64,000 bases of DNA from Desulfatitalea alkaliphila. GTDB lineage: Bacteria > Desulfobacterota > Desulfobacteria > Desulfobacterales > Desulfosarcinaceae. The notes under the pieces are model-generated. The model saw only the letters and a list, made by a program, of their open reading frames with translations, searched no databases and was not told the DNA's origin. The position numbers and the translations under genes were made by a program. Positions 1-64,000 of this stretch are shown here, piece after piece. Location: the NCBI RefSeq assembly GCF_022968795.1, contig NZ_JALJRB010000009.1, forward strand, positions 62,001 to 126,000, written 5' to 3'. Within the stretch, counting starts at the first letter, position 1; every line of letters starts with the position of its first letter.

Positions 1-1
1 C

Positions 2-439
2 AAACCGATCATCATGCACGTGGGGCGTGAACCCAACAGCCCGCAGTATGCTTGTGATCCCCACCTGATCTGTCGGGCGGACAAACTGGAACGGGTCGTT
101 CGCGAGCATCCCCGGTTGCGGGTTTGCGTTCCGCACTTGGGGATGGACGAGTTGACGGCCTACCGGCACTTGATCGAAAAGTACGACAACCTTTGGCTGG
201 ACACCACCATGGCGTTGTCCGAATACCTACCTTTGCAGGAGGGCATCGATTTGGCATCCTATCGTTGGCAACGGGTGATGTACGGTTCCGATTTTCCCAA
301 CATTCCTTATGCCTGGGACCGCGAACTCAAACATCTGGCCCGCATGAACCTTTCCGCCCAAGCGCTGGAATGGGTCCTCCATAGAAGCGCCGCTGATTTT
401 TTCCAAACGGCTTTTCAGCCCAACTTGCCCAGTTCGTAG
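2..439 (+). CDS. Amidohydrolase family protein (amidohydrolase 2), 5'-truncated by the window edge
   Basis: The reading frame is open from base 2, so the N-terminal part lies outside the window. About 145 C-terminal residues remain. They show an HVGREP stretch, a VPHLGMDE segment and a GSDFPN motif whose Asp matches the last metal ligand of the amidohydrolase-2 TIM barrel (the family of aminocarboxymuconate-semialdehyde decarboxylase and related metal-dependent hydrolases or decarboxylases). The substrate cannot be told from this part. The last 25 bases overlap the convergent lytic transglycosylase gene. Confidence 0.75.
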   Translation, partial: KPIIMHVGREPNSPQYACDPHLICRADKLERVVREHPRLRVCVPHLGMDELTAYRHLIEKYDNLWLDTTMALSEYLPLQEGIDLASYRWQRVMYGSDFPNIPYAWDRELKHLARMNLSAQALEWVLHRSAADFFQTAFQPNLPSS

Positions 440-1881
440 GCGGTGCGATAGGCCACATAGTAGATATAGACGTTGCTCACATATTGCACCGTCTCGCTGC
501 CGATGCTTTGGCGCGCCACATGTTCCACGTTCAGAAACCAGCGGTTGGGGTCCAGGCCCTGTTCCGCCGCGCGCCGGCGCAGCCGGTTGATGCGCGCCGG
601 CCCGGCGTTGTAGGCAGCGATGGCAAAGTCGGTGCGATGTTCGAGGGCGAGGTCGGGATCGTCGAAATAGGTGTCCCGCAGGTAGGCCAGATATTTTACG
701 CCGGCATGGATGTTGTTTTCCAGGTCATGGATATCGGGAATGTCGATGGCCGGTCCGGCCGCCGTGCGCGGCAACACCTGCATGATGCCCACCGCACCGC
801 GATGGCTCCGTGCATTGGGGTCCAAACCCGACTCCTGATAGGCCAGGGCGGCGATCTTCAGCCAGTCGAAATCATATTGATCGGCATATTGCCGGAACAG
901 TCGCATGAGTTGCGCAAATCGCTGCCGCGATGGTTCGGAAAGCGGATTGCGGATCCAGTGGGTGTTCTCGTAGTAACGCGCCACCAAGAGATTGAAAGCC
1001 AGGGAGCCCTGGCGGTGGGTGGCCAGAAAGGCGTTCAAGTCGGCCAGCAGTTCCGGGTTGTCGGGGCGCACGGCCCAGGCGATTTCCCCGCCCTGGTGGA
1101 TGGCGATATCCCCCCACACCCGGATGTCGGGCAACACCTCGGACCAGATCCGGGCAATGTGGTCGTCGGCCACCGTCATCTCGAAGATGCCGGCATTGAC
1201 CATTTGTAAAATATCCTCTTCTTCCAGGCGTGGGTCCACCGGCACGATGTGGATGGTGGGTCGCAGCCGCCGCTTGCCCGACTGGTTGAGTAGCTGTAGG
1301 TGCGGGATGTAACTGCTGCCGTCCAGTACATGGAGGGTGCGGCCGTAGAGATCTTCCAACGATTCGATGGCGGGCAAGGCGTCATGGGTCACAAGCACTT
1401 CGCTGATCTCGGTGAAGTAGGGTCGGGTGAAGGCGACCTGTTTGCGCCGTTCATCGGTGACGGTCAGTCCGGCGGCGGCGATATCGCCCCGACCCTCCCG
1501 CAGGGCCGGCAACAGCTCTGCAAAGGGCAATACCGTGAAGACCACCTTGATTTTCAGACCATCGGCAGAAGGATGCCGACGGTTGAGAAACGCTTCGTAG
1601 GCTTTGAGCAGCTCGTATTCGATGCCGCGGGGCGTGCCCCGGTCGATGAAGAAATTGGTTTGGTTGTAGCTGACCAGCGCGCGGATGAAGCGCCGCTTTT
1701 CGATGGTTTCAACCAAGTCGCCGGTCCAGCGGGCCGCGATCCGGTCCATGGCGCTGGACGTCGCCGGAGCCGGGGGATGGGTGGGGAATTGGCGCTGGCT
1801 GAGCCACAGCAGGAGCAACAAAAAGAGGATTGCGCCGCAGGCCCACAAGCCGCCCTTTTTGATGCGGCGACTAACGGGCAT
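415..1881 (-). CDS. MltF-like membrane-bound lytic murein transglycosylase (SBP_bac_3 + SLT domains)
   Basis: The 488-residue protein has a basic N-terminus, one membrane segment (GGLWACGAILFLLLLLWL), a periplasmic amino-acid-binding-like domain (about residues 60-300, with the GDIAAAGLTVT and RPYF motifs) and a C-terminal SLT domain. The SLT domain has the QESGLDP motif with catalytic Glu near residue 350, GIMQVLP, and AAYNAGP. This is the architecture of MltF, which cleaves peptidoglycan to 1,6-anhydro products in the periplasm. A longer reading frame begins at 1932. The ATG at 1881 is preferred because it puts the basic residues and membrane segment at the N-terminus and overlaps the upstream gene by only 11 bases, so the two are probably co-transcribed. 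Confidence 0.85.
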   Translation of the reverse strand: MPVSRRIKKGGLWACGAILFLLLLLWLSQRQFPTHPPAPATSSAMDRIAARWTGDLVETIEKRRFIRALVSYNQTNFFIDRGTPRGIEYELLKAYEAFLNRRHPSADGLKIKVVFTVLPFAELLPALREGRGDIAAAGLTVTDERRKQVAFTRPYFTEISEVLVTHDALPAIESLEDLYGRTLHVLDGSSYIPHLQLLNQSGKRRLRPTIHIVPVDPRLEEEDILQMVNAGIFEMTVADDHIARIWSEVLPDIRVWGDIAIHQGGEIAWAVRPDNPELLADLNAFLATHRQGSLAFNLLVARYYENTHWIRNPLSEPSRQRFAQLMRLFRQYADQYDFDWLKIAALAYQESGLDPNARSHRGAVGIMQVLPRTAAGPAIDIPDIHDLENNIHAGVKYLAYLRDTYFDDPDLALEHRTDFAIAAYNAGPARINRLRRRAAEQGLDPNRWFLNVEHVARQSIGSETVQYVSNVYIYYVAYRTAYELGKLG

Positions 1882-3802
1882 CGGCGCTGGCCACTCGGTT
1901 GTGACCCCCTTGTTTGGCTTCCAGCAACGCATGTTCCGCGGCCGTAACCATCAGATCGGGCGTTTCCCGGGGTGTAGGGATCCATCCGGCCACTCCCAGG
2001 CTCACGCTCAACGGAATGCGCCTGCCGCGGTGAATGAAGTTGATCTGTTCCACGGCGTTGCGCGCCCGATCCGCTACCACCAGGGCATTTTGGGGCGCGG
2101 TGGCGGGCAGCAGAATGCCGAAGGCTTCGCCACTGTAACGGGCGATCAGGTCACTGGAGCGGCCCAACTGGCGGCTCAAGGTTTTGGCCACCATCCGCAG
2201 GCATTCATCCCCGATCAGATGGCCGTGTTGATCATTGACCTGTTTGAAACTATCGATGTCGGCCAATATGATCGACAAAGGGTGTTGGGTGCGGGAGGCC
2301 CTTTGAATCTCGCTGGCCAGGATCTGGTCGAAATAGCGACGGTTGAACAGCTTGGTCATCGGGTCGGCGAAGCTCATGCGGGACAGCTCTTTGTTGGCCG
2401 CCTCCAGATTGGTCAGCGCCCGCTCCAGCTCGTTGGTGCGATCCAGCACCCGCACCTCCAGGGCCTCGTTGGCTTGACGTTGCACCTCGAGCAGCTGCTC
2501 CTGAATCATCAGTTTCTCTTCCCGCGCCTTGCTGATATTTTCCGTTAATTGCAGCACCTCGTCCTGCGCCATGCGTTGCTGCTTGCGGGTCCGGTTGATG
2601 CGCTCGGCCAGCGCCACGGAGAGCAGCACCACCTCCATCACCATGCCGACCATTTGAATGTATTGGGTGAACGGGGTGCGCGGAATGGTGCGATTGAGCA
2701 TCAGCACATGCAGCAGAGTGCCCACATTGAGAAAAGTCCAGGCGATGATGAAATATTTGGCGGAGGTGTTGCCCCTGGCCCACAGATAAATACCGGTGGC
2801 CATGGCCACCAGGCTGCCGACGGCGGCCATGGGCAAGACGGATTTAATCAGCAGGTAGTGGGGAAAAAACAGAAAGGCGAGGGTGGCATAGCCCCAGTAC
2901 GCCACGAAAAAGGTGTTGAAATGGTAGACCCATCCCCCCTCGCTTTTGAGAGCAAGAAATACGCGGATGAAGAGGGCGGCCGCCAAGAAACTGGCGCTAG
3001 CGAACAGCGGATAGGCAATCCCCTTTAGCCAATCGACCTGGTGCCAAAGATACTGGTTGCCCAGGCCGGTTTCCGCCAGGGCGAAAAGGATGATGAAAAA
3101 GACATAAAAAACGTAAAACAGGTAGCTGCGGTCGCGGGTGAAAAAATAGAGGGACCAATTGTAAAGGAACATGACCGCCAAGGCGCCGAAGAACAGGCCC
3201 AGCAGCAGAATCTGGAATTGCTCGTTGAGCAGAAAGGCGTTTTGCTGCCAAAGGTCCATGTAGACCATGAGTTCGCCGTTGGTTGCCACCCGCACATAGA
3301 CCGTGCTCTCCTCTCCGGGGGCCAGGCTGAGGGGTTGGATGAAGTGGCGGTGCTGCACCGCCCGGGTCTCCAGTGGCAGCAATTGTCCCGTTGGGGGGTT
3401 GAAGTGCCAGGCGCCGCGGTCGTGGCGATATACGTTCACGGAAACGTAATCCAGGGTGGGCGAGCCGATCTCCAGCCACCAACTCCGCTCCCAATCGGTT
3501 TGATTGATCAGGCCGAAACGGAGCCAGACCGGGGGGTGCAGGTTGCCGAAACTGAGTCCCTTGGCACTGCTTTCCACCCATTGGTCGGCGAAGGCCGGTC
3601 CCGCCGCTTGGATGGCGCTCAGGGGCCGGGGTTCGATCAGATACTCCAGCCGACCGTCGATGGCCACATGTTGGGTGTGGGCAAACAATGGGATGGAAGG
3701 GGTTGCGGGCAGGGTCGGGTCGGCGCCCCCCGCGGCTAAGCCGTTGCCGACCATCAGCCACAAGAAGAACAAGCCAAGGGTGGTGCGATAAAGCAGACGC
3801 AT
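1871..3802 (-). CDS. 7TMR-DISM membrane protein with GGDEF-like domain (degenerate SGEAF signature)
   Basis: A 643-residue protein: signal peptide (residues 1-23), a periplasmic 7TMR-DISM extracellular domain (about 45-190), seven membrane helices (about 200-400), a coiled coil (about 405-470) and a GGDEF domain (about 475-640) beginning after the FADPMTKLFNRRYFD motif. The domain normally makes c-di-GMP from two GTP. Here the signature reads RYSGEAF (residues 555-561), so the first Gly and the Glu in fourth position of GG(D/E)EF are lost. Catalysis is therefore doubtful, and a receptor or scaffold role is possible. The downstream transglycosylase overlaps by 11 bases, which suggests a cell-wall sensing unit, though this is only inferred. 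Confidence 0.85.
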   Translation of the reverse strand: MRLLYRTTLGLFFLWLMVGNGLAAGGADPTLPATPSIPLFAHTQHVAIDGRLEYLIEPRPLSAIQAAGPAFADQWVESSAKGLSFGNLHPPVWLRFGLINQTDWERSWWLEIGSPTLDYVSVNVYRHDRGAWHFNPPTGQLLPLETRAVQHRHFIQPLSLAPGEESTVYVRVATNGELMVYMDLWQQNAFLLNEQFQILLLGLFFGALAVMFLYNWSLYFFTRDRSYLFYVFYVFFIILFALAETGLGNQYLWHQVDWLKGIAYPLFASASFLAAALFIRVFLALKSEGGWVYHFNTFFVAYWGYATLAFLFFPHYLLIKSVLPMAAVGSLVAMATGIYLWARGNTSAKYFIIAWTFLNVGTLLHVLMLNRTIPRTPFTQYIQMVGMVMEVVLLSVALAERINRTRKQQRMAQDEVLQLTENISKAREEKLMIQEQLLEVQRQANEALEVRVLDRTNELERALTNLEAANKELSRMSFADPMTKLFNRRYFDQILASEIQRASRTQHPLSIILADIDSFKQVNDQHGHLIGDECLRMVAKTLSRQLGRSSDLIARYSGEAFGILLPATAPQNALVVADRARNAVEQINFIHRGRRIPLSVSLGVAGWIPTPRETPDLMVTAAEHALLEAKQGGHNRVASADAR

Positions 3803-4279
3803 GGGACCAAGCTTTCCGGCAGAACCGCGTTCTTGCCTGACGGCCGGGGCGCTTGGCGCAATGCACCTCCCTGGCCGGCATTTAAGGGCTTGTGCAAAAC
3901 GGTAATACGAAGCGCTATCCCTGTCAAATCAAAAGTTTTGGAAATCAGAGGGTTGAATGCCGGTCGGGTGGCGCCGGCGACGGCCCCGGGTTGGATGCGG
4001 CGGCCTCGATGGACGCCACCGGACAGGTGTGCAAAAATGGGTACCCAACGCCGCCGGCATGCAATAAAAGCGTATCCGCAGAAGGGTTCCCGGCGGCTGC
4101 CGTAGGTGGCAACCTTTGCCTTTCGTCCTTGCGGCCGCCACATCCATCGGTGTGTGCCCAGGCGGGCGCCTTTGAGGCATCTATCTTGCATTATTTCAAA
4201 AGCTTTGGTTTAATGACCAGTAGCACCTTCGCTGGACGCGATTTCGCCCACATCTTCGCAATAAAATCGGACTGTCACG
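3803..4279. other. Divergent intergenic region between the GGDEF gene and the giant kinase
   Basis: This 477-base spacer lies between two divergent genes and contains short open frames but none with a ribosome binding site or recognisable product. A sigma70-like promoter reading right is annotated separately. On the minus strand a TTGACA (3922-3927) is followed by TATTAC (3902-3907), but the 14-base spacing is too short to call a promoter. Confidence 0.5.
4186..4214 (+). promoter_or_regulatory. Candidate sigma70 promoter for the giant sensor kinase
   Basis: TTGCAT (4186-4191) and TTTAAT (4209-4214) are separated by 17 bases. Transcription would begin near 4221, about 60 bases before the ATG at 4280. 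No operator was recognised. Confidence 0.4.
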
Positions 4280-7200
4280 ATGATCGCCGTTGACGGGTAT
4301 CAGATTATTGAGCAACTCGCTCCCGATTCGCATTGCGCGCTATACGCCGCGACCGATTTGGAGCGGGATCGCCCCACCATGATATTCTGCCGTCCCGCCG
4401 ATGGTTTGACCGTTTCAGATTTGGCCGTCCTTCGGGAAGGGTACGCGCGCATCAAGGCCATCCACTCCGAAAACCTGTTGCACATTTACGATTTTCGGAT
4501 CGTCGCCAACGAGCAAAGGGATGATTTCGTTGTTTTCATTTGCGAAAACCAGAACCTGCAGCCCCTGACGGCGGCCCATCCCACCCCTTGGACCGACTTG
4601 GATCACTTTTTCGCCGTGGCCATCGGCTTGGCCAAGGGAACCAACCTGTTGCATCAAAACGGTATTCTGCTCAAGGAGATCAACCCCTCCACCCTGATGT
4701 TCAGGACCGACTCCCACCAGCTGGTGATCAACGTACCGCTGGTTCTCTTGTCGCGCAGCAATCCCATTGCACAACGCGATGTGCGCGGACTTTACGACAA
4801 GCAATTTCTGGAACAGGTGTTGCCCTACATATCCCCGGAGCAAACCGGTCGCGTGAGCCGGCCGGTGGATCACCGATCCGACTTTTACGCCTTCGGGGTC
4901 CTGTTCTATGAGTGGCTTACCGGTCGCACCCCTTTTGCTTCCAGCGATCCGCTGGAGTTGATCCATGCCCATCTGGCCCGGCCGCCCCTTACGCCCACCA
5001 AGATTCGCACCGACATTCCTGAGATGTTGGCCCGATTAACCCTCAAGTTGCTGGCCAAAATGCCGGAGGAGCGTTATCAAAGCGCTTTCGGGTTGTTGTC
5101 GGACCTCGAGCGATGCCGGGATCAATCTGTCGCCATGGGCACCATTTCCTCTTTTGCTTTGGGCAATCGGGATGCACCGGAAAAATTGAATTTATCCACG
5201 CGGCTTTTCGGCCGCGAGGCACCCCTGGCCAAACTGCTGACCATCTACGAGAAGGTTAAGGGCGGCGCTTTCGAAATTTTGGATGTTGTCGGGGCCGCCG
5301 GCATCGGCAAAACGCGATTGGTGGAGGAGTTGCGTTATCCGGTCAATGCCGATGGCGGGTTGTTCGGCGCCGGCAAATACACGCCGTTTCATCAGAATAT
5401 CCCTTACAGCGGCATCATTAACGCCTTTCGGGAAATTCTGCAAAAAATTCTGCAGAGCAGCGACGAGGCCATCGCCGCATGGCGCAAGGATATCCGCGCC
5501 GCCCTCGGACCCCATGCGGCCTTGATCACCGGCTTTTTGCCGGAGTTGGACCATATTATAGGCCCCACGACCGCCGTCGACCCGATGCAACCCGACGTCA
5601 AGGAAAGGTTGTTTGCGCGCATCTGTGTCGCCTTCCTGCGGGTGTTCGCCAACAAAGACCATCCGCTGGTGATCTTTCTGGACGATTTGCAGTGGATCGA
5701 TTCGGCCAGCCTGGCATTGATCCAACAGGTGCTTTCCGGGCCGCCCATTCCCTATTGCCTGGTCATCGGCGCCTACCGGGACGGGGACTTAACCCCAGAC
5801 CACCCATTGTACCAAAGCGATCAATTGATGCGATCCAAGGGCATTCCCATGGGAATGATGAGCCTTGGACCCATCGGCCAGGACAATGTGCGCCAGATGA
5901 TTCTGGACACCCTCTCCAAGAACGTGGCCGACATCGAGGCGTTGACCCGCTTGGTGCATGCCAAAACCCACGGCAATCCTTTTTTTGTGGGCCAGTTCAT
6001 CCAATCGCTCCACTTGCGCGACCTGCTGTTCTTCGATTACCAGACCGGGGTTTGGCGCTGGCACGAAAGCGGTATCAAATCCCAAGCCTATACGGACAAC
6101 GTTATCGAGCTGATGAGCAGCGAGATACGCAAGCTGACCTCGGAGGCCAGGGAGGTGCTGAAAATGGCCGCCTGTGTGGGCAACCGCTTCGATTTTCCAA
6201 TCCTGGCCGCTGTGTCGCGGGTACCTGCGCAGCGCATCGCCCAAGGATTGTTGCAAGCGGTGGAGGCCGGCTTCGTGATTCCCAAGGCGGATGGCCTTGC
6301 GTTGCTCAATGACGTGGCAACGGGCAAACAGCCGGCGGCCAACGGCGTCCCGGTCGGTCAAGACGCGTTGCTGCAAGACGGTGCTTTTGCCTTTATGCAT
6401 GATCGGGTGCATCAGGCGGTTTACGATTTGGTGCCCGAGCACAACCGCAAAACCCTGCATTATAAAATCGGCCGGCTATTGCTTCAGCGGGTGGATCAGA
6501 AGGGGTTGTGGGAGAACATCTTCACCATCGTCAATCACCTGAGCCACGGGGTGACCTTTCTGGCCATGGCAGAGGAACGTTCCGGCCACGCCCACCTTTA
6601 CCTGTGGGCCGGATGCAAGGCCAAGGAGGGCACCGCTTATCAATTGGCCGTTAAATATTTCAACATCGGGATTGCCCTGCTTGCCAATGATTGTTGGGAC
6701 GATCACTACGATCTGGCCTTTGCACTTTATCGCGAAAAGATGGAGTGCGCCTTTCTCAATCGCGATCACGACGCAGCCGAGCATCTTTTCCAGTTCATCT
6801 TTTCCCGCGCCCGTTCGGAGATGGACAAGGCCACCCTGCTCTATTTTAAAATGGTGATGCATGCCGGGTTGGGGCAACACGAAGATGCGGTGCGTATCGG
6901 TATGGATGGTTTGGCCATCCTTGGCTTGCACCTTCGCCAGGGCCGCAAAAAATACAACGAACTGTTGGAACTGATTCGTTTGCGACTCAAGCACGCCAAG
7001 GTGCGCGCGGCCATTCTGGCCCGACGACCGCCGGTCGAGGATGCGCGCCAGCAACTGATTCTGAAAATGCTCTTGGATCTGGCCTTTTCCGTGTACATGT
7101 GCAACCCCCACCGGATGCTGGCCATCGCCGCCAAGATCGTGGAGTTGACATTTCGTCATGGTCCTTCGCCGGCGGCGGGCGTTGGTTTCATCATTGTCAG

Positions 7201-9484
7201 CGCGGCCCTTTGCGCCGGTTTGGGCGACTATCGCCGGGGGGTCGCACTGGGCACCCTGGCCCTGGAGCACAGTGATCGGAACGGCAAGGGCCCCGCCACC
7301 AAAATGCTGTTTTATTATGCCGTGGCGGTGAGTCACTGGCAACGCCATCTGCAGGTGGGCATCGACTTGTGCCGGCAGGGACTGCACGAAGCCATCGAAA
7401 ACGGCGACCTCAATTTCGCCGGGTATCACATCCAGTGCATCCTGATCTTTTTGTTCGCCAGCGGCGCGCCCCTGGACAAGGTGGAGGCCGAGTGCGCCAA
7501 ACACGCCGATTTCATTGTTAGTTCCAAGGATGGCAGTGCGTACAACTATGTTTGTTCGCTGCGACAAACCATCAAGTGCCTGCAGGGGCAGACCTCCGGT
7601 CCGAACAGTCTGGATGATCGCGATTTTCGTGAAGCCGTTCATATTCAGCGCATGATCAACCAGAACGTGCAAAGCGTTTTGTTGCGCCACTATCTGTTGA
7701 AGATGCAACTACTCTATATGATGGGGGATATTCGGGGGGCAGCGGAAGTGGCCCACTTTTGTGCCCGCCGCATCGATTACCACATCGGCACCATCATCGT
7801 TCCCGAGTTCTATTTTTACCAGGCCATGACGCTGCTGGCCGGCCTGCCGCAGCAGCCGCCCGGTCGACGGGTGGGGATCAAGAACCGACTGCGACTGAGC
7901 CTGCTCGGCTTCCACCGAATGGCCCGTCACTGTCCGGAGAACTTCGAGCACAAGCTGCTTTTGATCAAAGGCGAACTGGCGCGGGTGCAGGGCCGGTTCG
8001 AAAAGGCGTTGACCCGATTCCAGAATGCCATCACTTCGGCGCGCAAGCACGGTTTCCTGCACATGGAAGCCCTGGCAGCCGAATTGGCGGCCCGCATGGC
8101 ATTTCAGCGGGGACTCTTCACCGTGGCACGTGCCTACATGCAGGAAGCCCACACCGGTTACCGGAAGTTCGGCGCCACGGCCAAGTGCGATATGCTGCGG
8201 CGCACCTATCCGCAGCTTTTGGCCCGAACCCTGTCCATGAACGATCCGTCGCCGGTGTTGCCCATCGATTATGCCACAGTGGCCAATGCCTTGCAGACAG
8301 TATCCACCGAAATCGTTCTGGATCGGCTGCTGGAAAAACTGATGAAAATCGTCATCGAAAACGCGGGCGCCCAGCGGGTACTGTTCGTACTGCCCAAGGA
8401 GGAGGGGTTTGAGATCAAAGCCCGCAGCAGCATCGGCGGCACTATCCGGATCACCAGCCAATCGCCGGTGGCCGTCGTCCTGGAGGATGAGCTGTTGCTG
8501 CCGGCGGTTCGTTTTGTACAACACACCCATGAACCGTTGGTGGTGGAGGATCTTCAGCTGAATCCGGAATTTCGCACCGATTCCTATGTGATCCGCAATA
8601 AGCCCAAGTCCCTGCTTTGTCTGCCGGTACTGCGGCAGTCCGATCTGGTGGCGATTTTATACATGGAAAACAACATCACCTCAGCTGCCTTCACCCCTGA
8701 TCGGGTGGAAACCGTGCAGTTGATCGCCTCACAGGCGGCCATCTCCATTGAAAATGCCCGGCTTTACGAAGAGGTCAGCATGAAGGAGCGGGACCTCAAA
8801 GCATTGTCCGAAAACCTGCGCTCCCTCTCTTCCGAGTTGTTGTTGACCGAGGAGCGCGAACGCCGGCGCATCGCCGTGGAGTTGCATGATCGCATCGGCC
8901 ACGCCTTGGCCAATGTTAAAATGCAGATCAGTATTCTGCAGGAAACCGACGCGGCCGAGGAGCGGGCCCAAATGCTCACCAATGTGGGAGAACTGATCGA
9001 CCAGTCCATTCAAGACACCCAGTCCTTGACTTTCGAGTTGAGTCCGCCGGTGTTGTATGATCTGGGCTTGGAAGCCGCCATCGAGTGGTTGGTGGAACAG
9101 ATGCAGGAGCAGTATCGGCTGCCGGTGACCCTGTTGGACGATCAAAAATCCAAACCCTTGGATGAAAGCATTCGGGTGTTGGCCTTTCAGGCCACCCGTG
9201 AACTGCTGTTCAATGTGGTCAAGCACGCGCACGCCCACCAGGCCTGGATTCGTTTGCAGCGCGAAGAACGCAACCTGCGGATCGAGATCGCCGACGACGG
9301 CATCGGCATCCAGCGATCCACGCAGGACAAACAGGACGTGCAAAAGGGGGGCTTCGGCCTGTTCTCCATTCGGGAGCGGCTCAAGCATTTCGGGGGTCGA
9401 TTGGAAATGGACGCGTCGGCGGGCAAAGGAACGCGCATCGCCTTGATCGTGCCGATGCGTCCCATCGAGGAGGAGGAGATCTGA
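4280..9484 (+). CDS. Giant hybrid sensor: Ser/Thr pseudokinase + AAA ATPase + helical repeats + GAF + NarL-type histidine kinase
   Basis: A 1734-residue cytoplasmic protein. Residues 1-280 resemble a Ser/Thr kinase (YISPEQTGR, SDFYAFGVLFYEWLTG), but the HxD catalytic loop reads LLKEINPSTL, DFG is absent and no beta-3 lysine is visible, so it is a pseudokinase. Residues about 310-600 form an AAA ATPase with Walker A GAAGIGKT (338-345) and Walker B VIFLDDLQW. A TPR-like helical region follows to about 1320, then GAF (about 1335-1500), then HisKA_3 with the phospho-acceptor His1536 in ELHDRIGH, and a HATPase_c with DDGIGI and GGFGL. Large kinases of this type are known in myxobacteria, cyanobacteria and delta-proteobacteria. 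The stop overlaps the start of the response regulator by one base, so they are partners. Confidence 0.9.
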   Translation: MIAVDGYQIIEQLAPDSHCALYAATDLERDRPTMIFCRPADGLTVSDLAVLREGYARIKAIHSENLLHIYDFRIVANEQRDDFVVFICENQNLQPLTAAHPTPWTDLDHFFAVAIGLAKGTNLLHQNGILLKEINPSTLMFRTDSHQLVINVPLVLLSRSNPIAQRDVRGLYDKQFLEQVLPYISPEQTGRVSRPVDHRSDFYAFGVLFYEWLTGRTPFASSDPLELIHAHLARPPLTPTKIRTDIPEMLARLTLKLLAKMPEERYQSAFGLLSDLERCRDQSVAMGTISSFALGNRDAPEKLNLSTRLFGREAPLAKLLTIYEKVKGGAFEILDVVGAAGIGKTRLVEELRYPVNADGGLFGAGKYTPFHQNIPYSGIINAFREILQKILQSSDEAIAAWRKDIRAALGPHAALITGFLPELDHIIGPTTAVDPMQPDVKERLFARICVAFLRVFANKDHPLVIFLDDLQWIDSASLALIQQVLSGPPIPYCLVIGAYRDGDLTPDHPLYQSDQLMRSKGIPMGMMSLGPIGQDNVRQMILDTLSKNVADIEALTRLVHAKTHGNPFFVGQFIQSLHLRDLLFFDYQTGVWRWHESGIKSQAYTDNVIELMSSEIRKLTSEAREVLKMAACVGNRFDFPILAAVSRVPAQRIAQGLLQAVEAGFVIPKADGLALLNDVATGKQPAANGVPVGQDALLQDGAFAFMHDRVHQAVYDLVPEHNRKTLHYKIGRLLLQRVDQKGLWENIFTIVNHLSHGVTFLAMAEERSGHAHLYLWAGCKAKEGTAYQLAVKYFNIGIALLANDCWDDHYDLAFALYREKMECAFLNRDHDAAEHLFQFIFSRARSEMDKATLLYFKMVMHAGLGQHEDAVRIGMDGLAILGLHLRQGRKKYNELLELIRLRLKHAKVRAAILARRPPVEDARQQLILKMLLDLAFSVYMCNPHRMLAIAAKIVELTFRHGPSPAAGVGFIIVSAALCAGLGDYRRGVALGTLALEHSDRNGKGPATKMLFYYAVAVSHWQRHLQVGIDLCRQGLHEAIENGDLNFAGYHIQCILIFLFASGAPLDKVEAECAKHADFIVSSKDGSAYNYVCSLRQTIKCLQGQTSGPNSLDDRDFREAVHIQRMINQNVQSVLLRHYLLKMQLLYMMGDIRGAAEVAHFCARRIDYHIGTIIVPEFYFYQAMTLLAGLPQQPPGRRVGIKNRLRLSLLGFHRMARHCPENFEHKLLLIKGELARVQGRFEKALTRFQNAITSARKHGFLHMEALAAELAARMAFQRGLFTVARAYMQEAHTGYRKFGATAKCDMLRRTYPQLLARTLSMNDPSPVLPIDYATVANALQTVSTEIVLDRLLEKLMKIVIENAGAQRVLFVLPKEEGFEIKARSSIGGTIRITSQSPVAVVLEDELLLPAVRFVQHTHEPLVVEDLQLNPEFRTDSYVIRNKPKSLLCLPVLRQSDLVAILYMENNITSAAFTPDRVETVQLIASQAAISIENARLYEEVSMKERDLKALSENLRSLSSELLLTEERERRRIAVELHDRIGHALANVKMQISILQETDAAEERAQMLTNVGELIDQSIQDTQSLTFELSPPVLYDLGLEAAIEWLVEQMQEQYRLPVTLLDDQKSKPLDESIRVLAFQATRELLFNVVKHAHAHQAWIRLQREERNLRIEIADDGIGIQRSTQDKQDVQKGGFGLFSIRERLKHFGGRLEMDASAGKGTRIALIVPMRPIEEEEI

Positions 9485-10137
9485 TGTGTATTCGTATTTT
9501 GTTGGTGGATGATCACAGCATCATCCGTCAGGGGCTTCGGGTATTGCTGGAGAAAAAACCCAAATTCGAAGTGGTCGGCGAAGCGGAAAACGGGCGGGTG
9601 GCCTTGTCCATGGCACGCAAGTTGGAGCCCGATGTGATCGTCATGGACATCAACATGCCCGATCTCAACGGGGTGGATGCCGCTCGCCAGATTTTGGCCG
9701 AGCGTCCGGAATCGAGAATCATCGCCCTGTCCATGTATTCCGACCGCAGCTATGTCAAAGGCATGCTCAAGGCGGGTGTTGCCGGCTATTTGTTGAAGAA
9801 TTGCGCTTTCGATGAGCTGACCAAAGCCATTCTGGCCGTGGCGGGGAACCAGACCTATTTGAGCCCCAAGGTGTCCGACATTGTGCGCAAGGAGTTTGTC
9901 AAGTTGATGGATGCCGGCGAACTGGGCGTTGCCGAGGCGCTCACGGATAAGGAACGCGAGGTGCTCCAAATGATCGCCGAAGGCAAAAAGACCAAGGATA
10001 TTGCCGAACGGCTGCACATCAGCGTCAAAACCGTGGAAGCCCGTCGCGGCAAGATCATGGAGAAATTGCGAATCAACAGCGTGGCCGGCCTGACCAAGTT
10101 CGCCATCCGCGAAGGGCTTACTTCTGTGGAAATATGA
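9484..10137 (+). CDS. NarL/FixJ-family response regulator
   Basis: 217 residues: an N-terminal receiver with acidic pair D9-D10, phospho-acceptor Asp55 in VIVMDINMPD and a lysine in LLKN, then a LuxR-type helix-turn-helix (LTDKEREVLQMIAEG to SVKTVEARRGKIMEKL, about 150-205). The ATG overlaps the TGA of the upstream histidine kinase (TGATG), so the two are translationally coupled and very probably a phosphorelay pair. The target genes are not evident. The next gene is convergent with no gap. Confidence 0.95.
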   Translation: MCIRILLVDDHSIIRQGLRVLLEKKPKFEVVGEAENGRVALSMARKLEPDVIVMDINMPDLNGVDAARQILAERPESRIIALSMYSDRSYVKGMLKAGVAGYLLKNCAFDELTKAILAVAGNQTYLSPKVSDIVRKEFVKLMDAGELGVAEALTDKEREVLQMIAEGKKTKDIAERLHISVKTVEARRGKIMEKLRINSVAGLTKFAIREGLTSVEI

Positions 10138-10551
10138 TTATAAAAGGGCGTTGATGAAACATCCGCCGCCTCCCCCGCCGCCGGAGGCGCCGCTGCCGTC
10201 AACGCGGCGATCACCGTCATCGACCCAATCCGCGGCGGGTAGGAACACCTCGTTGGAGTTGCCGCTCTCATTGCCTTTCTGGTCCACGGCACGGACGACG
10301 AAGAAATAGGACTCGTATCGATCCAGGCCCGCAATGGTGCACTGGGTGTCCGTGCCTTCCCACTCCCTATACACATAATCGGGTTCGCCGGACTCCCGCG
10401 CATAGAGGCGGTAGCCGGCCAGATTGGGCTCGGTGTTGGGATCCCAGGCCAAGGTGACGCTCATGGTGGCCATGACGGCTGCGGGAAAAAGGATTGTGAG
10501 TAGGGCAAGAAGGATGATCGGGGTCTGTTTTACAATTTTTATTAAATGCAT
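10138..10551 (-). CDS. Secreted fibronectin type III protein with Gly-rich CFI tail
   Basis: 137 residues. The start at 10551 is chosen because it gives a standard signal peptide (HLIKIVKQTPIILLALL then ATM). A longer frame from 10641 would add 30 unlikely residues. The body is a single fibronectin type III domain (VTLAWDPNTEPNLAGYRLY to YFFVVRAVDQKGNES). The end is a Gly-rich run followed by CFINALL, resembling the short GGGGCFI-type C-terminal segments (CFI-box) of many delta-proteobacterial exported proteins. Its role is unknown, and surface anchoring or sorting is inferred. The stop codon abuts that of the convergent response regulator. Confidence 0.7.
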   Translation of the reverse strand: MHLIKIVKQTPIILLALLTILFPAAVMATMSVTLAWDPNTEPNLAGYRLYARESGEPDYVYREWEGTDTQCTIAGLDRYESYFFVVRAVDQKGNESGNSNEVFLPAADWVDDGDRRVDGSGASGGGGGGGCFINALL

Positions 10552-10862
10552 AAGTTTCGTTCGGCGATTTACGGCTGTGTCCGCGTCAATGGACGTCCGG
10601 ATGGACGTTGAGCCATCTGTGAAATACAAATATTTTTGCAAAAACCATGCCGACCGTGGGGGTTTGGGGCCGGCGTTTTTTGTGGAAAATCAACCAGTAG
10701 ATATTACACTGTTTTGTTTTGCGGTTCATGTTGTGAGGTGATATGCGGTCTGTTTTGCGTACCAGCGGGGACCCGGTCGTTCTTGCCGATGTGGGTGCAA
10801 TTATTGTCATCGATGACGATTTTTGCGTCTTATGAATCCGCAACCCAGGAAGCAGGCGTGCC

Positions 10863-12122
10863 ATGTCGAACCAATACGGTGTCATCACTCTGATGGGCTC
10901 GGGAGAATTGACCGCGACCATGGTCGAGGTGCACAAAACATTGCTCGATCGTCAGGGCGCGGCCGTGCGGCCGGTTTTCATCGACACGCCGGCGGGATTT
11001 CAGTTGAATGTGGACCATCTGTCCCGGCGGGCCCTGGACTATTTTCAAAACCGCGTCGGACACACCTTGGCCATCGCCTCTTTGAAGTCGGCGGACACCG
11101 GAGATGGGGCGCAAAGAGAGGCCGCCTACCGGTTGCTGCACCAAGCGAACTACATCCTCATCGGTCCCGGAAGTCCCACCTACGCCCTGCGTCAGTGGCG
11201 CCAAATGCCGGTTGCATCGCTGATCGCAGGGCGCATTCGGCAGGGCGCTTGCCTGGTGGCGGCCAGTGCCGCAGCGTTGACCGTCGGGCGTTTCACCTTG
11301 CCGGTCTACGAAATTTACAAGGTGGGACAGGCCCCTTATTGGGAAGAGGGCTTGAATCTGCTGGGCCTTTTCGGATTGGATTGCGTCGTCCTGCCCCACT
11401 GGAACAATGCCGAGGGCGGCAATCACGATACGCGTTTCTGCTTCATGGGCGCGCCGCGGCTTGCGGTGCTGGAAGCGCTGCTGCCCCCATCGACCACCTT
11501 GCTGGGGCTGGACGAGCACACCGCCCTGGTGATCGACCTGGCCGGGTCCCGTGCCGCCATCCGGGGTATCGGGCAGGTGACCGTACGCCGTGACGGGGTG
11601 GAGCGGGTGTTCCGCAAGGGGGATGCCTTGCCCTTGGCGTTGTTGCGTGGCGCGCCTTTGTCCACCGAGGCCGGGCAGCGGTCAACTCCGGCTGTGGCGG
11701 ACGGACCGGCACCGCCGTTGTCGGCGGATGACGTATGGGATCCATTGAACGCCTTGGCAGAAAAAATTCAGTCGCAACTGGAGCGGAACCAGGTCGAGAC
11801 CGCCACCAAGGCCCTTTTGACCCTGGAGCGGCACATTTGGGAGCAGCAGGCAATTTTACAGGAACGCAGTGCCATGGGCGCCGCCCGGGAGGTGCTGCGC
11901 GACATGCTGGCTCTTATGGGCGCCCACCTCGGCGCACGGCAACCCGCGGATCGCCGCGCATTCCTGGCGCCGCTGGTCGAGCCGCTGCTCGAATGGCGCG
12001 CCGCGTTGCGGGCGCAACACCAATGGGAAACGGCCGACGCCTTGCGGGAGTGTCTGCAGCAAGGCGGTGTGACGGTGGTCGATACCCCCGACGGGGTTGC
12101 GTGGGAGGTAGTGGGTGGGTAA
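10863..12122 (+). CDS. Peptidase S51/cyanophycinase-like domain fused to a CysRS C-terminal-like domain
   Basis: 419 residues with two parts. Residues 1-260 resemble the S51 / type 1 glutamine amidotransferase-like fold: MGSGELT at the start, GPGSPTYAL (101-109), a nucleophile-elbow-like AASAAA with Ser135, and LGLDEHTAL (214-222). Residues about 290-419 end in HQWETADALRECLQQGGV and DTPDGVAWEV, which closely matches the C-terminal helix and tail of cysteinyl-tRNA synthetases. The HIGH and KMSKS catalytic motifs are absent, so it is not a synthetase. It leads a same-strand run with an acyltransferase, an MshA-like glycosyltransferase and a PIG-L deacetylase. The substrate is unknown. A 12-bp palindrome (10807-10818) lies in the upstream gap. 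Confidence 0.75.
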   Translation: MSNQYGVITLMGSGELTATMVEVHKTLLDRQGAAVRPVFIDTPAGFQLNVDHLSRRALDYFQNRVGHTLAIASLKSADTGDGAQREAAYRLLHQANYILIGPGSPTYALRQWRQMPVASLIAGRIRQGACLVAASAAALTVGRFTLPVYEIYKVGQAPYWEEGLNLLGLFGLDCVVLPHWNNAEGGNHDTRFCFMGAPRLAVLEALLPPSTTLLGLDEHTALVIDLAGSRAAIRGIGQVTVRRDGVERVFRKGDALPLALLRGAPLSTEAGQRSTPAVADGPAPPLSADDVWDPLNALAEKIQSQLERNQVETATKALLTLERHIWEQQAILQERSAMGAAREVLRDMLALMGAHLGARQPADRRAFLAPLVEPLLEWRAALRAQHQWETADALRECLQQGGVTVVDTPDGVAWEVVGG

Positions 12123-12248
12123 TCGGTGCGAAAACGGATGCCTTGGGCGGCTCACCCGTTCCCGACGGGATAGAATTTGACGCCGGCTTTGGAGTGGTCT
12201 ACTATCGGCCGCCGGCGAAAAGCAATGCGGTAAGGAGATGACAACGGC

Positions 12249-13235
12249 GTGGATGCGGAACAACTGGCCGTCAGGGAAATATCGTTCGACACATTTGCCG
12301 ACCTTCGGCAGCGGACAGAGGGCATCTGGTCATGGGGGTGCCCTTTCGTGCTACCGTTCTGGTTGGAAACGGTGCAGCGCCACTTGGGATCACCGGGCCG
12401 GCCCTGTATTCTGGCCGTCCATGACCAACAGGAACCCGTGGGAATCCTGCCCCTGGCCCTCGACGGCGACACCGCCCGGTTCTTGGGGGATCCGGATGTT
12501 TGCGACTACCAGGACTTGATCGCCGCGCCGGGCGCGGAAGCGCCCGTATTGGCGGCCATTCTGGCCCATTTGGCGCATCGGGGCGTAGGGCGTATCGACT
12601 GGTGCACTCTGCGTCCGGATGCAGCGGTGGTGGCGGCCTTGCGCCAGGTCGGACCCGACATGCTGAAGGACATGGCCTTTGAAACGGTTGACGTCACCTA
12701 CGAAATCGAGCTGCCCGCGAGCTGGGACGACTACTTGCAGCAGCTCAACGGCAAACAGCGTCACGAAGTGCGGCGCAAAATTCGCCGCTTGGAGAACGAG
12801 GCCCGTTTTGCCTATCACCGGGTGCCGGCCGAAGATGACCTGGAAAGCGCCGTCGCCACCTTCATTGACCTTTTCCGCCGCAACCGGACGGACAAGGCTG
12901 CCTTTATGACCGGTAGCATGCCCGATTTCTTCAAGGCTTTGATGCAACGGCTGGATCAAGAGGGGATGCTGCGCCTGCAAATGCTCGATGTGAACGACCA
13001 CCCCGTGGCCGCGGTCCTCTGTTTCGATTATCAAGGGGTGCGCTACCTTTACAACAGCGGTTACGATGCTGAACATGACCACTTGAGCGTGGGCATCCTG
13101 AGCAAAGTGTTCGGTATCCGCAGTGCCATCGCCCTGGGGTGCCGGCGCTTCGATTTTTTACGGGGTGCTGAAATTTACAAGAAACGGACCGGCGGCAAGG
13201 AAATCGGCCTTCATCGTTGCCGGGGACAACTGTGA
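12249..13235 (+). CDS. CelD/FemAB-like GNAT-fold acyltransferase
   Basis: 328 residues from a GTG start, supported by AAGGAG about 11 bases upstream. An overlapping ATG frame at 12238 is a shadow. The central part (SWDDYLQQLNGKQRHEVRRKIRRLE) and the C-terminal part (YNSGYDAEHDHLSVGILSK, then FDFLRGAEIYKKRTGG) are typical of the Acetyltransf_6 / CelD family, which has the GNAT fold and includes acyl- or aminoacyl-transfer enzymes acting on sugars, lipids or peptides. No substrate can be assigned. Its neighbours (glycosyltransferase and deacetylase) suggest it acylates an amino sugar exposed by deacetylation, which is an inference. Confidence 0.8.
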   Translation: MDAEQLAVREISFDTFADLRQRTEGIWSWGCPFVLPFWLETVQRHLGSPGRPCILAVHDQQEPVGILPLALDGDTARFLGDPDVCDYQDLIAAPGAEAPVLAAILAHLAHRGVGRIDWCTLRPDAAVVAALRQVGPDMLKDMAFETVDVTYEIELPASWDDYLQQLNGKQRHEVRRKIRRLENEARFAYHRVPAEDDLESAVATFIDLFRRNRTDKAAFMTGSMPDFFKALMQRLDQEGMLRLQMLDVNDHPVAAVLCFDYQGVRYLYNSGYDAEHDHLSVGILSKVFGIRSAIALGCRRFDFLRGAEIYKKRTGGKEIGLHRCRGQL

Positions 13236-13298
13236 ACCGTCAGGGGCGCACGGCCGGCCGCCGACGCCCGTGCCTAGACCCGAAGACCATCGATCGAC

Positions 13299-14591
13299 AT
13301 GACAACGGTGCTCCACACAGGTAATTCTTCGCCGCTGCGGATTGCCATGCTCAGCGTCCACTCCAGCCCCCAGGGTCCATTGGGTACCCGGGACACGGGC
13401 GGGATGAGCGTCTATATTCGTGAATTGAGTCGATGGTTGGGAGCCCTCGGGCATGTCGTGGACATCTTTACCTGCGCGGGCACTCCCCGGCCGGAGAGTC
13501 CCTTGGCCACCAACGTGCGTTTGATCCATTTACCGGTCGATCTGCAGGCCGGCAAGGCAAAGGGGGGGGCGGCAGCGGTGGTGCCCGATGTGTTCGCCGC
13601 CCTGGAGCGTTACCGGCAGCGCTACCAGCGGACGTATGATCTGATCCACAGCCACTACTGGCTTTCCGGAATGGTGGGCGCCATGGCCCAAACCCGCTGG
13701 CATCGTCCCCACATCACCATGTTCCATACGCTGGGTGCCGTTAAGAACCGCAGTTGCGGTGCGGAAAACGAACCCGCCCGGCGCATCGCCCACGAGCGGT
13801 GGATCGCCGCCACGGCCGATCACATCGTGGTGCCCGCCCGGCGCGAAATGGAAAATTTGCTCGCCGATTACCATGCCCGGCGGGAGACCATCAGCATCGT
13901 GCCCTGCGGGGTCGATCCGGATCTTTTTCGTCCCATGGACCGGGATCGGGCGCATCGCGAACTGGCCGTACCGGCCGATGCCGAGTTGGTTCTGTACGTG
14001 GGCCGCTTCGCCCCGTTGAAGGGGTTGGCGCGCTTGCTGGCGGCGGTTGCGTTGCTACGACAGCAACATCCGAGACTGCAACTGATGCTGGTGGGTGGCG
14101 ACGGTCCGCAATCCGCCGGCCATCAGGCCCTGACCACCGAGGTCGACCGTTTGGGTTTACAGAAAACCGTGCGCTTCATGGGGCGGGTAACGCAACAGGC
14201 GCTGCCGTTGTTTTACAACGCGGCCGACTTGCTGGCCCTGCCCTCCTTTTACGAGAGTTTCGGGTTGGTTGTGCTGGAGGCCTTGGCTTGCGGCACCCCG
14301 GTGGTGGCCTCCCCCGTTGGCGCGGCCGAAACGCTGGTCAAGCCGGGGGTCAACGGTGCCCTTGTGCGCGGCGATCAGGCGGCCGATTTGGCCAGTGCCC
14401 TGGACGCTGTGCTGGCAGAGTCCCGGCGCACAAAAGGGACGGCCGACCGCATCCGGACCACGGTGGCGGGTTACCAATGGTCCCGGATCGCCGACGATAT
14501 GGCAGCCCTTTACACCACCGTGGCGGCGCACCACGCAGCCGGCCGCCGCACCAAGGCGTTGCTTGCGCCCTGTGGTGCGATTTCCCATTGA
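13299..14591 (+). CDS. GT4 glycosyltransferase, MshA-like
   Basis: 430 residues with the GT-B fold. The N-terminal part carries LSVHSSP, a DTGGMSVYIREL segment and IHSHYWLSG followed by HTLGAVKN, all close to the corresponding parts of actinobacterial MshA (UDP-GlcNAc: inositol-3-phosphate glycosyltransferase) and sucrose-phosphate synthase relatives. The C-terminal half has VLYVGRFAPLKG and the EX7E motif (Glu319 and Glu327 in FYESFGLVVLEALA). It would transfer a sugar from a nucleotide donor with retention. The acceptor is unknown, and an inositol phosphate or other polyol phosphate is the best guess. It lies 63 bases after the acyltransferase and is followed by a PIG-L deacetylase. Confidence 0.88.
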   Translation: MTTVLHTGNSSPLRIAMLSVHSSPQGPLGTRDTGGMSVYIRELSRWLGALGHVVDIFTCAGTPRPESPLATNVRLIHLPVDLQAGKAKGGAAAVVPDVFAALERYRQRYQRTYDLIHSHYWLSGMVGAMAQTRWHRPHITMFHTLGAVKNRSCGAENEPARRIAHERWIAATADHIVVPARREMENLLADYHARRETISIVPCGVDPDLFRPMDRDRAHRELAVPADAELVLYVGRFAPLKGLARLLAAVALLRQQHPRLQLMLVGGDGPQSAGHQALTTEVDRLGLQKTVRFMGRVTQQALPLFYNAADLLALPSFYESFGLVVLEALACGTPVVASPVGAAETLVKPGVNGALVRGDQAADLASALDAVLAESRRTKGTADRIRTTVAGYQWSRIADDMAALYTTVAAHHAAGRRTKALLAPCGAISH

Positions 14592-14618
14592 TCCAATCAA
14601 ACCGTGGAGATGTTCAAC

Positions 14619-15314
14619 ATGCCTGAACCCACTGATGTACTGGTGATCACCGCCCATCCCGACGATGCCGAGTTCGGCGCTTCGGGCACGGTCGCCCGCT
14701 GGACGGCCGAGGGTCGCACGGTGGTGTATGTGCTGTGCACCAGCGGCGAAAAGGGAACGACGGATCGCCGCATGGATCCGGCAACCCTCGGCCGTATCCG
14801 CGAGGACGAACAGCGTGCGGCGGCCGCCGTATTGGGGGTGCGGGAAGTGGTCTTTCTGCGCCATGCGGATCAGAGTCTGGAAGACACGCCCGCCTTTCGC
14901 AAACAGATCGTGGAGATGATCCGCACCTACCGGCCCCACACGGTGGTCACCACCGATCCCTACCGGCGCTATGTGTGGCACCGCGATCACCGCATCATGG
15001 GCCAGGTGGTGCTGGATGCCGTTTTCCCCTTTGCCCGGGACCACATGGCGTATCCCGACCTGCTGGATCGGGGTCTGGAACCCCACAAGGTAAGCGAAGT
15101 GCTCTTCTTCGGCGCCGAAGATGTCAACCACTACAGCGACATCAGCGCCACCTTCGACAAGAAGGTGGCGGCGCTTCGATGCCACGACAGTCAGATTCGG
15201 GAGATGGGTGTAACCGATCTCGAGGGCTGGCTGCGCAAGCGTTACCGTCAATTGGCGGCCAAAAGCGAATACGAAGTGGCGGAGGCCTTTCACCGGATCA
15301 AGCTGCCGGATTAG
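14619..15314 (+). CDS. PIG-L/LmbE family deacetylase (MshB/BshB-type)
   Basis: 231 residues with the zinc motif AHPDDAE (His13, Asp16) and a second-ligand region VWHRDHR, both diagnostic of the PIG-L/LmbE fold. Members remove N-acetyl groups from GlcNAc conjugates in mycothiol, bacillithiol, GPI or antibiotic pathways. The ATG at 14619 is chosen because GGAGA lies nine bases upstream. In-frame GTG (14604) and ATG (14610) exist but lack a good site. It starts 27 bases after the MshA-like gene, and the pairing of glycosyltransferase and deacetylase is that of mycothiol or bacillithiol synthesis. An intrinsic terminator follows directly. Confidence 0.88.
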   Translation: MPEPTDVLVITAHPDDAEFGASGTVARWTAEGRTVVYVLCTSGEKGTTDRRMDPATLGRIREDEQRAAAAVLGVREVVFLRHADQSLEDTPAFRKQIVEMIRTYRPHTVVTTDPYRRYVWHRDHRIMGQVVLDAVFPFARDHMAYPDLLDRGLEPHKVSEVLFFGAEDVNHYSDISATFDKKVAALRCHDSQIREMGVTDLEGWLRKRYRQLAAKSEYEVAEAFHRIKLPD

Positions 15315-15319
15315 AATCC

Positions 15320-15347
15320 GGGCGGCTTTACGGAAACCGCTCTTTTT
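15320..15347 (+). terminator. Intrinsic terminator after the PIG-L gene
   Basis: A ten-position stem (15320-15329 with 15333-15342, one G-T pair and one C-A mismatch) with a 3-base loop is followed by five T residues (15343-15347). It closes the 10.8-15.3 kb cluster and separates it from the AI-2E family gene. Confidence 0.6.
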
Positions 15348-15456
15348 GCTATGCAAGGAACATTGTCGGCGGACTTACAGCCCGGCGCGCATCTGATCGC
15401 GCGCCGGTCGCCCATGATGCATCCGACGCACAGGGCAAAGATCGGATCCATTTCCC

Positions 15457-16530
15457 ATGCACGTCATCAAGCAGTGGCTCGAACGGCATTTCGGCAACCC
15501 GCAGGTGGTCATTCTGACCCTGATTCTGCTGGTGGGCTTCGGGGTGGTCTATTTTTTAGGCCGCATGTTGGTGCCCCTGTTCGCCAGCCTGGTCATCGCC
15601 TACCTGCTCGACGGACTGGTCAAACCCTTGGAGCGGCGGCATGTGCCCCGCATCGTGGCCGTGGTGGTGGTTTTTCTCTTGTTCATGCTGCTGCTGCTTT
15701 TCACCATCTTCTGGCTGGTCCCCCTGCTCATCCGCCAGGTGACCCAACTGGTCCAGCAGCTGCCCACCATGATCGGCACCGCCCAACAGTTGTTGCTGCA
15801 GCTTCCCGAAAACTATCCACGCTTCATTTCCGAAGAACAGGTCTATGAAGTGATCGCCGCCATCCGGCGCGAGGTGACCGGCATGGCCCAGCAACTGCTC
15901 TCCTACTCGGTGGCCTCGGTGATGGGCTTGATCACCCTGCTGGTTTACCTGTTCATCGTGCCCTTGCTGGTCTTTTTCTTTCTGAAGGACAAGCAGTCGT
16001 TGCTGATGTGGTTCGCTGCCTATCTGCCCAGAGATCGCTGGTTGGCGGTGAAGGTTTGGGAGGATGTCAATTCCCAGATTGCAAACTACATCCGGGGCAA
16101 GACCTGGGAGATCATCATTGTGTGGGCCGGCACCGCCCTGGTGTTCACCTTTCTGCAACTGCAGTACGCGGTATTGTTGGGATTCATGGTGGGCCTGTCG
16201 GTGCTGATTCCCTACATCGGCGCCGCGGTGGCAACCATTCCCATCGCCCTGGTGGCCTATTTCCAGTGGGGGTTCGCATCGGAGTTCGTCTGGGTGCTGG
16301 TGACCTACGCCATCGTCCAGACCATCGACGGCAACATTCTGGCGCCCCTGCTGCTGTCGGAGGTGGTCAACATCCACCCCGTGGGTGTCATTGCCGCCAT
16401 TCTGGTGTTCGGCGGGTTGTGGGGCTTCTGGGGCATCTTTTTCGCCATCCCCCTGGCGACCTTGGTGCAGGCCATCCTGCGGGCCTGGCCCACCGTGCAG
16501 GAGGAACGGCTGGATAGCGCAGCCAGCTGA
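15457..16530 (+). CDS. AI-2E family transporter (PerM/TqsA-like membrane protein)
   Basis: 357 residues with about eight membrane helices: paired N-terminal helices (VVILTLILLVGFGVVYFLG, LLDGLVKPLERR), a long amphipathic central region (about 100-150), and C-terminal helices containing the conserved VGLSVLIPYIGA and DGNILAPLLLS segments of the AI-2E exporter/PerM family. These inner-membrane proteins are exporters of small molecules or Na+/H+ antiporter-like permeases. The substrate cannot be told from sequence. It stands apart from the preceding cluster because of the terminator at 15320, and is convergent with the metallopeptidase gene. Confidence 0.9.
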   Translation: MHVIKQWLERHFGNPQVVILTLILLVGFGVVYFLGRMLVPLFASLVIAYLLDGLVKPLERRHVPRIVAVVVVFLLFMLLLLFTIFWLVPLLIRQVTQLVQQLPTMIGTAQQLLLQLPENYPRFISEEQVYEVIAAIRREVTGMAQQLLSYSVASVMGLITLLVYLFIVPLLVFFFLKDKQSLLMWFAAYLPRDRWLAVKVWEDVNSQIANYIRGKTWEIIIVWAGTALVFTFLQLQYAVLLGFMVGLSVLIPYIGAAVATIPIALVAYFQWGFASEFVWVLVTYAIVQTIDGNILAPLLLSEVVNIHPVGVIAAILVFGGLWGFWGIFFAIPLATLVQAILRAWPTVQEERLDSAAS

Positions 16531-16561
16531 GATACGGCCGCAAAACCGTTATTCCCGAATG

Positions 16562-16591
16562 AAAAAAGTGTTTCCGCGGTGGGGACGGAAA
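16562..16591 (-). terminator. Probable intrinsic terminator for the metallopeptidase gene
   Basis: Read on the minus strand, a 6-bp stem (16586-16591 with 16571-16576) with a 9-base loop is followed after three bases by six T residues (complement of 16562-16567). The stem is short, so this is moderate evidence. Confidence 0.4.
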
Positions 16592-16603
16592 AGGTGGAAC
16601 GCC

Positions 16604-17008
16604 CTAAGCATAGCCCAGGGCGTCCAGTTCGGCGTCGGAAAGGCCGAGGGCGTGGGCCAGCTCGTGCACCAGCGTGATTTCGATCTCTTCGATCAACATC
16701 TCGCGGTCGGCGCACATCTGTTCCAGGGGTTCCTGGAACAGATAGATGGTGTCGGGATACAAGGGCGGGTCGATGATGCTACGCTCGGTCATGGGGACCC
16801 CCCAATAGAGCCCGAACAGGGTTTCATCGGGCCCCAATCCGACTTCCGCCAGCATCTCGGCGGTGGGCCGTCGTTGCACCGTTATCAGCATGTTGTTCAG
16901 GTGTTGTCGGATCTCCACAGGAATGCGATCCATCGCCTGCTGTACTATGGCATCGAATTCCCGGTCGCTGAGCTTGGGTCGGGAGGCGGCCATTGGGTCG
17001 GGCTCCAT
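16604..17008 (-). CDS. Small zincin-like metallopeptidase family protein
   Basis: 134 residues. The HELAH zinc motif (His115, Glu116, His119) is followed by ALGLSDAELDALGYA, and the conserved GLYWGVP and IYLFQEPLEQ segments are those of the minimal zincin metallopeptidase family (PF06262), cytoplasmic proteins of unknown substrate found in many bacteria. An alternative start is the internal Met6 at 16993. A candidate promoter (17045-17074) fits this gene, and it appears to be monocistronic. Confidence 0.85.
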   Translation of the reverse strand: MEPDPMAASRPKLSDREFDAIVQQAMDRIPVEIRQHLNNMLITVQRRPTAEMLAEVGLGPDETLFGLYWGVPMTERSIIDPPLYPDTIYLFQEPLEQMCADREMLIEEIEITLVHELAHALGLSDAELDALGYA

Positions 17009-17044
17009 GGGTGAGGGTCAACGGCATCCGGTCGGCTGAAGCCC

Positions 17045-17074
17045 ATTTTACCCCCTGTCGACAGCGAATTGCAA
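17045..17074 (-). promoter_or_regulatory. Candidate sigma70 promoter for the metallopeptidase gene
   Basis: On the minus strand TTGCAA (17069-17074) and TAAAAT (17045-17050) are 18 bases apart. The start site would be near 17038, about 30 bases before the ATG at 17008. Confidence 0.35.
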
Positions 17075-17241
17075 CCCGCCCTTGACGGTGCAGTCTGTTC
17101 CATCAAAACGGTCTTTTTCGTACACCCAAAGGGGATGATCTCCTTCAACATAAGGTTGCACCGAGTTCCGTTTAAATTGTTGCAACGGGAACGGCGGACC
17201 GGCAGGCCGATAACCCGATCCGCCGCCGCTTCGCGCGCCTG

Positions 17242-17856
17242 TCAGGTGGCGGCGCGGGTCCCCACGCTGACGGGCACCCCCTCGTAGGGGGTCCATTTGG
17301 TGCTCTTGATGGTTTTTGGGTCCCGCATCTCCTTGAGCACTTCAATGCTGTGCTTGTAACCCCTGAGCAGCCGGCACATATCGATTGACATTCCCGCGAT
17401 CTGGGCCAGGGCCTGCAGCAGGTTCAAATCGTTCAAGGTGAATTCCCAGTGATCGGCGGTGTAAACCCGGAGCGTGCCGGTCATTCGGCCCTGCACCACG
17501 ATGGGCACTGCCAGGATCGAAACGATCCCTTCCTTGCGGGCCGCTTCCGGATACTGGATCCGTGGATCGTCGCTCACATCGTACACGGCCACAGGGCCGT
17601 CTTCCGGCGCCTGGGAAATGGAGCGCAAGGCGCTGATCGGCCCCTTTTCAAGGTAGGCCTTGCTCAGGCCATAGGCCGCCGCGATTTCGAATTCGTTGGT
17701 TTTGTCGTTGAGCAAGAACAGGACGCACCCCTTGACCCCCAGGGCCGATGTGATGCCCTCCACGGTCATCAGGGCCACCTCCTCCGGATCTTTGCTCATG
17801 GAGATGGCGCGAAACAGGCGTTGCAGGGTTTCGTAATTCATCGTGTAGTGACTCAT
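17242..17856 (-). CDS. Stand-alone GAF domain protein
   Basis: 204 residues. The start at 17856 has AAAGGAG nine bases upstream. The longer frame to 18072 lacks a site and has non-coding character. One GAF domain spans about residues 20-160 (ALGVKGCVLFLLND, ILAVPIVVQGRMTGTLRVY, FTLNDLNLLQALAQIAGMSI). There is no output domain, and the C-terminal 45 residues (KHSIEVLKEMRDPKTIKS onward) are hydrophilic with no known motif. GAF domains bind small ligands, nucleotides or haem. The partner and ligand are unknown. Confidence 0.8.
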   Translation of the reverse strand: MSHYTMNYETLQRLFRAISMSKDPEEVALMTVEGITSALGVKGCVLFLLNDKTNEFEIAAAYGLSKAYLEKGPISALRSISQAPEDGPVAVYDVSDDPRIQYPEAARKEGIVSILAVPIVVQGRMTGTLRVYTADHWEFTLNDLNLLQALAQIAGMSIDMCRLLRGYKHSIEVLKEMRDPKTIKSTKWTPYEGVPVSVGTRAAT

Positions 17857-18263
17857 GGCGGACTCCTTTCTGCGCTCATGCGACGCGCACGCTGCGTTTT
17901 CCATCCGGATCGCCGCCACCCGGCATTCGGAACACCCGAACGGGATGCTGCGACCCACCTCCCCCTGATGAAGATCTCTGGACGAAAGGACCGGCCGTTC
18001 ATAAAACAAATGTGCTGTTCCGGGGCGGCTGTTGTTGCTGCACCGGGGGCGGAAAGCCGTTTTCTTGCTCAAGCGCTGGAACGGCGCGCCCTGACAGATG
18101 AATCGGTGTATCGACTGGAACGGGGCAACAGGTCGAGAAGTCGCCTCAGCATGAGATGCGCAGTGTCGAAAGAGAGGCCCGGAAATGGAGAACCGAATTT
18201 GTCTTCAGCATAACCGCACAAGCGGTTGGATGTCAAAACAAAGTTCGTATGGTGCTGCGGAGC
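17857..18263. other. Intergenic region upstream of the GAF gene
   Basis: 407 bases with no supported gene. A short perfect hairpin (AACCGC, four-base loop, GCGGTT; 18212-18227) lies just past the stop of the phosphatidyltransferase gene but has no T-run in either direction. No promoter could be called with confidence. Confidence 0.4.
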
Positions 18264-19733
18264 TCAACCGCGATCTTCCCGGGCCGCCTCTTCCGGGTGG
18301 ATGCGCCAGGTGACCAGCGGCGAAAAGAGGTAGAGCACCATGAAAGCCAAACAGATGGGGCCCAACAGGGGCGTGAAGGCCACGGCGGTCAGGAGGATCA
18401 CCGTCAGCCGCCCTATCCAGGGGTTGCGGCTCATGGCCCGGCCCATGTGAATGTAGCGGAGGGGATAGGCGTTCATCACAACGGCGCTCAGCAGCATGGT
18501 GCCGGTGATGAAAAAGACCCAGAACCCGACCCACCCGGACCCGGTTGGCAGCAGTTGGTCGAGAATCACCATAGGGGGCAGCACCAGCAGCGCTGCCGCC
18601 GGCGTGGGCAATCCCTTGAAAAATCCGGGAATGGGGGTTTTGTCCAGGGTGAAATAGATTAGGCGCGCGATGCCCGTTGCGGCATAGATCAGGGCAATCC
18701 AACCGACGGGCAGGCTGCCGGCAAGCTCCGGCGCCAGGCGGTTGAAGGTGATGTAGTAGATCCAGGCCGGTGCGATACAGAAGCTGATGGCGTCGGCAAA
18801 GTCATCCATCAGGTTGCCCAGGTTGACGGTGCGCCGGTCCTCTTCTTCAGGCAACGGTTCGGTCAATCCCAGGCGCCGGGCCAGGGCACCGTCCAGTTTG
18901 TCGAAGGTGGCGGCCCCCACCATCATCAGATAGGCCTCCCGCAGCCGCCCCTGGTAGGCGAAAAAGACGGCCATCAATCCCATCATGGCGTTCATGACCG
19001 TCAGGGCGTTGGGCAGCACCGCCAGGATCCGGCGTCGCAGCAGCTGATCGCCGAAACACAGCTCGTCTAGACAGGCGCTGCCGTATTTGCGACAGTAAGC
19101 GGCGATGGAGCCGAAGTTGATGATCAGGAAAAGGATCTCCACCATGAACAGGCTGCGCAAGGGCAACAACCCGATCCATGAGATGGTGAAATAGAGCCAC
19201 GAGGAGGGCCCTTCCGGCACATAAAAGGCGTGGGCGTAGAGCAGGGCGCTGACCGGGGCCGCCACCACCGTGCGCAGGCGGTTGTATTCCACCGATTCGG
19301 GCTCCACGCCCTGCCGGATGGCGAAACCCCGCATGAAGGCCGCGAAGTTGTCCCGGATGAGGACGGTGACGCACAACAGCAGCACGAAGATGGCGTGCAG
19401 GAGCTGGGCGCGGGTGGGGTCCGGCGCGCCGACCAGGCGCCACATGGTACCCACGGCGACAACGGGGAAAATGATGGAGTAGACCAGCTTGTCCATCAGC
19501 CGGTCGGCCAGGGGCGCCAAGGTGGCCTCGGGCCGAAAGCGGGCGGCGAACCAGCCGTCGATCAGATCGAAGGTCATGGCGACCAGCAGCAGCGAGACCC
19601 CGAGGGTGTAAATGGCCGGGTCGCGGTGCCACATCACCACAATGGCGCAAACCATGCCGCCGAAGACCAGCAACGGTCGGCTGTAGACCAATACGGCGGC
19701 CAGTTTAGCGGGGAATCGGGTTGGAGCGGCCAT
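18264..19733 (-). CDS. Tandem (two-domain) CDP-alcohol phosphatidyltransferase; second half PssA-like
   Basis: 489 residues and about a dozen membrane helices, made of two CDP-alcohol phosphatidyltransferase units. The family motif is D-x2-D-G-x2-A-R-xn-G-x3-D-x3-D. The second unit has it intact (Asp278, Asp281, Ala-Arg, Gly306, Asp310, Asp314) with an AISF segment like bacterial phosphatidylserine synthases. The first unit keeps Asp56, Asp59 and Asp77 but has Glu69 for Gly and Ala73 for the third Asp, which is thought to be essential. The enzyme would join a CDP-diacylglycerol to an alcohol in the inner membrane, using the C-terminal half only. Usual family members have one unit of about 180-260 residues. 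It lies 86 bases downstream of nadA. Confidence 0.85.
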   Translation of the reverse strand: MAAPTRFPAKLAAVLVYSRPLLVFGGMVCAIVVMWHRDPAIYTLGVSLLLVAMTFDLIDGWFAARFRPEATLAPLADRLMDKLVYSIIFPVVAVGTMWRLVGAPDPTRAQLLHAIFVLLLCVTVLIRDNFAAFMRGFAIRQGVEPESVEYNRLRTVVAAPVSALLYAHAFYVPEGPSSWLYFTISWIGLLPLRSLFMVEILFLIINFGSIAAYCRKYGSACLDELCFGDQLLRRRILAVLPNALTVMNAMMGLMAVFFAYQGRLREAYLMMVGAATFDKLDGALARRLGLTEPLPEEEDRRTVNLGNLMDDFADAISFCIAPAWIYYITFNRLAPELAGSLPVGWIALIYAATGIARLIYFTLDKTPIPGFFKGLPTPAAALLVLPPMVILDQLLPTGSGWVGFWVFFITGTMLLSAVVMNAYPLRYIHMGRAMSRNPWIGRLTVILLTAVAFTPLLGPICLAFMVLYLFSPLVTWRIHPEEAAREDRG

Positions 19734-19819
19734 GTGGGGCTTTCCCTTGGCGGATCACCACCAGCGCTCGGCGATGATGCCGGGTTTGACCCGTCCGCGC
19801 CGGACGGTTGTCTTGACGA

Positions 19820-20740
19820 TTAAAGGTTCAACTCCACCATCGCGCGCACCGCCTGCAGGGCCGGCAAACGGATCGCCTCGGGCACCCGCACCTCACCCGT
19901 CATGGTTTCCAGGCAGCGGCGCACATCTTCCAGTTGGATTTTCTTCATGTTGGCGCAGATCATCTTGTCGGCGGCCGGGTAGAACCTTTTGTCCGGATTG
20001 GCCTTTTGCATGGGATGAAGCAATCCCTTTTCGGTGCCCACGATAAAGGCCGTTTCTTTGGCGGCCGTTACGTGGCGCAGCATGCCGGAGGTGCTGGCGA
20101 TCACATCGGCCAGGGCCAGGACCTCCGGGCGGCATTCCGGATGGGCCAGGAAAACGGCGTCGGGATGGGCCGCGCGCGCCTGGTGCACATCGTCCGCCGT
20201 CAACCACTCATGGGTCGGGCAATAACCTTCCCAGATGTGGATTTTTTTGCCGGTGCGCGAGGCCGCGTACATGGCCAGGTTGCGATCCGGGGTCATCAGC
20301 AGCTCGTCGGCCGCCAGGCTGTTGACCACCTCAACAGCGTTGGCTGATGTGCAGCAGATGGTCGACAGGGCCTTCACATCGGCGGTGGAGTTGACGTAGG
20401 TGACCACCGGCATGGGCGGCAAATTGTCGATCCTTGCCTGCAATGCCTCGGCGGTGATCATGTCGGCCATCAGGCAACCGGCGTCGTCTCGCGGCAGCAG
20501 GACGGTCTTTTCAGGGCACAGGATGGAGGCGGTTTCCGCCATGAAATGGACGCCGCAAAAAACGATGATATCGGCGTCGGTTTGGGCCGCTTTGCGGCTC
20601 AGTTCCAGCGAGTCGCCGCACAGATCGGCCAAATCCTGAATGGCCGGCGGCTGGTAGTTATGGGCCAGGATCAGCGCGTTGCGCTTGCGGGCCAGGGCTT
20701 TGATTTCCGTTTGCAGGGTTGTGGTGGATTCGGCAGCCAT
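19820..20740 (-). CDS. nadA: Quinolinate synthase NadA
   Basis: 306 residues, a normal length for NadA, which condenses iminoaspartate with dihydroxyacetone phosphate to quinolinate with a 4Fe-4S cluster. Seen: AHNYQPPAIQDLAD, GDSLELSRKAA, FCGVHFMAETA, the cluster cysteines in DAGC (Cys89), EGYCPTHEW (Cys174) and MICANMKK, and CTSANA. No nadB or nadC is in the window. The gene lies 36 bases after lolA on the same strand and probably shares its transcript. With nadD and the nicotinamidase-like gene it is one of three NAD-related genes here. Confidence 0.97.
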   Translation of the reverse strand: MAAESTTTLQTEIKALARKRNALILAHNYQPPAIQDLADLCGDSLELSRKAAQTDADIIVFCGVHFMAETASILCPEKTVLLPRDDAGCLMADMITAEALQARIDNLPPMPVVTYVNSTADVKALSTICCTSANAVEVVNSLAADELLMTPDRNLAMYAASRTGKKIHIWEGYCPTHEWLTADDVHQARAAHPDAVFLAHPECRPEVLALADVIASTSGMLRHVTAAKETAFIVGTEKGLLHPMQKANPDKRFYPAADKMICANMKKIQLEDVRRCLETMTGEVRVPEAIRLPALQAVRAMVELNL

Positions 20741-20776
20741 GATGTCCTTGCTTTGCGGTGTGTCTTGGAAAGATGT

Positions 20777-21454
20777 TTAAAACTGATCCATCTGAATCAC
20801 ATCGGCATTTTCGGGAATGGCGAACTGGAAGAGGTTCTCTTCCGGCTCGATGTTGAACCGGTAGTCGCGCAGCACGATGCGGGTTTCGTCGCCGGCCGTA
20901 TTATAGGTGACCACTTGGTCGATCTGAAATTGTTGTATGTCCACCGACAGGATGATCTCGGCCAGCTCGTCGGAGGGTTCATGGGGCACCAGGCGCAGGC
21001 GGTGGTGGTTGTCGCTTTCCGCCGGTTGCAGCGTAACGGTGAAGCTGTTGCGGATCTGACGGATGTCGGAAAGAAAACCCGCGCCTTTGCCTTCTCCGAA
21101 ATAGGCGGGTGCCTTGCCCACCATCACCTGGTTGTCCAAGGGCCGGTGAATCCACATGGTGCGCCCGTCGGTGATGATGGTCTGGGGATCGGGGATGGTG
21201 TACTCCCAGCGCATTTTGCCCGGTCGCATGACTGTCAAGTGTCCTTCGGCCGTGTCGGTGATGCGCATGGCCTTCAGGATGGATTCCTGGAAAAAGGCGG
21301 CCGCGAACCCCTTGCCGGCATACCGTTGCTCGAGGCCCTGCAAGATGGTGTCGAGTTGAGCCCCGTCATTGCCACGGCATTCAGGCGCCGGCCAACCGAC
21401 GCCCAGTCCGATGACCAACAGCCAAAGGCCGATGGTGGCGCTCCATTTGCTCAT
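20777..21454 (-). CDS. lolA: Outer-membrane lipoprotein carrier protein LolA
   Basis: 225 residues. The ATG at 21454 has GGGGAG nine bases upstream and yields a signal peptide (SKWSATIGLWLLVIGLGVGWPAPE). A frame extending to 21538 lacks these. The mature part shows the LolA pattern: LQGLEQRYAGKGFAAAFFQES, GHLTVMRPGKMRWEY, DGRTMWIHRP and a C-terminal NIEPEENLFQFAIP. LolA shuttles lipoproteins through the periplasm to the outer membrane, which fits the two Slp lipoproteins in this window. It precedes nadA on the same strand. Confidence 0.92.
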   Translation of the reverse strand: MSKWSATIGLWLLVIGLGVGWPAPECRGNDGAQLDTILQGLEQRYAGKGFAAAFFQESILKAMRITDTAEGHLTVMRPGKMRWEYTIPDPQTIITDGRTMWIHRPLDNQVMVGKAPAYFGEGKGAGFLSDIRQIRNSFTVTLQPAESDNHHRLRLVPHEPSDELAEIILSVDIQQFQIDQVVTYNTAGDETRIVLRDYRFNIEPEENLFQFAIPENADVIQMDQF

Positions 21455-21652
21455 GGTGTATCGCTCCCCGATTGCGCGGTGAACCGCTTCGGTCGCCGCA
21501 GCCTGAGTGAAAGGTGCAAAATCATGTTGTAGGTTCACTTTTATTGAAATTCGAGCGGTTTGTAAATAGTGTCCTCCGGAAAGGGGTGCCGACCGTGCGG
21601 TTCGAACCCCTCCGACCCAAATCAGGGCGCCTAAAATGCGAGTTTATTTTTT

Positions 21653-21665
21653 CGCGAGCCCTAAG
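21653..21665 (+). repeat. Copy 1 of a 10-14 base intergenic motif (CGCGAGCCCTAAG)
   Basis: One of four copies sharing CGCGAGCCCT, all in or next to gaps between genes (others at 26233, 54001 and 57086). It lies about 60 bases past the 3' end of the next gene. Confidence 0.5.
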
Positions 21666-21727
21666 ATTGGAAGCGGGCTGAACCAGCCTCGGGATCGAAA
21701 TCGATTCGGTTCAATTTTGCACGCGCC

Positions 21728-22591
21728 CTAGCCCTGCGAAATAGCCTCGGTGTGGCCGAACAGGGCAATGGCGAGGCGGTCGATGCGTGCCATGCACCGG
21801 CGCCAGTGATCTACGGAACCATAAGAGGCCCGTGCGCCCTGCAGCATCAGGATTTCCATGTTGCCGGCGCTGTGCCGACGCTCGAAAGCCGCGGCTTTGC
21901 CCAGACACTGGAAATAGAACCGCTTTTGCGCCATCAAAAAGACGAAGGGATCCTCGTCCGGCGCCAATTGCGAGAGCAGGGACAGCAAGAAGGTGAAAAG
22001 GGTCTCGAAATCCTTCTCCGCGGGGTCGACGCCGGTCAACAGGCGGTCGAGCAGATTCACCTGCTTGGCATGCCATTGCAGGCGGGCGTGCCGGAGCCCT
22101 GCCCGGGTGGGCAGATGGGCCGGATCCCGTTTCAAGCGTTGCAGGACGTGCGCCAGGGCCACCGGCGGTTGCCAGTCGATGCGCAGGCGGCGCACGAACC
22201 CCTCCAGGGCATCGTGGGGCACTGTCAATCGCAGGGGGACCGCCCTGGTGTCGACCGCCACGACAGCCTCGATGGGCGTTTGTGTCAGCGCCGCGATTAA
22301 CCCGTCCACCGTAGCCGGGGCGAACCGCTGGTCGCCCCATCGGTCTTCATAAGCGGTTTGGGTGCGCATGTCGGGGGAAAACAACAGGCAGAGGAAAGCA
22401 GCCGTTTCGCTGTCGTCCGCAGCGGCCTGGAGTTGTTGCACGTCACTGGTGCCGAAGGTGGTTTCCATCTGGGCCACCAGGGGGGCATCCAAACGTATGT
22501 GGTACTGCAACTGCCGGCGCAGCCAGCCCAGCAGCGATCGGCTTATGGAGGGGGCGGTGGTCAAACTAGGAATGGGGTAGCAGGGTTGCAA
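21728..22591 (-). CDS. Conserved-looking protein of unknown function
   Basis: 287 residues that I do not recognise. It is rich in Leu, Arg and Gln, with helical stretches (LLDRLLTGVDPAEKDFETLFTFLLSLLSQL), no signal peptide, no membrane segment and no metal motif. The C-terminal half (FLMAQKRFYFQCLGKAAAFERR) looks like an all-helical globular domain. Its first 26 bases overlap the end of the Hpt gene, and it is the last gene of the hybrid kinase-Hpt run, so it may be an accessory of that relay. That is inferred only from position. Confidence 0.65.
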   Translation of the reverse strand: MQPCYPIPSLTTAPSISRSLLGWLRRQLQYHIRLDAPLVAQMETTFGTSDVQQLQAAADDSETAAFLCLLFSPDMRTQTAYEDRWGDQRFAPATVDGLIAALTQTPIEAVVAVDTRAVPLRLTVPHDALEGFVRRLRIDWQPPVALAHVLQRLKRDPAHLPTRAGLRHARLQWHAKQVNLLDRLLTGVDPAEKDFETLFTFLLSLLSQLAPDEDPFVFLMAQKRFYFQCLGKAAAFERRHSAGNMEILMLQGARASYGSVDHWRRCMARIDRLAIALFGHTEAISQG

Positions 22592-22877
22592 AAAGTCGCT
22601 TCAGGTCTTCGAAGACCCGCTGCGCGGCTGCGAACTGATCTTTGTCGGCATGCTGCTCGATGACATGGGACAAGGCGCTGATATCGGTCAAACCGAGGTT
22701 GCCCGATGCCCCCTTGAGGGTGTGGGCGCGGCGCATCACCTCTTGCGCGTCGCCGTCGGCCAGTGCGGCCTGCAAGCGATCCATGTCCGCTTGCCCGGTT
22801 TCGTTGAAGAGGGCCAAAAGTTCCAGAAACTCATCTTCCTCCAACCCCAGGCCGTCGGCCAACGCCTTGATGTTCAT
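22566..22877 (-). CDS. Histidine phosphotransfer (Hpt) domain protein
   Basis: 103 residues forming one Hpt four-helix bundle. The phospho-acceptor His is in RRAHTLKGASGNLG (His53). The ATG overlaps the stop of the hybrid kinase (ATGA), giving translational coupling. It would carry phosphate from the kinase receivers to a separate response regulator. No DNA-binding partner is adjacent, and the CheY-like protein at 26.4 kb is the nearest candidate. Confidence 0.9.
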   Translation of the reverse strand: MNIKALADGLGLEEDEFLELLALFNETGQADMDRLQAALADGDAQEVMRRAHTLKGASGNLGLTDISALSHVIEQHADKDQFAAAQRVFEDLKRLFATLLPHS

Positions 22878-24937
22878 TGCCTGCTCCTGTCCATTACATA
22901 TTTGGTGATCATCTCGAACACCCGCTCCCGCTTGATCGGTTTGGTGATATAATCGTTCATGCCGGCCGCCAGGCACGCCTCTTTGTCACCGCGCATGGCA
23001 TGGGCCGTCATGGCCACGATGGGTACCTGCGAGAAGCCGCGCGCGCGCAATACACGGGCCGCCTCCATGCCATCCATCTCCGGCATTTGCACATCCATGA
23101 AAATCAAATCGTATTGATTCGGTGCCTTGCTGAAACGGTCAACGGCCGATTTGCCGTCGTCGGCGACATCCACTTGGTATCCCGCCTTGCCGAGCATCAT
23201 GACCGCCAGTTTTTGATTCACCGGGTTGTCCTCGGCCAACAAAATGCGCACCGACTGCTTCATCGCCTCGCGCACTGAATATTGCGTGTGCATTCTGGTC
23301 CGGGTCGTGGCGCCAGGGTCGTTCACGGGTGCTTGGCCCAGCAAATGACCGACCATTTGCAGCAGCTTTTCGCGGCGTACCGGCTTGGCCTGGAACCCCT
23401 GAAATCCGGCGGCGGCGCACTTGTTGGCGTCCCGCTCCAAGGCCGACGAGAGGGCGATCAGGCACGGTGTTGTGGGCAGTGCGGCACGGATCTGTTCGGC
23501 CACCCGGTAGCCATCCATATCCGGCATTTGCAGGTCGATCAAGCAAAGATCCACCGGTCTGCCATCCGCCGCAGCCTTTCGCAAAAGCGCCGCCACATCG
23601 CGACCGCCGTCCTGCTCCTCGACGCGCATCCCGGCGCCGACCAGCATTTGATGCAGCGCCTGGCGCGTGCCGGCATGATCATCCACCACCAGGGCGCGCT
23701 TGCCGGCGACACTGGCCGGTAGAACACGGGCTTCCGGCGTGGGAGCGCTTTTTTGCATCCAGGCTTCGAAATGGAAGGTGCTGCCCTTGCCCGGTTCGCT
23801 CTCGACCCAGGTGCGGCCGTCCATCAAAGTGGCGATCTGTTTGCAGATGGACAAGCCCAATCCCGTGCCGCCGTATTTGCGCGAGGTGGAACCGTCCGCC
23901 TGTTGGAACGGCTCGAAGATGGCCTCCAGCTTGTCGGCCGGAATGCCGATGCCCGTATCCCGGATGGTGGTGTGCAGTTTGATCCGGTCGGCGCTCTCTT
24001 CCGCCACGTTCAGGGAGATGGCGATCTCTCCTTCGCGGGTGAACTTGGGGGCGTTGCCCAACAGATTGGTGATCACTTGGCGGAACCGCAGCGGATCGCC
24101 CTTGACCCGGGCCGGCACATTGTCGGCGATGTGGCATACCAGTTCAACGGGTCGATCACCGATTTTTGGGCGCACCAGTTCACAAACGTCATAGACCAGC
24201 AGCTCGGGATCGAAGTCAATGGCCTCCATCTCCAATTCGCCGGCCTCAATTTTGGAAAAGTCGAGGATGTCGTTGATCAACGACAACAGGGCCTCGCTGC
24301 TGCGCTTGATGGTCTGGGTGTAATCGGCTTGGACCGGATCCTGCGCGGTTTCCAGCAGCAGTTCGGTAAAGCCGATGATGCCGTTCATGGGGGTACGGAT
24401 TTCATGGCTGATGTTGGCCAGGAATTGGCTTTTGGCCAGACTGGCCCGTTCCGCCGTCTCCTTGGCCAGCTGCAGCTCTTGTTCGGCCTGTTTGCGCTCG
24501 GTGATGTCCTCCACGGTGCCGGTGTAGCGGGCGCCTTTGTCTGAAAATACCGGCGATGCATGCACATGCACCCAGCGCGGACGCTGGTCGCCGGCGATGA
24601 TGCGGCAATCGGCGGAAAAGGTTTTGAGCTGTTGAAAGGTGTTGCGCCACTGGGCGAGAATGGCGGCCTTGTCCGCGGGCACCACATGGTCATACCAGTG
24701 GGTGGTCAGGCTTTGCACCAGACTGAGGCCGAAAATTTGTTGATAGCGGGTATTGGTATAGGCGCAACTGCCTTGACCATCCAGGTCGAAGACCCCGAAG
24801 TGGATCGTTTCGGAGATCAGGCGAAACCGCTCTTCGCTTTCGCGAAGGGCTTTCTGGGTGCTGCGCGTCTTGGCCTGCTCGCTTTCCAGGGCCTGCACAC
24901 GCTTGACCAGTTCGATGATGGTGGCTTTCTGCGACAT
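22874..24937 (-). CDS. Hybrid sensor histidine kinase (PAS-HisKA-HATPase-REC-REC)
   Basis: 687 residues, apparently cytoplasmic: an N-terminal coiled coil (1-40), a PAS domain with PAC segment (about 37-150), HisKA with His178 in [12 protein letters not shown], a HATPase_c ([27 protein letters not shown]), a first receiver (VVDDHAGTR, Asp in [12 protein letters not shown]) and a second receiver (AEDNPVNQK, Asp in [12 protein letters not shown]). This is the BarA-like layout with its Hpt provided as a separate overlapping gene. The signal sensed by the PAS domain is unknown. Confidence 0.95.
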
Positions 24938-25052
24938 TGGGCTCCGCTCGGGTGTTGCCGATTCAACTGTTTATCGGTTGATTGCGCGCCTCACTTTAGC
25001 CCAGGACGCGGCCGACAGGGGGCACGCGCAGCGACCGGCAACGCGGCTGCCA

Positions 25053-25646
25053 TCAGGACGGGTCGCCATAGGTGTGGGGCGCCAGTTTCAGCAGCAGCTC
25101 ATGTTTGGGAACGGCGCCGGGCAAATGGGCTTTGAGTTGTCCCGCGTCGAAGATCAAAAAGGCCGGCACGCTCAAGATATGGAACTTGTCCGCCAATGCC
25201 TGGTTGGCGTCGATGTTGATTTTACCGATCCGCACCTTGCCCTTGGTTTCCATGGCCAGTTGATCCACCATGGGGCCCGTGCCGCCGCACACACTGCACC
25301 AGGGAGCCCAGGCATACAGCAAAACCGGTAGGGGGGATCGGTGCACGGTCTGTTCGAAGTTGGCACCGGTGACCAACACAGGCCGGCCGTGAAACAGGTC
25401 GGTGTGGCGGATCGGGGCGCTGCAGCGGCCGCACTTGGCGCCGCCGGCGATCTTGTCCACCGGCAGGCGGTTTTTGGTATGGCATTTCCCGCATCGCAAG
25501 GTGATTTTTTGCGGCTGCTGCGCCGAGTCCTGAAGGGGGGCATGGCAGCGCCCGCACTTGGCGTTCGCAAGGGGTTTTTCAATGGGAATGCGGTTTTGGG
25601 CACCGCACTGTCGGCAGACAATCCTCTTTTCGGACATAGACGCCAT
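25053..25646 (-). CDS. Thioredoxin-fold protein with two N-terminal zinc ribbons (TrxC-like)
   Basis: 197 residues. The N-terminus holds two near-identical zinc-ribbon units (CRQCGAQNRIPIEKP...CGRC, residues 11-34, and CGKCHTKNRLPVDKI...CGRC, about 52-75), followed by a thioredoxin domain with the active-site stretch WCSVCG and the cis-proline segment VPAFLIFD. E. coli thioredoxin 2 has only one such ribbon, so the duplication is notable. Its role would be cytoplasmic disulfide reduction. An alternative start is Met4 at 25637. The divergent gene at 25811 encodes a YkgJ-type Cys-rich protein. Confidence 0.88.
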   Translation of the reverse strand: MASMSEKRIVCRQCGAQNRIPIEKPLANAKCGRCHAPLQDSAQQPQKITLRCGKCHTKNRLPVDKIAGGAKCGRCSAPIRHTDLFHGRPVLVTGANFEQTVHRSPLPVLLYAWAPWCSVCGGTGPMVDQLAMETKGKVRIGKINIDANQALADKFHILSVPAFLIFDAGQLKAHLPGAVPKHELLLKLAPHTYGDPS

Positions 25647-25810
25647 CCCGTTGCTGTTAAGCGTTCCGCCTCATCTGACGACGGCACGATAATCCTTATA
25701 TCGTTATTGTAAACACTTTGTTATACAAAACAAAACACCTGTGCCGATCCGGCATCGGGGTCGGCGGTATCAATATCGATTGCTTGCGGCCCGTCAAGGG
25801 AGATTTTGCC

Positions 25811-26236
25811 ATGGTTGCCGATTTAGCGGCCCGCGCCTACTTTTTCGACCAGGGGCTTCGTTTTGCATGCCGGCGCTGCGGGGCCTGCTGCACCGGCGCG
25901 CCGGGCACCATCTATGTGGCGCCGGCGGAGCTTGCACCCATTGCGACCTGTCTGGGGGTCACGGTGCCAGACCTGATTCATACCTATTTGTATTCTTTCC
26001 AGGACAGCTACAGCATCCGCGAAGACAAACGCGGCCGCTGCCTCTTCTTCGAGGCCGGGTGCACCATCTATGAGGCGCGGCCACTACAGTGCCGGGCCTT
26101 TCCCTTCTGGTTCCGCAACCTGCGTTCCGAAGCCCGCTGGCGCGAAGTGCAACGCGAATGCCCCGGCATCGGCCAAGGACCCCGCCACTCCCGTGAAGCC
26201 ATTCTGGCACTGGCCGGGGCCACCATGACGATTTAG
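25811..26236 (+). CDS. YkgJ-family cysteine cluster protein
   Basis: 141 residues. The ATG at 25811 has AGGGAGA at a good distance. The frame open from 25718 has no site. The pattern CRRCGACCTG near residue 20, GRCLFFEAGCTIYEARPLQC and a later Cys in the tail (RECPG) is the CxxCxxCC zinc/iron-cluster family (PF03692), of unknown function. The upstream gap has a TTGTA...TACAA dyad at about 25708-25729. The stop codon falls inside a copy of the CGCGAGCCCT repeat. Confidence 0.85.
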   Translation: MVADLAARAYFFDQGLRFACRRCGACCTGAPGTIYVAPAELAPIATCLGVTVPDLIHTYLYSFQDSYSIREDKRGRCLFFEAGCTIYEARPLQCRAFPFWFRNLRSEARWREVQRECPGIGQGPRHSREAILALAGATMTI

Positions 26237-26245
26237 GGCTCGCGA
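26233..26245 (-). repeat. Copy 2 of the CGCGAGCCCT motif, containing a stop codon
   Basis: On the plus strand the copy reads TTAGGGCTCGCGA and its TAG is the stop of the YkgJ-family gene. It is the reverse complement of the copies at 21653 and 54001. Confidence 0.5.
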
Positions 26246-26463
26246 CCCGAGGTGACCCTGATCCGGGCACCGGATGGCGCTGCCGGGATGAGCGCCGGCG
26301 CCTTTCGTTCGCCGGTCTGCAGAAAATCCTAAAGAATTTCGCGAAAAGGCCGTTAAACAGTATGGGTCACGGGGGTTGCCGCTTGGCCCCGCGGTGCATG
26401 ACCACTCCCGGTCCGGCTCGTACTTGGCGCTTGAAGCGATTGAACCATTGCAGGAGGAACGGT

Positions 26464-26844
26464 ATGGCCTACAAGATTTTGACAGTGGACGACAGCAAAA
26501 CGATTCGCATGATCGTTAAAAAGGCGTTTTCGCCTTATAATTGTGAGCTTTTCGAAGGAGAAAACGGCGTTGAGGGGCTGGCCATCGCCAACAAGGAAAA
26601 ACCGGATCTCATCATCCTGGACATCACCATGCCGGTGATGACCGGCATCGAGATGCTGTCCAAACTCAAGGCCGAGAAAGATCTCAAAGATATCCCGGTG
26701 ATCATGCTGACCGCCGAATCGGGCAAAGAGAATGTCATGAAGATCGTCAAAATGGGCGTGCGCGACTATGTGGTCAAGCCGTTCAAAGGGGACCAGCTGC
26801 TCGACCGGGCCAAGGCCATCCTCAAGTTGAAACCCAAAGATTAA
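26464..26844 (+). CDS. CheY-like single-domain response regulator
   Basis: 126 residues, one receiver domain only. The ATG at 26464 follows AGGAGGAAC. Seen: VDDSKT, phospho-acceptor Asp53 in LIILDITMPVMTG, Thr in MLTAESG and Lys in VVKPFKG. It could act on a flagellar motor, a phosphorelay or a diguanylate cyclase. There is no chemotaxis gene next to it. The Hpt and hybrid kinase at 22.5-24.9 kb are the nearest possible partners. Confidence 0.93.
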   Translation: MAYKILTVDDSKTIRMIVKKAFSPYNCELFEGENGVEGLAIANKEKPDLIILDITMPVMTGIEMLSKLKAEKDLKDIPVIMLTAESGKENVMKIVKMGVRDYVVKPFKGDQLLDRAKAILKLKPKD

Positions 26845-26868
26845 GCCGGCGCAGCCCGGTCGCCGCTT

Positions 26869-28035
26869 TCAGGATGACGGCTCCCGGTCGCCGATGGGTC
26901 CCTCCAGCAGCAGGGGCACCGGCGAGGGAGCCGTTGCTGCGTTCGCCTCCCCGTCCAGGGAGAGCAGCCCCTTGAACCCCAGGGGCCGGGCTTGATACAG
27001 GGCCACCGTCGGCAAAAGGCCCAAGCGCGCCACCACCCGAATGCCCTCCTGTAGGTAGCGGTATTGGGCATGCGCCGAGCGGTTTGCAAGGGACCGGGCC
27101 AATTCCCCATCCAGGGGCCTGGCCAGCAAGCGCTCGAAGATTTCAGGCATTAAACGGGCCACCAGCCCTCCCACCACGGCCTCTTCCACCGCCATCCATT
27201 CGTCCACCACCTGCTGCAGATCGTCCAGGGATTGGGGCGGTTGCAACGCCAGCCGTGTATCGATGGCTTGGGCGGTGGCCGGCCGCAACAAGATGTGCAA
27301 CGTCTCTTCCACCGGCGCGACCAGCACATTGAGCGGGTCTTGGGCGTTGTTTTGCCATAGGGTGTAGGGCTCGTGCAGCCATTGGTAACGGCCGTCCTCG
27401 CCCAGGATGACGCGGGAGGTGTAAGAGCCGATTTTTCCGGAAAAGACCTGCCTGCGCAGGGTTATTTTGAGCGCGTCCCCGTCGATCTCCGGATTGAAAA
27501 AGTGAAACTCTTCCGAATACTCGTCGGCCAGTTTGTGCACCAGGTAGGCGGCAACACCGCCGGACGCGACGTTCTCCGACGCCAAGGCCACCGGCTGGTC
27601 CAGGGTGGTGATGGCGCGATAGGGATCGGGCAGCCGGGTGCGGGCCAAGGTGTGGTCCACGGCTTGGCGGCAATAGCGTTCGAACAATGCCGCCAAGGAA
27701 GGCCGTTGCTCGGGTACGGCCAGCAGGCGGCGGGAAGCGCCGGCCAATTTCCAGTGCAGATTGTCGCCCGGCAAACGGTCGCGAATCTGTTGCAGCAACG
27801 CCTGATTCTGGTTGAGGTGGCCGACGTTTTCCTGGTGTTGCCGGGGATCGAAGGCATCGGCCTGGTCGGCCAGCAGCAGCAGCGGCGCCTCCAAGCGCCG
27901 GCTGTCCAAATGTACCAACAGGTCGGCATAGGTTTCCGTATCGGCGGGTTGGTTGAGTGAAGCGCCCGCGGGTAGGACGTAACACCAACCGAGCATCAAG
28001 GCCCCAACGGCGCCTCGGGTAAACCGTGGAAACAT
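26869..28035 (-). CDS. Secreted protein of unknown function
   Basis: 388 residues. The start at 28035 has AGGAGG seven bases upstream and gives a signal peptide (FPRFTRGAVGALMLGWCYVLPAGAS). The mature protein is soluble and mixed alpha/beta with no Cys pair, zinc motif or lipobox. Segments such as PYRAITTLDQPVALASEN and SGKIGSYTSRVILGEDGRYQW are not recognised. Helical runs follow (residues about 260-360). It is probably periplasmic. It is divergent from the acyl-CoA dehydrogenase operon and convergent with the CheY gene. Confidence 0.65.
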   Translation of the reverse strand: MFPRFTRGAVGALMLGWCYVLPAGASLNQPADTETYADLLVHLDSRRLEAPLLLLADQADAFDPRQHQENVGHLNQNQALLQQIRDRLPGDNLHWKLAGASRRLLAVPEQRPSLAALFERYCRQAVDHTLARTRLPDPYRAITTLDQPVALASENVASGGVAAYLVHKLADEYSEEFHFFNPEIDGDALKITLRRQVFSGKIGSYTSRVILGEDGRYQWLHEPYTLWQNNAQDPLNVLVAPVEETLHILLRPATAQAIDTRLALQPPQSLDDLQQVVDEWMAVEEAVVGGLVARLMPEIFERLLARPLDGELARSLANRSAHAQYRYLQEGIRVVARLGLLPTVALYQARPLGFKGLLSLDGEANAATAPSPVPLLLEGPIGDREPSS

Positions 28036-28470
28036 GCGTTGCACCTCCTGGAAACGGCGATGTGGGCAGCCCTTACCAAACGGCGGCAACCCTACAGGTG
28101 CAACAGCAAGTTTTGCGCCATTTTGGCTTTGGGCCTGTGTGGGTTCATCATGAACGCTCGTCAAAGGCTTCGCCGGGTCCTGTGGGCGGGCGCGTCGTCA
28201 GCTGGAGGATGTCTTTGGGCGCATCGGTCCGTCGGCTTTTTGACACCGGTGGCCGCGATGATCGATTAATAGGCCGGGGAATAGGCCGGGGAATGGGGCA
28301 AGGCGGCGTGTTTGTTTTCGATCCCGGTCCCGATTTCGATTTGGATCCGGAGCGTACTGAATCATTAGTTGCGCGCCGGCAAACAAAGGGTTTACAACCC
28401 TGTTTTTAAAGGATAAGGTAACTGCTTTTTACCTTGAACCCCTTCTATCGGTTTGCATGGAAAGGCTCCC
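28036..28470. other. Divergent intergenic region before the acd-etf operon
   Basis: 435 bases between two divergent genes. It holds a tandem 12-base repeat (AATAGGCCGGGG twice, 28268-28291), then an AT-rich stretch with the candidate promoter and dyad annotated separately. No gene is supported. Confidence 0.5.
28391..28435 (+). promoter_or_regulatory. Candidate promoter with overlapping 7-bp dyad upstream of acd-etfBA
   Basis: TTTACA (28391-28396) and TAAGGT (28414-28419) are 17 bases apart. A perfect inverted repeat, AAGGTAA (28415-28421) and TTACCTT (28429-28435), separated by seven bases, overlaps the -10 box. Its size and place suit a dimeric repressor. The regulator is unknown, and the XRE-cupin part of the operon's own EtfA is a candidate. 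Confidence 0.45.
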
Positions 28471-29613
28471 ATGACCGAACCTTTTATCGATGCCAAACAC
28501 CGTGTGTTGCGCCGCTCCGTGCGCGCTTTTTGTGAACAGGAGTTGCGGCCCATCGCCGCCGAGATCGATCAGGAGGCCCGCTTTCCCTGGGAGGTGGCCG
28601 AGCAGATGGGCCGGTTGGGCTATTTCGGCATTCAGGCGCCCCCGGAACTGGGGGGCGCCGGGCTGGACACCCTCAGCTACGCCATCATCATCGAGGAGGT
28701 GTCGCGGGTCAGTGCCGCCATCGGCCTCTGTTTGAGCGTGCACAACAGCGTGGCCCTCTTTCCCATCCTGGCCTTCGGTTCGGCCGAGCAGCACCGGCGC
28801 TGGGCGCCGCTTTTGGCGCGGGGCGAACGGATCGGCGCCTTTTGCCTCACCGAACCCAACGCCGGCTCGGACGCCGCCGGCATCACGGCCACCGCCTTGC
28901 CCGACGGGGATCACTGGGTGGTCAATGCCAACAAGGTGTTCGTGACCAACGGCGGCATCGCCGACATCTGCCTGATCTTCGCGCGTACCGATCCGGCCGC
29001 CGGTCGCAAGGGGATCAGCGTGATCGTGGCCGAGCGCGGCACCCCCGGATTCGTGGTGGGCGATCTGGAAGATCTGTGCGGCATGCGGGCCAACCCGGTC
29101 TCTTCCATCCGGCTTTATGACAGCCGCGTGCCCCGGGACCACCTGTTGGGCAAGGCCGGGCAGGGGTTGGCCATCGGTTTGGCGGCCTTGGACACCGGCC
29201 GCATCGGCATCGCCGCCCAGGCCCTGGGGATTGCCCAGGCCGCGCTGGAGGAAGGGGTGCTCTATGCCCGGCAGCGCCAACAGTTCGGCGTGCCCCTGGC
29301 ACGCCACCAGGCCATCCAGATGATGATTGCCGACATGGCCACCCAGGTGGATGCCGCCCGCATGATGGTGTATCGCGCCGCCTGGACCAAGGACCAGGGC
29401 GCACCGGTCAGCCGGGCCGCGGCCCAGGCCAAGCTGTTCGCCGCCGAGGCCGCCGGCACGGTCACCGACCTGGCGGTGCAGATCCACGGCGGATACGGCT
29501 ATTCCAAGGCGTACGCGGTGGAACGCTTTTATCGGGATGCCCGTGTGACGCGCATTTACGAAGGCACCTCGGAGGTCCATCGCACCGTGATCGCCCGGGA
29601 GGTGTTGGGTTGA
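28471..29613 (+). CDS. Acyl-CoA dehydrogenase
   Basis: 380 residues, the standard length for the family. Seen: FCLTEPNAGSDA (FAD and substrate-binding loop), ARQRQQFGVPLARHQAIQ, a QIHGGYGYSKAYAVERFYRDAR segment and the catalytic base Glu364 in RIYEGTSE. The sequence is of the short-chain (butyryl-CoA) type, oxidising acyl-CoA to trans-2-enoyl-CoA with FAD and passing electrons to ETF. The ATG at 28471 follows GGAAAGG, and a TTG at 28453 is less likely. etfB and etfA follow directly, so this is a complete dehydrogenase-ETF operon. Confidence 0.95.
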   Translation: MTEPFIDAKHRVLRRSVRAFCEQELRPIAAEIDQEARFPWEVAEQMGRLGYFGIQAPPELGGAGLDTLSYAIIIEEVSRVSAAIGLCLSVHNSVALFPILAFGSAEQHRRWAPLLARGERIGAFCLTEPNAGSDAAGITATALPDGDHWVVNANKVFVTNGGIADICLIFARTDPAAGRKGISVIVAERGTPGFVVGDLEDLCGMRANPVSSIRLYDSRVPRDHLLGKAGQGLAIGLAALDTGRIGIAAQALGIAQAALEEGVLYARQRQQFGVPLARHQAIQMMIADMATQVDAARMMVYRAAWTKDQGAPVSRAAAQAKLFAAEAAGTVTDLAVQIHGGYGYSKAYAVERFYRDARVTRIYEGTSEVHRTVIAREVLG

Positions 29614-29640
29614 CAACGATTGAGACAGCAGGGATTGCCC

Positions 29641-30420
29641 ATGTCCATTCATAGCATTGTGTGCATCAAATCGGTGGTGCGGGCCGCTGCCGACGGCGTC
29701 GGGCGCCGGACCCCGGACAACAGCGAGCTGAACCCTTTCGATCGCCCGGCCCTGGAGGCCGCCTTGCAGCTCAAGGCCGACCAGGGCGGCACCGTCACCG
29801 TGCTCACCATGGGACCGCCGGTGGGCGCCGAAGCCTTGGCCGAAGCCCTGGCCATGGGGGCCGATCGGGCGGTACTGATCAGCGACACGGCCTTGGCCGG
29901 ATCCGACACCCTGGTCACCGCCCGGGTACTGGCGACAGCCATCGATGCCATCGGTCCCTGGGACCTGCTCTTTTTCGGCACCCGCAGTTCGGACAGCGAC
30001 ACGGGCCAGGTGGGACCCCAGACCGCCGCCGTTTTGCAACGTCCCTTTGTGGGTGGGGTGAACCGCATCGCGCGTGGGGAGCAGGGTTGGGAATTGCAGC
30101 GGCTGATGGACGATTGGGAAGAGGTCTGGCAGGCGCCTGCGCCGGTGGTGGTGACCATTCATCCCATGGCGTTCAAACCCCGCGCCATTTCCCTGCCGGG
30201 CATTGCCGAGGCCTATGCTTGCCCGGCCGTGGAACACTGGGGGCTGGACCGGCTGGCACTGACGGCGGACCAGGTGGGGTTGAACGGTTCGCCCACCCGG
30301 GTGGCACGCCTGCAGAAGGTGGTGCGCGACCGCACCTGCCGCATGCTGGAAGGCGAACCGCCGCAGCAGGTGGCGGCCTTGGTCGACCATCTGGAGCGCA
30401 TGGGGGTGATGGGATCATGA
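29641..30420 (+). CDS. etfB: Electron transfer flavoprotein subunit beta
   Basis: 259 residues. Seen: NPFDRPALEAALQLK, TVLTMGPP, AMGADRAVLISD and SSDSDTGQVGPQTA, the AMP/FAD-binding signature region of EtfB. It would form a heterodimer with the next gene product and accept electrons from the acyl-CoA dehydrogenase. The ATG at 29641 has AGGG upstream. A start at 29620 is possible but weak. The stop overlaps the start of etfA by four bases (ATGA). Confidence 0.95.
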   Translation: MSIHSIVCIKSVVRAAADGVGRRTPDNSELNPFDRPALEAALQLKADQGGTVTVLTMGPPVGAEALAEALAMGADRAVLISDTALAGSDTLVTARVLATAIDAIGPWDLLFFGTRSSDSDTGQVGPQTAAVLQRPFVGGVNRIARGEQGWELQRLMDDWEEVWQAPAPVVVTIHPMAFKPRAISLPGIAEAYACPAVEHWGLDRLALTADQVGLNGSPTRVARLQKVVRDRTCRMLEGEPPQQVAALVDHLERMGVMGS

Positions 30421-32051
30421 CAACGGGTGAGATCTGGGTTTACGGTGATCTGCGCACCGCGCGCCGTTGGGAGGACAGCCGCAAGGTGATGGGCAAGGCC
30501 CTGGCCTTGGCCCGGGAAGCCGATGCCGCGGTGGCCATGGTGCTGATCGGCGCCGGGGACGATCCGCCGGCCGCCGATGACCCTGCCATGGATCTGTCGG
30601 CTTGCGTGTCCGTTGCGGAAGCCGCCCGCCAGGCTGTCGCCGCCGGCGCGCGCACCGTTTACTGTTTGTCGGCGGGTGAGCTGGCGGTCCCCCGCAGCGA
30701 TCTGTATGCCGAAGTGTTGGCCCGATGGGTCGCCGACCGCCGACCGTGGCTCATCTTGCTGCCCTTGAACGATTTCGGGCGCGAGTTGGCCGCCATCGGT
30801 GCCCAGCAGTGTCGTGCGGGCATGATCGCCGACTGCGCCGAACTGACCGTCCAAAACGAGGGGTTCGTGGGGCGTTGCCCGGCCTGGGGCGGACAAGTCG
30901 TGGCCGATATCGCCCTGGCCGAAGGATGGTCCACCGCTTTTGTCACCGTCCAGCCCCATGGCGCGGCGGCGCCGGCCGAACAAGCGGACCACCCGGGACA
31001 TATCGAAACCATCGCCGTGCAACCGGTGACGGATGCCAGGGGATTGCGCCTGGTTCGCCGGGTCCTGGAGCCGGCGGCGGCACGCCGCCTGGAAGATGCC
31101 CACACCGTCGTGGTGGGGGGCGCCGGCCTGGGGGACATGCAAGGGTTCGGCCTGGTGCGCGAGCTGGCCGCGGCCCTGGGCGGCGAAGTGGGTGCCACGC
31201 GCCCGCCGGTACTCTACCATTGGGTGGCAGAGGAGCGGCTGATCGGCCAGACCGGCAAAAGCGTGCGGCCCAAATTGCTCATCTCCGCCGGGACCTCCGG
31301 CGCCATTCAGTACACCGCCGGCATCATGGCCGCCGAAACCATCGTGGCCATCAATCGGGATCCGTCCGCACCCATCTTTCAGGTGGCCGACATCGGTATC
31401 GTGGCCGATGCCAAGACCTTGCTGCCCCTGCTCAACCAGCGTGCCAAGCAGTCAACCATGCGCCGACTGGCGGACGCCGCCTGCGCCATCGAGGATGCAA
31501 CCGGCGCGCAGGAACCGCCCGGCGGCTTCGGTGCCCTGGTGCGGCAACTGCGCGAGGCCCGCCAGTGGCCGGTGGAAGAGCTGGCCCGGTCCACGGCACA
31601 GACCCCGGAATTCATTCACAAGGTGGAAAACGACCAGCTCGCGCCGCCGGTGAGCTTCATCCTCGGCATGGCCCAGGCCATGGGCGTGGATCCGGGCACC
31701 TTTTTACGCAAGGAGACCCGCGCCGCCATCCGTGACCGCCGCGCCCAGGCCTACCATCAACGCACCCAGGCCTACAGCTACACCACGCTTACACCCGAGG
31801 CGGCCAGCAGCCACTTGCGCGCCTTCATGATCACCATCGAGGCGCAGCACGATCACAAACCGGTGGCCTATAAGCACGAGGGCGAAGAGTTCATCTTCGT
31901 GATGGAGGGGGATCTGCAGTTGACGTTGGGATCCAAGAGCCATAAACTCAAACCCGGTGAGTCGATCCATTTCAATTCCGACGTGCCCCACAAACTCAAA
32001 AGTCTTTCCAACGAACCGACCCGCTGTCTGGTGGTGCTCTATACGGTTTGA
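30417..32051 (+). CDS. etfA: Electron transfer flavoprotein subunit alpha fused to XRE helix-turn-helix and cupin domains
   Basis: 544 residues, about 220 longer than ordinary EtfA. Residues 1-345 are EtfA, with the C-terminal FAD-binding part intact (ISAGTSGAIQYTAG, AINRDPSAPIFQVADIG, LPLLNQ; about 287-345). After a short linker a XRE-type helix-turn-helix (LVRQLREARQWPVEELA to SFILGMAQAMGVDP; about 370-425) is followed by a cupin (KHEGEEFIFVMEGDLQL, LKPGESIHFNSDVPH; about 455-544). The same XRE-cupin pair normally forms separate regulators. The frame is continuous with no stop or shift. The ATG at 30417 overlaps the etfB stop. An internal ATG at 31458 could yield the regulator alone. A dual electron-transfer and DNA-binding role is inferred. 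Confidence 0.9.
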   Translation: MTTGEIWVYGDLRTARRWEDSRKVMGKALALAREADAAVAMVLIGAGDDPPAADDPAMDLSACVSVAEAARQAVAAGARTVYCLSAGELAVPRSDLYAEVLARWVADRRPWLILLPLNDFGRELAAIGAQQCRAGMIADCAELTVQNEGFVGRCPAWGGQVVADIALAEGWSTAFVTVQPHGAAAPAEQADHPGHIETIAVQPVTDARGLRLVRRVLEPAAARRLEDAHTVVVGGAGLGDMQGFGLVRELAAALGGEVGATRPPVLYHWVAEERLIGQTGKSVRPKLLISAGTSGAIQYTAGIMAAETIVAINRDPSAPIFQVADIGIVADAKTLLPLLNQRAKQSTMRRLADAACAIEDATGAQEPPGGFGALVRQLREARQWPVEELARSTAQTPEFIHKVENDQLAPPVSFILGMAQAMGVDPGTFLRKETRAAIRDRRAQAYHQRTQAYSYTTLTPEAASSHLRAFMITIEAQHDHKPVAYKHEGEEFIFVMEGDLQLTLGSKSHKLKPGESIHFNSDVPHKLKSLSNEPTRCLVVLYTV

Positions 32052-32135
32052 CGCGCCGGCGGAAACCCTTCGGACGCTCGGCAAGGCGGCAAGCGATCGC
32101 TCATCGCCGCCGCAATCGCCTCAAGCGCCCATGCG

Positions 32136-33158
32136 TCAAAGCATCAAATTCAGGTTGGGCCTTTGCAACAGTTGCGGGGGTTCCTGAAAAAAAGCGGTCA
32201 AGACCCCATCGATCGCCTGCAGGTCCGGCGCATTGCGAATCCGGTTGTAAAGGGTATTGCCATAGGCGAAGTTGGCGGCCAGATAGGCGCTGTAGCGTTT
32301 GAAACGGCGCATGGCCGTGACCGGGTCGAAATAGTGGAAGCACAGGTCGAGCAGGCGTCGGGCGCAGTCCAGGTGAATCGTCGGCACCGGCGCCGGTCCG
32401 CCGCCCCAATGAGCGAACACCCACGGCCGGGCGATGGCGATGCGGCCCAGGGCAACGCCGTCGCAGTCGGTGGTGCGCAGCATGCGCAGGCAATCCGCAG
32501 CGTCGAACACATCCCCGTTGCCGAACACCGGAATGGCCACCGCCGCCTTGACACGGGCGATGTGCTCCCAGCGGGCCGGCCGGGTGCGCACATCGGGCGC
32601 CACCCGTGGATGAAAGGTGAGGGCGTCGGCACCGGCGTCTTCCAGGCGGCGGGCCAGATCCACGGGCACACGGGGATCGTCCGACCAGCCGGTGCGGAAC
32701 TTGACCGTCAGCGGACAATCGACCGCCCGGCGCACCCGGGCCACCAGATCGGTGGCGGCCGCGGGATTGCGCAGCAGGGCCGCGCCCTGGTTGTATTTGC
32801 AAACGGCCTTGACGGCGCAGCCCAGGTTGATGTCCACGCCGAAGAGCCCCTCGGCGGCGATGCGGCGGGCGGCGGCCGCCATTTTGAGCGGGTCGCCGCC
32901 CAACAGTTGGATGCTTAAGCGGTCGGTTTCCGCATCCCGCCAGCGGAAGCAGGCAGATATGTGACGGTTCTCATGGGGCACCCTCGCCGCGCCGCACATC
33001 TCCGAAAACATCAGGCCGCAGCCCCCCAGTTCGTCGAGCAAGTGGCGAAAGGCGACATGGCCCAGCAAGGTCATGGGCGCCAGCACCAACCGGCCGGGGA
33101 TGGTCCGGCGGCCGATGGCCAGGGGGCGATGGATCAATTGGGCGAGGGTCGGTTCCAT
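32136..33158 (-). CDS. tRNA-dihydrouridine synthase family protein
   Basis: 340 residues with the Dus TIM-barrel pattern: LVLAPMTLLGHVAFR, QLLGGDP, the DINLGCAVK segment with catalytic Cys114, FRTGWSDD, LTFHPR and GNGDVFDA then LGRIAIARPW. It would reduce uridines in tRNA to dihydrouridine using FMN and NADPH. The usual GCP is GCA here. The C-terminal extension (RFKRYSAYLAANFAYGN) is typical of a subgroup that I cannot place in DusA, B or C. It is convergent with etfA and follows fdhD at a short distance. Confidence 0.88.
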   Translation of the reverse strand: MEPTLAQLIHRPLAIGRRTIPGRLVLAPMTLLGHVAFRHLLDELGGCGLMFSEMCGAARVPHENRHISACFRWRDAETDRLSIQLLGGDPLKMAAAARRIAAEGLFGVDINLGCAVKAVCKYNQGAALLRNPAAATDLVARVRRAVDCPLTVKFRTGWSDDPRVPVDLARRLEDAGADALTFHPRVAPDVRTRPARWEHIARVKAAVAIPVFGNGDVFDAADCLRMLRTTDCDGVALGRIAIARPWVFAHWGGGPAPVPTIHLDCARRLLDLCFHYFDPVTAMRRFKRYSAYLAANFAYGNTLYNRIRNAPDLQAIDGVLTAFFQEPPQLLQRPNLNLML

Positions 33159-33194
33159 TGCGGCGGCATCCGTGCTGCGGCGAACAGCCGGGAA

Positions 33195-33992
33195 TCAATC
33201 CGCAAACCGCTCGGGATGGCAGTAAAAAAGCATCCCCTCGGGCTTGGCGGGACCGGCCAGGGTGATGTTCAAGCGGGCGGCCAGCTCCACCGCCAGCCGG
33301 GTCGGGCGGGAGAGGGCCAACACGATGGGGATGCGGGCGCGGGCCGATTTTTGCACCAACTCGTAGCTGATCCGCGAAGAGAGCACCACCACCTTGGCCT
33401 GGTCCAGCCGACCGTCCAGAAAGAGCCGACCCACCACCTTGTCCAGGGCGTTGTGCCGGCCCACGTCTTCGGCCACCGCCAGCGGTCGCAAGTCCGCGTC
33501 CAGCAGGGCGGCGGCGTGGGCGGCGCGGCTGGCGCGGCGCAAGGGCTGCAACTGGTCCAGGTGGTCCAGGTGCCAGCGGGCGTCGGCCGGCCGGATGGCA
33601 ATGGGATCGTCCAGCGGCGTCAAGGCCTGGAACAGTTCGTCGATCAGGGTTTTGCCGCAAAGTCCGCAGCCGGTCTGGCTGATGTAGCCGCGCCGGTCCA
33701 GATGCGCGGCCACGCACCGTTGCCGCTCGGGCGTCAAGGTCACCGTCACCACATTGGTGTCCGGGCCGTCGCAGGCGGCCAGTTGGACGATGTCGCCGGG
33801 CTGGTCGACCAGCCCCTCGGCGAGGCAGAAGCCGGCGGTATGGGCCAGGTCGTCGCCCGGTGTGCGCAGGACCACGGCATAGGGTTTGCCTTGGATGCGG
33901 ATCGACAAGGGCTCTTCGTTGATCAGGTCCAGGGTGGCGTCGCTGCGGTGGTGCGCTTTCCACCGGGTGATGGTATAAGACGTGGTGCTCAT
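33195..33992 (-). CDS. fdhD: Formate dehydrogenase accessory sulfurtransferase FdhD
   Basis: 265 residues, the usual FdhD length. The persulfide-forming CxxC is Cys109-Gly-Leu-Cys112 in SQTGCGLCGKTLI. Other family marks are the NEEPLSIRI and VVLRTPGDD segments, HTAGFCLAEGLV, EDVGRHNALDKVVG and LSSRISYELVQK. FdhD transfers sulfur from a cysteine desulfurase to the molybdenum cofactor of formate dehydrogenase. No formate dehydrogenase gene is in the window. The start at 33992 is chosen over a longer frame because family members begin here, although no strong ribosome site is visible. Confidence 0.93.
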   Translation of the reverse strand: MSTTSYTITRWKAHHRSDATLDLINEEPLSIRIQGKPYAVVLRTPGDDLAHTAGFCLAEGLVDQPGDIVQLAACDGPDTNVVTVTLTPERQRCVAAHLDRRGYISQTGCGLCGKTLIDELFQALTPLDDPIAIRPADARWHLDHLDQLQPLRRASRAAHAAALLDADLRPLAVAEDVGRHNALDKVVGRLFLDGRLDQAKVVVLSSRISYELVQKSARARIPIVLALSRPTRLAVELAARLNITLAGPAKPEGMLFYCHPERFAD

Positions 33993-34107
33993 GCGGTTCG
34001 TCCGATGTGGGTCTATGTGCCGGCCGACGCCGCAGCGTCGGTACCGATGCAAGTGCCTGCTTATAGATCATAACCATAAAGTTTGTCCACATCGGACTTT
34101 TTTTGGC

Positions 34108-34135
34108 TTGACAAAATAAGGTAAAAAGTTAATAG
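34108..34135 (+). promoter_or_regulatory. Candidate sigma70 promoter for rplU-rpmA-obgE
   Basis: A perfect TTGACA (34108-34113) is followed after 16 bases by TAATAG (34130-34135) in an AT-rich stretch. The start point would be near 34142, about 40 bases before the rplU ATG. Confidence 0.55.
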
Positions 34136-34180
34136 TCTGCGATTTTCAAGGCAGGTCATTGATTTTCAGGGAGGTTGACA

Positions 34181-34492
34181 ATGTACGCTGTGGTTGCGAC
34201 AGGGGGCAAACAATATAGAGTGGAGGCGGGAGAGATCCTGCGGGTGGAGAAACTGGCCGGTGATGTCGGCGCCGAAGTAGCCTTCGACCAAGTGTTGATG
34301 CTGGGCGACGGCGATAATGTGCGCGTCGGCCAACCGCTGGTGGAAGGCGCCTCCGTCAAGGGCCGGATTGTCGAACAAGGCAAAGGCAAAAAGATCATCG
34401 TGTTCAAGTTCAAGCGCCGCAAGCGCTATCGCCGCAAGCAGGGTCATCGTCAACTGTTCACGGCGGTCCGGATCGACACCATCGAAGCATAG
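34181..34492 (+). CDS. rplU: 50S ribosomal protein L21
   Basis: 103 residues, standard for bL21. Seen: MYAVVATGGKQYRVE at the start and KRRKRYRRKQGHRQ near the end. The ATG at 34181 has GGGAGG six bases upstream. A TTG two codons earlier is rejected. It is the first gene of the conserved rplU-rpmA-obgE run. Confidence 0.98.
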   Translation: MYAVVATGGKQYRVEAGEILRVEKLAGDVGAEVAFDQVLMLGDGDNVRVGQPLVEGASVKGRIVEQGKGKKIIVFKFKRRKRYRRKQGHRQLFTAVRIDTIEA

Positions 34493-34528
34493 CCCGACGG
34501 GGCGTGAAGAATATAAGGAGAAGGTACC

Positions 34529-34783
34529 ATGGCACACAAAAAAGCGGGCGGAAGCTCGAAAAACGGTCGCGACAGCCAGGGCCAGCGCCGGGGCACCAAG
34601 CGCTACGGCGGGGAAGCGGTCCGGGCCGGCAACATCATTGTCCGCCAATTGGGCACCCGGATCCATCCCGGCAACAACGTGGGCATGGGCAAGGATTACA
34701 CCCTTTTTGCCAAGATCGACGGCGTGGTCACCTTTGAGCGCAAGGGCCGAACCGGCAAAAAGGTGAGTGTTTATGCCGCGTGA
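34529..34783 (+). CDS. rpmA: 50S ribosomal protein L27
   Basis: 84 residues. The N-terminus [19 protein letters not shown] and [19 protein letters not shown] are diagnostic of bL27, whose N-terminal tail reaches the peptidyl-transferase centre. There is no Firmicutes-type N-terminal extension. AAGGAG lies upstream. Its stop overlaps the obgE GTG start by four bases. Confidence 0.98.
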
Positions 34784-35796
34784 AATTCATTGATGAAGCC
34801 ACCATCGTCGTGCAGTCCGGCGACGGCGGGCCGGGTTGCGTCAGCTTTCGCCGGGAGCGCTTCGTTCCCAAGGGCGGCCCGGATGGCGGCAGTGGCGGCA
34901 AGGGCGGCAGCGTTATTCTGAGGGCCGCCCCCAACAAGCGAACCCTGTACCACCTCCACTTTAAAAAAGAGTACAAAGCCGCCAACGGCGTACCGGGCCA
35001 AGGCCGCCAGAAGAGTGGCCGGGCCGGTGCCGATCTGGTGCTCGACCTTCCGGTGGGCACCATGGTGCGCGACGCCGAAACCGGCGAATTGCTGCACGAT
35101 CTGGTGACAGCCGAACAGACGTCGGTGGTGGCGGCCGGCGGCCGCGGCGGGCAAGGCAACACCCACTTCAAATCATCCACCCACCGCACTCCCCGCTTCG
35201 CGCAACCGGGCGAGCCGGGACAGCGGCTCACCCTGCGTCTGGAACTCAAACTGATTGCCGACGTGGGCCTCATCGGGCTGCCCAACGCCGGCAAATCCAC
35301 TTTGATCAGCGCCATCTCCTCGGCGCGCCCCAAAATCGCAGACTACCCTTTCACCACGTTGACGCCCAATTTGGGCGTGGTGGCCCTGGCCGGCGCAGAG
35401 CCCTATGTGGTGGCCGATATTCCCGGCCTCATCGAGGGCGCTCACACCGGTGCCGGTTTGGGCACCCGGTTCTTGCGCCACGTGGAACGCACCCGCTTTC
35501 TAGTGCACCTGATCGATGCCGGCGCCCTGGATGCCGGCAATCCCTTGCAGGCCTACACCACCGTCAACCGGGAGTTGGCCGGCTACAGTGCCGCTCTTGC
35601 GGCCAAACCCCAGTTGGTGGTATTGAACAAGCTCGATATCACCGAAGCCGAGGCGTCGGCCGATGCCTTTTGCAGAGCCTTGTCGGGGGTGGAAGTGGTG
35701 CGCATCAGTGCCGCCACCGGGCAGGGGGTGCAGCGGTTGACCCACCTATTGCGGCAGCGATTGGACCTGTTAGACGAAGCGGATGACCAACCTTGA
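34780..35796 (+). CDS. obgE: GTPase Obg/CgtA
   Basis: 338 residues: a glycine-rich Obg fold (1-158; [29 protein letters not shown]) and a GTPase domain with G1 [10 protein letters not shown]2 TT, G3 DIPG and G4 NKLD. The long acidic C-terminal tail of some Obg proteins is absent, as in many delta-proteobacteria. It acts in late 50S assembly and stress control. The start is GTG overlapping the rpmA stop (GTGA), and nadD overlaps its end by 14 bases. Confidence 0.98.
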
Positions 35797-36466
35797 TCAA
35801 AGCCGCCGTGTGGGCCTTTTCGGCGGCACCTTCAACCCCATCCACCGGGGCCACTTGCAAGCGGCCGGGGATGTGTTGCGGCGTGCCGATCTGGAACGCA
35901 TCTATTTCGTGCCCAGCGCGCAACCGCCCCATAAAAGCAACGGCAAGCTGGCACCGGCCGACGACCGGCTGGCCATGGTGCGTATGGCCCTCGCGGATCA
36001 TCCACGGATGCGGGTGTGCGAGGCGGAGCTCAGGCGCACCGGCCCCTCCTACAGCATCGACACCATCCGGGCTTTCAAGGCAGCCCTGCCCGAAGGCGGA
36101 CGGCTTTATTTTGTCGTCGGCATAGATGCCTTTCTGGAGATCGACACCTGGAAGGCGTGCGATCACCTGTTTGAGGAGACCGCATTCATCGTCATGTCCC
36201 GGCCGGGCACCGGCGACTGGACGCCGGCCTTGTGTCGGCAGATCGAAGGCTATGTCCAATCCCATATCGCAACGGACTACGCCCTCGCCGACGATGGGAA
36301 GCGGTTGGTGCACCCGGCCAAGCAATCGATCACCCTGGTGTCGGTGACGCCCGTGGATATCTCCTCGAGCCGCATCCGGACCATGATCCGGCAGGGCAAG
36401 GCCATCGACCAGTGGGTTCCGCCGGCGGTGGCCGACCATATTCAAACGCGAGGTTTATACCGATGA
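35783..36466 (+). CDS. nadD: Nicotinate-nucleotide adenylyltransferase
   Basis: 227 residues with GLFGGTFNPIHRGH, the nucleotidyltransferase (T/H)xGH motif, PPHKSN, and VDISSSRIR. It makes deamido-NAD from nicotinate mononucleotide and ATP. It overlaps obgE by 14 bases and rsfS by four, the usual obgE-nadD-rsfS order, although the proBA genes that sometimes lie here are missing. Confidence 0.97.
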   Translation: MTNLDQSRRVGLFGGTFNPIHRGHLQAAGDVLRRADLERIYFVPSAQPPHKSNGKLAPADDRLAMVRMALADHPRMRVCEAELRRTGPSYSIDTIRAFKAALPEGGRLYFVVGIDAFLEIDTWKACDHLFEETAFIVMSRPGTGDWTPALCRQIEGYVQSHIATDYALADDGKRLVHPAKQSITLVSVTPVDISSSRIRTMIRQGKAIDQWVPPAVADHIQTRGLYR

Positions 36467-36873
36467 ACTCAGATCCGGACAGCGTTCTGGACATCTACGT
36501 GCAGGCCGTAACGGCCCGCAAGGCGGAGGCTGTGGTGGCCCTTGATGTACGCGGCTTGACCAGCATCGCCGACGCCTTCATCATTTGCAGCGCGCGCTCC
36601 AATCGCCAGGTGAGCGCCATTGCCGAACATGTGCAGCGTTTTTTGCGCGATCATGCCATCAAGCCGCTGAGCGTGGAGGGGCAACGGGAAGGCCATTGGG
36701 TGTTGATGGACTACGGCAGCGTGATCATCCACGTGTTTTATGAGTCCACACGCCGTTTTTACGACCTGGAAGGGTTGTGGGCCGATGCCCGGCGCATTTA
36801 TACCCCGAGCATGCAGCAGCAGGACAACGCCGGCGACAGTTCTTTTGACGGAGACGAAATTATCGTCGAATAG
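36463..36873 (+). CDS. rsfS: Ribosomal silencing factor RsfS
   Basis: 136 residues; the core ([46 protein letters not shown]) is that of RsfS/Iojap, which binds L14 and prevents subunit joining when nutrients are low. The C-terminal 25 residues are Gln/Asp-rich and variable. The ATG overlaps the nadD stop (ATGA). Confidence 0.96.
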
Positions 36874-36899
36874 CACCAATCCCACCGATGGAGCGAAGG

Positions 36900-38465
36900 A
36901 TGCAAACGCCCAAACCGGTCATGTTGATGATTCTGGACGGCTGGGGCATCGCCCCGCCAAGTGCCGGCAATGCCGTCCACTTGGCCCGCACCCCCCACCT
37001 GGATCGCCTGATGGCGGACTGTCCCCACAGCCGATTGCAGACCTGCGGCCCGGCGGTGGGATTGCCCGAAGGGGTGATGGGTAACTCCGAGGTGGGCCAC
37101 CTGAACCTGGGGGCCGGACGCATCGTATTCCAGGATTTGTTGCGCATCGACAACGCCATCGCCGACGGCCGGTTTTTCGAGAATCCGGTGCTGCAGAAGG
37201 CCATGCAGCGCGCCGCGGCGGGGAACGGCGCCGTGCATCTGATCGGCCTGTTGTCCGACGGCGGTGTGCACAGTCAACTCACCCATCTGCAGGCCCTGCT
37301 GGAGATGGGCAAACGGCAGGGGTGCGACCGGCTGCTGGTGCACGCCGTTCTCGATGGCCGGGATACCGCCCCCGATGCCGGCATCGATCATGTGGTGCAG
37401 ATCCGCAATTACATGCAGCGCATCGGCACGGGGGCCATTGCCACCGTCTGTGGTCGTTTTTACGCCATGGACCGCGACACCCGCTGGGAGCGAACCCAGC
37501 GGGCCTATCGCATGTTGACCGAGGGACAAGGATTGGCCGCCGACGATCCTGCGGCGGCGGTGCGGGAGGCCTATGCCCGGGGAGAGACCGACGAGTTCGT
37601 GGCGCCCGTGGTGCTCACCGGCGACGATGGCGGCCCCCGTGGCCTGATCCGGGACGGCGACGCCGTTATTTTCTTCAACTTTCGAGCCGACCGTGCCCGC
37701 CAACTCACCCGTGCGCTGACCGATCCGCTGTTCGATGCGTTTCCCCGCACAGTTCGGCCCAAGCTGGCCGATTACGTCTGCATGACCTTGTACGACGAGG
37801 CCTTCGATCTGCCCACCGCATTTGCGCCCGAACACTTGGAGCAGATCCTGGGCCAGGTGGTCAGCGCTCAGGGCCTGCATCAGCTGCGCATCGCCGAGAC
37901 CGAGAAATATGCCCATGTGACCTATTTTTTCAACGGCGGCGAGGAGGCCCCCTTCGACAATGAGGATCGCTGCCTGATTCCCTCACCGCGTGAGGTGCGC
38001 ACCTACGATCTCAAGCCCGAAATGAGTGCCGCGGCCGTGGCCGAGGAGGTGCGGGCCCGCATCGACACGGACCGCTACGACCTGATTGTGCTCAACTTCG
38101 CCAATATGGACATGGTGGGCCACACCGGCAGTATCGAAGCCGCGGTGCGGGCTTGCGAAACGGTGGACCGGTGTGTGGGCGCCGTGGTGGCAGCGGTGCG
38201 GGCCAAGGGCGGCGCCCTGTTGATCACCGCCGATCACGGCAACGCCGAAACCATGCGCAGCACGACGGGCAAACCCCATACGGCCCACACCACCAACCCC
38301 GTGCCCCTGATTCTGGTGGACGACCGACAGCCCAAGGCCCGCTTGCGGCAAGGGATTCTGGCTGATGTGGCGCCCACCTTGCTGGCGTTGATGGGTGTCG
38401 ATCCGCCGGCCGCCATGACCGGCCGCTGCTTGATCGCAGATGACAACGCGAAGGATGGCACATGA
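36900..38465 (+). CDS. gpmI: 2,3-bisphosphoglycerate-independent phosphoglycerate mutase
   Basis: 521 residues, the usual length for iPGM. Seen: [32 protein letters not shown] with the phospho-accepting Ser63, [25 protein letters not shown] and ITADHGNAE, all part of the two-manganese active site. It interconverts 3- and 2-phosphoglycerate. The ATG at 36900 has GGAG six bases upstream. An in-frame ATG at 36888 overlaps that site and is less likely. Confidence 0.96.
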
Positions 38466-39031
38466 ACGGACCGAACGCGGCAGATCCGGAAACCATCGTG
38501 GATTATATTACCGGCAATGCGGTACCGAATATCGGCGCCGAAGCCAACCGCCAGGCGGTGGAGCGGCTGCTGGTGGAAACCAAGGGCTATGCCCGGCAAG
38601 AGATCGTGGTGGATGCCCCCATTGAATTGCAGATGGCCGACGGCCCGTACCGCTCCCGCCTGGACCTGGTGGTCCGCCTGCAAGGATATGGGTACATGGT
38701 GATCAAGTGCGCACCCGGCTCACTGGCCTCCAGGGAACGGGAAGTGATTGCGGCCGCCCGGTTGCTGGCGCCCTATCAGTTGCCCCTGGCCGTGGCTTCC
38801 GACGGAGCGACCGCCATCGTTTGGGACGCGGTAAGCGGCAAACGGCTCGGGCAGGGGTTGGCGGCCGTGCCCACGCGGCAGCAAGCCCTGGCTGCCTTTG
38901 ATCCGTTGCGCTTGATGCCCCTGGCGGAATCGCGCCGATCACGTCAGCAATTGATCTTTCGCTCCTACGACAGCATGAACGTCCATCGGTCGGGGGACCC
39001 GGACGATGGCAGCAATTCGGATCAACGGTAG
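38462..39031 (+). CDS. HsdR N-terminal-like domain protein with degenerate nuclease motif
   Basis: 189 residues. The layout [33 protein letters not shown] and MVIKCAP matches the type I restriction HsdR N-terminal (PD-(D/E)xK) domain that occurs alone in many delta-proteobacteria. The usual active-site E-C-K is K82-C83-A84 here, while Asp68 is kept, so cleavage is unlikely. The ATG overlaps the gpmI stop by four bases. No other restriction gene is near. Its role is unknown. Confidence 0.7.
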
Positions 39032-39042
39032 GACGGAAATGG

Positions 39043-39091
39043 GCGCCGGGTGCCGGCCGCTGCGTTGCTTTGAGGAGCAAGCACCCGGTGC
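39043..39091. terminator. Hairpin between convergent genes, probable terminator
   Basis: An 11-bp stem with one G-T pair (39043-39053 with 39081-39091) encloses an inner 5-bp stem (TTGCT/AGCAA). It lies between the ends of two convergent genes. There is no long T-run, so function rests on the hairpin and its position. Confidence 0.45.
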
Positions 39092-39117
39092 GGTTGGGGG
39101 GAACGCAGTAGGGCGTT

Positions 39118-39795
39118 TTACTCTCCGGCCACTTCCTTGCCGCAGTTTTTGCAGATCTTGGCCCGCCTTTTAATGATTTCAGCGCAGAAGGGACACTCGC
39201 GGGTGAAGTGGCGTTCGTGGATCTGGTCCACGGCATGGTCGATGGCCTCCTGCAGCTTCTGGTTGGCCGCCTTCATGCAGCGCAGCGGTTCGATGGCCTC
39301 CACCTCGGCGATGTCGCCTAGCATCTCGGCCGCCTTGATCCGCACCCGCATCGGTTCGCAGGCATCGCTCAACAGGCTCATGGCGGTCACGCCGTCCTTG
39401 GTGGTGTAACATTCGGCCAGGATGGAGAACCCCTTTTTGGTCTGCTCCTTGAGCATCTCCTCCTGGGCCAGCACCTCGTTGTCGATGATCTGGCCCTTTG
39501 CCCCCATGGGACTGAAAACCGGCATGCATTCATACTGTTCGGTGCCCGGGTAGTTGAAGCAGCGCATGGATGCGCGATGGGCATAGTTCTCCTCTATCTC
39601 CTCCCAGCCCTGGGTGTAGAGGGGGCATTCGTCGTTAAAGCAGAGAAACAGATAGGGCGAACCCCAGCCCAGGCCGTCCGAAAAGGAAATGGGCGGGGAT
39701 TCCCACAGCTGCATCTCCTGGTTGCAATGAGGGCACTTGGGCTTTTCCATGGCCAGCACGCGCTCCAAGTACTCTTGTTTGGTCTCTATCGCCAT
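39118..39795 (-). CDS. Zinc-ribbon protein with HEAT-like middle
   Basis: 225 residues. The N-terminal part has CPHC (21-24) and a later C-x5-C (FLCFNDECP). The middle (MSLLSDACEPMRVRIKAAEMLGDIAEVEAIEPL) looks like one HEAT-type repeat. The C-terminus is a zinc ribbon, CPFCAEIIKRRAKICKNCG. AAAGGAG precedes the ATG. The function is unknown. It is cytoplasmic by appearance, and its context gives no clue. Confidence 0.75.
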   Translation of the reverse strand: MAIETKQEYLERVLAMEKPKCPHCNQEMQLWESPPISFSDGLGWGSPYLFLCFNDECPLYTQGWEEIEENYAHRASMRCFNYPGTEQYECMPVFSPMGAKGQIIDNEVLAQEEMLKEQTKKGFSILAECYTTKDGVTAMSLLSDACEPMRVRIKAAEMLGDIAEVEAIEPLRCMKAANQKLQEAIDHAVDQIHERHFTRECPFCAEIIKRRAKICKNCGKEVAGE

Positions 39796-40003
39796 GCTTA
39801 TACTCCTTTATAAGGTTTTTGAATTGCGAACCGATGCGCAACCGCTCTGTTTAACCCTTCACAGGTCCGGCTGTGCAAGTGCTAACTTAAGGGCTTCCCC
39901 GGCCGCTGTCAATTGGTGTAACTTGGGCGACAAGGATGGCTCATTAGGCCCATATACTTGCAACACCACTTGAATGAACCATGACCAAAGAGGCAGGTGA
40001 ATC

Positions 40004-40207
40004 ATGACTATTGATCGCATCGTAATGGCTTTTGCAGGTGCCATGGTGTTCATCACCGTGTTGTTGTCCTTGTTTCACAGCACGTATTGGCTGATCCTGA
40101 CCGGATTTGTAGGCGCCAATCTTTTACAGGCGGCCTTCACCGGGTTTTGTCCCTTGGCTTGGATGCTCAAAAAGCTCGGCATCCGGCCCGGCGTGGCTTT
40201 TCCCTGA
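40004..40207 (+). CDS. DUF2892/YgaP-type small membrane protein
   Basis: 67 residues with two membrane segments ([19 protein letters not shown] and [20 protein letters not shown]) and the typical [13 protein letters not shown] ending of the DUF2892 family, which is the membrane part of the rhodanese YgaP. Its rhodanese part is absent here. AGGCAGG precedes the ATG. recX starts four bases after its stop. Confidence 0.85.
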
Positions 40208-40211
40208 AGCG

Positions 40212-40706
40212 ATGGGAGACCATTCCGCACCGTCGGTGGTGACGGCTTGCCGCAACACTGCCTTGCGTTTGCTCGGCCGCAGGGAACACAGCGTTGCGGA
40301 GCTGCGACGTAAATTGCAAGAGCGGGGTTTCGACACCGATACCATCGCTGACGTGCTGGCAGACTGCCGACGCCTGGGTTATTTGGACGATGACCGTTTC
40401 GCTCATCTGTACAGCGAACAGTTGCGCCGCAGGGGATACGGCCGGCTGCGCATCGAACAGATGCTCAAAAGCAAAGGCTTGTCAGCGGCATGCGTGGCGG
40501 TCTGTGTGACGGCCTGTTGCGCCGAGGCCGGCCAAATCGAAGATTGCCGCCGGGTGCTGCGGAAAAAGCTTCAAACCGTGTCCGGGGAAGCGACGGCGCC
40601 CCGCACGGCGGAGCGGTTGTACCGGTTTCTGATGCAACGCGGTTTTGCTGCTGCGTTAATTCGGCAGGTGTTGGACGAGTTGCGGTGGCCCACCGGCGGC
40701 CATTGA
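40212..40706 (+). CDS. recX: Regulatory protein RecX
   Basis: 164 residues with the three-helix repeats of RecX (ALRLLGRREHSVAELRRKLQERGF, DVLADCRRLGYLDDDRFA, RFLMQRGF). RecX limits RecA filament growth. recA is not in the window, which is unusual but not rare. The start is uncertain: ATG at 40212 has no strong ribosome site and may be coupled to the gene before it. Confidence 0.92.
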   Translation: MGDHSAPSVVTACRNTALRLLGRREHSVAELRRKLQERGFDTDTIADVLADCRRLGYLDDDRFAHLYSEQLRRRGYGRLRIEQMLKSKGLSAACVAVCVTACCAEAGQIEDCRRVLRKKLQTVSGEATAPRTAERLYRFLMQRGFAAALIRQVLDELRWPTGGH

Positions 40707-40773
40707 CACGCCGCCCGGGCCGTCTAATGGTATGGTGCGTTGACCGTTTTGGTTAACTGAAAGGAGTCGCATC

Positions 40774-41016
40774 ATGACCGAGGACCGACAAAAATTCATC
40801 ATTGACCTGGAACGCCTCAACGCCCTGAATGCCGAAGGTTGTGCGGCCTGCGGCCGCAAGTTCGCACTGGGTGAACCGGTGGTGGTGGCCTGCGGCGCCT
40901 GGGAAGGCGGCACCAAGGTGGTCCATGAAAACGAGGCGGTGTTTGATCGCAACACCCAAAGCTACGTGGAAAGAAGATGTTACGCGGCCCGCAGTGCTTC
41001 CGCGGCCAGGGGATAG
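40774..41016 (+). CDS. Small protein of unknown function, probably metal-binding
   Basis: 80 residues with AAAGGAG nine bases before the ATG. The pattern CAACGRKFALGE (Cys23 and Cys26), a further Cys at 40 and another in RRCYAA near residue 69 suggests one zinc site. No family is recognised. It is followed by a bidirectional terminator. Confidence 0.65.
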   Translation: MTEDRQKFIIDLERLNALNAEGCAACGRKFALGEPVVVACGAWEGGTKVVHENEAVFDRNTQSYVERRCYAARSASAARG

Positions 41017-41028
41017 GCAGGGGTGTAA

Positions 41029-41063
41029 ATAAGGCGGCTTCACACCGGGTGAAGCCGCCTTAT
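41029..41063. terminator. Bidirectional intrinsic terminator
   Basis: A perfect 15-bp stem (41029-41043 with 41049-41063) and five-base loop lies between the convergent small-protein and HU genes. The AT-rich stem ends can serve as short T-runs in both directions. Confidence 0.75.
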
Positions 41064-41086
41064 CAATGACTGTGCGACAAAAAGGC

Positions 41087-41359
41087 TTAGATGGCGTCTT
41101 TGAGTTTTTTACCGGGCTTGAACTTGACGACGTTGGAGGCTTTGATCTTGATTACTTCGCCCGTCTGCGGATTTCTGCCCTTGCGTGCCTTGCGGCGTGC
41201 CTTCTGGAACGTTCCGAAACCTACCAGGGTGACCTTTCCGTCCTTTTTCTTCAGCGCTTTGGTGACGCCGTCGATGAACGATTCCAGGGCCGTTTGGGCC
41301 GCGGATTTGGTGATTCCGGCCTCGTTGGCCATTTTCTCTACGATTTCCGCTTTAGTCAT
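41087..41359 (-). CDS. HU family DNA-binding protein
   Basis: 90 residues, standard for HU/IHF. Seen: MTKAEIVEKMANEAGITKSA, LVGFGTFQ, RKGRNPQTGE and a C-terminal VVKFKPGKKLKDAI. The nucleoid protein bends DNA. The ATG at 41359 has GGAGG seven bases upstream, and a TTG two codons before is rejected. I cannot tell an HU alpha from a beta type. Confidence 0.96.
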   Translation of the reverse strand: MTKAEIVEKMANEAGITKSAAQTALESFIDGVTKALKKKDGKVTLVGFGTFQKARRKARKGRNPQTGEVIKIKASNVVKFKPGKKLKDAI

Positions 41360-41544
41360 CTGCAATCCTCCTTGTTAGAATAGGAAACCTTCAAGACCGC
41401 CTTTTGACCGGATTAACAGCCTTGAGCGGCCATTGTCAACACCAAAGTCGCCACTGCGCCCATGTATCTACCCATCCGATGCGGATTTCCGCCGAGCGGT
41501 CACGGTAAAGCGCGGTCGGTCAAAGGTTCTGGGCGGGAGATGGT

Positions 41545-43083
41545 TCAAACATTGGTGGCATTGCGGTCCAGGTTTCGATATTGGATTGCTTCTGCCATAT
41601 GGCTTGCGCCGATGTCCGCAGCACCGGCCAGATCGGCAATGGTGCGGGCGAGTTTCAGCATCCGGTTCAGCCCCCGCGCCGAGAGTCCCAGTCTTTCCAT
41701 TCCCAGATCCAGCATCTCGCGCGCCTCGGCGCCGAGGTGGCAATAGCGCCGAATGTGGCGCGTGCCCATTTGGGCATTGCAGTAAATCTTTGCGCGCCCG
41801 AACCGCTGTGCCTGGATCTGCCTGGCGGCCACCACGCGGCCGCGGATCTGCGCCGAGCCCTCGGCGGTGCTGTCCCCCAGCAGCTCTTTATAAGGCACGG
41901 CCGGCACTTCGATGTGCAAATCGATGCGATCCATCAGCGGTCCCGAAATCCGCGCGCGGTAATGATGGATCTGTCGGGGAGTGCAGGCACAACTGTGGCC
42001 AGGGTCGCCGTGGTAACCGCAAGGGCAGGGGTTCATGGCGGCCACAAGCATCAGGCGGGCGGGAAAGGTGAGGTTGGCATTGGCCCGCGAGATGGTGACC
42101 CGTCCATCTTCCAAGGGTTGGCGCAGTACTTCCAGCACCTGCTTCTTGTATTCGGGCAGTTCGTCCAGGAAGAGAACACCGTTGTGCGCCAGGCTCACCT
42201 CGCCCGGTCGCGGCACCACACCGCCGCCGATCAGTCCGGCGTCCGAAGTGGTGTGGTGCGGCGCGCGAAAGGTGCGTCGGGCAATCAGCGCTTGGTCGTT
42301 GGGCAATAGGCCCATCACGCTGTGAATTTTCGTTGTTTCGATGGCCTCTTCGAAGGTCAGTGGCGGGAGAATGGAGGGCAAGCGTCGCGCCAGCATGGTT
42401 TTGCCGGCCCCCGGAGGGCCTACCATCAGGATGTTGTGGCCGCCGGCCGCCGCGATCTCCAAGGCCCGTTTGGCGTGGGCCTGGCCCTTTACATCGGCGA
42501 AATCGGCTTCGCCGGCGTCAGTGCCGGATGGGGGTAAGGGCGTGGGGTCATCAGTTTGGGCGTCGATGGGGGTCTCGCCGCAAACAAAGGCCACGGCTCT
42601 GGCCAGATGGTCCACCGGGTAGACGGCGACGTCGGATACCACGGCGGCCTCGCGGCGATTGGCATGGGGTACGACGATGGCGGGAAAGCCGGCGGCGCGG
42701 GCGGCCAGTGCCATCGGCAGGGAGCCGATCACCCCCTTGACCCGACCGTCCAGGCTCAACTCCCCCAGAAACAGCATCTGTCGCAATCGTTCGGGGGTGA
42801 TGACGCCCGTTGCCGCCAAAATACCCATGGCAATGGGTAAATCGAAGCCGGTGCCCACCTTCTTGATGTGGGCGGGGGCCAGATTAACGGTGACCCGATC
42901 ATCCGGAAAGGCGAAGCCCGAATTCTTGATGGCGGAGCGGACCCGTTCCTTGCTTTCCTTGACAGCGGCTTCCGGAAGGCCCACCATTGCAAAGGAGGGC
43001 AACCCCCGGACGATATCCACCTCCACCTCCACCACATAGGCATCGACACCGATGACCGCGCTGCTGAGTACTTTGGCCAGCAA
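41545..43083 (-). CDS. YifB/ComM-family Mg chelatase-like AAA+ ATPase
   Basis: 512 residues. An N-terminal Lon-like domain ([25 protein letters not shown], residues 1-170) is followed by an AAA+ module with Walker [12 protein letters not shown] and Walker [10 protein letters not shown], then [14 protein letters not shown] zinc-like and C-terminal Mg_chelatase_C parts. Members include ComM, a branch-migration helicase used in transformation. The TTG at 43083 is chosen as start because GGGAGG is five bases upstream and family members start exactly there. The open frame runs on to 43215 without support. Confidence 0.9.
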
Positions 43084-43557
43084 AACATCCTCCCTTTGCG
43101 ATGGTTTCTCCCTGCGTCGTCGATTGACGAGAGGGCCGCGGGCCACCGATGGACCATGGGGCGCGGCTGTCGGCGGTCGACGGCGCCGGTGGGATACCCA
43201 TAAATTTGTTGTCAAAAGGACGCATCATGGGATAATAAGTGTGTCACTTTTAACACACGTGCGCCACCCGACGGCTCGGCCCGTTGGCCGGGATCGCCCC
43301 GAAACGGTCTTATCATCAGGTGGTTTGCACCAAAGTGAGCAGGGCGCACGGCCAGGCATGGCCCTTGCTAAAATTCAGCCGAAGTTGTAGATCGGATCAA
43401 AACAGGTGGCGTGCAATGGCAAGCGGGTGCGGGTTTTTCGGCCGGCTGCTGCGACCGTGGGAAACGCGCCATGACCAATATGGCGTCTCTTGCAACGGCC
43501 GTTGCAGTGGCGCATTATATAACAACTCAGCCGCATTGCGGCAAGGATATATTTCTT
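43084..43557. other. Divergent intergenic region comM/lpxC with palindrome
   Basis: 474 bases with no supported gene. A 16-bp perfect palindrome (TGCAACGGCCGTTGCA, 43491-43506) and a GTGTGT/ACACAC dyad (43239-43258) stand out. The palindrome overlaps the candidate lpxC promoter. Confidence 0.5.
43490..43519 (+). promoter_or_regulatory. Candidate promoter for lpxC
   Basis: TTGCAA (43490-43495) and ATTATA (43514-43519) are 18 bases apart, about 45 bases before the lpxC ATG. The palindrome at 43491-43506 covers the -35 box and most of the spacer. Confidence 0.35.
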
Positions 43558-44466
43558 ATGACCAAAGAGCTGATGCAAAAAACCATCGGCCGGGAAGTGG
43601 CCTGCAGCGGTATCGGGGTCCACTCCGGCCGCCCGGTCCGTCTGTGCGTTAAACCGGCGCCGGAGAACCACGGCATCAAATTCGCCCGCACCGATTTGCC
43701 CGGTCAGCCGCCCATCCCCGCCCGTTTCAACCGCGTGGTGGACACCTCGCTGGCAACGGTGATCGGATCCGACGGCTTCATCGTTTCCACCATCGAGCAT
43801 CTGATGGCGGCCCTTTCCGGTCTGGGGATCGACAACGCTTTGGTGGAAGTGGATGCCCATGAGTTGCCCATCATGGACGGCAGCGCCGGCCCCTTTGTGG
43901 CGTTGCTCCAGTCCGCCGGCGTGGTGGACCAGGACGCCCCGCGCTTCTACCTGATCATCGAACACCCCTTGGAACTGGAAGAGGAGAACAAATTTGTGGG
44001 GATCTATCCGGCGTCCCACTACCGGATCACTTGCACCATCGAATATGCCCACCCGCTGATCGGCAACCAAACCAAGGATGTGGTCATCACACCGGGACAT
44101 TTCGCCAAACAGATCGCCGGTGCCCGCACCTTCGGGTTTTTACATGAGGTCGAATATATGCAAAAATACGGGTTGGCCCAGGGCGGCTCCCTGGACAACG
44201 CCGTGGTGATCGATGGGGATCGGGTGCTCAATGAAGGCGGCTTGCGCTATGCCGACGAATTTGTGCGCCACAAACTGCTGGATTGTGTCGGCGATTTTTC
44301 CTTGTTGGGATTGCCTCTGATCGGCCATGTGGTGACCAAGCGCTCCGGCCACGCCTTCAACCATTCTTTGCTGGAGAAAATATTCCTGGAAAAGGGTGCC
44401 TGGCGGACCAGCACCCTGGAGCAGTCCCCATCCCGGTCCGCGCCCTTGAAACAACTTGCCAACTGA
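43558..44466 (+). CDS. lpxC: UDP-3-O-acyl-N-acetylglucosamine deacetylase LpxC
   Basis: 302 residues. The zinc-binding signature TIEHLMAALSGLGIDN (His81), DGSAGPF, ARTFGFLHEVEYMQ, DEFVRHKLLDCVGD and GHVVTKRSGHAFNHSL match LpxC, the committed step of lipid A synthesis in the cytoplasm. The ATG at 43558 follows AAGGATA. The longer open frame is not supported. It is the first gene of a run with the DUF4390, NtrY-like and NtrX-like genes. Confidence 0.96.
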   Translation: MTKELMQKTIGREVACSGIGVHSGRPVRLCVKPAPENHGIKFARTDLPGQPPIPARFNRVVDTSLATVIGSDGFIVSTIEHLMAALSGLGIDNALVEVDAHELPIMDGSAGPFVALLQSAGVVDQDAPRFYLIIEHPLELEEENKFVGIYPASHYRITCTIEYAHPLIGNQTKDVVITPGHFAKQIAGARTFGFLHEVEYMQKYGLAQGGSLDNAVVIDGDRVLNEGGLRYADEFVRHKLLDCVGDFSLLGLPLIGHVVTKRSGHAFNHSLLEKIFLEKGAWRTSTLEQSPSRSAPLKQLAN

Positions 44467-44494
44467 CCGCGCTTCCACTAAAAGATGTCGCCAA

Positions 44495-45088
44495 ATGTCA
44501 CCTTTTGCCAATAACGCCCTAAGAGAAGCCGGAAAACGTTGCCTGGCATGGATGATCGGCGGCCTGTTGCTGGTGATGCCGGTGGTGGTCCACGCCCAGG
44601 ACGCCAAGTTGACCAACATCATCGTGACCAACACCCGTGACGATCTGCTGCTCTACCTCTCGGTAAAGGGGGCTTTTCCGCCGAAAATCGCAAAGACCAT
44701 CGAGAGCGGCGTGCCTGCCACATTCTCGTTCTATATCAACCTCTATCGCAAACGGACCTTGTGGCCGGATGCCAAGATTGCCGAAACCACCCTCACCCAC
44801 ACGATCAAATATGACAATTTGCGGCAGGAGCATCAGGTGACCCGGTCCTGGGACCACAACAGCCCGCACACGATCAAGTCCTTCGCCGAGGCCCAAAAGT
44901 TGATGTCCGAAATCGACAGCCTGACCATCGCCTCCCTGGATCAACTGGAGAAGGGCGAGCGCTACCAGATTCGGGCCAAGGCCAAATTGGACCGCCTGAC
45001 CCTGCCTTTCTATTTGCACTATGTGCTGTTCTTTATGTCGCTGTGGGATTTCGAAACCGATTGGTACACCGTCGATTTCATCTATTGA
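44495..45088 (+). CDS. DUF4390 domain protein (secreted)
   Basis: 197 residues with a signal peptide (CLAWMIGGLLLVMPVVVHAQ). The mature part (KGAFPPKIAKTIESGVPATFSFYINLYR, RSWDHNSPHTIKSFAEAQKLM) is that of the DUF4390 family, which in proteobacteria is found next to NtrY-type kinases. The function is not known, and it is possibly a periplasmic partner of the adjacent sensor. The start is assigned by signal peptide only. Confidence 0.8.
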   Translation: MSPFANNALREAGKRCLAWMIGGLLLVMPVVVHAQDAKLTNIIVTNTRDDLLLYLSVKGAFPPKIAKTIESGVPATFSFYINLYRKRTLWPDAKIAETTLTHTIKYDNLRQEHQVTRSWDHNSPHTIKSFAEAQKLMSEIDSLTIASLDQLEKGERYQIRAKAKLDRLTLPFYLHYVLFFMSLWDFETDWYTVDFIY

Positions 45089-45135
45089 TTGATGACCCCA
45101 CGCAACCCATATCGCCACCCGGTCCGGCCACTGTC

Positions 45136-47367
45136 ATGAAGGGAATACCGCAGACCCTCAAATCGATGCTCCCCAGTGACGAGAAGCGCCGGCGAAAAAG
45201 GGAGCTGGTACTGATCGCGGTCATCTTTCCCATCGTGATCCTGCTGGCTTTCGTGTTCAATCGCAGCCTCTCCTTCAGCGGCGACTTTCCGGTCTCCAGC
45301 CAGATCGTGATGTTCATTCTGATCAACATCAATCTGCTGTTGATTCTGCTGCTGATCTTTCTGGTGTTCCGCAACCTGGTCAAATTGCTCTACGACCGCA
45401 AGCGCAAGGTGATGGGCGCCAGACTGCGCACCCGCTTGGTGGTGGCCTTCGTGATCCTGACCCTGCTGCCGGCGTCGGTGCTTTTTTTCTTCTCCATCAG
45501 CTTCATCACCAGCAGCATCGATTTCTGGTTCAATGTGCCCATCGAACAGGCCCTGGAAAATTCGCTGCGGGTCGGCCACAGCCTCTATGACCGGGCGGAA
45601 CAGGAGAGCCGCTTTTTGATCGAACGGGTGGCCTACCAGATCGAACGCAAAGGCATGTTGGAACAGGGACCCCAGGCGGGTCTGGCCAACTACATGCAGG
45701 TCGTGCAGCGGGAGTTCAATCTTGACGGCATCGAGGTGTACGGTGCCAATGCCGATCGTCTCAGCGCTTCCCTGGCACCGGTGTTGGAAGACGGCGCCTT
45801 TCCGGAAATCAGCGCCAGCCATTTGATGAAGAAGCCCGTGTCCCGGGGCGTGCACACCATCTCCACGGCCGTCGGCGAAGGGGAGCTGCTGCGCACCATC
45901 GGAACGGTACCTTTCGACGCGGCCCCGGAAGCGGCCAAAGGATTTGTGGCCATTACCTCCTACATTTCGCCCGAAGTGGCCGAGAACATGGCCTCCATCG
46001 TTCGCGGCTACGAGGAGTATCAGCAGGTCATTCTCCTCAAACGGCCCATTCAGACCTTCTATTTCGCCACCTTGTCGGTGGTGGCCCTGCTGGTGGTCTT
46101 CTGCGCGGTATGGCTCGGATTTTACGTGGCCAAGACCATCACCATCCCCATCTTGCGGCTGGCCGACGGCACGCGCCGGGTGGCCGAAGGGGATCTGAGC
46201 TTTGCCCTGGATGTTCAGGCCGACGACGAGATCGATTACCTGGTGTCGGCTTTCAACAAGATGACCCGGGACCTGCGCATCGGCCGGGAGCAGCTTGAGC
46301 TGTCGGCCCAGATGTTGCGTGAGCAGAACATCGAAATCGAATCCCGGCGGCGTTACATGGAGATTGTGCTCAAGAACGTTTCCGCCGGGGTCATCACCCT
46401 GGATGCCGAGGGCAACATCACCACCTTCAACACATCGGCCGAGCGCATGCTCAACCTGCGGGCCGGCGACATCTTGAAGAAAAACATCAAGACCCTGTTG
46501 ACCGGTGACCGGCTGCAGTTGGCCGAAGAGATCATGGGCAAACTGACCAGCGGCCGGCAGGAGGCGCTGGAGGTGCCCCTGCGCCTGACCATCGACGGCC
46601 GCCCCCGCAGCTTTTTGGCTTATATCAACGTGCTCAAAGATGAGATGGGTCAACAGGTGGGGGTGGTGATGGTGATCGACGACCTGACCGAGTTGGAGAA
46701 AGCCCAGCGCATGGCCGCCTGGCGGGAAGTGGCCCGGCGCATCGCCCATGAGGTGAAAAATCCGCTGACCCCCATCAGCTTGTCGGCCCAGCGGCTGCAG
46801 CGAAAATTCGCCCAGCAGGTGGATGATCCCGTTTTCGAAGAGTGTACCCGGATGATCACCACCCAGGTGGAGTTGATCCGCAACCTGGTCAACGAGTTTT
46901 CCGCCTTTGCCCGCTTTCCCGCCGCCGAACCCAAACCGTGCGCCATGGGTCCGATTATCGCGGAGATCGTCGGGCTCTACAAGGAGGGCTACCCCGGCCT
47001 GGAATTCCAGGTGCAGATTCAGGATGCCCTGCCGCCCATGAGCCTGGACCGGCAGCAGATCAAGCAGGCCATGCTGAACCTGGTGGACAACGCCATCGCC
47101 GCTGTTCGCATGCGCGGCACCATCCGAATCCTTGTTTCTCATGATGCCATATTGAAGCGTGTGCGCATCGAGGTGGCCGATGACGGTGTCGGCATCTCCG
47201 ACGAAGACAAGATCCGACTGTTCGAGCCCAACTTCTCGACCAAAAAAAGCGGCATGGGGTTGGGTCTGACCATCGTGCACAGCATCATCAGCGACCACGG
47301 GGGCACCATCAGCGTGCAAGACAACCATCCGCAAGGCGCCAAATTTGTCGTCGAGTTGCCGACATAG
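45136..47367 (+). CDS. NtrY-like sensor histidine kinase
   Basis: 743 residues: two N-terminal membrane helices (LVLIAVIFPIVILLAF, IVMFILININLLLILLLIFLVF), a third and a periplasmic domain (about 95-300), a last helix (FATLSVVALLVVFCAVWLGF), HAMP, a PAS domain (VLKNVSAGVITLDAEGN), HisKA with phospho-acceptor His538 in RRIAHEVKNPLTP, and HATPase_c (VADDGVGI, GMGLGLTIV). This is the NtrY layout, usually linked to nitrogen or redox control. The NtrX-like regulator begins 24 bases after its stop. The start is uncertain by a few codons. Confidence 0.93.
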   Translation: MKGIPQTLKSMLPSDEKRRRKRELVLIAVIFPIVILLAFVFNRSLSFSGDFPVSSQIVMFILININLLLILLLIFLVFRNLVKLLYDRKRKVMGARLRTRLVVAFVILTLLPASVLFFFSISFITSSIDFWFNVPIEQALENSLRVGHSLYDRAEQESRFLIERVAYQIERKGMLEQGPQAGLANYMQVVQREFNLDGIEVYGANADRLSASLAPVLEDGAFPEISASHLMKKPVSRGVHTISTAVGEGELLRTIGTVPFDAAPEAAKGFVAITSYISPEVAENMASIVRGYEEYQQVILLKRPIQTFYFATLSVVALLVVFCAVWLGFYVAKTITIPILRLADGTRRVAEGDLSFALDVQADDEIDYLVSAFNKMTRDLRIGREQLELSAQMLREQNIEIESRRRYMEIVLKNVSAGVITLDAEGNITTFNTSAERMLNLRAGDILKKNIKTLLTGDRLQLAEEIMGKLTSGRQEALEVPLRLTIDGRPRSFLAYINVLKDEMGQQVGVVMVIDDLTELEKAQRMAAWREVARRIAHEVKNPLTPISLSAQRLQRKFAQQVDDPVFEECTRMITTQVELIRNLVNEFSAFARFPAAEPKPCAMGPIIAEIVGLYKEGYPGLEFQVQIQDALPPMSLDRQQIKQAMLNLVDNAIAAVRMRGTIRILVSHDAILKRVRIEVADDGVGISDEDKIRLFEPNFSTKKSGMGLGLTIVHSIISDHGGTISVQDNHPQGAKFVVELPT

Positions 47368-47391
47368 TCGCAAACCGAAAGGACCACTGAA

Positions 47392-48756
47392 ATGTTTCCA
47401 ACCATCATGATCGTGGATGATGAACCTTCCATCGTGCAATCCTTGAAAGGCTTGTTGACCGACGAAGGGTTTGAGGTATTGACCGCCGCCAACGGCTACG
47501 AAGCGCTGCAACTGTTGGAGACCGAAGCGCCCGACATGGTGTTGCTGGACATCTGGATGCCCGGCATCGACGGCATCGAAACCCTCAAGGAGATCAAAAA
47601 GGGCAGTCCTCACACCCAGGTGGTGATGATCACCGGCCACGGCACCATTGAAACCGCCGTGCAGGCCACAAAATTGGGCGCTTTCGATTTCATCGAAAAG
47701 CCATTGTCCATCGACAAGGTGATCGTGGCCATCAACAACGCCCTCAATTTTCGCCGTTTGGAAGAAGAAAACCAATATTTGCGCCGAAAGACCATCGCCA
47801 AGCACGCCATTACGGGCAACAGCGGGCCGGTGCAGCAGCTGCGGGAAGCCATCCTGCGCGTGGCCCCCACCGAAAGCTGGGTGTTGATCAAGGGCGAAAA
47901 CGGGACCGGTAAGGAGCTCGTGGCGCGGAACATCCACCACATGAGCCGGCGCGCCGGCCGCCCCTTTATCGACGTCAACTGTGCCGCCATTCCCGAAGAG
48001 CTGATCGAAAGCGAGCTGTTCGGGCATGAAAAAGGAGCCTTCACCGGCGCCTCCGGCAAGAAGGTGGGCAAGTTCCAGATGGCGGACAAGGGCTCGCTCT
48101 TTCTGGACGAAATCGGCGACATGAGCCTGAAAACCCAAGCCAAAATTTTGCGCGTGCTGCAAGAGAAACAGTTTCAGCGCGTGGGTGGCGGCCGCACCTT
48201 GTATGTGGATGTGCGGGTCATCGCCGCCACCAATAAAAACCTGGAAGAAGAGATCGAAAAGGGTACCTTTCGCGAAGATCTCTACTACCGCCTCAATGTG
48301 GTGCCCATCGAAGTACCCTCTTTGCGGAACCGGGCCGAAGACCTTGCCATGTTGGTGGATGTGTTTTTCGAGGAAGCGGCCCAGAAAAACCGCGCTCCCC
48401 AAAAAAGCATGGCACCCGATGCCGTGGCGCTGCTGCTAAATTACGGCTGGCCCGGCAATGTGCGGGAGCTCAAGAACCTGATCGAGCGGCTGGCGATCAT
48501 GGTGAGCGATACGGTGATCACCGCCGACCATCTGCCCAAACCGTACAACCCCAAAACGGCCGTTGCCGGCACCCAGGCCGTGGACACTTTTTTCAATCAT
48601 CAAGAGCTCAAAGCGGCCAAGGAACATTTCGAACACCACTTCATTCAACGCAAATTGATGGAAAACGACTACAATATCACCCACACCGCCAAGGCCATCG
48701 GCGTGGAACGCAGTTATCTGCACCGGCGCATCAAAAAACTGGCCAAAAACAAATAA
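47392..48756 (+). CDS. NtrX/NtrC-like sigma54-dependent response regulator
   Basis: 454 residues: a receiver with Asp53 (MVLLDIWMPG), an AAA+ sigma54-interaction domain (GENGTGKE Walker A, ESELFGHEKGAFTGA with the sigma54 contact GAFTGA, GSLFLDEIGDM, WPGNVRELKN) and a Fis-type helix-turn-helix (NITHTAKAIGVERSYLHRRIKKL). It activates sigma54 promoters after phosphorylation by the upstream NtrY-like kinase. The targets are not evident. AAAGGA precedes the ATG. Confidence 0.95.
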   Translation: MFPTIMIVDDEPSIVQSLKGLLTDEGFEVLTAANGYEALQLLETEAPDMVLLDIWMPGIDGIETLKEIKKGSPHTQVVMITGHGTIETAVQATKLGAFDFIEKPLSIDKVIVAINNALNFRRLEEENQYLRRKTIAKHAITGNSGPVQQLREAILRVAPTESWVLIKGENGTGKELVARNIHHMSRRAGRPFIDVNCAAIPEELIESELFGHEKGAFTGASGKKVGKFQMADKGSLFLDEIGDMSLKTQAKILRVLQEKQFQRVGGGRTLYVDVRVIAATNKNLEEEIEKGTFREDLYYRLNVVPIEVPSLRNRAEDLAMLVDVFFEEAAQKNRAPQKSMAPDAVALLLNYGWPGNVRELKNLIERLAIMVSDTVITADHLPKPYNPKTAVAGTQAVDTFFNHQELKAAKEHFEHHFIQRKLMENDYNITHTAKAIGVERSYLHRRIKKLAKNK

Positions 48757-48769
48757 CAAGGGCGGCGCG

Positions 48770-49330
48770 GTGCGTATCATCGGCGGCACACTCAGGGGTC
48801 GCAAACTGGCGACGGTGCGCGGTTCGGCCATCCGGCCCACCGCCGACCGGGTGCGCGAAGCGCTCTTCAACATTCTCGGCGTGCGCGCCGTGACGGCGAG
48901 CCATGTGCTGGATCTGTTCGCCGGCACCGGCGCCATGGGAATGGAAGCCCTCAGCCGCGGCGCCCGGCAAGCTGTTTTCGTTGATCGGTCAGCCGCGGCC
49001 ATCGCCCTGCTGCGGCGCAACCTGGCCATTTGCCGGCTGGAAGCCTGCAGCCGCGTGATCCAATGGAACATCGCCCAAAACCTCAATCCGCTGCGGGCGT
49101 ACCCCCGGACCTTCGATCTGGTGTTCATGGACCCCCCCTATGGGCAGGGCCTGATCGCCCCCTGCCTGGAGCGCCTGGCCGCCTGCGGCGCGTTGGCGAC
49201 GGGCGCCGTGATCGTGGTCGAACACTCGCCGGACGAGGCCCTCGGCGCACCGCCGCCGGGGTTGACCCGCATTGATTTTCGCCGCTACGGCCGGACGGCC
49301 GTCACCCTGTTTTTAGTGCATGAGCCCTGA
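48770..49330 (+). CDS. rsmD: 16S rRNA (guanine966-N2)-methyltransferase RsmD
   Basis: 186 residues from a GTG start. Seen: MRIIGGTLRGRKL, RPTADRVREALFNIL, the SAM site VLDLFAGTGAMGMEALSRGA and catalytic MDPPY. It methylates G966 of 16S rRNA. It stands before coaD, the common rsmD-coaD pairing, though 273 bases separate them here. Confidence 0.95.
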   Translation: MRIIGGTLRGRKLATVRGSAIRPTADRVREALFNILGVRAVTASHVLDLFAGTGAMGMEALSRGARQAVFVDRSAAAIALLRRNLAICRLEACSRVIQWNIAQNLNPLRAYPRTFDLVFMDPPYGQGLIAPCLERLAACGALATGAVIVVEHSPDEALGAPPPGLTRIDFRRYGRTAVTLFLVHEP

Positions 49331-49505
49331 CAGGCCGGTTTCAAATTTTGGGTGGTAAGTTTTAAGTTGAAGGAATTCTATCGATTAGAGATGGTTGGGG
49401 GTGCGGTTGTTTCGTGGGCGGCACCGGCAATTGGTTGCCATTGGCCGAAGGCCAAGCGGTTATTCACATAGGCGGCGCCAACGGTGGGCCGGTGTGGTGA
49501 TGCCA

Positions 49506-49534
49506 TTGCAAGCAGCGGATCTATATGCTAGATA
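49506..49534 (+). promoter_or_regulatory. Candidate sigma70 promoter for coaD
   Basis: TTGCAA (49506-49511) and TAGATA (49529-49534) are 17 bases apart, about 70 bases before the coaD ATG. Confidence 0.35.
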
Positions 49535-49603
49535 CACTGCGCCGAGACGCTGAACCCCAGTGGATCCCCATCGATCATCTTCAAAGCGAAACGGAAGGCG
49601 CCC

Positions 49604-50119
49604 ATGGAAAGAATTGCGGTATATCCCGGCTCGTTCGATCCCGTGACCAACGGCCATGTGGACATCGTGCAACGGGCAAGGAAGCTGTTCGATCGAATTA
49701 TCGTGGCCATCTTGCACAACCCCGCCAAGAAGACCTTGTTCACCATTGAGGAGCGGTTGGACATGCTGCGCGAAAGCATGCACCATATTCCAGGGCTTTC
49801 CTTTGATGTGTTCAACGGCCTGCTGGTGGAATATGTTCAGAACCAGGGTGCCCACGCGATTCTGCGGGGCATGCGGGCCGTTTCCGACTTCGAGTACGAG
49901 TTTCAGTTGGCGTTGATGAACCGCAAGCTCAACCGCGATATCGAGACCGTCTTTCTGATGACCGGCATGCGTTGGTTTTTCACCAGCTCTTCGATTATCA
50001 AGGAGGCAGCCTTGTTCGGCGGCGATATCGCCGACATGGTGCCGCCTTTGGTCTATGAGCGCCTGGCGAACAAGTTCGAGGCCTTGGGCCAGGCCAGGGG
50101 CATGACGGAGCAGACTTAG
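49604..50119 (+). CDS. coaD: Pantetheine-phosphate adenylyltransferase
   Basis: 171 residues with AVYPGSFDPVTNGHVDIV (the T/HxGH motif), HNPAKK, RGMRAVSDFEYEFQLALMNR and FTSSSIIKE. It makes dephospho-CoA from 4'-phosphopantetheine and ATP. The length is slightly above the usual 160 because of a C-terminal tail. Confidence 0.97.
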   Translation: MERIAVYPGSFDPVTNGHVDIVQRARKLFDRIIVAILHNPAKKTLFTIEERLDMLRESMHHIPGLSFDVFNGLLVEYVQNQGAHAILRGMRAVSDFEYEFQLALMNRKLNRDIETVFLMTGMRWFFTSSSIIKEAALFGGDIADMVPPLVYERLANKFEALGQARGMTEQT

Positions 50120-50189
50120 GGGTTGATAGGTTCTTTGCCGTAATCTTGGCGGGCCGGATGCGTTTGCACAAGGAGCCGGAAGGCTTATA

Positions 50190-51107
50190 ATGGATTTGTG
50201 GCAATTGAAGATCTTCTGCAAAGTGGTGGAGCTGCAAAGCTTTTCCAAAGCCGGTGAGGCGGTTCACCTTTCCCAGCCCACCATCAGCAGCCACATCAAG
50301 GATCTGGAAGTCCACTTCGGCACCCGGTTGATCGATCGTTTGGCCCGGCAGGCCCAGCCCACCAAAGCCGGTGAACTGCTTTACGCCCATGCCTGCCGTT
50401 TGATGGCCCTGCGGGACGAAACCGAGTCGGCCATGGCGCAGTTTGTGGGCAAGGTCAGGGGCCGTTTGACCGTCGGCGGCAGCACCATTCCCGGAGCCTA
50501 TGTGTTGCCACGGGTGATCGGGGATTTTGCGCGTTCCTATCCCGGGGTGCGGGTGGCGTTGCGGGTCGGCGACACGGCCGATGTGCTCGCAGGAATCGGT
50601 GACGGCCACATCGAACTGGGCATTGTGGGCGCGCACGCCGAAGAGAAACGATTCCAACAGGTGCCCATACTGGAAGACGAAATGTGCCTGGTGGTGCCGC
50701 CCCGGCATCGATGGACCGCGCATGATGCCGTCGCCATGCAAGCGTTGTCGGCCGAGCCGTTCATTCTCCGCGAAAGCGGATCGGGCACCCTGAAAGCGTT
50801 GGCCCGCATGCTGGAAGGCGAGGGGTATCGCCTGGCGGATTTGAATGTGGTGGCCGAGATGGGCAGCACGGAAGCGGTGCGCCAGGCCATTAAGAGCGGC
50901 GTCGGCGTATCGGTGTTGTCGGCCATGGCCGTGGCCGAAGATCTCGAAGCCGGTACGTTGAAACGGCTGACCGTCGGCAGCAAACCCTTCAAGCGCAACT
51001 TCTACCTGACCCGGCACCGGCAACGCACCATGTCCCCGCTTTGCAAGGCATTTGCCGTGTTTGTGGGGGATCGCTGGAAGGTGGCGGCCGTCAAGAATTG
51101 GGTGTAA
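50190..51107 (+). CDS. LysR-family transcriptional regulator
   Basis: 305 residues: an N-terminal winged helix ([37 protein letters not shown] reads as the LysR consensus over the first 60 residues) and a periplasmic-binding-like effector domain ([31 protein letters not shown]). The start resembles LysR proteins linked to selenium metabolism in delta-proteobacteria, an impression from memory that needs a search. It stands between coaD and metK, and the target is unknown. Confidence 0.92.
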
Positions 51108-51201
51108 GGGCCCTGGCGCCGCATCGGGAACATTGCCGGTGCGCGGGTTGGCGCTTTTCCGAAGGATGGAGCCATCTTTATCAAATAAAAGGAGACCGCA
51201 T

Positions 51202-52371
51202 ATGAGCAAGGAACGCTATTTCTTCACCTCGGAATCGGTGACCGAAGGCCATCCCGACAAGGTGGCGGACGCCATTTCCGATGCCGTTTTGGACGCCATC
51301 ATGGCCCGGGACAAGCAGTGCCGGGTGGCATGCGAAACCTTGGTCACCACCGGGCTGGCTTTCATCGCCGGCGAGATCACCACTTCCTGTTACGTGGATA
51401 TGCCGGAGATCGTGCGCAACACCATTCGCGAAATCGGCTACAGCTCTTCCCAAATGGGCTTCGACTGGCAAACCTGCTCGGTGATCACCAGTATCGGGCA
51501 TCAGTCCCCCGACATCGCCCAAGGGGTCAATACGGGCGACGGGCTATACAAGGAACAGGGCGCCGGGGACCAGGGATTGATGTTCGGTTATGCCACGGAC
51601 GAAACGCCGGAATTGATGCCCATGCCCATCATGTACGCCCACAAACTGACCCGGCGCCTGGCCCAAGTGCGCAAAAACGGCGCCCTCGATTTTCTGCGCC
51701 CCGATGGCAAGTCCCAGGTGACCATCGAATATGAGAACGGTACCCCCCTGCGGGTCGACACGGTGGTGATCTCTTCCCAGCACAAACCGGATGTCACCTA
51801 TGACGACCTGCGGGAGGCGATCATCGAGGAGGTGATCAAAAAGGTGATCCCACGGGAGATGATCGATGGGGACACCCGCTATTTCATCAACCCTACCGGT
51901 CGCTTCGTCGTGGGCGGCCCCATGGGTGATTGCGGCCTGACCGGCCGTAAAATCATCGTCGACACCTACGGCGGGCAGGGCAGCCACGGCGGCGGCTGTT
52001 TTTCCGGCAAGGACCCCTCCAAGGTGGACCGCAGCGCCAGTTACATGGGACGCTATGTCGCCAAGAATCTGGTGGCCGCGGGGTTGGCCAAGAAATGCGA
52101 AGTGCAGGTGGCCTACGCCATCGGCGTTGCCGAACCGGTTTCGGTGATGGTCGATTTCTTCGGCACGGGCAACATCCGGGAAAGTGAGGCCCGCCGTATC
52201 CTTCTGGAAACCTTCGACCTTCGGCCGGCGGCCATCATCGAACAGCTGGACCTGCTGCGCCCCATTTATCGCAAAACCGCCGCCTACGGCCATTTCGGCC
52301 GCAACGAGCCGGAATTTTCATGGGAGCGGACCGATATGGCGGAAACCATCCGCGGCAAGGCCGGCTTGTAA
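51202..52371 (+). CDS. metK: S-adenosylmethionine synthetase
   Basis: 389 residues. Seen: [38 protein letters not shown], and [16 protein letters not shown] with [12 protein letters not shown] before it. It forms S-adenosylmethionine from methionine and ATP. AAAGGAGA lies upstream of the ATG at 51202; the longer frame is not supported. A hairpin (51121-51144, one G-T pair) precedes it in the gap after the LysR gene. I found no match to a known SAM riboswitch class. Confidence 0.98.
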
Positions 52372-52479
52372 CACCGCCGTTGTGCAAGGACGGCCTTCAA
52401 GGGAGCTGTCCGTGACAAGGGCACCAAGATGCATTATTTTTCTCAGTAAAGCTATTTCAACAAAGGAGGACAGCATTCC

Positions 52480-53931
52480 ATGCCGGTTGCAACAATCAAG
52501 AAACCGTCCCAATACCTCGAGGTCGATCCGGCCTTGCCCTACAAAGTCGCCGATATAGCGCTGGCGCCCCTGGGACACCAGGAGATGGCCCTTGCGGAAA
52601 ACGAGATGCCCGGTTTGATGGCGGTGCGGGCCAAATACGGTCCCCAAAAGCCCCTCAAGGGGTTGAAAGTGATGGGCAGTTTGCACATGACCATCCAGAC
52701 CGCCATGCTCATCGATACCTTGAAGCTGCTGGGTGCGGACATCCGCTGGGCGTCGTGCAACATCTTCAGCACCCAGGACCATGCGGCGGCCGCCATCGCC
52801 GAAAAGGGTTCGGCGGCGGTGTTCGCCTGGAAAGGGGAAACCCTGGCCGAATACTGGTGGTGCACCGAACAGGCCCTGATCTGGCCCGACGGCAGCGGCC
52901 CCGATCTGATCGTGGATGACGGCGGCGACGCCACCATGTACATCCACCAGGGCGTGGCGGTGGAAAAGGACCCCACCTTGTTCGATCAGACCTACGACAG
53001 CGAGGACATGCGACTGCTCATGGCGCGCCTCAAGGTGAGCTACGACCGCGATCCCGGATTCTGGACCCGCCTGGCTGCCAAGGTGCGCGGCGTGTCCGAA
53101 GAGACCACCACGGGGGTACACCGGCTTTACCAACTGCAAAAAAGCAACGAGCTGCTGTTTCCGGCCTTCAATGTCAACGATTCGGTCACCAAGTCCAAGT
53201 TCGACAATCTTTACGGCTGTCGGGAATCCCTGGCCGACGGGATCAAGCGGGCCACGGATGTCATGATGGCCGGTAAGGTGGTGGTGATCTGCGGTTACGG
53301 CGATGTCGGCAAAGGGTGCGCCCAATCCATGCGCGGTTACGGGGCGCGGGTGCTGATCACCGAAATCGATCCCATCTGTGCCTTGCAGGCGGCCATGGAG
53401 GGGTTTGAGGTGACCACCATGGAAGCCGCCGCGCCGGTGGGCGATATCTTCGTCAGCGCCACGGGATGCTGCGACGTGATTCGCGGAGAACACATGGAGA
53501 TGATGAAAGACGAGGCCATCATCTGCAATATCGGTCACTTCGACAGCGAGATCGAGATGCACTACCTGGAAAGCAGCGATGGCTGCCGCAGGGAACCCAT
53601 CAAACCCCAGGTGGATCGTTGGCGCTTGCAATCGGGCCGCTCCATCCTCGTGCTGGCCGAGGGGCGCCTGGTGAACCTGGGCTGCGCCACCGGACATCCC
53701 AGCTTTGTCATGAGCAACAGCTTCACCAACCAGTGCCTGGCCCAGATCGCCTTGGCCACCGAACCCCATGATAAAAAGGTTTACACCTTGCCCAAAACCC
53801 TGGACGAGGAGGTGGCGCGGCTGCACTTGGAACGGTTGGGGGTCAAGCTGACCCGTTTGACGGACAAGCAGGCCGCCTATTTGGGCGTGCCCCTGCAAGG
53901 CCCCTTCAAACCGGACCACTATCGGTATTGA
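52480..53931 (+). CDS. ahcY: Adenosylhomocysteinase
   Basis: 483 residues, with the long (bacterial/parasite-type) insertion. Seen: [54 protein letters not shown], the NAD site [14 protein letters not shown] and the C-terminal KPDHYRY. It hydrolyses S-adenosylhomocysteine to adenosine and homocysteine. AAAGGAGG precedes the ATG. It follows metK by 108 bases and is closed by a strong terminator. Confidence 0.98.
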
Positions 53932-53950
53932 TCTGTCAATCGGGGCTCCG

Positions 53951-53994
53951 AACAGCAAGGGCGGCATCCGTTAACGGATGCCGCCCTTGCTGTT
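53951..53994. terminator. Perfect 44-base palindromic terminator after ahcY
   Basis: A 20-bp perfect stem (53951-53970 with 53975-53994) and a TTAA centre make the whole 44 bases self-complementary. It is followed by GCGTTTC. It lies between ahcY and the convergent receiver gene, so it can serve both. Confidence 0.8.
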
Positions 53995-54000
53995 GCGTTT

Positions 54001-54013
54001 CGCGAGCCCTAAG
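54001..54013 (+). repeat. Copy 3 of the CGCGAGCCCT motif, containing a stop codon
   Basis: CGCGAGCCCTAAG, identical over 13 bases to the copy at 21653. Its reverse complement holds the TAG stop (54009-54011) of the receiver gene. Confidence 0.5.
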
Positions 54014-54398
54014 CGTCGCTGCCCACCACGAAACGGTCCACCAGCTCGAAGAGGTCTTTCAGGGCGAAGGGCCTTGCCAGAAAGGCGTCGGCGCCTAGTT
54101 CCACGGCCGGTATTTCGTCGGCCGGGTTGGCCGACATGGCGACGAAGTAGGTGCGCGGCTGCTCCTTTTTCAGATAGCGCAGCAACTCAAAGCCGCTCTT
54201 GCCGGGCAGGTGGACCGCCGAGAGCACCATGTGCACCGGCTTGCCCGCTCCGAGGAAATCCTGCAGCCCGTCCGCGTTTTCGAAGACGAGAATGTCCCTG
54301 TTGACGCTGTACATCATAACATTGACGATGAACTCCCGCGTCAAGGCTTCGTGATCGACAACGGCGATTTGAACATTGGGTATGATACGGCGCCTCAC
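54009..54398 (-). CDS. Receiver-like protein lacking the phospho-acceptor Asp
   Basis: 129 residues from a GTG start (54398). The open frame runs up to 54461 with no ribosome site, so the start is uncertain. The fold follows a CheY receiver (IAVVDHEALTREFI, then FELLRYLKKEQP, then GADAFLARPFALKDL), but the position of the phospho-acceptor reads VLSAVHLPG with Ala61 for Asp, and the usual Lys-Pro is Arg-Pro. It would not be phosphorylated in the normal way. Its stop lies inside the CGCGAGCCCT repeat. Confidence 0.75.
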   Translation of the reverse strand: MRRRIIPNVQIAVVDHEALTREFIVNVMMYSVNRDILVFENADGLQDFLGAGKPVHMVLSAVHLPGKSGFELLRYLKKEQPRTYFVAMSANPADEIPAVELGADAFLARPFALKDLFELVDRFVVGSDA

Positions 54399-54512
54399 CC
54401 GGTTTGAGCTACAACGCGAAGGGGTTTTGGGATCGATCAGCCGTTTGGCCCCCGCCACCAACGGCTGGGCCTTTTTATGCTGTTTCCCACCGGTCCGTCA
54501 AGGGCCTGTCGT

Positions 54513-55565
54513 TTAAAAGCGATAGGCCAAGCCGATCATCACCTCGTAAGCTTGGCGGGAAACTTCGTTGAGGCGCGTGGTATGGGTTGTGCCGTCTTTG
54601 AGGAAAAGGGTGTCGGTGCCGGCATCGGTGGACCAACGTGTGAATCGCATCTGCAGCGATCCACGCAGATACCGGGTGAGATGCAGCAGCCATTCGGCCT
54701 GAACGGTGAACCCATGGCCGTCGGCCGACTGTTCGAAGCTGCGCGGTTGCCTGAATTCGTCTCGCAGGTTCCATGTGGCCTCGGCGGAAAAGTCGGTACG
54801 AAAGTGGTACATCAGCATTAGCGTCCATTCCATGGGCGGCGGCCGATCACCTGTCGCCATCAGGGTGTAGTGCAGGTCGCAGCCCACCCAGGGCCCCCAC
54901 CACAGGGCTTTGTAAGTGCTGTTCAATCCATCGAAGTTGCTGCCGCCACCTGCAATGAGTTGCCTGCCGTTGGTGATGCGAAAATTTTGTTTGTGAACGG
55001 AGAAGCCGAGCAAAGGGGCGACGAGCAGTCGTTCTTGCACGAAGTGGAAAGGATACCCGAGACCGGCCACCACATCCCAGAGCTGATCGTCATTGGTGGC
55101 GCTGATGGAGCGTGAGTACACATTGGTCCGAATCGGGCCCCGGTAGTCCGAATCCGTTACCATGCCGCTCTGGATGGCGGCATAGGCGAAATGGCCGCGA
55201 CAATAGAGGTGGCGTCCGGCCCGGAGTCGGCCGCTGAGCTGGAGTTGATAACTGAAAACCTCGGTCCACTCCAGTTCGGAACGCACATTGACCGGTTCGC
55301 CGCCGTATGCACCGCTGATCGACCAGTCCAGGGAGTCGAAACGCAGACCGGCGGCCAAGCCGATGCTGCCCTGCAAATGGCCCAGAACGTTCTGCACATT
55401 GGTACGGGTTGCACCTGAGAGAACTTCCACCGATGTTTGGGCGGTACCGTCATCCCCTGCCTCAGCAAAAACGTCCGCTGCCGTTCCGTTGATGACCATG
55501 CCTGCCCAAACCGCCACTGCCAGCCAACCGCAAACGATCAACCGTCTCAACCAGATGGAACCCAT
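54513..55565 (-). CDS. Outer-membrane beta-barrel protein, omptin/Pom-like
   Basis: 350 residues with a signal peptide (WLRRLIVCGWLAVAVWAGMVI) and many alternating amphipathic strands (WSISGAYGGEPVNVRSELEW, VFSYQLQLSGRL), ending in YRF, the usual final Phe of outer-membrane barrels. The SELEWTE, DSDYRGPIRTNVYSRS and GLNSTYKALWWGPWVG segments recall the Protochlamydia outer membrane protein / omptin-like families. No protease residues were confirmed. It probably acts as a porin or structural barrel. Confidence 0.7.
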   Translation of the reverse strand: MGSIWLRRLIVCGWLAVAVWAGMVINGTAADVFAEAGDDGTAQTSVEVLSGATRTNVQNVLGHLQGSIGLAAGLRFDSLDWSISGAYGGEPVNVRSELEWTEVFSYQLQLSGRLRAGRHLYCRGHFAYAAIQSGMVTDSDYRGPIRTNVYSRSISATNDDQLWDVVAGLGYPFHFVQERLLVAPLLGFSVHKQNFRITNGRQLIAGGGSNFDGLNSTYKALWWGPWVGCDLHYTLMATGDRPPPMEWTLMLMYHFRTDFSAEATWNLRDEFRQPRSFEQSADGHGFTVQAEWLLHLTRYLRGSLQMRFTRWSTDAGTDTLFLKDGTTHTTRLNEVSRQAYEVMIGLAYRF

Positions 55566-55977
55566 TTGTCGTCTTCAGCCCTTGTTTCGCTATCGGTGCA
55601 AGATTGGTGTTTTTCGGTAAGCGCCCTTTGGTGGTGCGTCATCTTTCTCTGTACCCGCCTGCCATCATCCTCTCAGGATCCCCGCTCTTGTGACACATTC
55701 TAAACAAACAATCCAATTAATTTGAGTGGACTCGGTCGACATCGCCGCAGGCGCGGCAAGGCGGGCTTGCATAATTTGCTTTGCCGCTTACTGTTTCGGG
55801 ATAATCTGTTGGTGCAACGGCCCAAGGGGAACGACAGGTTTCAACCGCATCTTGAGGGGTTGGCCTTAAATGCGTATAATCAAATACCATCGGCGGCGTT
55901 TTCACGCGCCGCGCCTTGCCCGGATAAGTGAAACGCCGTGGGTCATTGGGTGCAACCGAGACGAAGGGGCCCCCGCA
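55566..55977. other. Divergent intergenic region before the Slp genes
   Basis: 412 bases between the barrel gene and the first Slp gene. It has a strong rightward promoter (listed separately). Open frames here are short and without ribosome sites. Confidence 0.5.
55852..55880 (+). promoter_or_regulatory. Sigma70 promoter for the tandem slp genes
   Basis: TTGAGG (55852-55857), 17 bases, then a perfect TATAAT (55875-55880). The start would be near 55887, about 90 bases before the first ATG. Confidence 0.55.
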
Positions 55978-56508
55978 ATGAAGGCCTTGTTGAAAGTCAT
56001 ATGTCTGGTTTCATGGTTGATCTTGTCGGCCTGTTCCATCATGCCGGCAGATGTGGAGCAAACCGCACTGCCCCCCATGGATTTTCAGGAGCTGGTCCAA
56101 AACGCCCGCGCCCATCGGGGGCAGATGGTGATTGTAGGCGGCTATGTGGTCCAGGTGGAGAACCATACCGATCACACCCGTATCACCGCCTTGGAAGTCC
56201 CCCTGGGTTTTCGACGGGAGCCCGTTGAGCGGGACCGCTCCCGGGGGCGTCTGATTTTGATTTACGATGGGTTCATCGACCCCGAGGTGTACACCGAGGG
56301 CCGCAAATTCACCGCCGCTGGATACTTGCTGGGCAGCTCCGCGGTCGATCCGGAACCCGAGCCTTTTCCCTATCTGCGGATTGCCGTGGAGACGCTGCAT
56401 CTGTGGTCGGAACAGCAGCCGGTGCGGTACGAACCCTATTATCGTGATCCGTGGATGTATCCCTATGGGCATCCGTGGTGGTGGCGCCATCCCTATTGGT
56501 GGTGGTAG
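55978..56508 (+). CDS. Slp family outer-membrane lipoprotein with Trp/His-rich tail
   Basis: 176 residues. A lipobox (LILSAC) gives Cys at about residue 19. The body (FQELVQNARAHRGQMVIVGGYV, EPVERDRSRGRLILIYDGF, GRKFTAAGYLLG) is the Slp family, known from starvation- and stationary-phase outer-membrane lipoproteins. The last 20 or so residues are packed with Trp, Tyr, His and Pro (DPWMYPYGHPWWWRHPYWWW), which is unusual. AAGGGG precedes the ATG. A second Slp gene follows. Confidence 0.85.
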   Translation: MKALLKVICLVSWLILSACSIMPADVEQTALPPMDFQELVQNARAHRGQMVIVGGYVVQVENHTDHTRITALEVPLGFRREPVERDRSRGRLILIYDGFIDPEVYTEGRKFTAAGYLLGSSAVDPEPEPFPYLRIAVETLHLWSEQQPVRYEPYYRDPWMYPYGHPWWWRHPYWWW

Positions 56509-56575
56509 GGCCGGCATGCGGTTGCTTGCATTACGGGTGTGTTCATGAAAGCCAACTGAGTGGAAAGGAAGATCC

Positions 56576-57085
56576 ATGACGATGCGCAAAACGGTTCGGC
56601 AGTGTGGCCTGTGGGTGTCCTTGTTGCTGGTTCTGTCGGCTTGCGCGGCGGGAATGTCCAGTGAAGCCCGCTCCCGAATCACCCTGGAGACGCCCTTTGC
56701 CGAGTTGCAAGGGCAGCCGCAGCAGTACATGGGTGAAACGGTGATGCTGGGCGGCACCATCATCGCGTCCCAAGTGATGGACGGCACCACCGAAGTGACT
56801 GTGCTGCAGTCGGCGCTCGATCACAACGACCGGCCCTTGCAGGACGATCAATCCGCGGGGCGCTTTCTGGTGCGCACCGACCAGTTCCTCGATCCGGCCC
56901 TCTACCCCGAGGGAACGGCCATCACCGTGGTGGGCCGTTTGGTGGAGACCCAACAGCGCCTGATCGGCAGCATGCCCTATCAATATCCGGTGATCGTACC
57001 GCTGGAGATCAAAAAATGGCCCAAAGAGCAGCCGGACCGTGGACCCCGTTTCCACTTCGGGATCGGCGTGGGCACTCGTTTTTAG
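56576..57085 (+). CDS. Second Slp family lipoprotein
   Basis: 169 residues. The lipobox LVLSAC is followed by a body (FAELQGQPQQYMGETVMLGGTI, DQSAGRFLVRTDQFLDPALYPEG, ITVVGRLVET) that matches the first Slp protein at about the same positions, so it arose by duplication. It lacks the Trp-rich tail and ends in FHFGIGVGTRF. AAAGGA lies upstream. The stop is followed directly by a copy of the CGCGAGCCCT repeat. Confidence 0.85.
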   Translation: MTMRKTVRQCGLWVSLLLVLSACAAGMSSEARSRITLETPFAELQGQPQQYMGETVMLGGTIIASQVMDGTTEVTVLQSALDHNDRPLQDDQSAGRFLVRTDQFLDPALYPEGTAITVVGRLVETQQRLIGSMPYQYPVIVPLEIKKWPKEQPDRGPRFHFGIGVGTRF

Positions 57086-57098
57086 CGCGAGCCCTTAG
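57086..57098 (+). repeat. Copy 4 of the CGCGAGCCCT motif
   Basis: CGCGAGCCCTTAG, one base different from the copies at 21653 and 54001 over 13 bases, directly after the stop of the second Slp gene. Confidence 0.5.
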
Positions 57099-57169
57099 CC
57101 GATCTTTCCGGATTGCTTGTCAACCGCCGGTGGCTGTAGTATGAGAATTGCATATGGAGGAGATGGCCA

Positions 57170-57466
57170 ATGGAAATCAACGGTAAACTGCCACCTGTCT
57201 ATACTCGGCAAACCGTCAACGCCGGCCTAAAACCGGCATCGACGGGAACCGCGCCGGTGGGCGGCGCGGCGCCGGAAGAGCGGGTCGCCCTCTCCGAGCG
57301 GGCGCGCGAGATGAATGCCGCCCACCAAGCCGTCAGCCGAATGCCCGAGGTGGATCTTGAGAAGGTTGCCCGCATCAAAGCACAGGTACAAGCGGGCACC
57401 TATCGGCCGGATGCTGAAGAGACGGCCGCCCGCATGCTGGCTGAATCGCTGCTGGCCACATCCTGA
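57170..57466 (+). CDS. flgM: Anti-sigma28 factor FlgM
   Basis: 98 residues. The C-terminal part (EVDLEKVARIKAQVQAGTYRPDAEETAARMLAE read across residues 60-93) is the FlgM pattern; the N-terminus is disordered and Pro/Ala-rich. FlgM holds FliA inactive until the flagellar hook is complete and is then exported. GGAGGAGA precedes the ATG. No other flagellar gene is in the window. Confidence 0.9.
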   Translation: MEINGKLPPVYTRQTVNAGLKPASTGTAPVGGAAPEERVALSERAREMNAAHQAVSRMPEVDLEKVARIKAQVQAGTYRPDAEETAARMLAESLLATS

Positions 57467-57598
57467 ACGGATCGATGCGGTAACCACCCCGGGACAAGGG
57501 GCCGAACCTATGAGGGCCTGTGGTGACCCGCACCCACCGCTCACCGTTACGCCTTTCGTTCCATACCACCGATCCCCGTTGCGCTTTGAGGATCCGAC

Positions 57599-59122
57599 AT
57601 GCAAGAGATGGTCAAAACCCTCCAGCGGCAGGTGGCCGACCTCCATCTGCGTTTGGCCGAAATGGCGGCGCTGCAACAGCGGTGCGACGCGGCCGAGGCG
57701 GCCCTGGCGGAGCTGACGCACAGCACCCGCGTGCTGGGTGACAGTGCGCCCTTCGGGATATTCACCATCGATCCAACGGGCCGCATCACCGGCATCAACC
57801 GCCGGATGCGGAATCTCTTGTCTTGGCCGGGCGGCAAGGACCCCACGGGTGTCAACCTCCGGGAAATAGAGCCGATCACTGCGGCCGGCGTGGACAAGGA
57901 TTTCCAGCGCTGCCTGGAGCGCAGGCATGCGGTTCTGCGGGATTGTGAGTGCCTGGACCACAACGGCAGTTGCCTCAAGCTCCGCTTTCATTTGAGCCCC
58001 ATCTCCGATGATGGCGATGCGGTGCACGGCGTGATCGCCTTTGTGGAGAACCAGACCCATCTGCGGCAAGCCCAGGAGGCCGCCCAGGAGAGTGAGCAGC
58101 GTTACCGTTTGTTGTTCAAATCGTCGCCCATCGCCATGCTGGAAAGGGATGCCTCGGCGCTCAAACAAACACTGGAACAACTGCGCCTGTCGGGCATTGA
58201 CGACCTGCAGGGCTATCTTCGGGACCGACCGGAAGCCGTGGTCCGCTTGATGGATCTGGTGACCACCACCGATTGTAATGATGCCTTCATTGCCCTGGTG
58301 GGCGTTCAGGACAAGACGGCGTTGATGGCCGCCCTGTCCCGGATGACCCAGGAGGGGGCCATGCAGGAGCTGGTGCGGGAAACGGTGGCGGCCGTTGCCG
58401 AGGGCCGCGTGCCGCCCGAAAGGGAGATCGCCCTCAAAACAGTACAGGGAGAAACCCGGCATGTGATCGCCCGGGCCATGGTGTTGGCCGGCCATGAAGA
58501 CACCATGGCGCGGGTCGTGGTTTCCCTGGTGGACATCACTTCCCGCATGGCGGCCGAGGCGGCTTTGCGCGCCAGCGAGGAGCGACTGCGCAAACAGGCC
58601 TTGCGGGACAACCTCACCGGGCTTTTCAATCAGCGTCACCTGCACGCTTCCCTGCCCTTGCTGCTGCAATCGGCACGGGCACGCCAGGCGCCCCTTTCAC
58701 TGCTGTTCATGGATTTGGACAACTTCAAATCGGTTGTCGACGCCCACGGCCATCTCAATGGCAGCCGGGCCATTCAGGAAGTGGCGGCCACCATCCAAAG
58801 CACCATCGCACCACCGGCCTACGCCGTGGCCTATGCGGGGGATGAATTCGTGGTGGTGCTGCCCGATTGTGAGCAAGGGACCGCCCTGGCCAAGGCCGGG
58901 GAGATCCAAGCCTTGATTCAAGAGACCTTCTACCTGACGCGCCAGGGCCTGGCCGTACATCTGCAAGCCAGTTGCGGCGTGGCCACCTTTCCGCATCACG
59001 CCGACACCCCGGAGTGCTTGTTGACCGCCGCCGACACGGCGCTGTTCAAGGTCAAAGGCACCGGCAAAGGCGCCGTGGCCCCCTACGCCGCCGACGCCCC
59101 GCCGGTCTGCGCCGGCCCCTGA
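57599..59122 (+). CDS. PAS-GGDEF diguanylate cyclase
   Basis: 507 residues: an N-terminal coiled coil (1-40), a PAS domain (about 45-150), a second PAS-like region (about 160-335) and GGDEF (about 345-500) starting with LRDNLTGLFNQRH. The signature reads YAGDEF (AGDEF at 413-417), a variant known from active cyclases, and MDLDNFKSV is intact. It would make c-di-GMP in the cytoplasm. No inhibitory RxxD site upstream of AGDEF was noted. Confidence 0.9.
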   Translation: MQEMVKTLQRQVADLHLRLAEMAALQQRCDAAEAALAELTHSTRVLGDSAPFGIFTIDPTGRITGINRRMRNLLSWPGGKDPTGVNLREIEPITAAGVDKDFQRCLERRHAVLRDCECLDHNGSCLKLRFHLSPISDDGDAVHGVIAFVENQTHLRQAQEAAQESEQRYRLLFKSSPIAMLERDASALKQTLEQLRLSGIDDLQGYLRDRPEAVVRLMDLVTTTDCNDAFIALVGVQDKTALMAALSRMTQEGAMQELVRETVAAVAEGRVPPEREIALKTVQGETRHVIARAMVLAGHEDTMARVVVSLVDITSRMAAEAALRASEERLRKQALRDNLTGLFNQRHLHASLPLLLQSARARQAPLSLLFMDLDNFKSVVDAHGHLNGSRAIQEVAATIQSTIAPPAYAVAYAGDEFVVVLPDCEQGTALAKAGEIQALIQETFYLTRQGLAVHLQASCGVATFPHHADTPECLLTAADTALFKVKGTGKGAVAPYAADAPPVCAGP

Positions 59123-59150
59123 CGGCATCGGGAACGCAGATGATGAAATA

Positions 59151-60788
59151 TCAGCTTTCCAGAATCTTGCGCGCCAATGCGTCGTTGGCATCGCCGCAGT
59201 GGGCGATACCGGTTTCCCGCGCCGTCTCCCGGTTGGCGGCGAACAGATCGTTGCGATGCAGCTGGTCGATGGTGAATTTGCGTGCACCGGCCATCAACTG
59301 CTGCAAGCCGCAGGAGAGTTTGTCGGCCAGCGTCCAGAAAGCCATGGCGCCATAGGGGATGTGTTTCATCTCGTCTTTGCCCACCTTCTTTTCGACGTCG
59401 TAGTAGCAGGCAAAAATTTCTTCGGCGGAACCGCCGATATCCCCCACGGTCCTGGGCAGTCGATCCCAGTTGCCGCTGACCGCCGCTTTGCGCTCGGGAT
59501 TGAGCGCCCCTTCGATATTGGCCCCAAGGAATCCGGGGATCATCACCGCACGGCCCATGCATACCAATTTGGTGTAGGGCGCGCCCAGGGCCAGGGCTTT
59601 GAAGATGCTGTCCTCCAGCGCAAAACCGCCGGCAAAAGACAGGTCGACCACCTGCTCGCCCTTGGCCGCCAAATAAGCGGCGTATTGGTGGGCTTTGGCG
59701 TGCAGCAGGATCGACGGCACACCCCAGCTCTGCATCATGTTCCAGGGGCTCATGCCGGTGCCGCCGCCCGAGCCGTCGATGGTCAGCAGGTCCAGCTTGG
59801 CGTCGGTGGCGAACTTGATGGCCATGGCCAGTTCCTCCATGCCGTAGGAACCGGTTTTCAGGGAGATGCGTTTGAAACCCAGGCTGCGCAGGTAGGCCAC
59901 GCTCTTCATGAAGTCCTCGCGCACCAAGTCGACGCGGCTGAGCTGGGTGCCCCCCAGGCGGCTGTGGCGGGCGAAGGAGCGGATGGCCCCCTTTTCAAAG
60001 GCTTGCTGTACCTCGGGCAACTCGGGATTGGGATCCACCACATAGCCGCGCTTTTTCAGGAATAGGGCGTAATCGATGCTGGTCACCTGGATCTCGCCGC
60101 CGATGTCCTTGGCGCCCTGGCCCCATTTGAGTTCGATGATGCACTTGTCGCCGTACTTCTCGGCCACATAAGCGGCCACGCCGTTGCGGGTGTCCTCCAC
60201 GTTCATCTGCACGATGATGGCCCCGTAGCCGTCGAAATAGCGCAGGTAGGTATCGATGCGCCGATCCAGCTCGGGCGCCTTGGCGATCTTGCCGTTGCGG
60301 ATTTCCGAGTCGCGGTCCACGCCCACCACGTTTTCACCGATGACGATGGGAATGCCCACCAGGGCGCCGCCGATGGCAAAAGCATCCCAATACTTGGCGG
60401 CCACGAAGGTCGACCCCAGGGCGCCGGTCATCAAGGGGATACGGGCCTTGGTTTTTACCTCCCGGCCGAACTCGGTGGTCAGGTCCACATTGGGAAAGAT
60501 GCAGTCGTCCGGGTCGTTGGAGAGGCGGCCGTCGATGCCGTGGGCGCCGTAGGCGTACCCTTGAATGCGCAGGGCGTTGTAGGAGACCCCGACATGGGTG
60601 GTGTTGTTGGCACCGGCGGTGACGATGCCGAAGTCGCGGGGATAGAGCAATTTCCGGCCCACCAGGCTCGAGAGCCAGGTTTCACACTTGCCTTCGCAAT
60701 CGGCCCGGCACAGGGTGCACAGCCCCGATTCGGCCGCGTTGCCGCGATTGACGGTGCCCAAGACATCGTTTCTTTTGTCAAAACGCAT
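59151..60788 (-). CDS. FMN-binding glutamate synthase family protein
   Basis: 545 residues. The N-terminus carries four closely spaced Cys (LCTLCRADCEGKCETW, residues about 22-36) of a metal or Fe-S site. The rest is the TIM barrel of the glutamate synthase central/FMN domain (LMTGALGSTFVAAKYW, ELKWGQGAKDIGGEI, LDLLTIDGSGGGTGMSPW, DLSFAGGFALEDSIFKALALGA). It would form glutamate from 2-oxoglutarate with other subunits, but an exact role is not shown. The ATG at 60788 has AAAGGAG upstream, and a GTG three codons earlier is less likely. It lies behind an attenuated leader. Confidence 0.9.
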   Translation of the reverse strand: MRFDKRNDVLGTVNRGNAAESGLCTLCRADCEGKCETWLSSLVGRKLLYPRDFGIVTAGANNTTHVGVSYNALRIQGYAYGAHGIDGRLSNDPDDCIFPNVDLTTEFGREVKTKARIPLMTGALGSTFVAAKYWDAFAIGGALVGIPIVIGENVVGVDRDSEIRNGKIAKAPELDRRIDTYLRYFDGYGAIIVQMNVEDTRNGVAAYVAEKYGDKCIIELKWGQGAKDIGGEIQVTSIDYALFLKKRGYVVDPNPELPEVQQAFEKGAIRSFARHSRLGGTQLSRVDLVREDFMKSVAYLRSLGFKRISLKTGSYGMEELAMAIKFATDAKLDLLTIDGSGGGTGMSPWNMMQSWGVPSILLHAKAHQYAAYLAAKGEQVVDLSFAGGFALEDSIFKALALGAPYTKLVCMGRAVMIPGFLGANIEGALNPERKAAVSGNWDRLPRTVGDIGGSAEEIFACYYDVEKKVGKDEMKHIPYGAMAFWTLADKLSCGLQQLMAGARKFTIDQLHRNDLFAANRETARETGIAHCGDANDALARKILES

Positions 60789-60884
60789 GGTTCTCACTCC
60801 TTTGAACGATGGTAACCCGGCAATATCCGGGTGGGTCCGCAGCCCCGATCATCGGAAGGAGAGGAGACAGGCGATTCGCGCCTC

Positions 60885-60902
60885 GGACGCAAAAAGGCGT
60901 CC
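60885..60902 (-). promoter_or_regulatory. Alternative hairpin competing with the terminator
   Basis: On the minus strand GGACGC, CTTTTT, GCGTCC folds as a 6-bp stem with a six-base loop. Its 5' arm is the same sequence as the terminator's 3' arm, so the two structures exclude each other. Confidence 0.45.
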
Positions 60903-60934
60903 GCTCCAACTGGATGGGAGCCGCAGACGCCTTT
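60891..60934 (-). terminator. Intrinsic terminator (attenuator) in the glutamate synthase leader
   Basis: On the minus strand AAAGGCGTC (60926-60934) pairs with GACGCCTTT (60893-60901), a perfect 9-bp stem, with an inner GCTCC/GGAGC stem (60917-60921 with 60903-60907). The T-run is 60891-60895. It is about 100 bases before the coding start, so it would stop transcription before the gene. Confidence 0.75.
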
Positions 60935-60980
60935 GTCTGAGTCTGTTTTTGGATTTTTCGTTCCGCACAGCCCTGTGCGG
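60924..60980 (-). promoter_or_regulatory. Dual hexaloop ANTAR-binding RNA motif (P1 and P2)
   Basis: On the minus strand, P1 (60963-60980) is CCGCAC, loop AGGGCT, GTGCGG. P2 (60924-60939) is CAGAC, loop AAAGGC, GTCTG. Both loops have six bases with A in position 1 and G in position 4, the recognition features of ANTAR-binding RNA. P2 includes the whole 5' arm of the terminator, so stabilising P2 would prevent termination. The linker is 23 bases. Confidence 0.75.
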
Positions 60981-61038
60981 GAAGGATGCGCTTGAGCCGC
61001 TGTCGCCGTTGACATCGCGATGCGCACGAAACCTTAAC

Positions 61039-61067
61039 TAAATAAAAAACCGGTCTGTTTTTGTCAA
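61039..61067 (-). promoter_or_regulatory. Promoter of the glutamate synthase leader
   Basis: On the minus strand a perfect TTGACA (61062-61067), 17 bases, then TATTTA (61039-61044). The start is near 61032, giving a leader of about 244 bases before the ATG at 60788. It lies after the stop of the GAF-ANTAR gene, so the synthase can be expressed independently. Confidence 0.6.
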
Positions 61068-61110
61068 CAAAAAATTGTTTTGTGCCGGCCGTACCGGCCT
61101 GCTCGCCGGT

Positions 61111-61836
61111 TTACACGCCTCTGCTTTGCAGCTCGGAGGAGAGCAGGACCGCTTCGGCCACCTGCCGCATGGAGCGCCGTGTGTCCATGCTCTGCTTTTG
61201 CAGCCAACGGTAGGCTTCCACGCCCTGCAGCCCCGTGCGTTGCATCACGATCTCCTTGGCCCGCTCGACCAGCTTGCGGGTTTCCAGTTCCTCCTGGATG
61301 ACGCGCGTTTTGACCATCAATTCAGTGTTCAGGATGGCCACCGCCGCCTGGTTGGCAACGGCGGTGAGCAGGTTCACCTCGGTGTCCGAAAAAGCATAGG
61401 GCGCGCAGGTAAAGCAGTTGAGCACCCCGATCACCTTGTCGTCCTTGAGCAGCAAAGGAACGCCCACCATGGAGACCAGACCGAGATTGCGGGCCATCTC
61501 CTTTTCCTTGAAGCGGCGGTGGCGCAACACATTTTTGATGATCAGGGGCTTTTTAGTGGTGGCCACATGGCCGACCACCCCTTCGTTCAGCGCCAGGCTG
61601 CGGTCCTTCACATATTCGGGGGCGATGGACTGGGTCGCCTTGAGGCGGATGACCGGCGGGGACTGTCCTTCATCGATGAGCCATAGGGAGCAGATGGCCA
61701 CGCCGGTCACTTTGGCCGTCACCATCACGATCAGTTTGAGCAGCTCCTCCAGATACAAATCGGAGGTGATGGCGTGGCTGATGTCGGTCAGCGCCTTGAT
61801 GTAGTCGTCGTAGGTTCGGAATTCGGTCTTTTCCAT
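61111..61836 (-). CDS. GAF-ANTAR transcription antiterminator
   Basis: 241 residues: a GAF domain (about 20-170; SLWLIDEGQSPPVIRLKAT, GVVGHVATTKKPLIIKNV, MVGVPLLLKDDKVIGVLNCF) and a C-terminal ANTAR domain (about 182-233; ETRKLVERAKEIVMQRTG, AYRWLQKQSMDTRRSMRQVA). ANTAR domains bind pairs of hexaloop hairpins in nascent RNA and block terminators, as in AmiR, NasR and EutV. Here the sensory input is a GAF domain with no receiver, so the protein is one-component. GGAG lies before the ATG. The next structure downstream on the same strand is a matching target leader, so the pair forms one regulatory unit. Confidence 0.9.
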   Translation of the reverse strand: MEKTEFRTYDDYIKALTDISHAITSDLYLEELLKLIVMVTAKVTGVAICSLWLIDEGQSPPVIRLKATQSIAPEYVKDRSLALNEGVVGHVATTKKPLIIKNVLRHRRFKEKEMARNLGLVSMVGVPLLLKDDKVIGVLNCFTCAPYAFSDTEVNLLTAVANQAAVAILNTELMVKTRVIQEELETRKLVERAKEIVMQRTGLQGVEAYRWLQKQSMDTRRSMRQVAEAVLLSSELQSRGV

Positions 61837-62046
61837 TGCGCTCCGGGCGGTTTGATTTCTACGCAGGGTGTATTAGTTTGCGAATACGCCATATTACCCG
61901 GCTCGGGACCGAGTCGCAAGGGTTTTGACGAGCTGCAGCCAACGCCGAGAGGCCCTTGCGGCTTTACAGGACGGGCCGGATGGACGAAAATCGGGGTCGT
62001 CATTTTGATTCGTTGCAGGCCCCGAAACGGTGAGGGAGGGTTTTTT

Positions 62047-62580
62047 ATGACTGACAATGCTTTGATCGTGGTGGATATGCTCAATGATTTCATCCGTCCA
62101 GACGGGGCGCTCTATTGCGGTCCGGGTGCCGAGGCCATTGTGCCCTTCGTGCAGCAACGGTTGGCAGCGCACCGCCGGGCGGGCGATGCGGTGATTTTTC
62201 TGCGGGATGCCCACGCCCCGGACGACAAGGAGTTCGCGCGCTTTCCACCCCACTGCGTGGCCGGCACGCCGGGCAGTCGCATCATCGACGAGCTGAAACC
62301 GAGAGACGACGAACCGGTCCTGGACAAAACCCGCTACAGCGGCTTTTACGGCACCGACCTGGCAAAGATTCTGGCGGATTACGCCCCCGCAACGGTGGAG
62401 GTGGTGGGCGTGTGCACCTCTATTTGCGTCATGGATACGGTGGGCGGATTGGCCAACAGGGATTACGCGGTGACCGTGCCCAGGGCCGGCGTGGCCGATT
62501 TCGACGAAGCGTTCCACCGGTTCGCCCTGCAGCGCATGGAGCGGCTCTATGGTGCGCGTATTGTGGACACCGCGCGATGA
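62047..62580 (+). CDS. Nicotinamidase-like cysteine hydrolase (isochorismatase fold)
   Basis: 177 residues. The triad Asp10 (IVVDMLNDF), Lys94 (LDKTRYSGF) and Cys127 (GVCTSICVMDT) is present, and a metal site Asp54-x-His56 (LRDAHAP) with His69 in FPPHCVAGTPGS matches nicotinamidases of the PncA type, which convert nicotinamide to nicotinate. A related amidase role is not excluded. AGGGAGGG lies before the ATG at 62047. The frame is open further upstream with no support. With nadA and nadD it would connect NAD salvage and synthesis. Confidence 0.85.
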   Translation: MTDNALIVVDMLNDFIRPDGALYCGPGAEAIVPFVQQRLAAHRRAGDAVIFLRDAHAPDDKEFARFPPHCVAGTPGSRIIDELKPRDDEPVLDKTRYSGFYGTDLAKILADYAPATVEVVGVCTSICVMDTVGGLANRDYAVTVPRAGVADFDEAFHRFALQRMERLYGARIVDTAR

Positions 62581-62598
62581 TCGGTTGCATAACGAAAT

Positions 62599-62639
62599 CG
62601 GCCCGCCAGCGGGAGACCCTACCTCCCTGCCGCGGGCCG
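62599..62639. terminator. Hairpin between convergent genes
   Basis: A perfect 8-bp stem (62599-62606 with 62632-62639) encloses a GGGAG/CTCCC inner stem. It lies between the convergent nicotinamidase-like and hsp20 genes. No clear T-run is present on either side. Confidence 0.4.
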
Positions 62640-62682
62640 GCAGTGGTTTGCGCGCCAGGGTGCGCGGCACCCCGGCGCCGGT

Positions 62683-63126
62683 TTACTGCACCGTAATCTT
62701 TCCGGCCTTGCGTTCTTCCGGTTTGGGCACTTCCACTTTCAACACACCGTCCTTGTAATCGGCCTTGACGGCCTCCGGATCCACATCGGCCGGAAGGGTG
62801 AAAGACCGTTCGAAGCGGCCTTGGAACCGCTCCTTGCGGTAGTAGCGCTCTTCCTGAACCTCGTTTTCCACTTTGCGCTCGCCCTTGATGGTCAGAACGC
62901 GGCCCTGTACGTCCACCGCGATATCCTCCTTGGCGACGCCGGGCAATTCGGCCTTGACCACGATGGCCTCGTCGTTTTCAAACACATCCACCGCCGGATT
63001 CCATTCCCACAGCGCCTCGCGGTCTTTGCCGGCAAGGGCCGGGAACCAGAGATCATCCAGCAGCGCGCCGAAACGGCGCTGTACATTGAACAGATCCCTT
63101 GTTGGACGCCATTTCATCAGTTCCAT
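62683..63126 (-). CDS. Hsp20/alpha-crystallin family small heat shock protein
   Basis: 147 residues. The ATG at 63126 has AAAGGAGG upstream, and the longer frame to 63150 is not supported. The alpha-crystallin domain (about 45-140) has VDVFENDEAIVVKAELPGV, GERKVENEVQEERYYRKERFQGRFERSF and the conserved DGVLKVEVPK. It would bind unfolding proteins as an oligomer. No CIRCE element was seen upstream. Confidence 0.95.
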   Translation of the reverse strand: MELMKWRPTRDLFNVQRRFGALLDDLWFPALAGKDREALWEWNPAVDVFENDEAIVVKAELPGVAKEDIAVDVQGRVLTIKGERKVENEVQEERYYRKERFQGRFERSFTLPADVDPEAVKADYKDGVLKVEVPKPEERKAGKITVQ

Positions 63127-63438
63127 GGTATCTACCTCCTTTGGCAGCAAGCATTAAACTTGGCGACAACAGCCCCATTCGGGGGTGACGGCCACGCACC
63201 GGACAACCTGTCGCGGTCGCTTTTCCCGGGTGCATCTGTGGCAACCGGGGCCATCGCCTTTGATTTGAACAATGTGCATTGCCTTGTGACTGTCAATATT
63301 ATTTCATTACTTTTTAACTAAGAACTAAACAATAATGTAACGGAGTTGCTTCCCCCCGGCTTCGATGATATGCGGCCATGGCGATCGTGAATTTGCGCAT
63401 ACCGATTCATGTGGGTACTACGAAAGGCCGTTTGAAGA
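63127..63438. other. AT-rich divergent intergenic region hsp20/tatD
   Basis: 312 bases with no gene. The stretch 63280-63340 is very AT-rich compared with the surroundings. On the minus strand a TTGACA (63293-63298) may be the -35 of the hsp20 promoter, but no convincing -10 lies at 16-18 bases. No CIRCE or sigma32 match was found. Confidence 0.4.
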
Positions 63439-64000
63439 ATGGATTCCCTGGAGAGCATGAACATTTTCGACAGTCACTGCCACCTGGACGACAAGGGATA
63501 TGAAGGGGATTTGGATGGCGTGGTGGCGCGGGCGCGTCAAGCCGGGGTGATCGCCATGATGGCGGTGGGCATCGATCTACCCACCTCGCAAAGGGCGGTG
63601 GCCCTTGCCGAGCGTTACGCGGGCATCCATGCATCGGTGGGTTTGCACCCCCACGATGCCCGAAACGGTTCGTCGGCCCTGATGGAAGACTTGAAAGCCT
63701 TGGCGGCCCACCCCAAGGTCCGGGCATGGGGTGAGACCGGCCTCGATTTCAACCGCATGCACTCCCCGCGCAAGGATCAGGAGCTTTGGTTCGAGCAGCA
63801 ATTGATTTTGGGCGAAGCGCTCGGACTGCCCATGATCTTTCATGAACGGGACAGCGAGGGCCGCTTTCTCGAACTGCTGGCGGCCCACTGGACACCGGCG
63901 CGCCAGGGGGTGGTGCACTGTTTTTCGGGTACCGAGGCGGAGCTGGAGCGCTATCTGGCCATGGGGTTGCACATCGGGATCACGGGTATATTGACCATTC
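63439..64000 (+). CDS. tatD: TatD family metal-dependent hydrolase, 3'-truncated by the window edge
   Basis: The frame is open to the last base, giving 187 residues of an expected 260 or so. Seen: FDSHCHLDD with the HxH metal pair, SVGLHPHDA, WGETGLDFNRM, FHERDSEG and VHCFSGTEAELERYL, all TatD marks. TatD proteins are DNases or deoxyribonucleases with two metal ions. The start is ATG 63439, or possibly ATG 63457 (MNIFDSHCHL), since neither has a clear ribosome site. Confidence 0.92.
   Translation, partial: MDSLESMNIFDSHCHLDDKGYEGDLDGVVARARQAGVIAMMAVGIDLPTSQRAVALAERYAGIHASVGLHPHDARNGSSALMEDLKALAAHPKVRAWGETGLDFNRMHSPRKDQELWFEQQLILGEALGLPMIFHERDSEGRFLELLAAHWTPARQGVVHCFSGTEAELERYLAMGLHIGITGILTI

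What the first reader, a model, noticed from the sequence alone, without database searches (positions are those of the whole stretch)
60789..61836. GAF-ANTAR antiterminator with its own dual-hexaloop target upstream of an FMN-binding glutamate synthase
Seen: the minus-strand leader has two hairpins, CCGCAC-AGGGCT-GTGCGG (60963-60980) and CAGAC-AAAGGC-GTCTG (60924-60939), each with a six-base loop with A1 and G4. The second shares its whole 3' part (AAAGGCGTC) with the 5' arm of a 9-bp intrinsic terminator ending in T5 (60891-60934). A TTGACA-N17-TATTTA promoter precedes the leader, and a GAF-ANTAR gene lies just upstream on the same strand. Known: ANTAR proteins stabilise such pairs of hairpins to block terminators (AmiR, NasR and EutV systems). 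Inferred: the GAF domain senses a nitrogen-related or other metabolite and switches the synthase-like gene on as a one-component RNA switch. A GAF-only ANTAR protein next to its target leader at a glutamate synthase gene appears not to be a standard example.
Basis: partly seen in the sequence, partly recalled or inferred. Interest (0 to 1): 0.9.

Follow-up and report, generated by a model that had tools for sequence, protein, structure and literature searches.

The report
One-component RNA switch before glutamate-synthase-type gene
A sulfate-reducing bacterium (genus Desulfatitalea) carries a small sensor protein that almost certainly grabs hairpins in the start of a neighbouring gene's RNA to stop transcription from ending early, switching on a glutamate-synthase-type enzyme; the mechanism is a known kind, but this sensor type with its matching targets, conserved across much of a bacterial phylum, appears to be undescribed.

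Summary
The leader of the 545-aa Glu_synthase-family gene holds two hexaloop hairpins (A1, G4), the second overlapping an intrinsic terminator. A GAF-ANTAR gene, the only ANTAR gene in the assembly, lies just upstream.

Comparative evidence strongly supports ANTAR antitermination. A covariance model finds the element in 28 of 28 relatives with the GAF-ANTAR orthologue and 0 of 12 without (those have no ANTAR gene). Stems covary; A1 and G4 stay fixed while other loop positions drift. Where the two genes are separated, the element stays with the synthase gene. Of 80 orthologue neighbourhoods, all 49 with an identified target gene carry the element; the 28 without it have none. Targets are mainly Glu_synthase-family genes, sometimes GltB, glutamate dehydrogenase, or a FlpD-MetV-MetF operon.

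Ligand, direction of regulation and enzyme activity are untested. The nearest GAF domains are EI-Ntr and NifA (glutamine and 2-oxoglutarate sensors). ANTAR targets at glutamate synthase genes were predicted in 2012 in Desulfotomaculum. This is a new variant of a known kind: a one-component GAF-ANTAR with matching targets, longer linkers and a triple-hexaloop leader.

The parts
61111..61836 (-). GAF-ANTAR one-component regulator, 241 aa
   Evidence: Pfam GAF and ANTAR over cut-off; the only ANTAR match in the assembly; AlphaFold model: GAF, long signalling helix 151-201, ANTAR helices, pLDDT 82.8
61333..61752 (-). GAF domain (aa 29-168); nearest solved or named relatives are PtsP (EI-Ntr) and NifA-type GAF domains
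61144..61299 (-). ANTAR domain (aa 180-231); aligned equivalents of EutV RNA contacts R142, K143, K149, M172, R175 invariant in 25 orthologues, K147 and Y164 positions mostly conserved
61039..61067 (-). sigma70-type promoter TTGACA-N17-TATTTA for the leader
   Evidence: sequence; TTGAC box at the corresponding place in relatives
61001..61014 (-).
   Evidence: found at the corresponding place in all nine Desulfatitalea-group leaders examined and three others, with paired stem changes; weak on its own here, -2.3 kcal/mol
60963..60980 (-). P1 (middle) hairpin CCGCAC-AGGGCT-GTGCGG
   Evidence: -10.4 kcal/mol
60924..60939 (-). P2 hairpin CAGAC-AAAGGC-GTCTG (antiterminator half)
   Evidence: -4.9 kcal/mol
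60891..60934 (-). intrinsic terminator with T5; its 5' arm is the loop and 3' arm of P2
   Evidence: -21.2 kcal/mol; covariation
60797..60803 (-). ribosome-binding site AAAGGAG
   Evidence: sequence
59151..60788 (-). target gene: 545-aa Glu_synthase-family protein with an N-terminal cysteine motif and a predicted FMN-type TIM barrel
   Evidence: Pfam Glu_synthase 54.3 bits over aa 291-417; invariant cysteines 24, 27, 31, 35 in 20 homologues; distant match to GltB 7mfm; Foldseek hits are FMN TIM-barrel enzymes, model confidence low

Best explanation
The GAF-ANTAR protein is a one-component, ligand-responsive antiterminator acting on the leader of the glutamate-synthase-type gene next to it. Without signal, RNA polymerase stops at the terminator 60934-60891. 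When the GAF domain is switched, the dimeric ANTAR domains hold the hexaloop hairpins (P2 plus P0 and/or P1). Holding P2 hides the terminator's 5' arm, so the polymerase reads on into the gene. Shown here: the anatomy, the conservation, the covariation, the co-occurrence of protein and element, and the kinds of target gene. Inferred: binding, antitermination and its direction, the ligand (most likely a nitrogen-status metabolite such as 2-oxoglutarate or glutamine), and that the enzyme makes glutamate.
For: Leader anatomy. P1 and terminator covary: 91.2% of cells paired against 84.7% shuffled and at most 61.4% slid; 34 double-change cells against 11.6 shuffled; same result in 59 model-fitted matches. 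In 52 leaders A1 is 52/52 and G4 52/52 in P1, and 51/52 and 52/52 in P2, while loop positions 3, 5 and 6 of P1 vary. Element and orthologue: 28/28 against 0/12, and the 12 have no ANTAR gene at all. Phylum sample of 198: 36 both, 15 protein only, 8 element only, 139 neither; 7 of the 8 'element only' genomes have another ANTAR protein. When the genes are apart, the element stays with the synthase gene (G003, G010, G026, G028, G033). Of 80 neighbourhoods, 49 of 52 elements precede an identified target gene and 0 of 28 element-less ones do. EutV RNA contacts conserved. The ANTAR mechanism is established for EutV and NasR (PMC3369931, PMC8934654, PMC7496416).
Against: No binding or termination experiment exists. 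The P1-P2 linker here is about 24 nt (median 17 in relatives, assuming 5-bp stems), whereas EutV fails when its 5-12 nt linker is stretched to 14 nt (PMC3369931) or by 20 nt (PMC8934654). The middle loop can close to a tetraloop. EutV contacts E160, R168, N173 and R177 are not kept as such. In G011 the protein and its own element are present but the synthase-gene copy elsewhere has none. 15 of 51 orthologue-bearing genomes in the phylum sample give no model hit (distant genomes, strict filters).
Confidence: 0.87

Rival explanations
1. The hairpin-terminator is simply the 3' terminator of the GAF-ANTAR gene and the synthase gene is expressed independently; the hexaloops are incidental.
For: The element does lie just 3' of the GAF-ANTAR gene in most genomes.
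Against: In five genomes where the genes are apart the element goes with the synthase gene; a promoter precedes it; other targets elsewhere in the genome carry it; covariation and fixed A1/G4 in P1 lie outside the terminator.
Confidence: 0.03
2. The leader is an attenuator that responds to something other than the ANTAR protein, such as a metabolite-binding riboswitch or a leader-peptide attenuator.
For: Terminator plus alternative upstream structure is common to all attenuators.
Against: No Rfam family matches; the element is found almost only where an ANTAR protein is (43 of 44 genomes in the phylum sample); hexaloops with fixed A1 and G4 are the ANTAR signature (PMC3369931).
Confidence: 0.04
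3. The protein binds the leader but acts through translation or RNA stability, or represses instead of activating.
For: Ramesh et al. 2012 note ANTAR-type RNA hits that overlap ribosome-binding sites; direction of control is not shown here.
Against: The terminator with its T-run is kept in nearly all leaders and overlaps P2 exactly, and the start codon lies some 100 nt further on.
Confidence: 0.06
4. Antitermination is right, but the GAF domain senses not nitrogen status but another signal (cyclic nucleotide, redox, partner protein).
For: Foldseek also matches cNMP-binding and phytochrome GAF domains; targets in some relatives are FlpD-MetV-MetF operons of C1 metabolism.
Against: Closest sequences are EI-Ntr (PtsP) and NifA GAF domains, reported to bind glutamine and 2-oxoglutarate (PMC4848567, PMC9866876); most targets are glutamate-forming or Glu_synthase-family genes.
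Confidence: 0.4

Closest known systems
NasR (NIT-ANTAR, Klebsiella oxytoca) and nasF leader
   Same: One-component metabolite sensor fused to ANTAR; antitermination through hexaloop hairpins; nitrogen assimilation target
   Different: Sensor is a NIT domain for nitrate, not GAF; different target; no third hairpin described in the papers read
EutV/EutW and eut leaders (Enterococcus faecalis)
   Same: Two hexaloops with A1 and G4, second overlapping the terminator; shared RNA-contact residues
   Different: Two-component (receiver-ANTAR plus kinase); linkers 5-12 nt; ethanolamine genes
Predicted ANTAR targets at glutamate synthase genes of Desulfotomaculum reducens and the nitrogen regulon of D. 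acetoxidans (Ramesh et al. 2012, PMC3369931)
   Same: ANTAR-type RNA in front of glutamate synthase genes
   Different: Different phylum; the acting ANTAR protein and its sensor were not assigned to these targets in the text read
PAL (PAS-ANTAR-LOV, Nakamurella multipartita; cited in PMC7496416)
   Same: One-component ANTAR regulator with small sensor domains
   Different: Light-sensing (LOV), not GAF; no nitrogen target mentioned

Membership tests
ANTAR-domain proteins (PF03861) | ANTAR domain over the curated cut-off | tested here: met
   70.9 bits against cut-off 27.3; model shows the C-terminal helices
ANTAR-domain proteins (PF03861) | Residues that contact the hexaloop in EutV | tested here: met
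   R187, K188, K194, M217, R220 invariant in 25 orthologues; R192 and Y209 mostly kept; E160, R168, N173, R177 equivalents changed
ANTAR-domain proteins (PF03861) | Binds RNA hexaloops | not testable with these tools
   needs gel shift
ANTAR target RNA (dual hexaloop antiterminator) | Two hairpins with six-base loops, A at 1 and G at 4 | tested here: met
ANTAR target RNA (dual hexaloop antiterminator) | Second hairpin mutually exclusive with an intrinsic terminator | tested here: met
   P2 loop and 3' arm are the terminator's 5' arm
ANTAR target RNA (dual hexaloop antiterminator) | Stems supported by covariation | tested here: met
   P2 itself hardly varies in its inner three pairs
ANTAR target RNA (dual hexaloop antiterminator) | Short linker (5-12 nt in E. 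faecalis eut; longer ones fail for EutV) | tested here: not met
   about 24 nt in the window, median about 17 nt in relatives; this is a property shown for the EutV system, not for every ANTAR target
One-component GAF regulator | GAF sensor fused to output, no receiver domain | tested here: met
   Pfam hits are GAF and ANTAR only
One-component GAF regulator | Small-molecule binding by the GAF domain | not testable with these tools
   nearest GAFs bind glutamine or 2-oxoglutarate according to PMC4848567 and PMC9866876; a lead only
Glutamate synthase (target enzyme) | Glu_synthase (FMN) domain | tested here: met
   54.3 bits, aa 291-417, partial coverage of the model
Glutamate synthase (target enzyme) | Own glutamine amidotransferase domain, or an NCBIfam equivalog match | tested here: not met
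   no GATase_2 in Pfam, no NCBIfam hit; the genome has a separate full-length GltB candidate and others. It is filed as a Glu_synthase-family protein, not as a proven glutamate synthase

The most novel reading that the evidence does not exclude
In Desulfatitalea and a few other lineages the leader carries three hexaloops, with the common AAYGGC loop upstream (P0) and an extra, divergent middle hairpin. This would be a three-site ANTAR target, in which the extra hexaloop changes cooperativity or lets the protein span a linker that the EutV system cannot tolerate, under a GAF domain that reads 2-oxoglutarate or glutamine: a protein-RNA switch linking nitrogen status directly to glutamate synthesis across Desulfobacterota.
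Probability: 0.35. Interest if true: 0.65.

Novelty: new variant of a known kind. Interest (0 to 1): 0.55.

Why it matters
GAF-ANTAR proteins were named in 2012 as an uncharacterised class, and I found no described target for one. Here is a tractable pair, protein plus leader, in the window genome the only ANTAR gene and the only detectable element, conserved over much of Desulfobacterota, including cultured Desulfosarcina and Desulfobulbus species. It offers a direct way to find a GAF-ANTAR ligand, tests how far the dual-hexaloop model stretches (long linkers, three loops), and suggests that ammonium assimilation in many sulfate reducers is set by transcription attenuation.

Tried and rejected
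Rfam at gathering thresholds gave nothing, so no curated family could be used. The weak further hits in the own genome (E 0.5-3.4) are treated as chance or as the terminator's other strand, so the window genome has one detectable target. AlphaFold of the target enzyme was of low confidence (pLDDT 65.8), so its Foldseek hits only support an FMN-type barrel. The idea that the element is merely the regulator gene's terminator was rejected by the five genomes with separated genes. Mapping of known ligand-binding residues of NifA or EI-Ntr onto this GAF domain was not attempted because those sequences were not at hand. The MFE fold of the whole leader is not unusually stable (z = -1.2), so stability alone is no evidence. 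Supplementary tables of Ramesh et al. 2012 could not be read; they may already list Deltaproteobacterial hits of this kind. The first motif finder required A1 and G4, which biases the loop tallies; the covariance-model hits did not require them, although the model was trained on such leaders.

Full report
What is in the sequence. On the minus strand, a 241-aa GAF-ANTAR gene (61836-61111) is followed by a promoter (TTGACA-N17-TATTTA, 61067-61039), a leader with hexaloop hairpins and an intrinsic terminator (60934-60891), and a 545-aa Glu_synthase-family gene (60788-59151). A scan of both strands of the window for two A..G.. hexaloop hairpins with an overlapping terminator finds only this site, and 12 randomised 64-kb sequences give none. 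P2 alone is worth -4.9 kcal/mol and the terminator -21.2, so the terminator wins unless something holds P2. Rfam has no matching family.

A third hairpin of the same kind, TGTC-AACGGC-GACA, lies at 61014-61001. It recurs at the corresponding place in all nine leaders examined from the window's genus group and in three others (G011, G026, G036), with changing but mostly paired stems. In leaders with only two hairpins the first loop is AAYGGC or one letter away from it. In three-hairpin leaders that loop type sits in P0, and the middle hairpin has a divergent loop that keeps A1 and G4. In 52 elements from the wider set a strict P0 is found only in 4, all of the three-hairpin group, against 0.4% in shuffled sequence. 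In the window itself P0 is short (4 bp) and competes with other folds.

Does it behave like an ANTAR target? On 26 aligned leaders the P1 and terminator pairs form in 91.2% of cells, with more double-change cells than any of 500 shuffles (34 against a mean of 11.6) and far above slid controls. The same holds in 59 further matches, though these were fitted to the model. Loop positions 1 and 4 are fixed while 3, 5 and 6 of P1 vary. P1 lies outside the terminator, so its conservation cannot come from termination. The ANTAR domain keeps the aligned equivalents of EutV Arg142, Lys143, Lys149, Met172 and Arg175 in all 25 orthologues, a basic residue at Lys147 in 24 of 25, and tyrosine or phenylalanine at Tyr164 in 24 of 25; Glu160, Arg168, Asn173 and Arg177 differ.

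Protein and element go together. The window genome has one ANTAR gene and one element by the model (E 5.5e-13; the next, 0.5, is the other strand of the same site). Among 40 relatives, 28 have the orthologue and the same 28 have the element; the 12 without it have neither element nor any ANTAR gene (Fisher 1.8e-10, not corrected for shared ancestry, and the model was trained on members of this set). In a sample of 198 genomes of the phylum, 36 have both, 15 the protein only, 8 the element only and 139 neither; 7 of those 8 have another ANTAR protein.

The element belongs to the target gene. In G003, G010, G026, G028 and G033 the synthase gene is not next to the regulator and still carries the element. 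In G015, G031 and G035, which lack the protein, the synthase leader has no element. In 80 named neighbourhoods from GTDB genomes (Desulfatitalea, Desulfosarcina, Desulfobacula, Desulfobulbus and others), 52 elements were found near the regulator gene: 33 precede the 545-aa type, 12 the variant type (about 53% identical to the first), 1 full-length GltB, 3 FlpD and 3 an unidentified or missing gene; none of the 28 element-less neighbourhoods has any of these genes downstream. Some of those 28 are cut short by the end of the contig. Other targets in relatives are NADP glutamate dehydrogenase (L104, L105, and by similarity L204), GltB of 1520 aa (L106), and a FlpD-MetV-MetF-Glu_synthase-like operon, in G001 behind two elements in tandem.

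How it most likely works. By the established ANTAR mechanism (PMC3369931, PMC8934654, PMC7496416), the protein dimer holds the hexaloops, P2 cannot join the terminator, and transcription continues. The GAF domain's nearest sequences are the GAF domains of EI-Ntr (PtsP) and NifA, reported to bind glutamine and 2-oxoglutarate (PMC4848567, PMC9866876). I therefore favour nitrogen-status sensing, at a little better than even odds; this step is inference. The enzyme is a member of the Glu_synthase family by domain only: it has no amidotransferase domain and no NCBIfam assignment, and the same genome holds a full-length GltB candidate, two larger Glu_synthase proteins and one glutamate dehydrogenase. 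That GDH and GltB replace it behind the same element in other genomes is the best evidence that it serves glutamate formation.

What does not fit neatly. The P1-P2 linker is about 24 nt here and about 17 nt at the median, if both stems count as 5 bp, while EutV tolerates 5-12 nt and fails at 14 or with 20 nt added. Either this protein family spans longer linkers or the extra hairpin helps. G011 has the protein and the element, but no recognised target behind it and no element at its synthase gene.

Novelty. ANTAR targets in front of glutamate synthase genes were predicted in 2012 in Desulfotomaculum reducens, and the same paper says no GAF-ANTAR protein had been characterised. Paper searches found no later description of a GAF-ANTAR target or of ANTAR control in sulfate reducers, within an open-access library only. 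I file it as a new variant of a known kind.

Noticed in passing
L003, L005, L006, L010, L011, L014, L015, L017, L022, L036, L047 (leaders of relatives): A palindrome TYAGT-N3-ACTAA (with variants) lies at a fixed distance (13 bases from the start of TTGAC) and overlaps the -10 box of the synthase promoter; a pattern search over relatives finds it mostly there. It looks like the operator of an unidentified DNA-binding regulator; the window's own promoter lacks it, and G015, without ANTAR, keeps it.
   Followed up: partly
L095 (G001), L096 (G008), L097 (G010), L098 (G027), L214, L221, L226: An operon FlpD/MvhD - MetV - MetF - Glu_synthase-like protein also carries the ANTAR element, in G001 as two elements in tandem: a possible link of C1 (methylene-tetrahydrofolate reductase) genes to the same regulator.
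   Followed up: partly
L213 (G098), L219 (G199), L225 (G151): Genomes with other ANTAR proteins but no GAF-ANTAR orthologue carry the same RNA element before a gene for a secreted-looking protein (signal peptide, then ATPST...), probably a separate ANTAR regulon.
   Followed up: no
L102 (G010:C30) and L103/L109 (G003): In two genus members the GAF-ANTAR gene and the synthase gene are separated (about 7 kb apart in G010, different contigs in G003); this helped assign the element to the target gene.
   Followed up: partly
window 57599-59122: A PAS-GGDEF (diguanylate cyclase) gene converges on the synthase gene; the two stop codons are about 30 bases apart.
   Followed up: no
L186: A contig titled as uncultured Bacteroidales encodes a 72% identical GAF-ANTAR protein, most likely a misbinned Desulfobacterota contig.
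   Followed up: no
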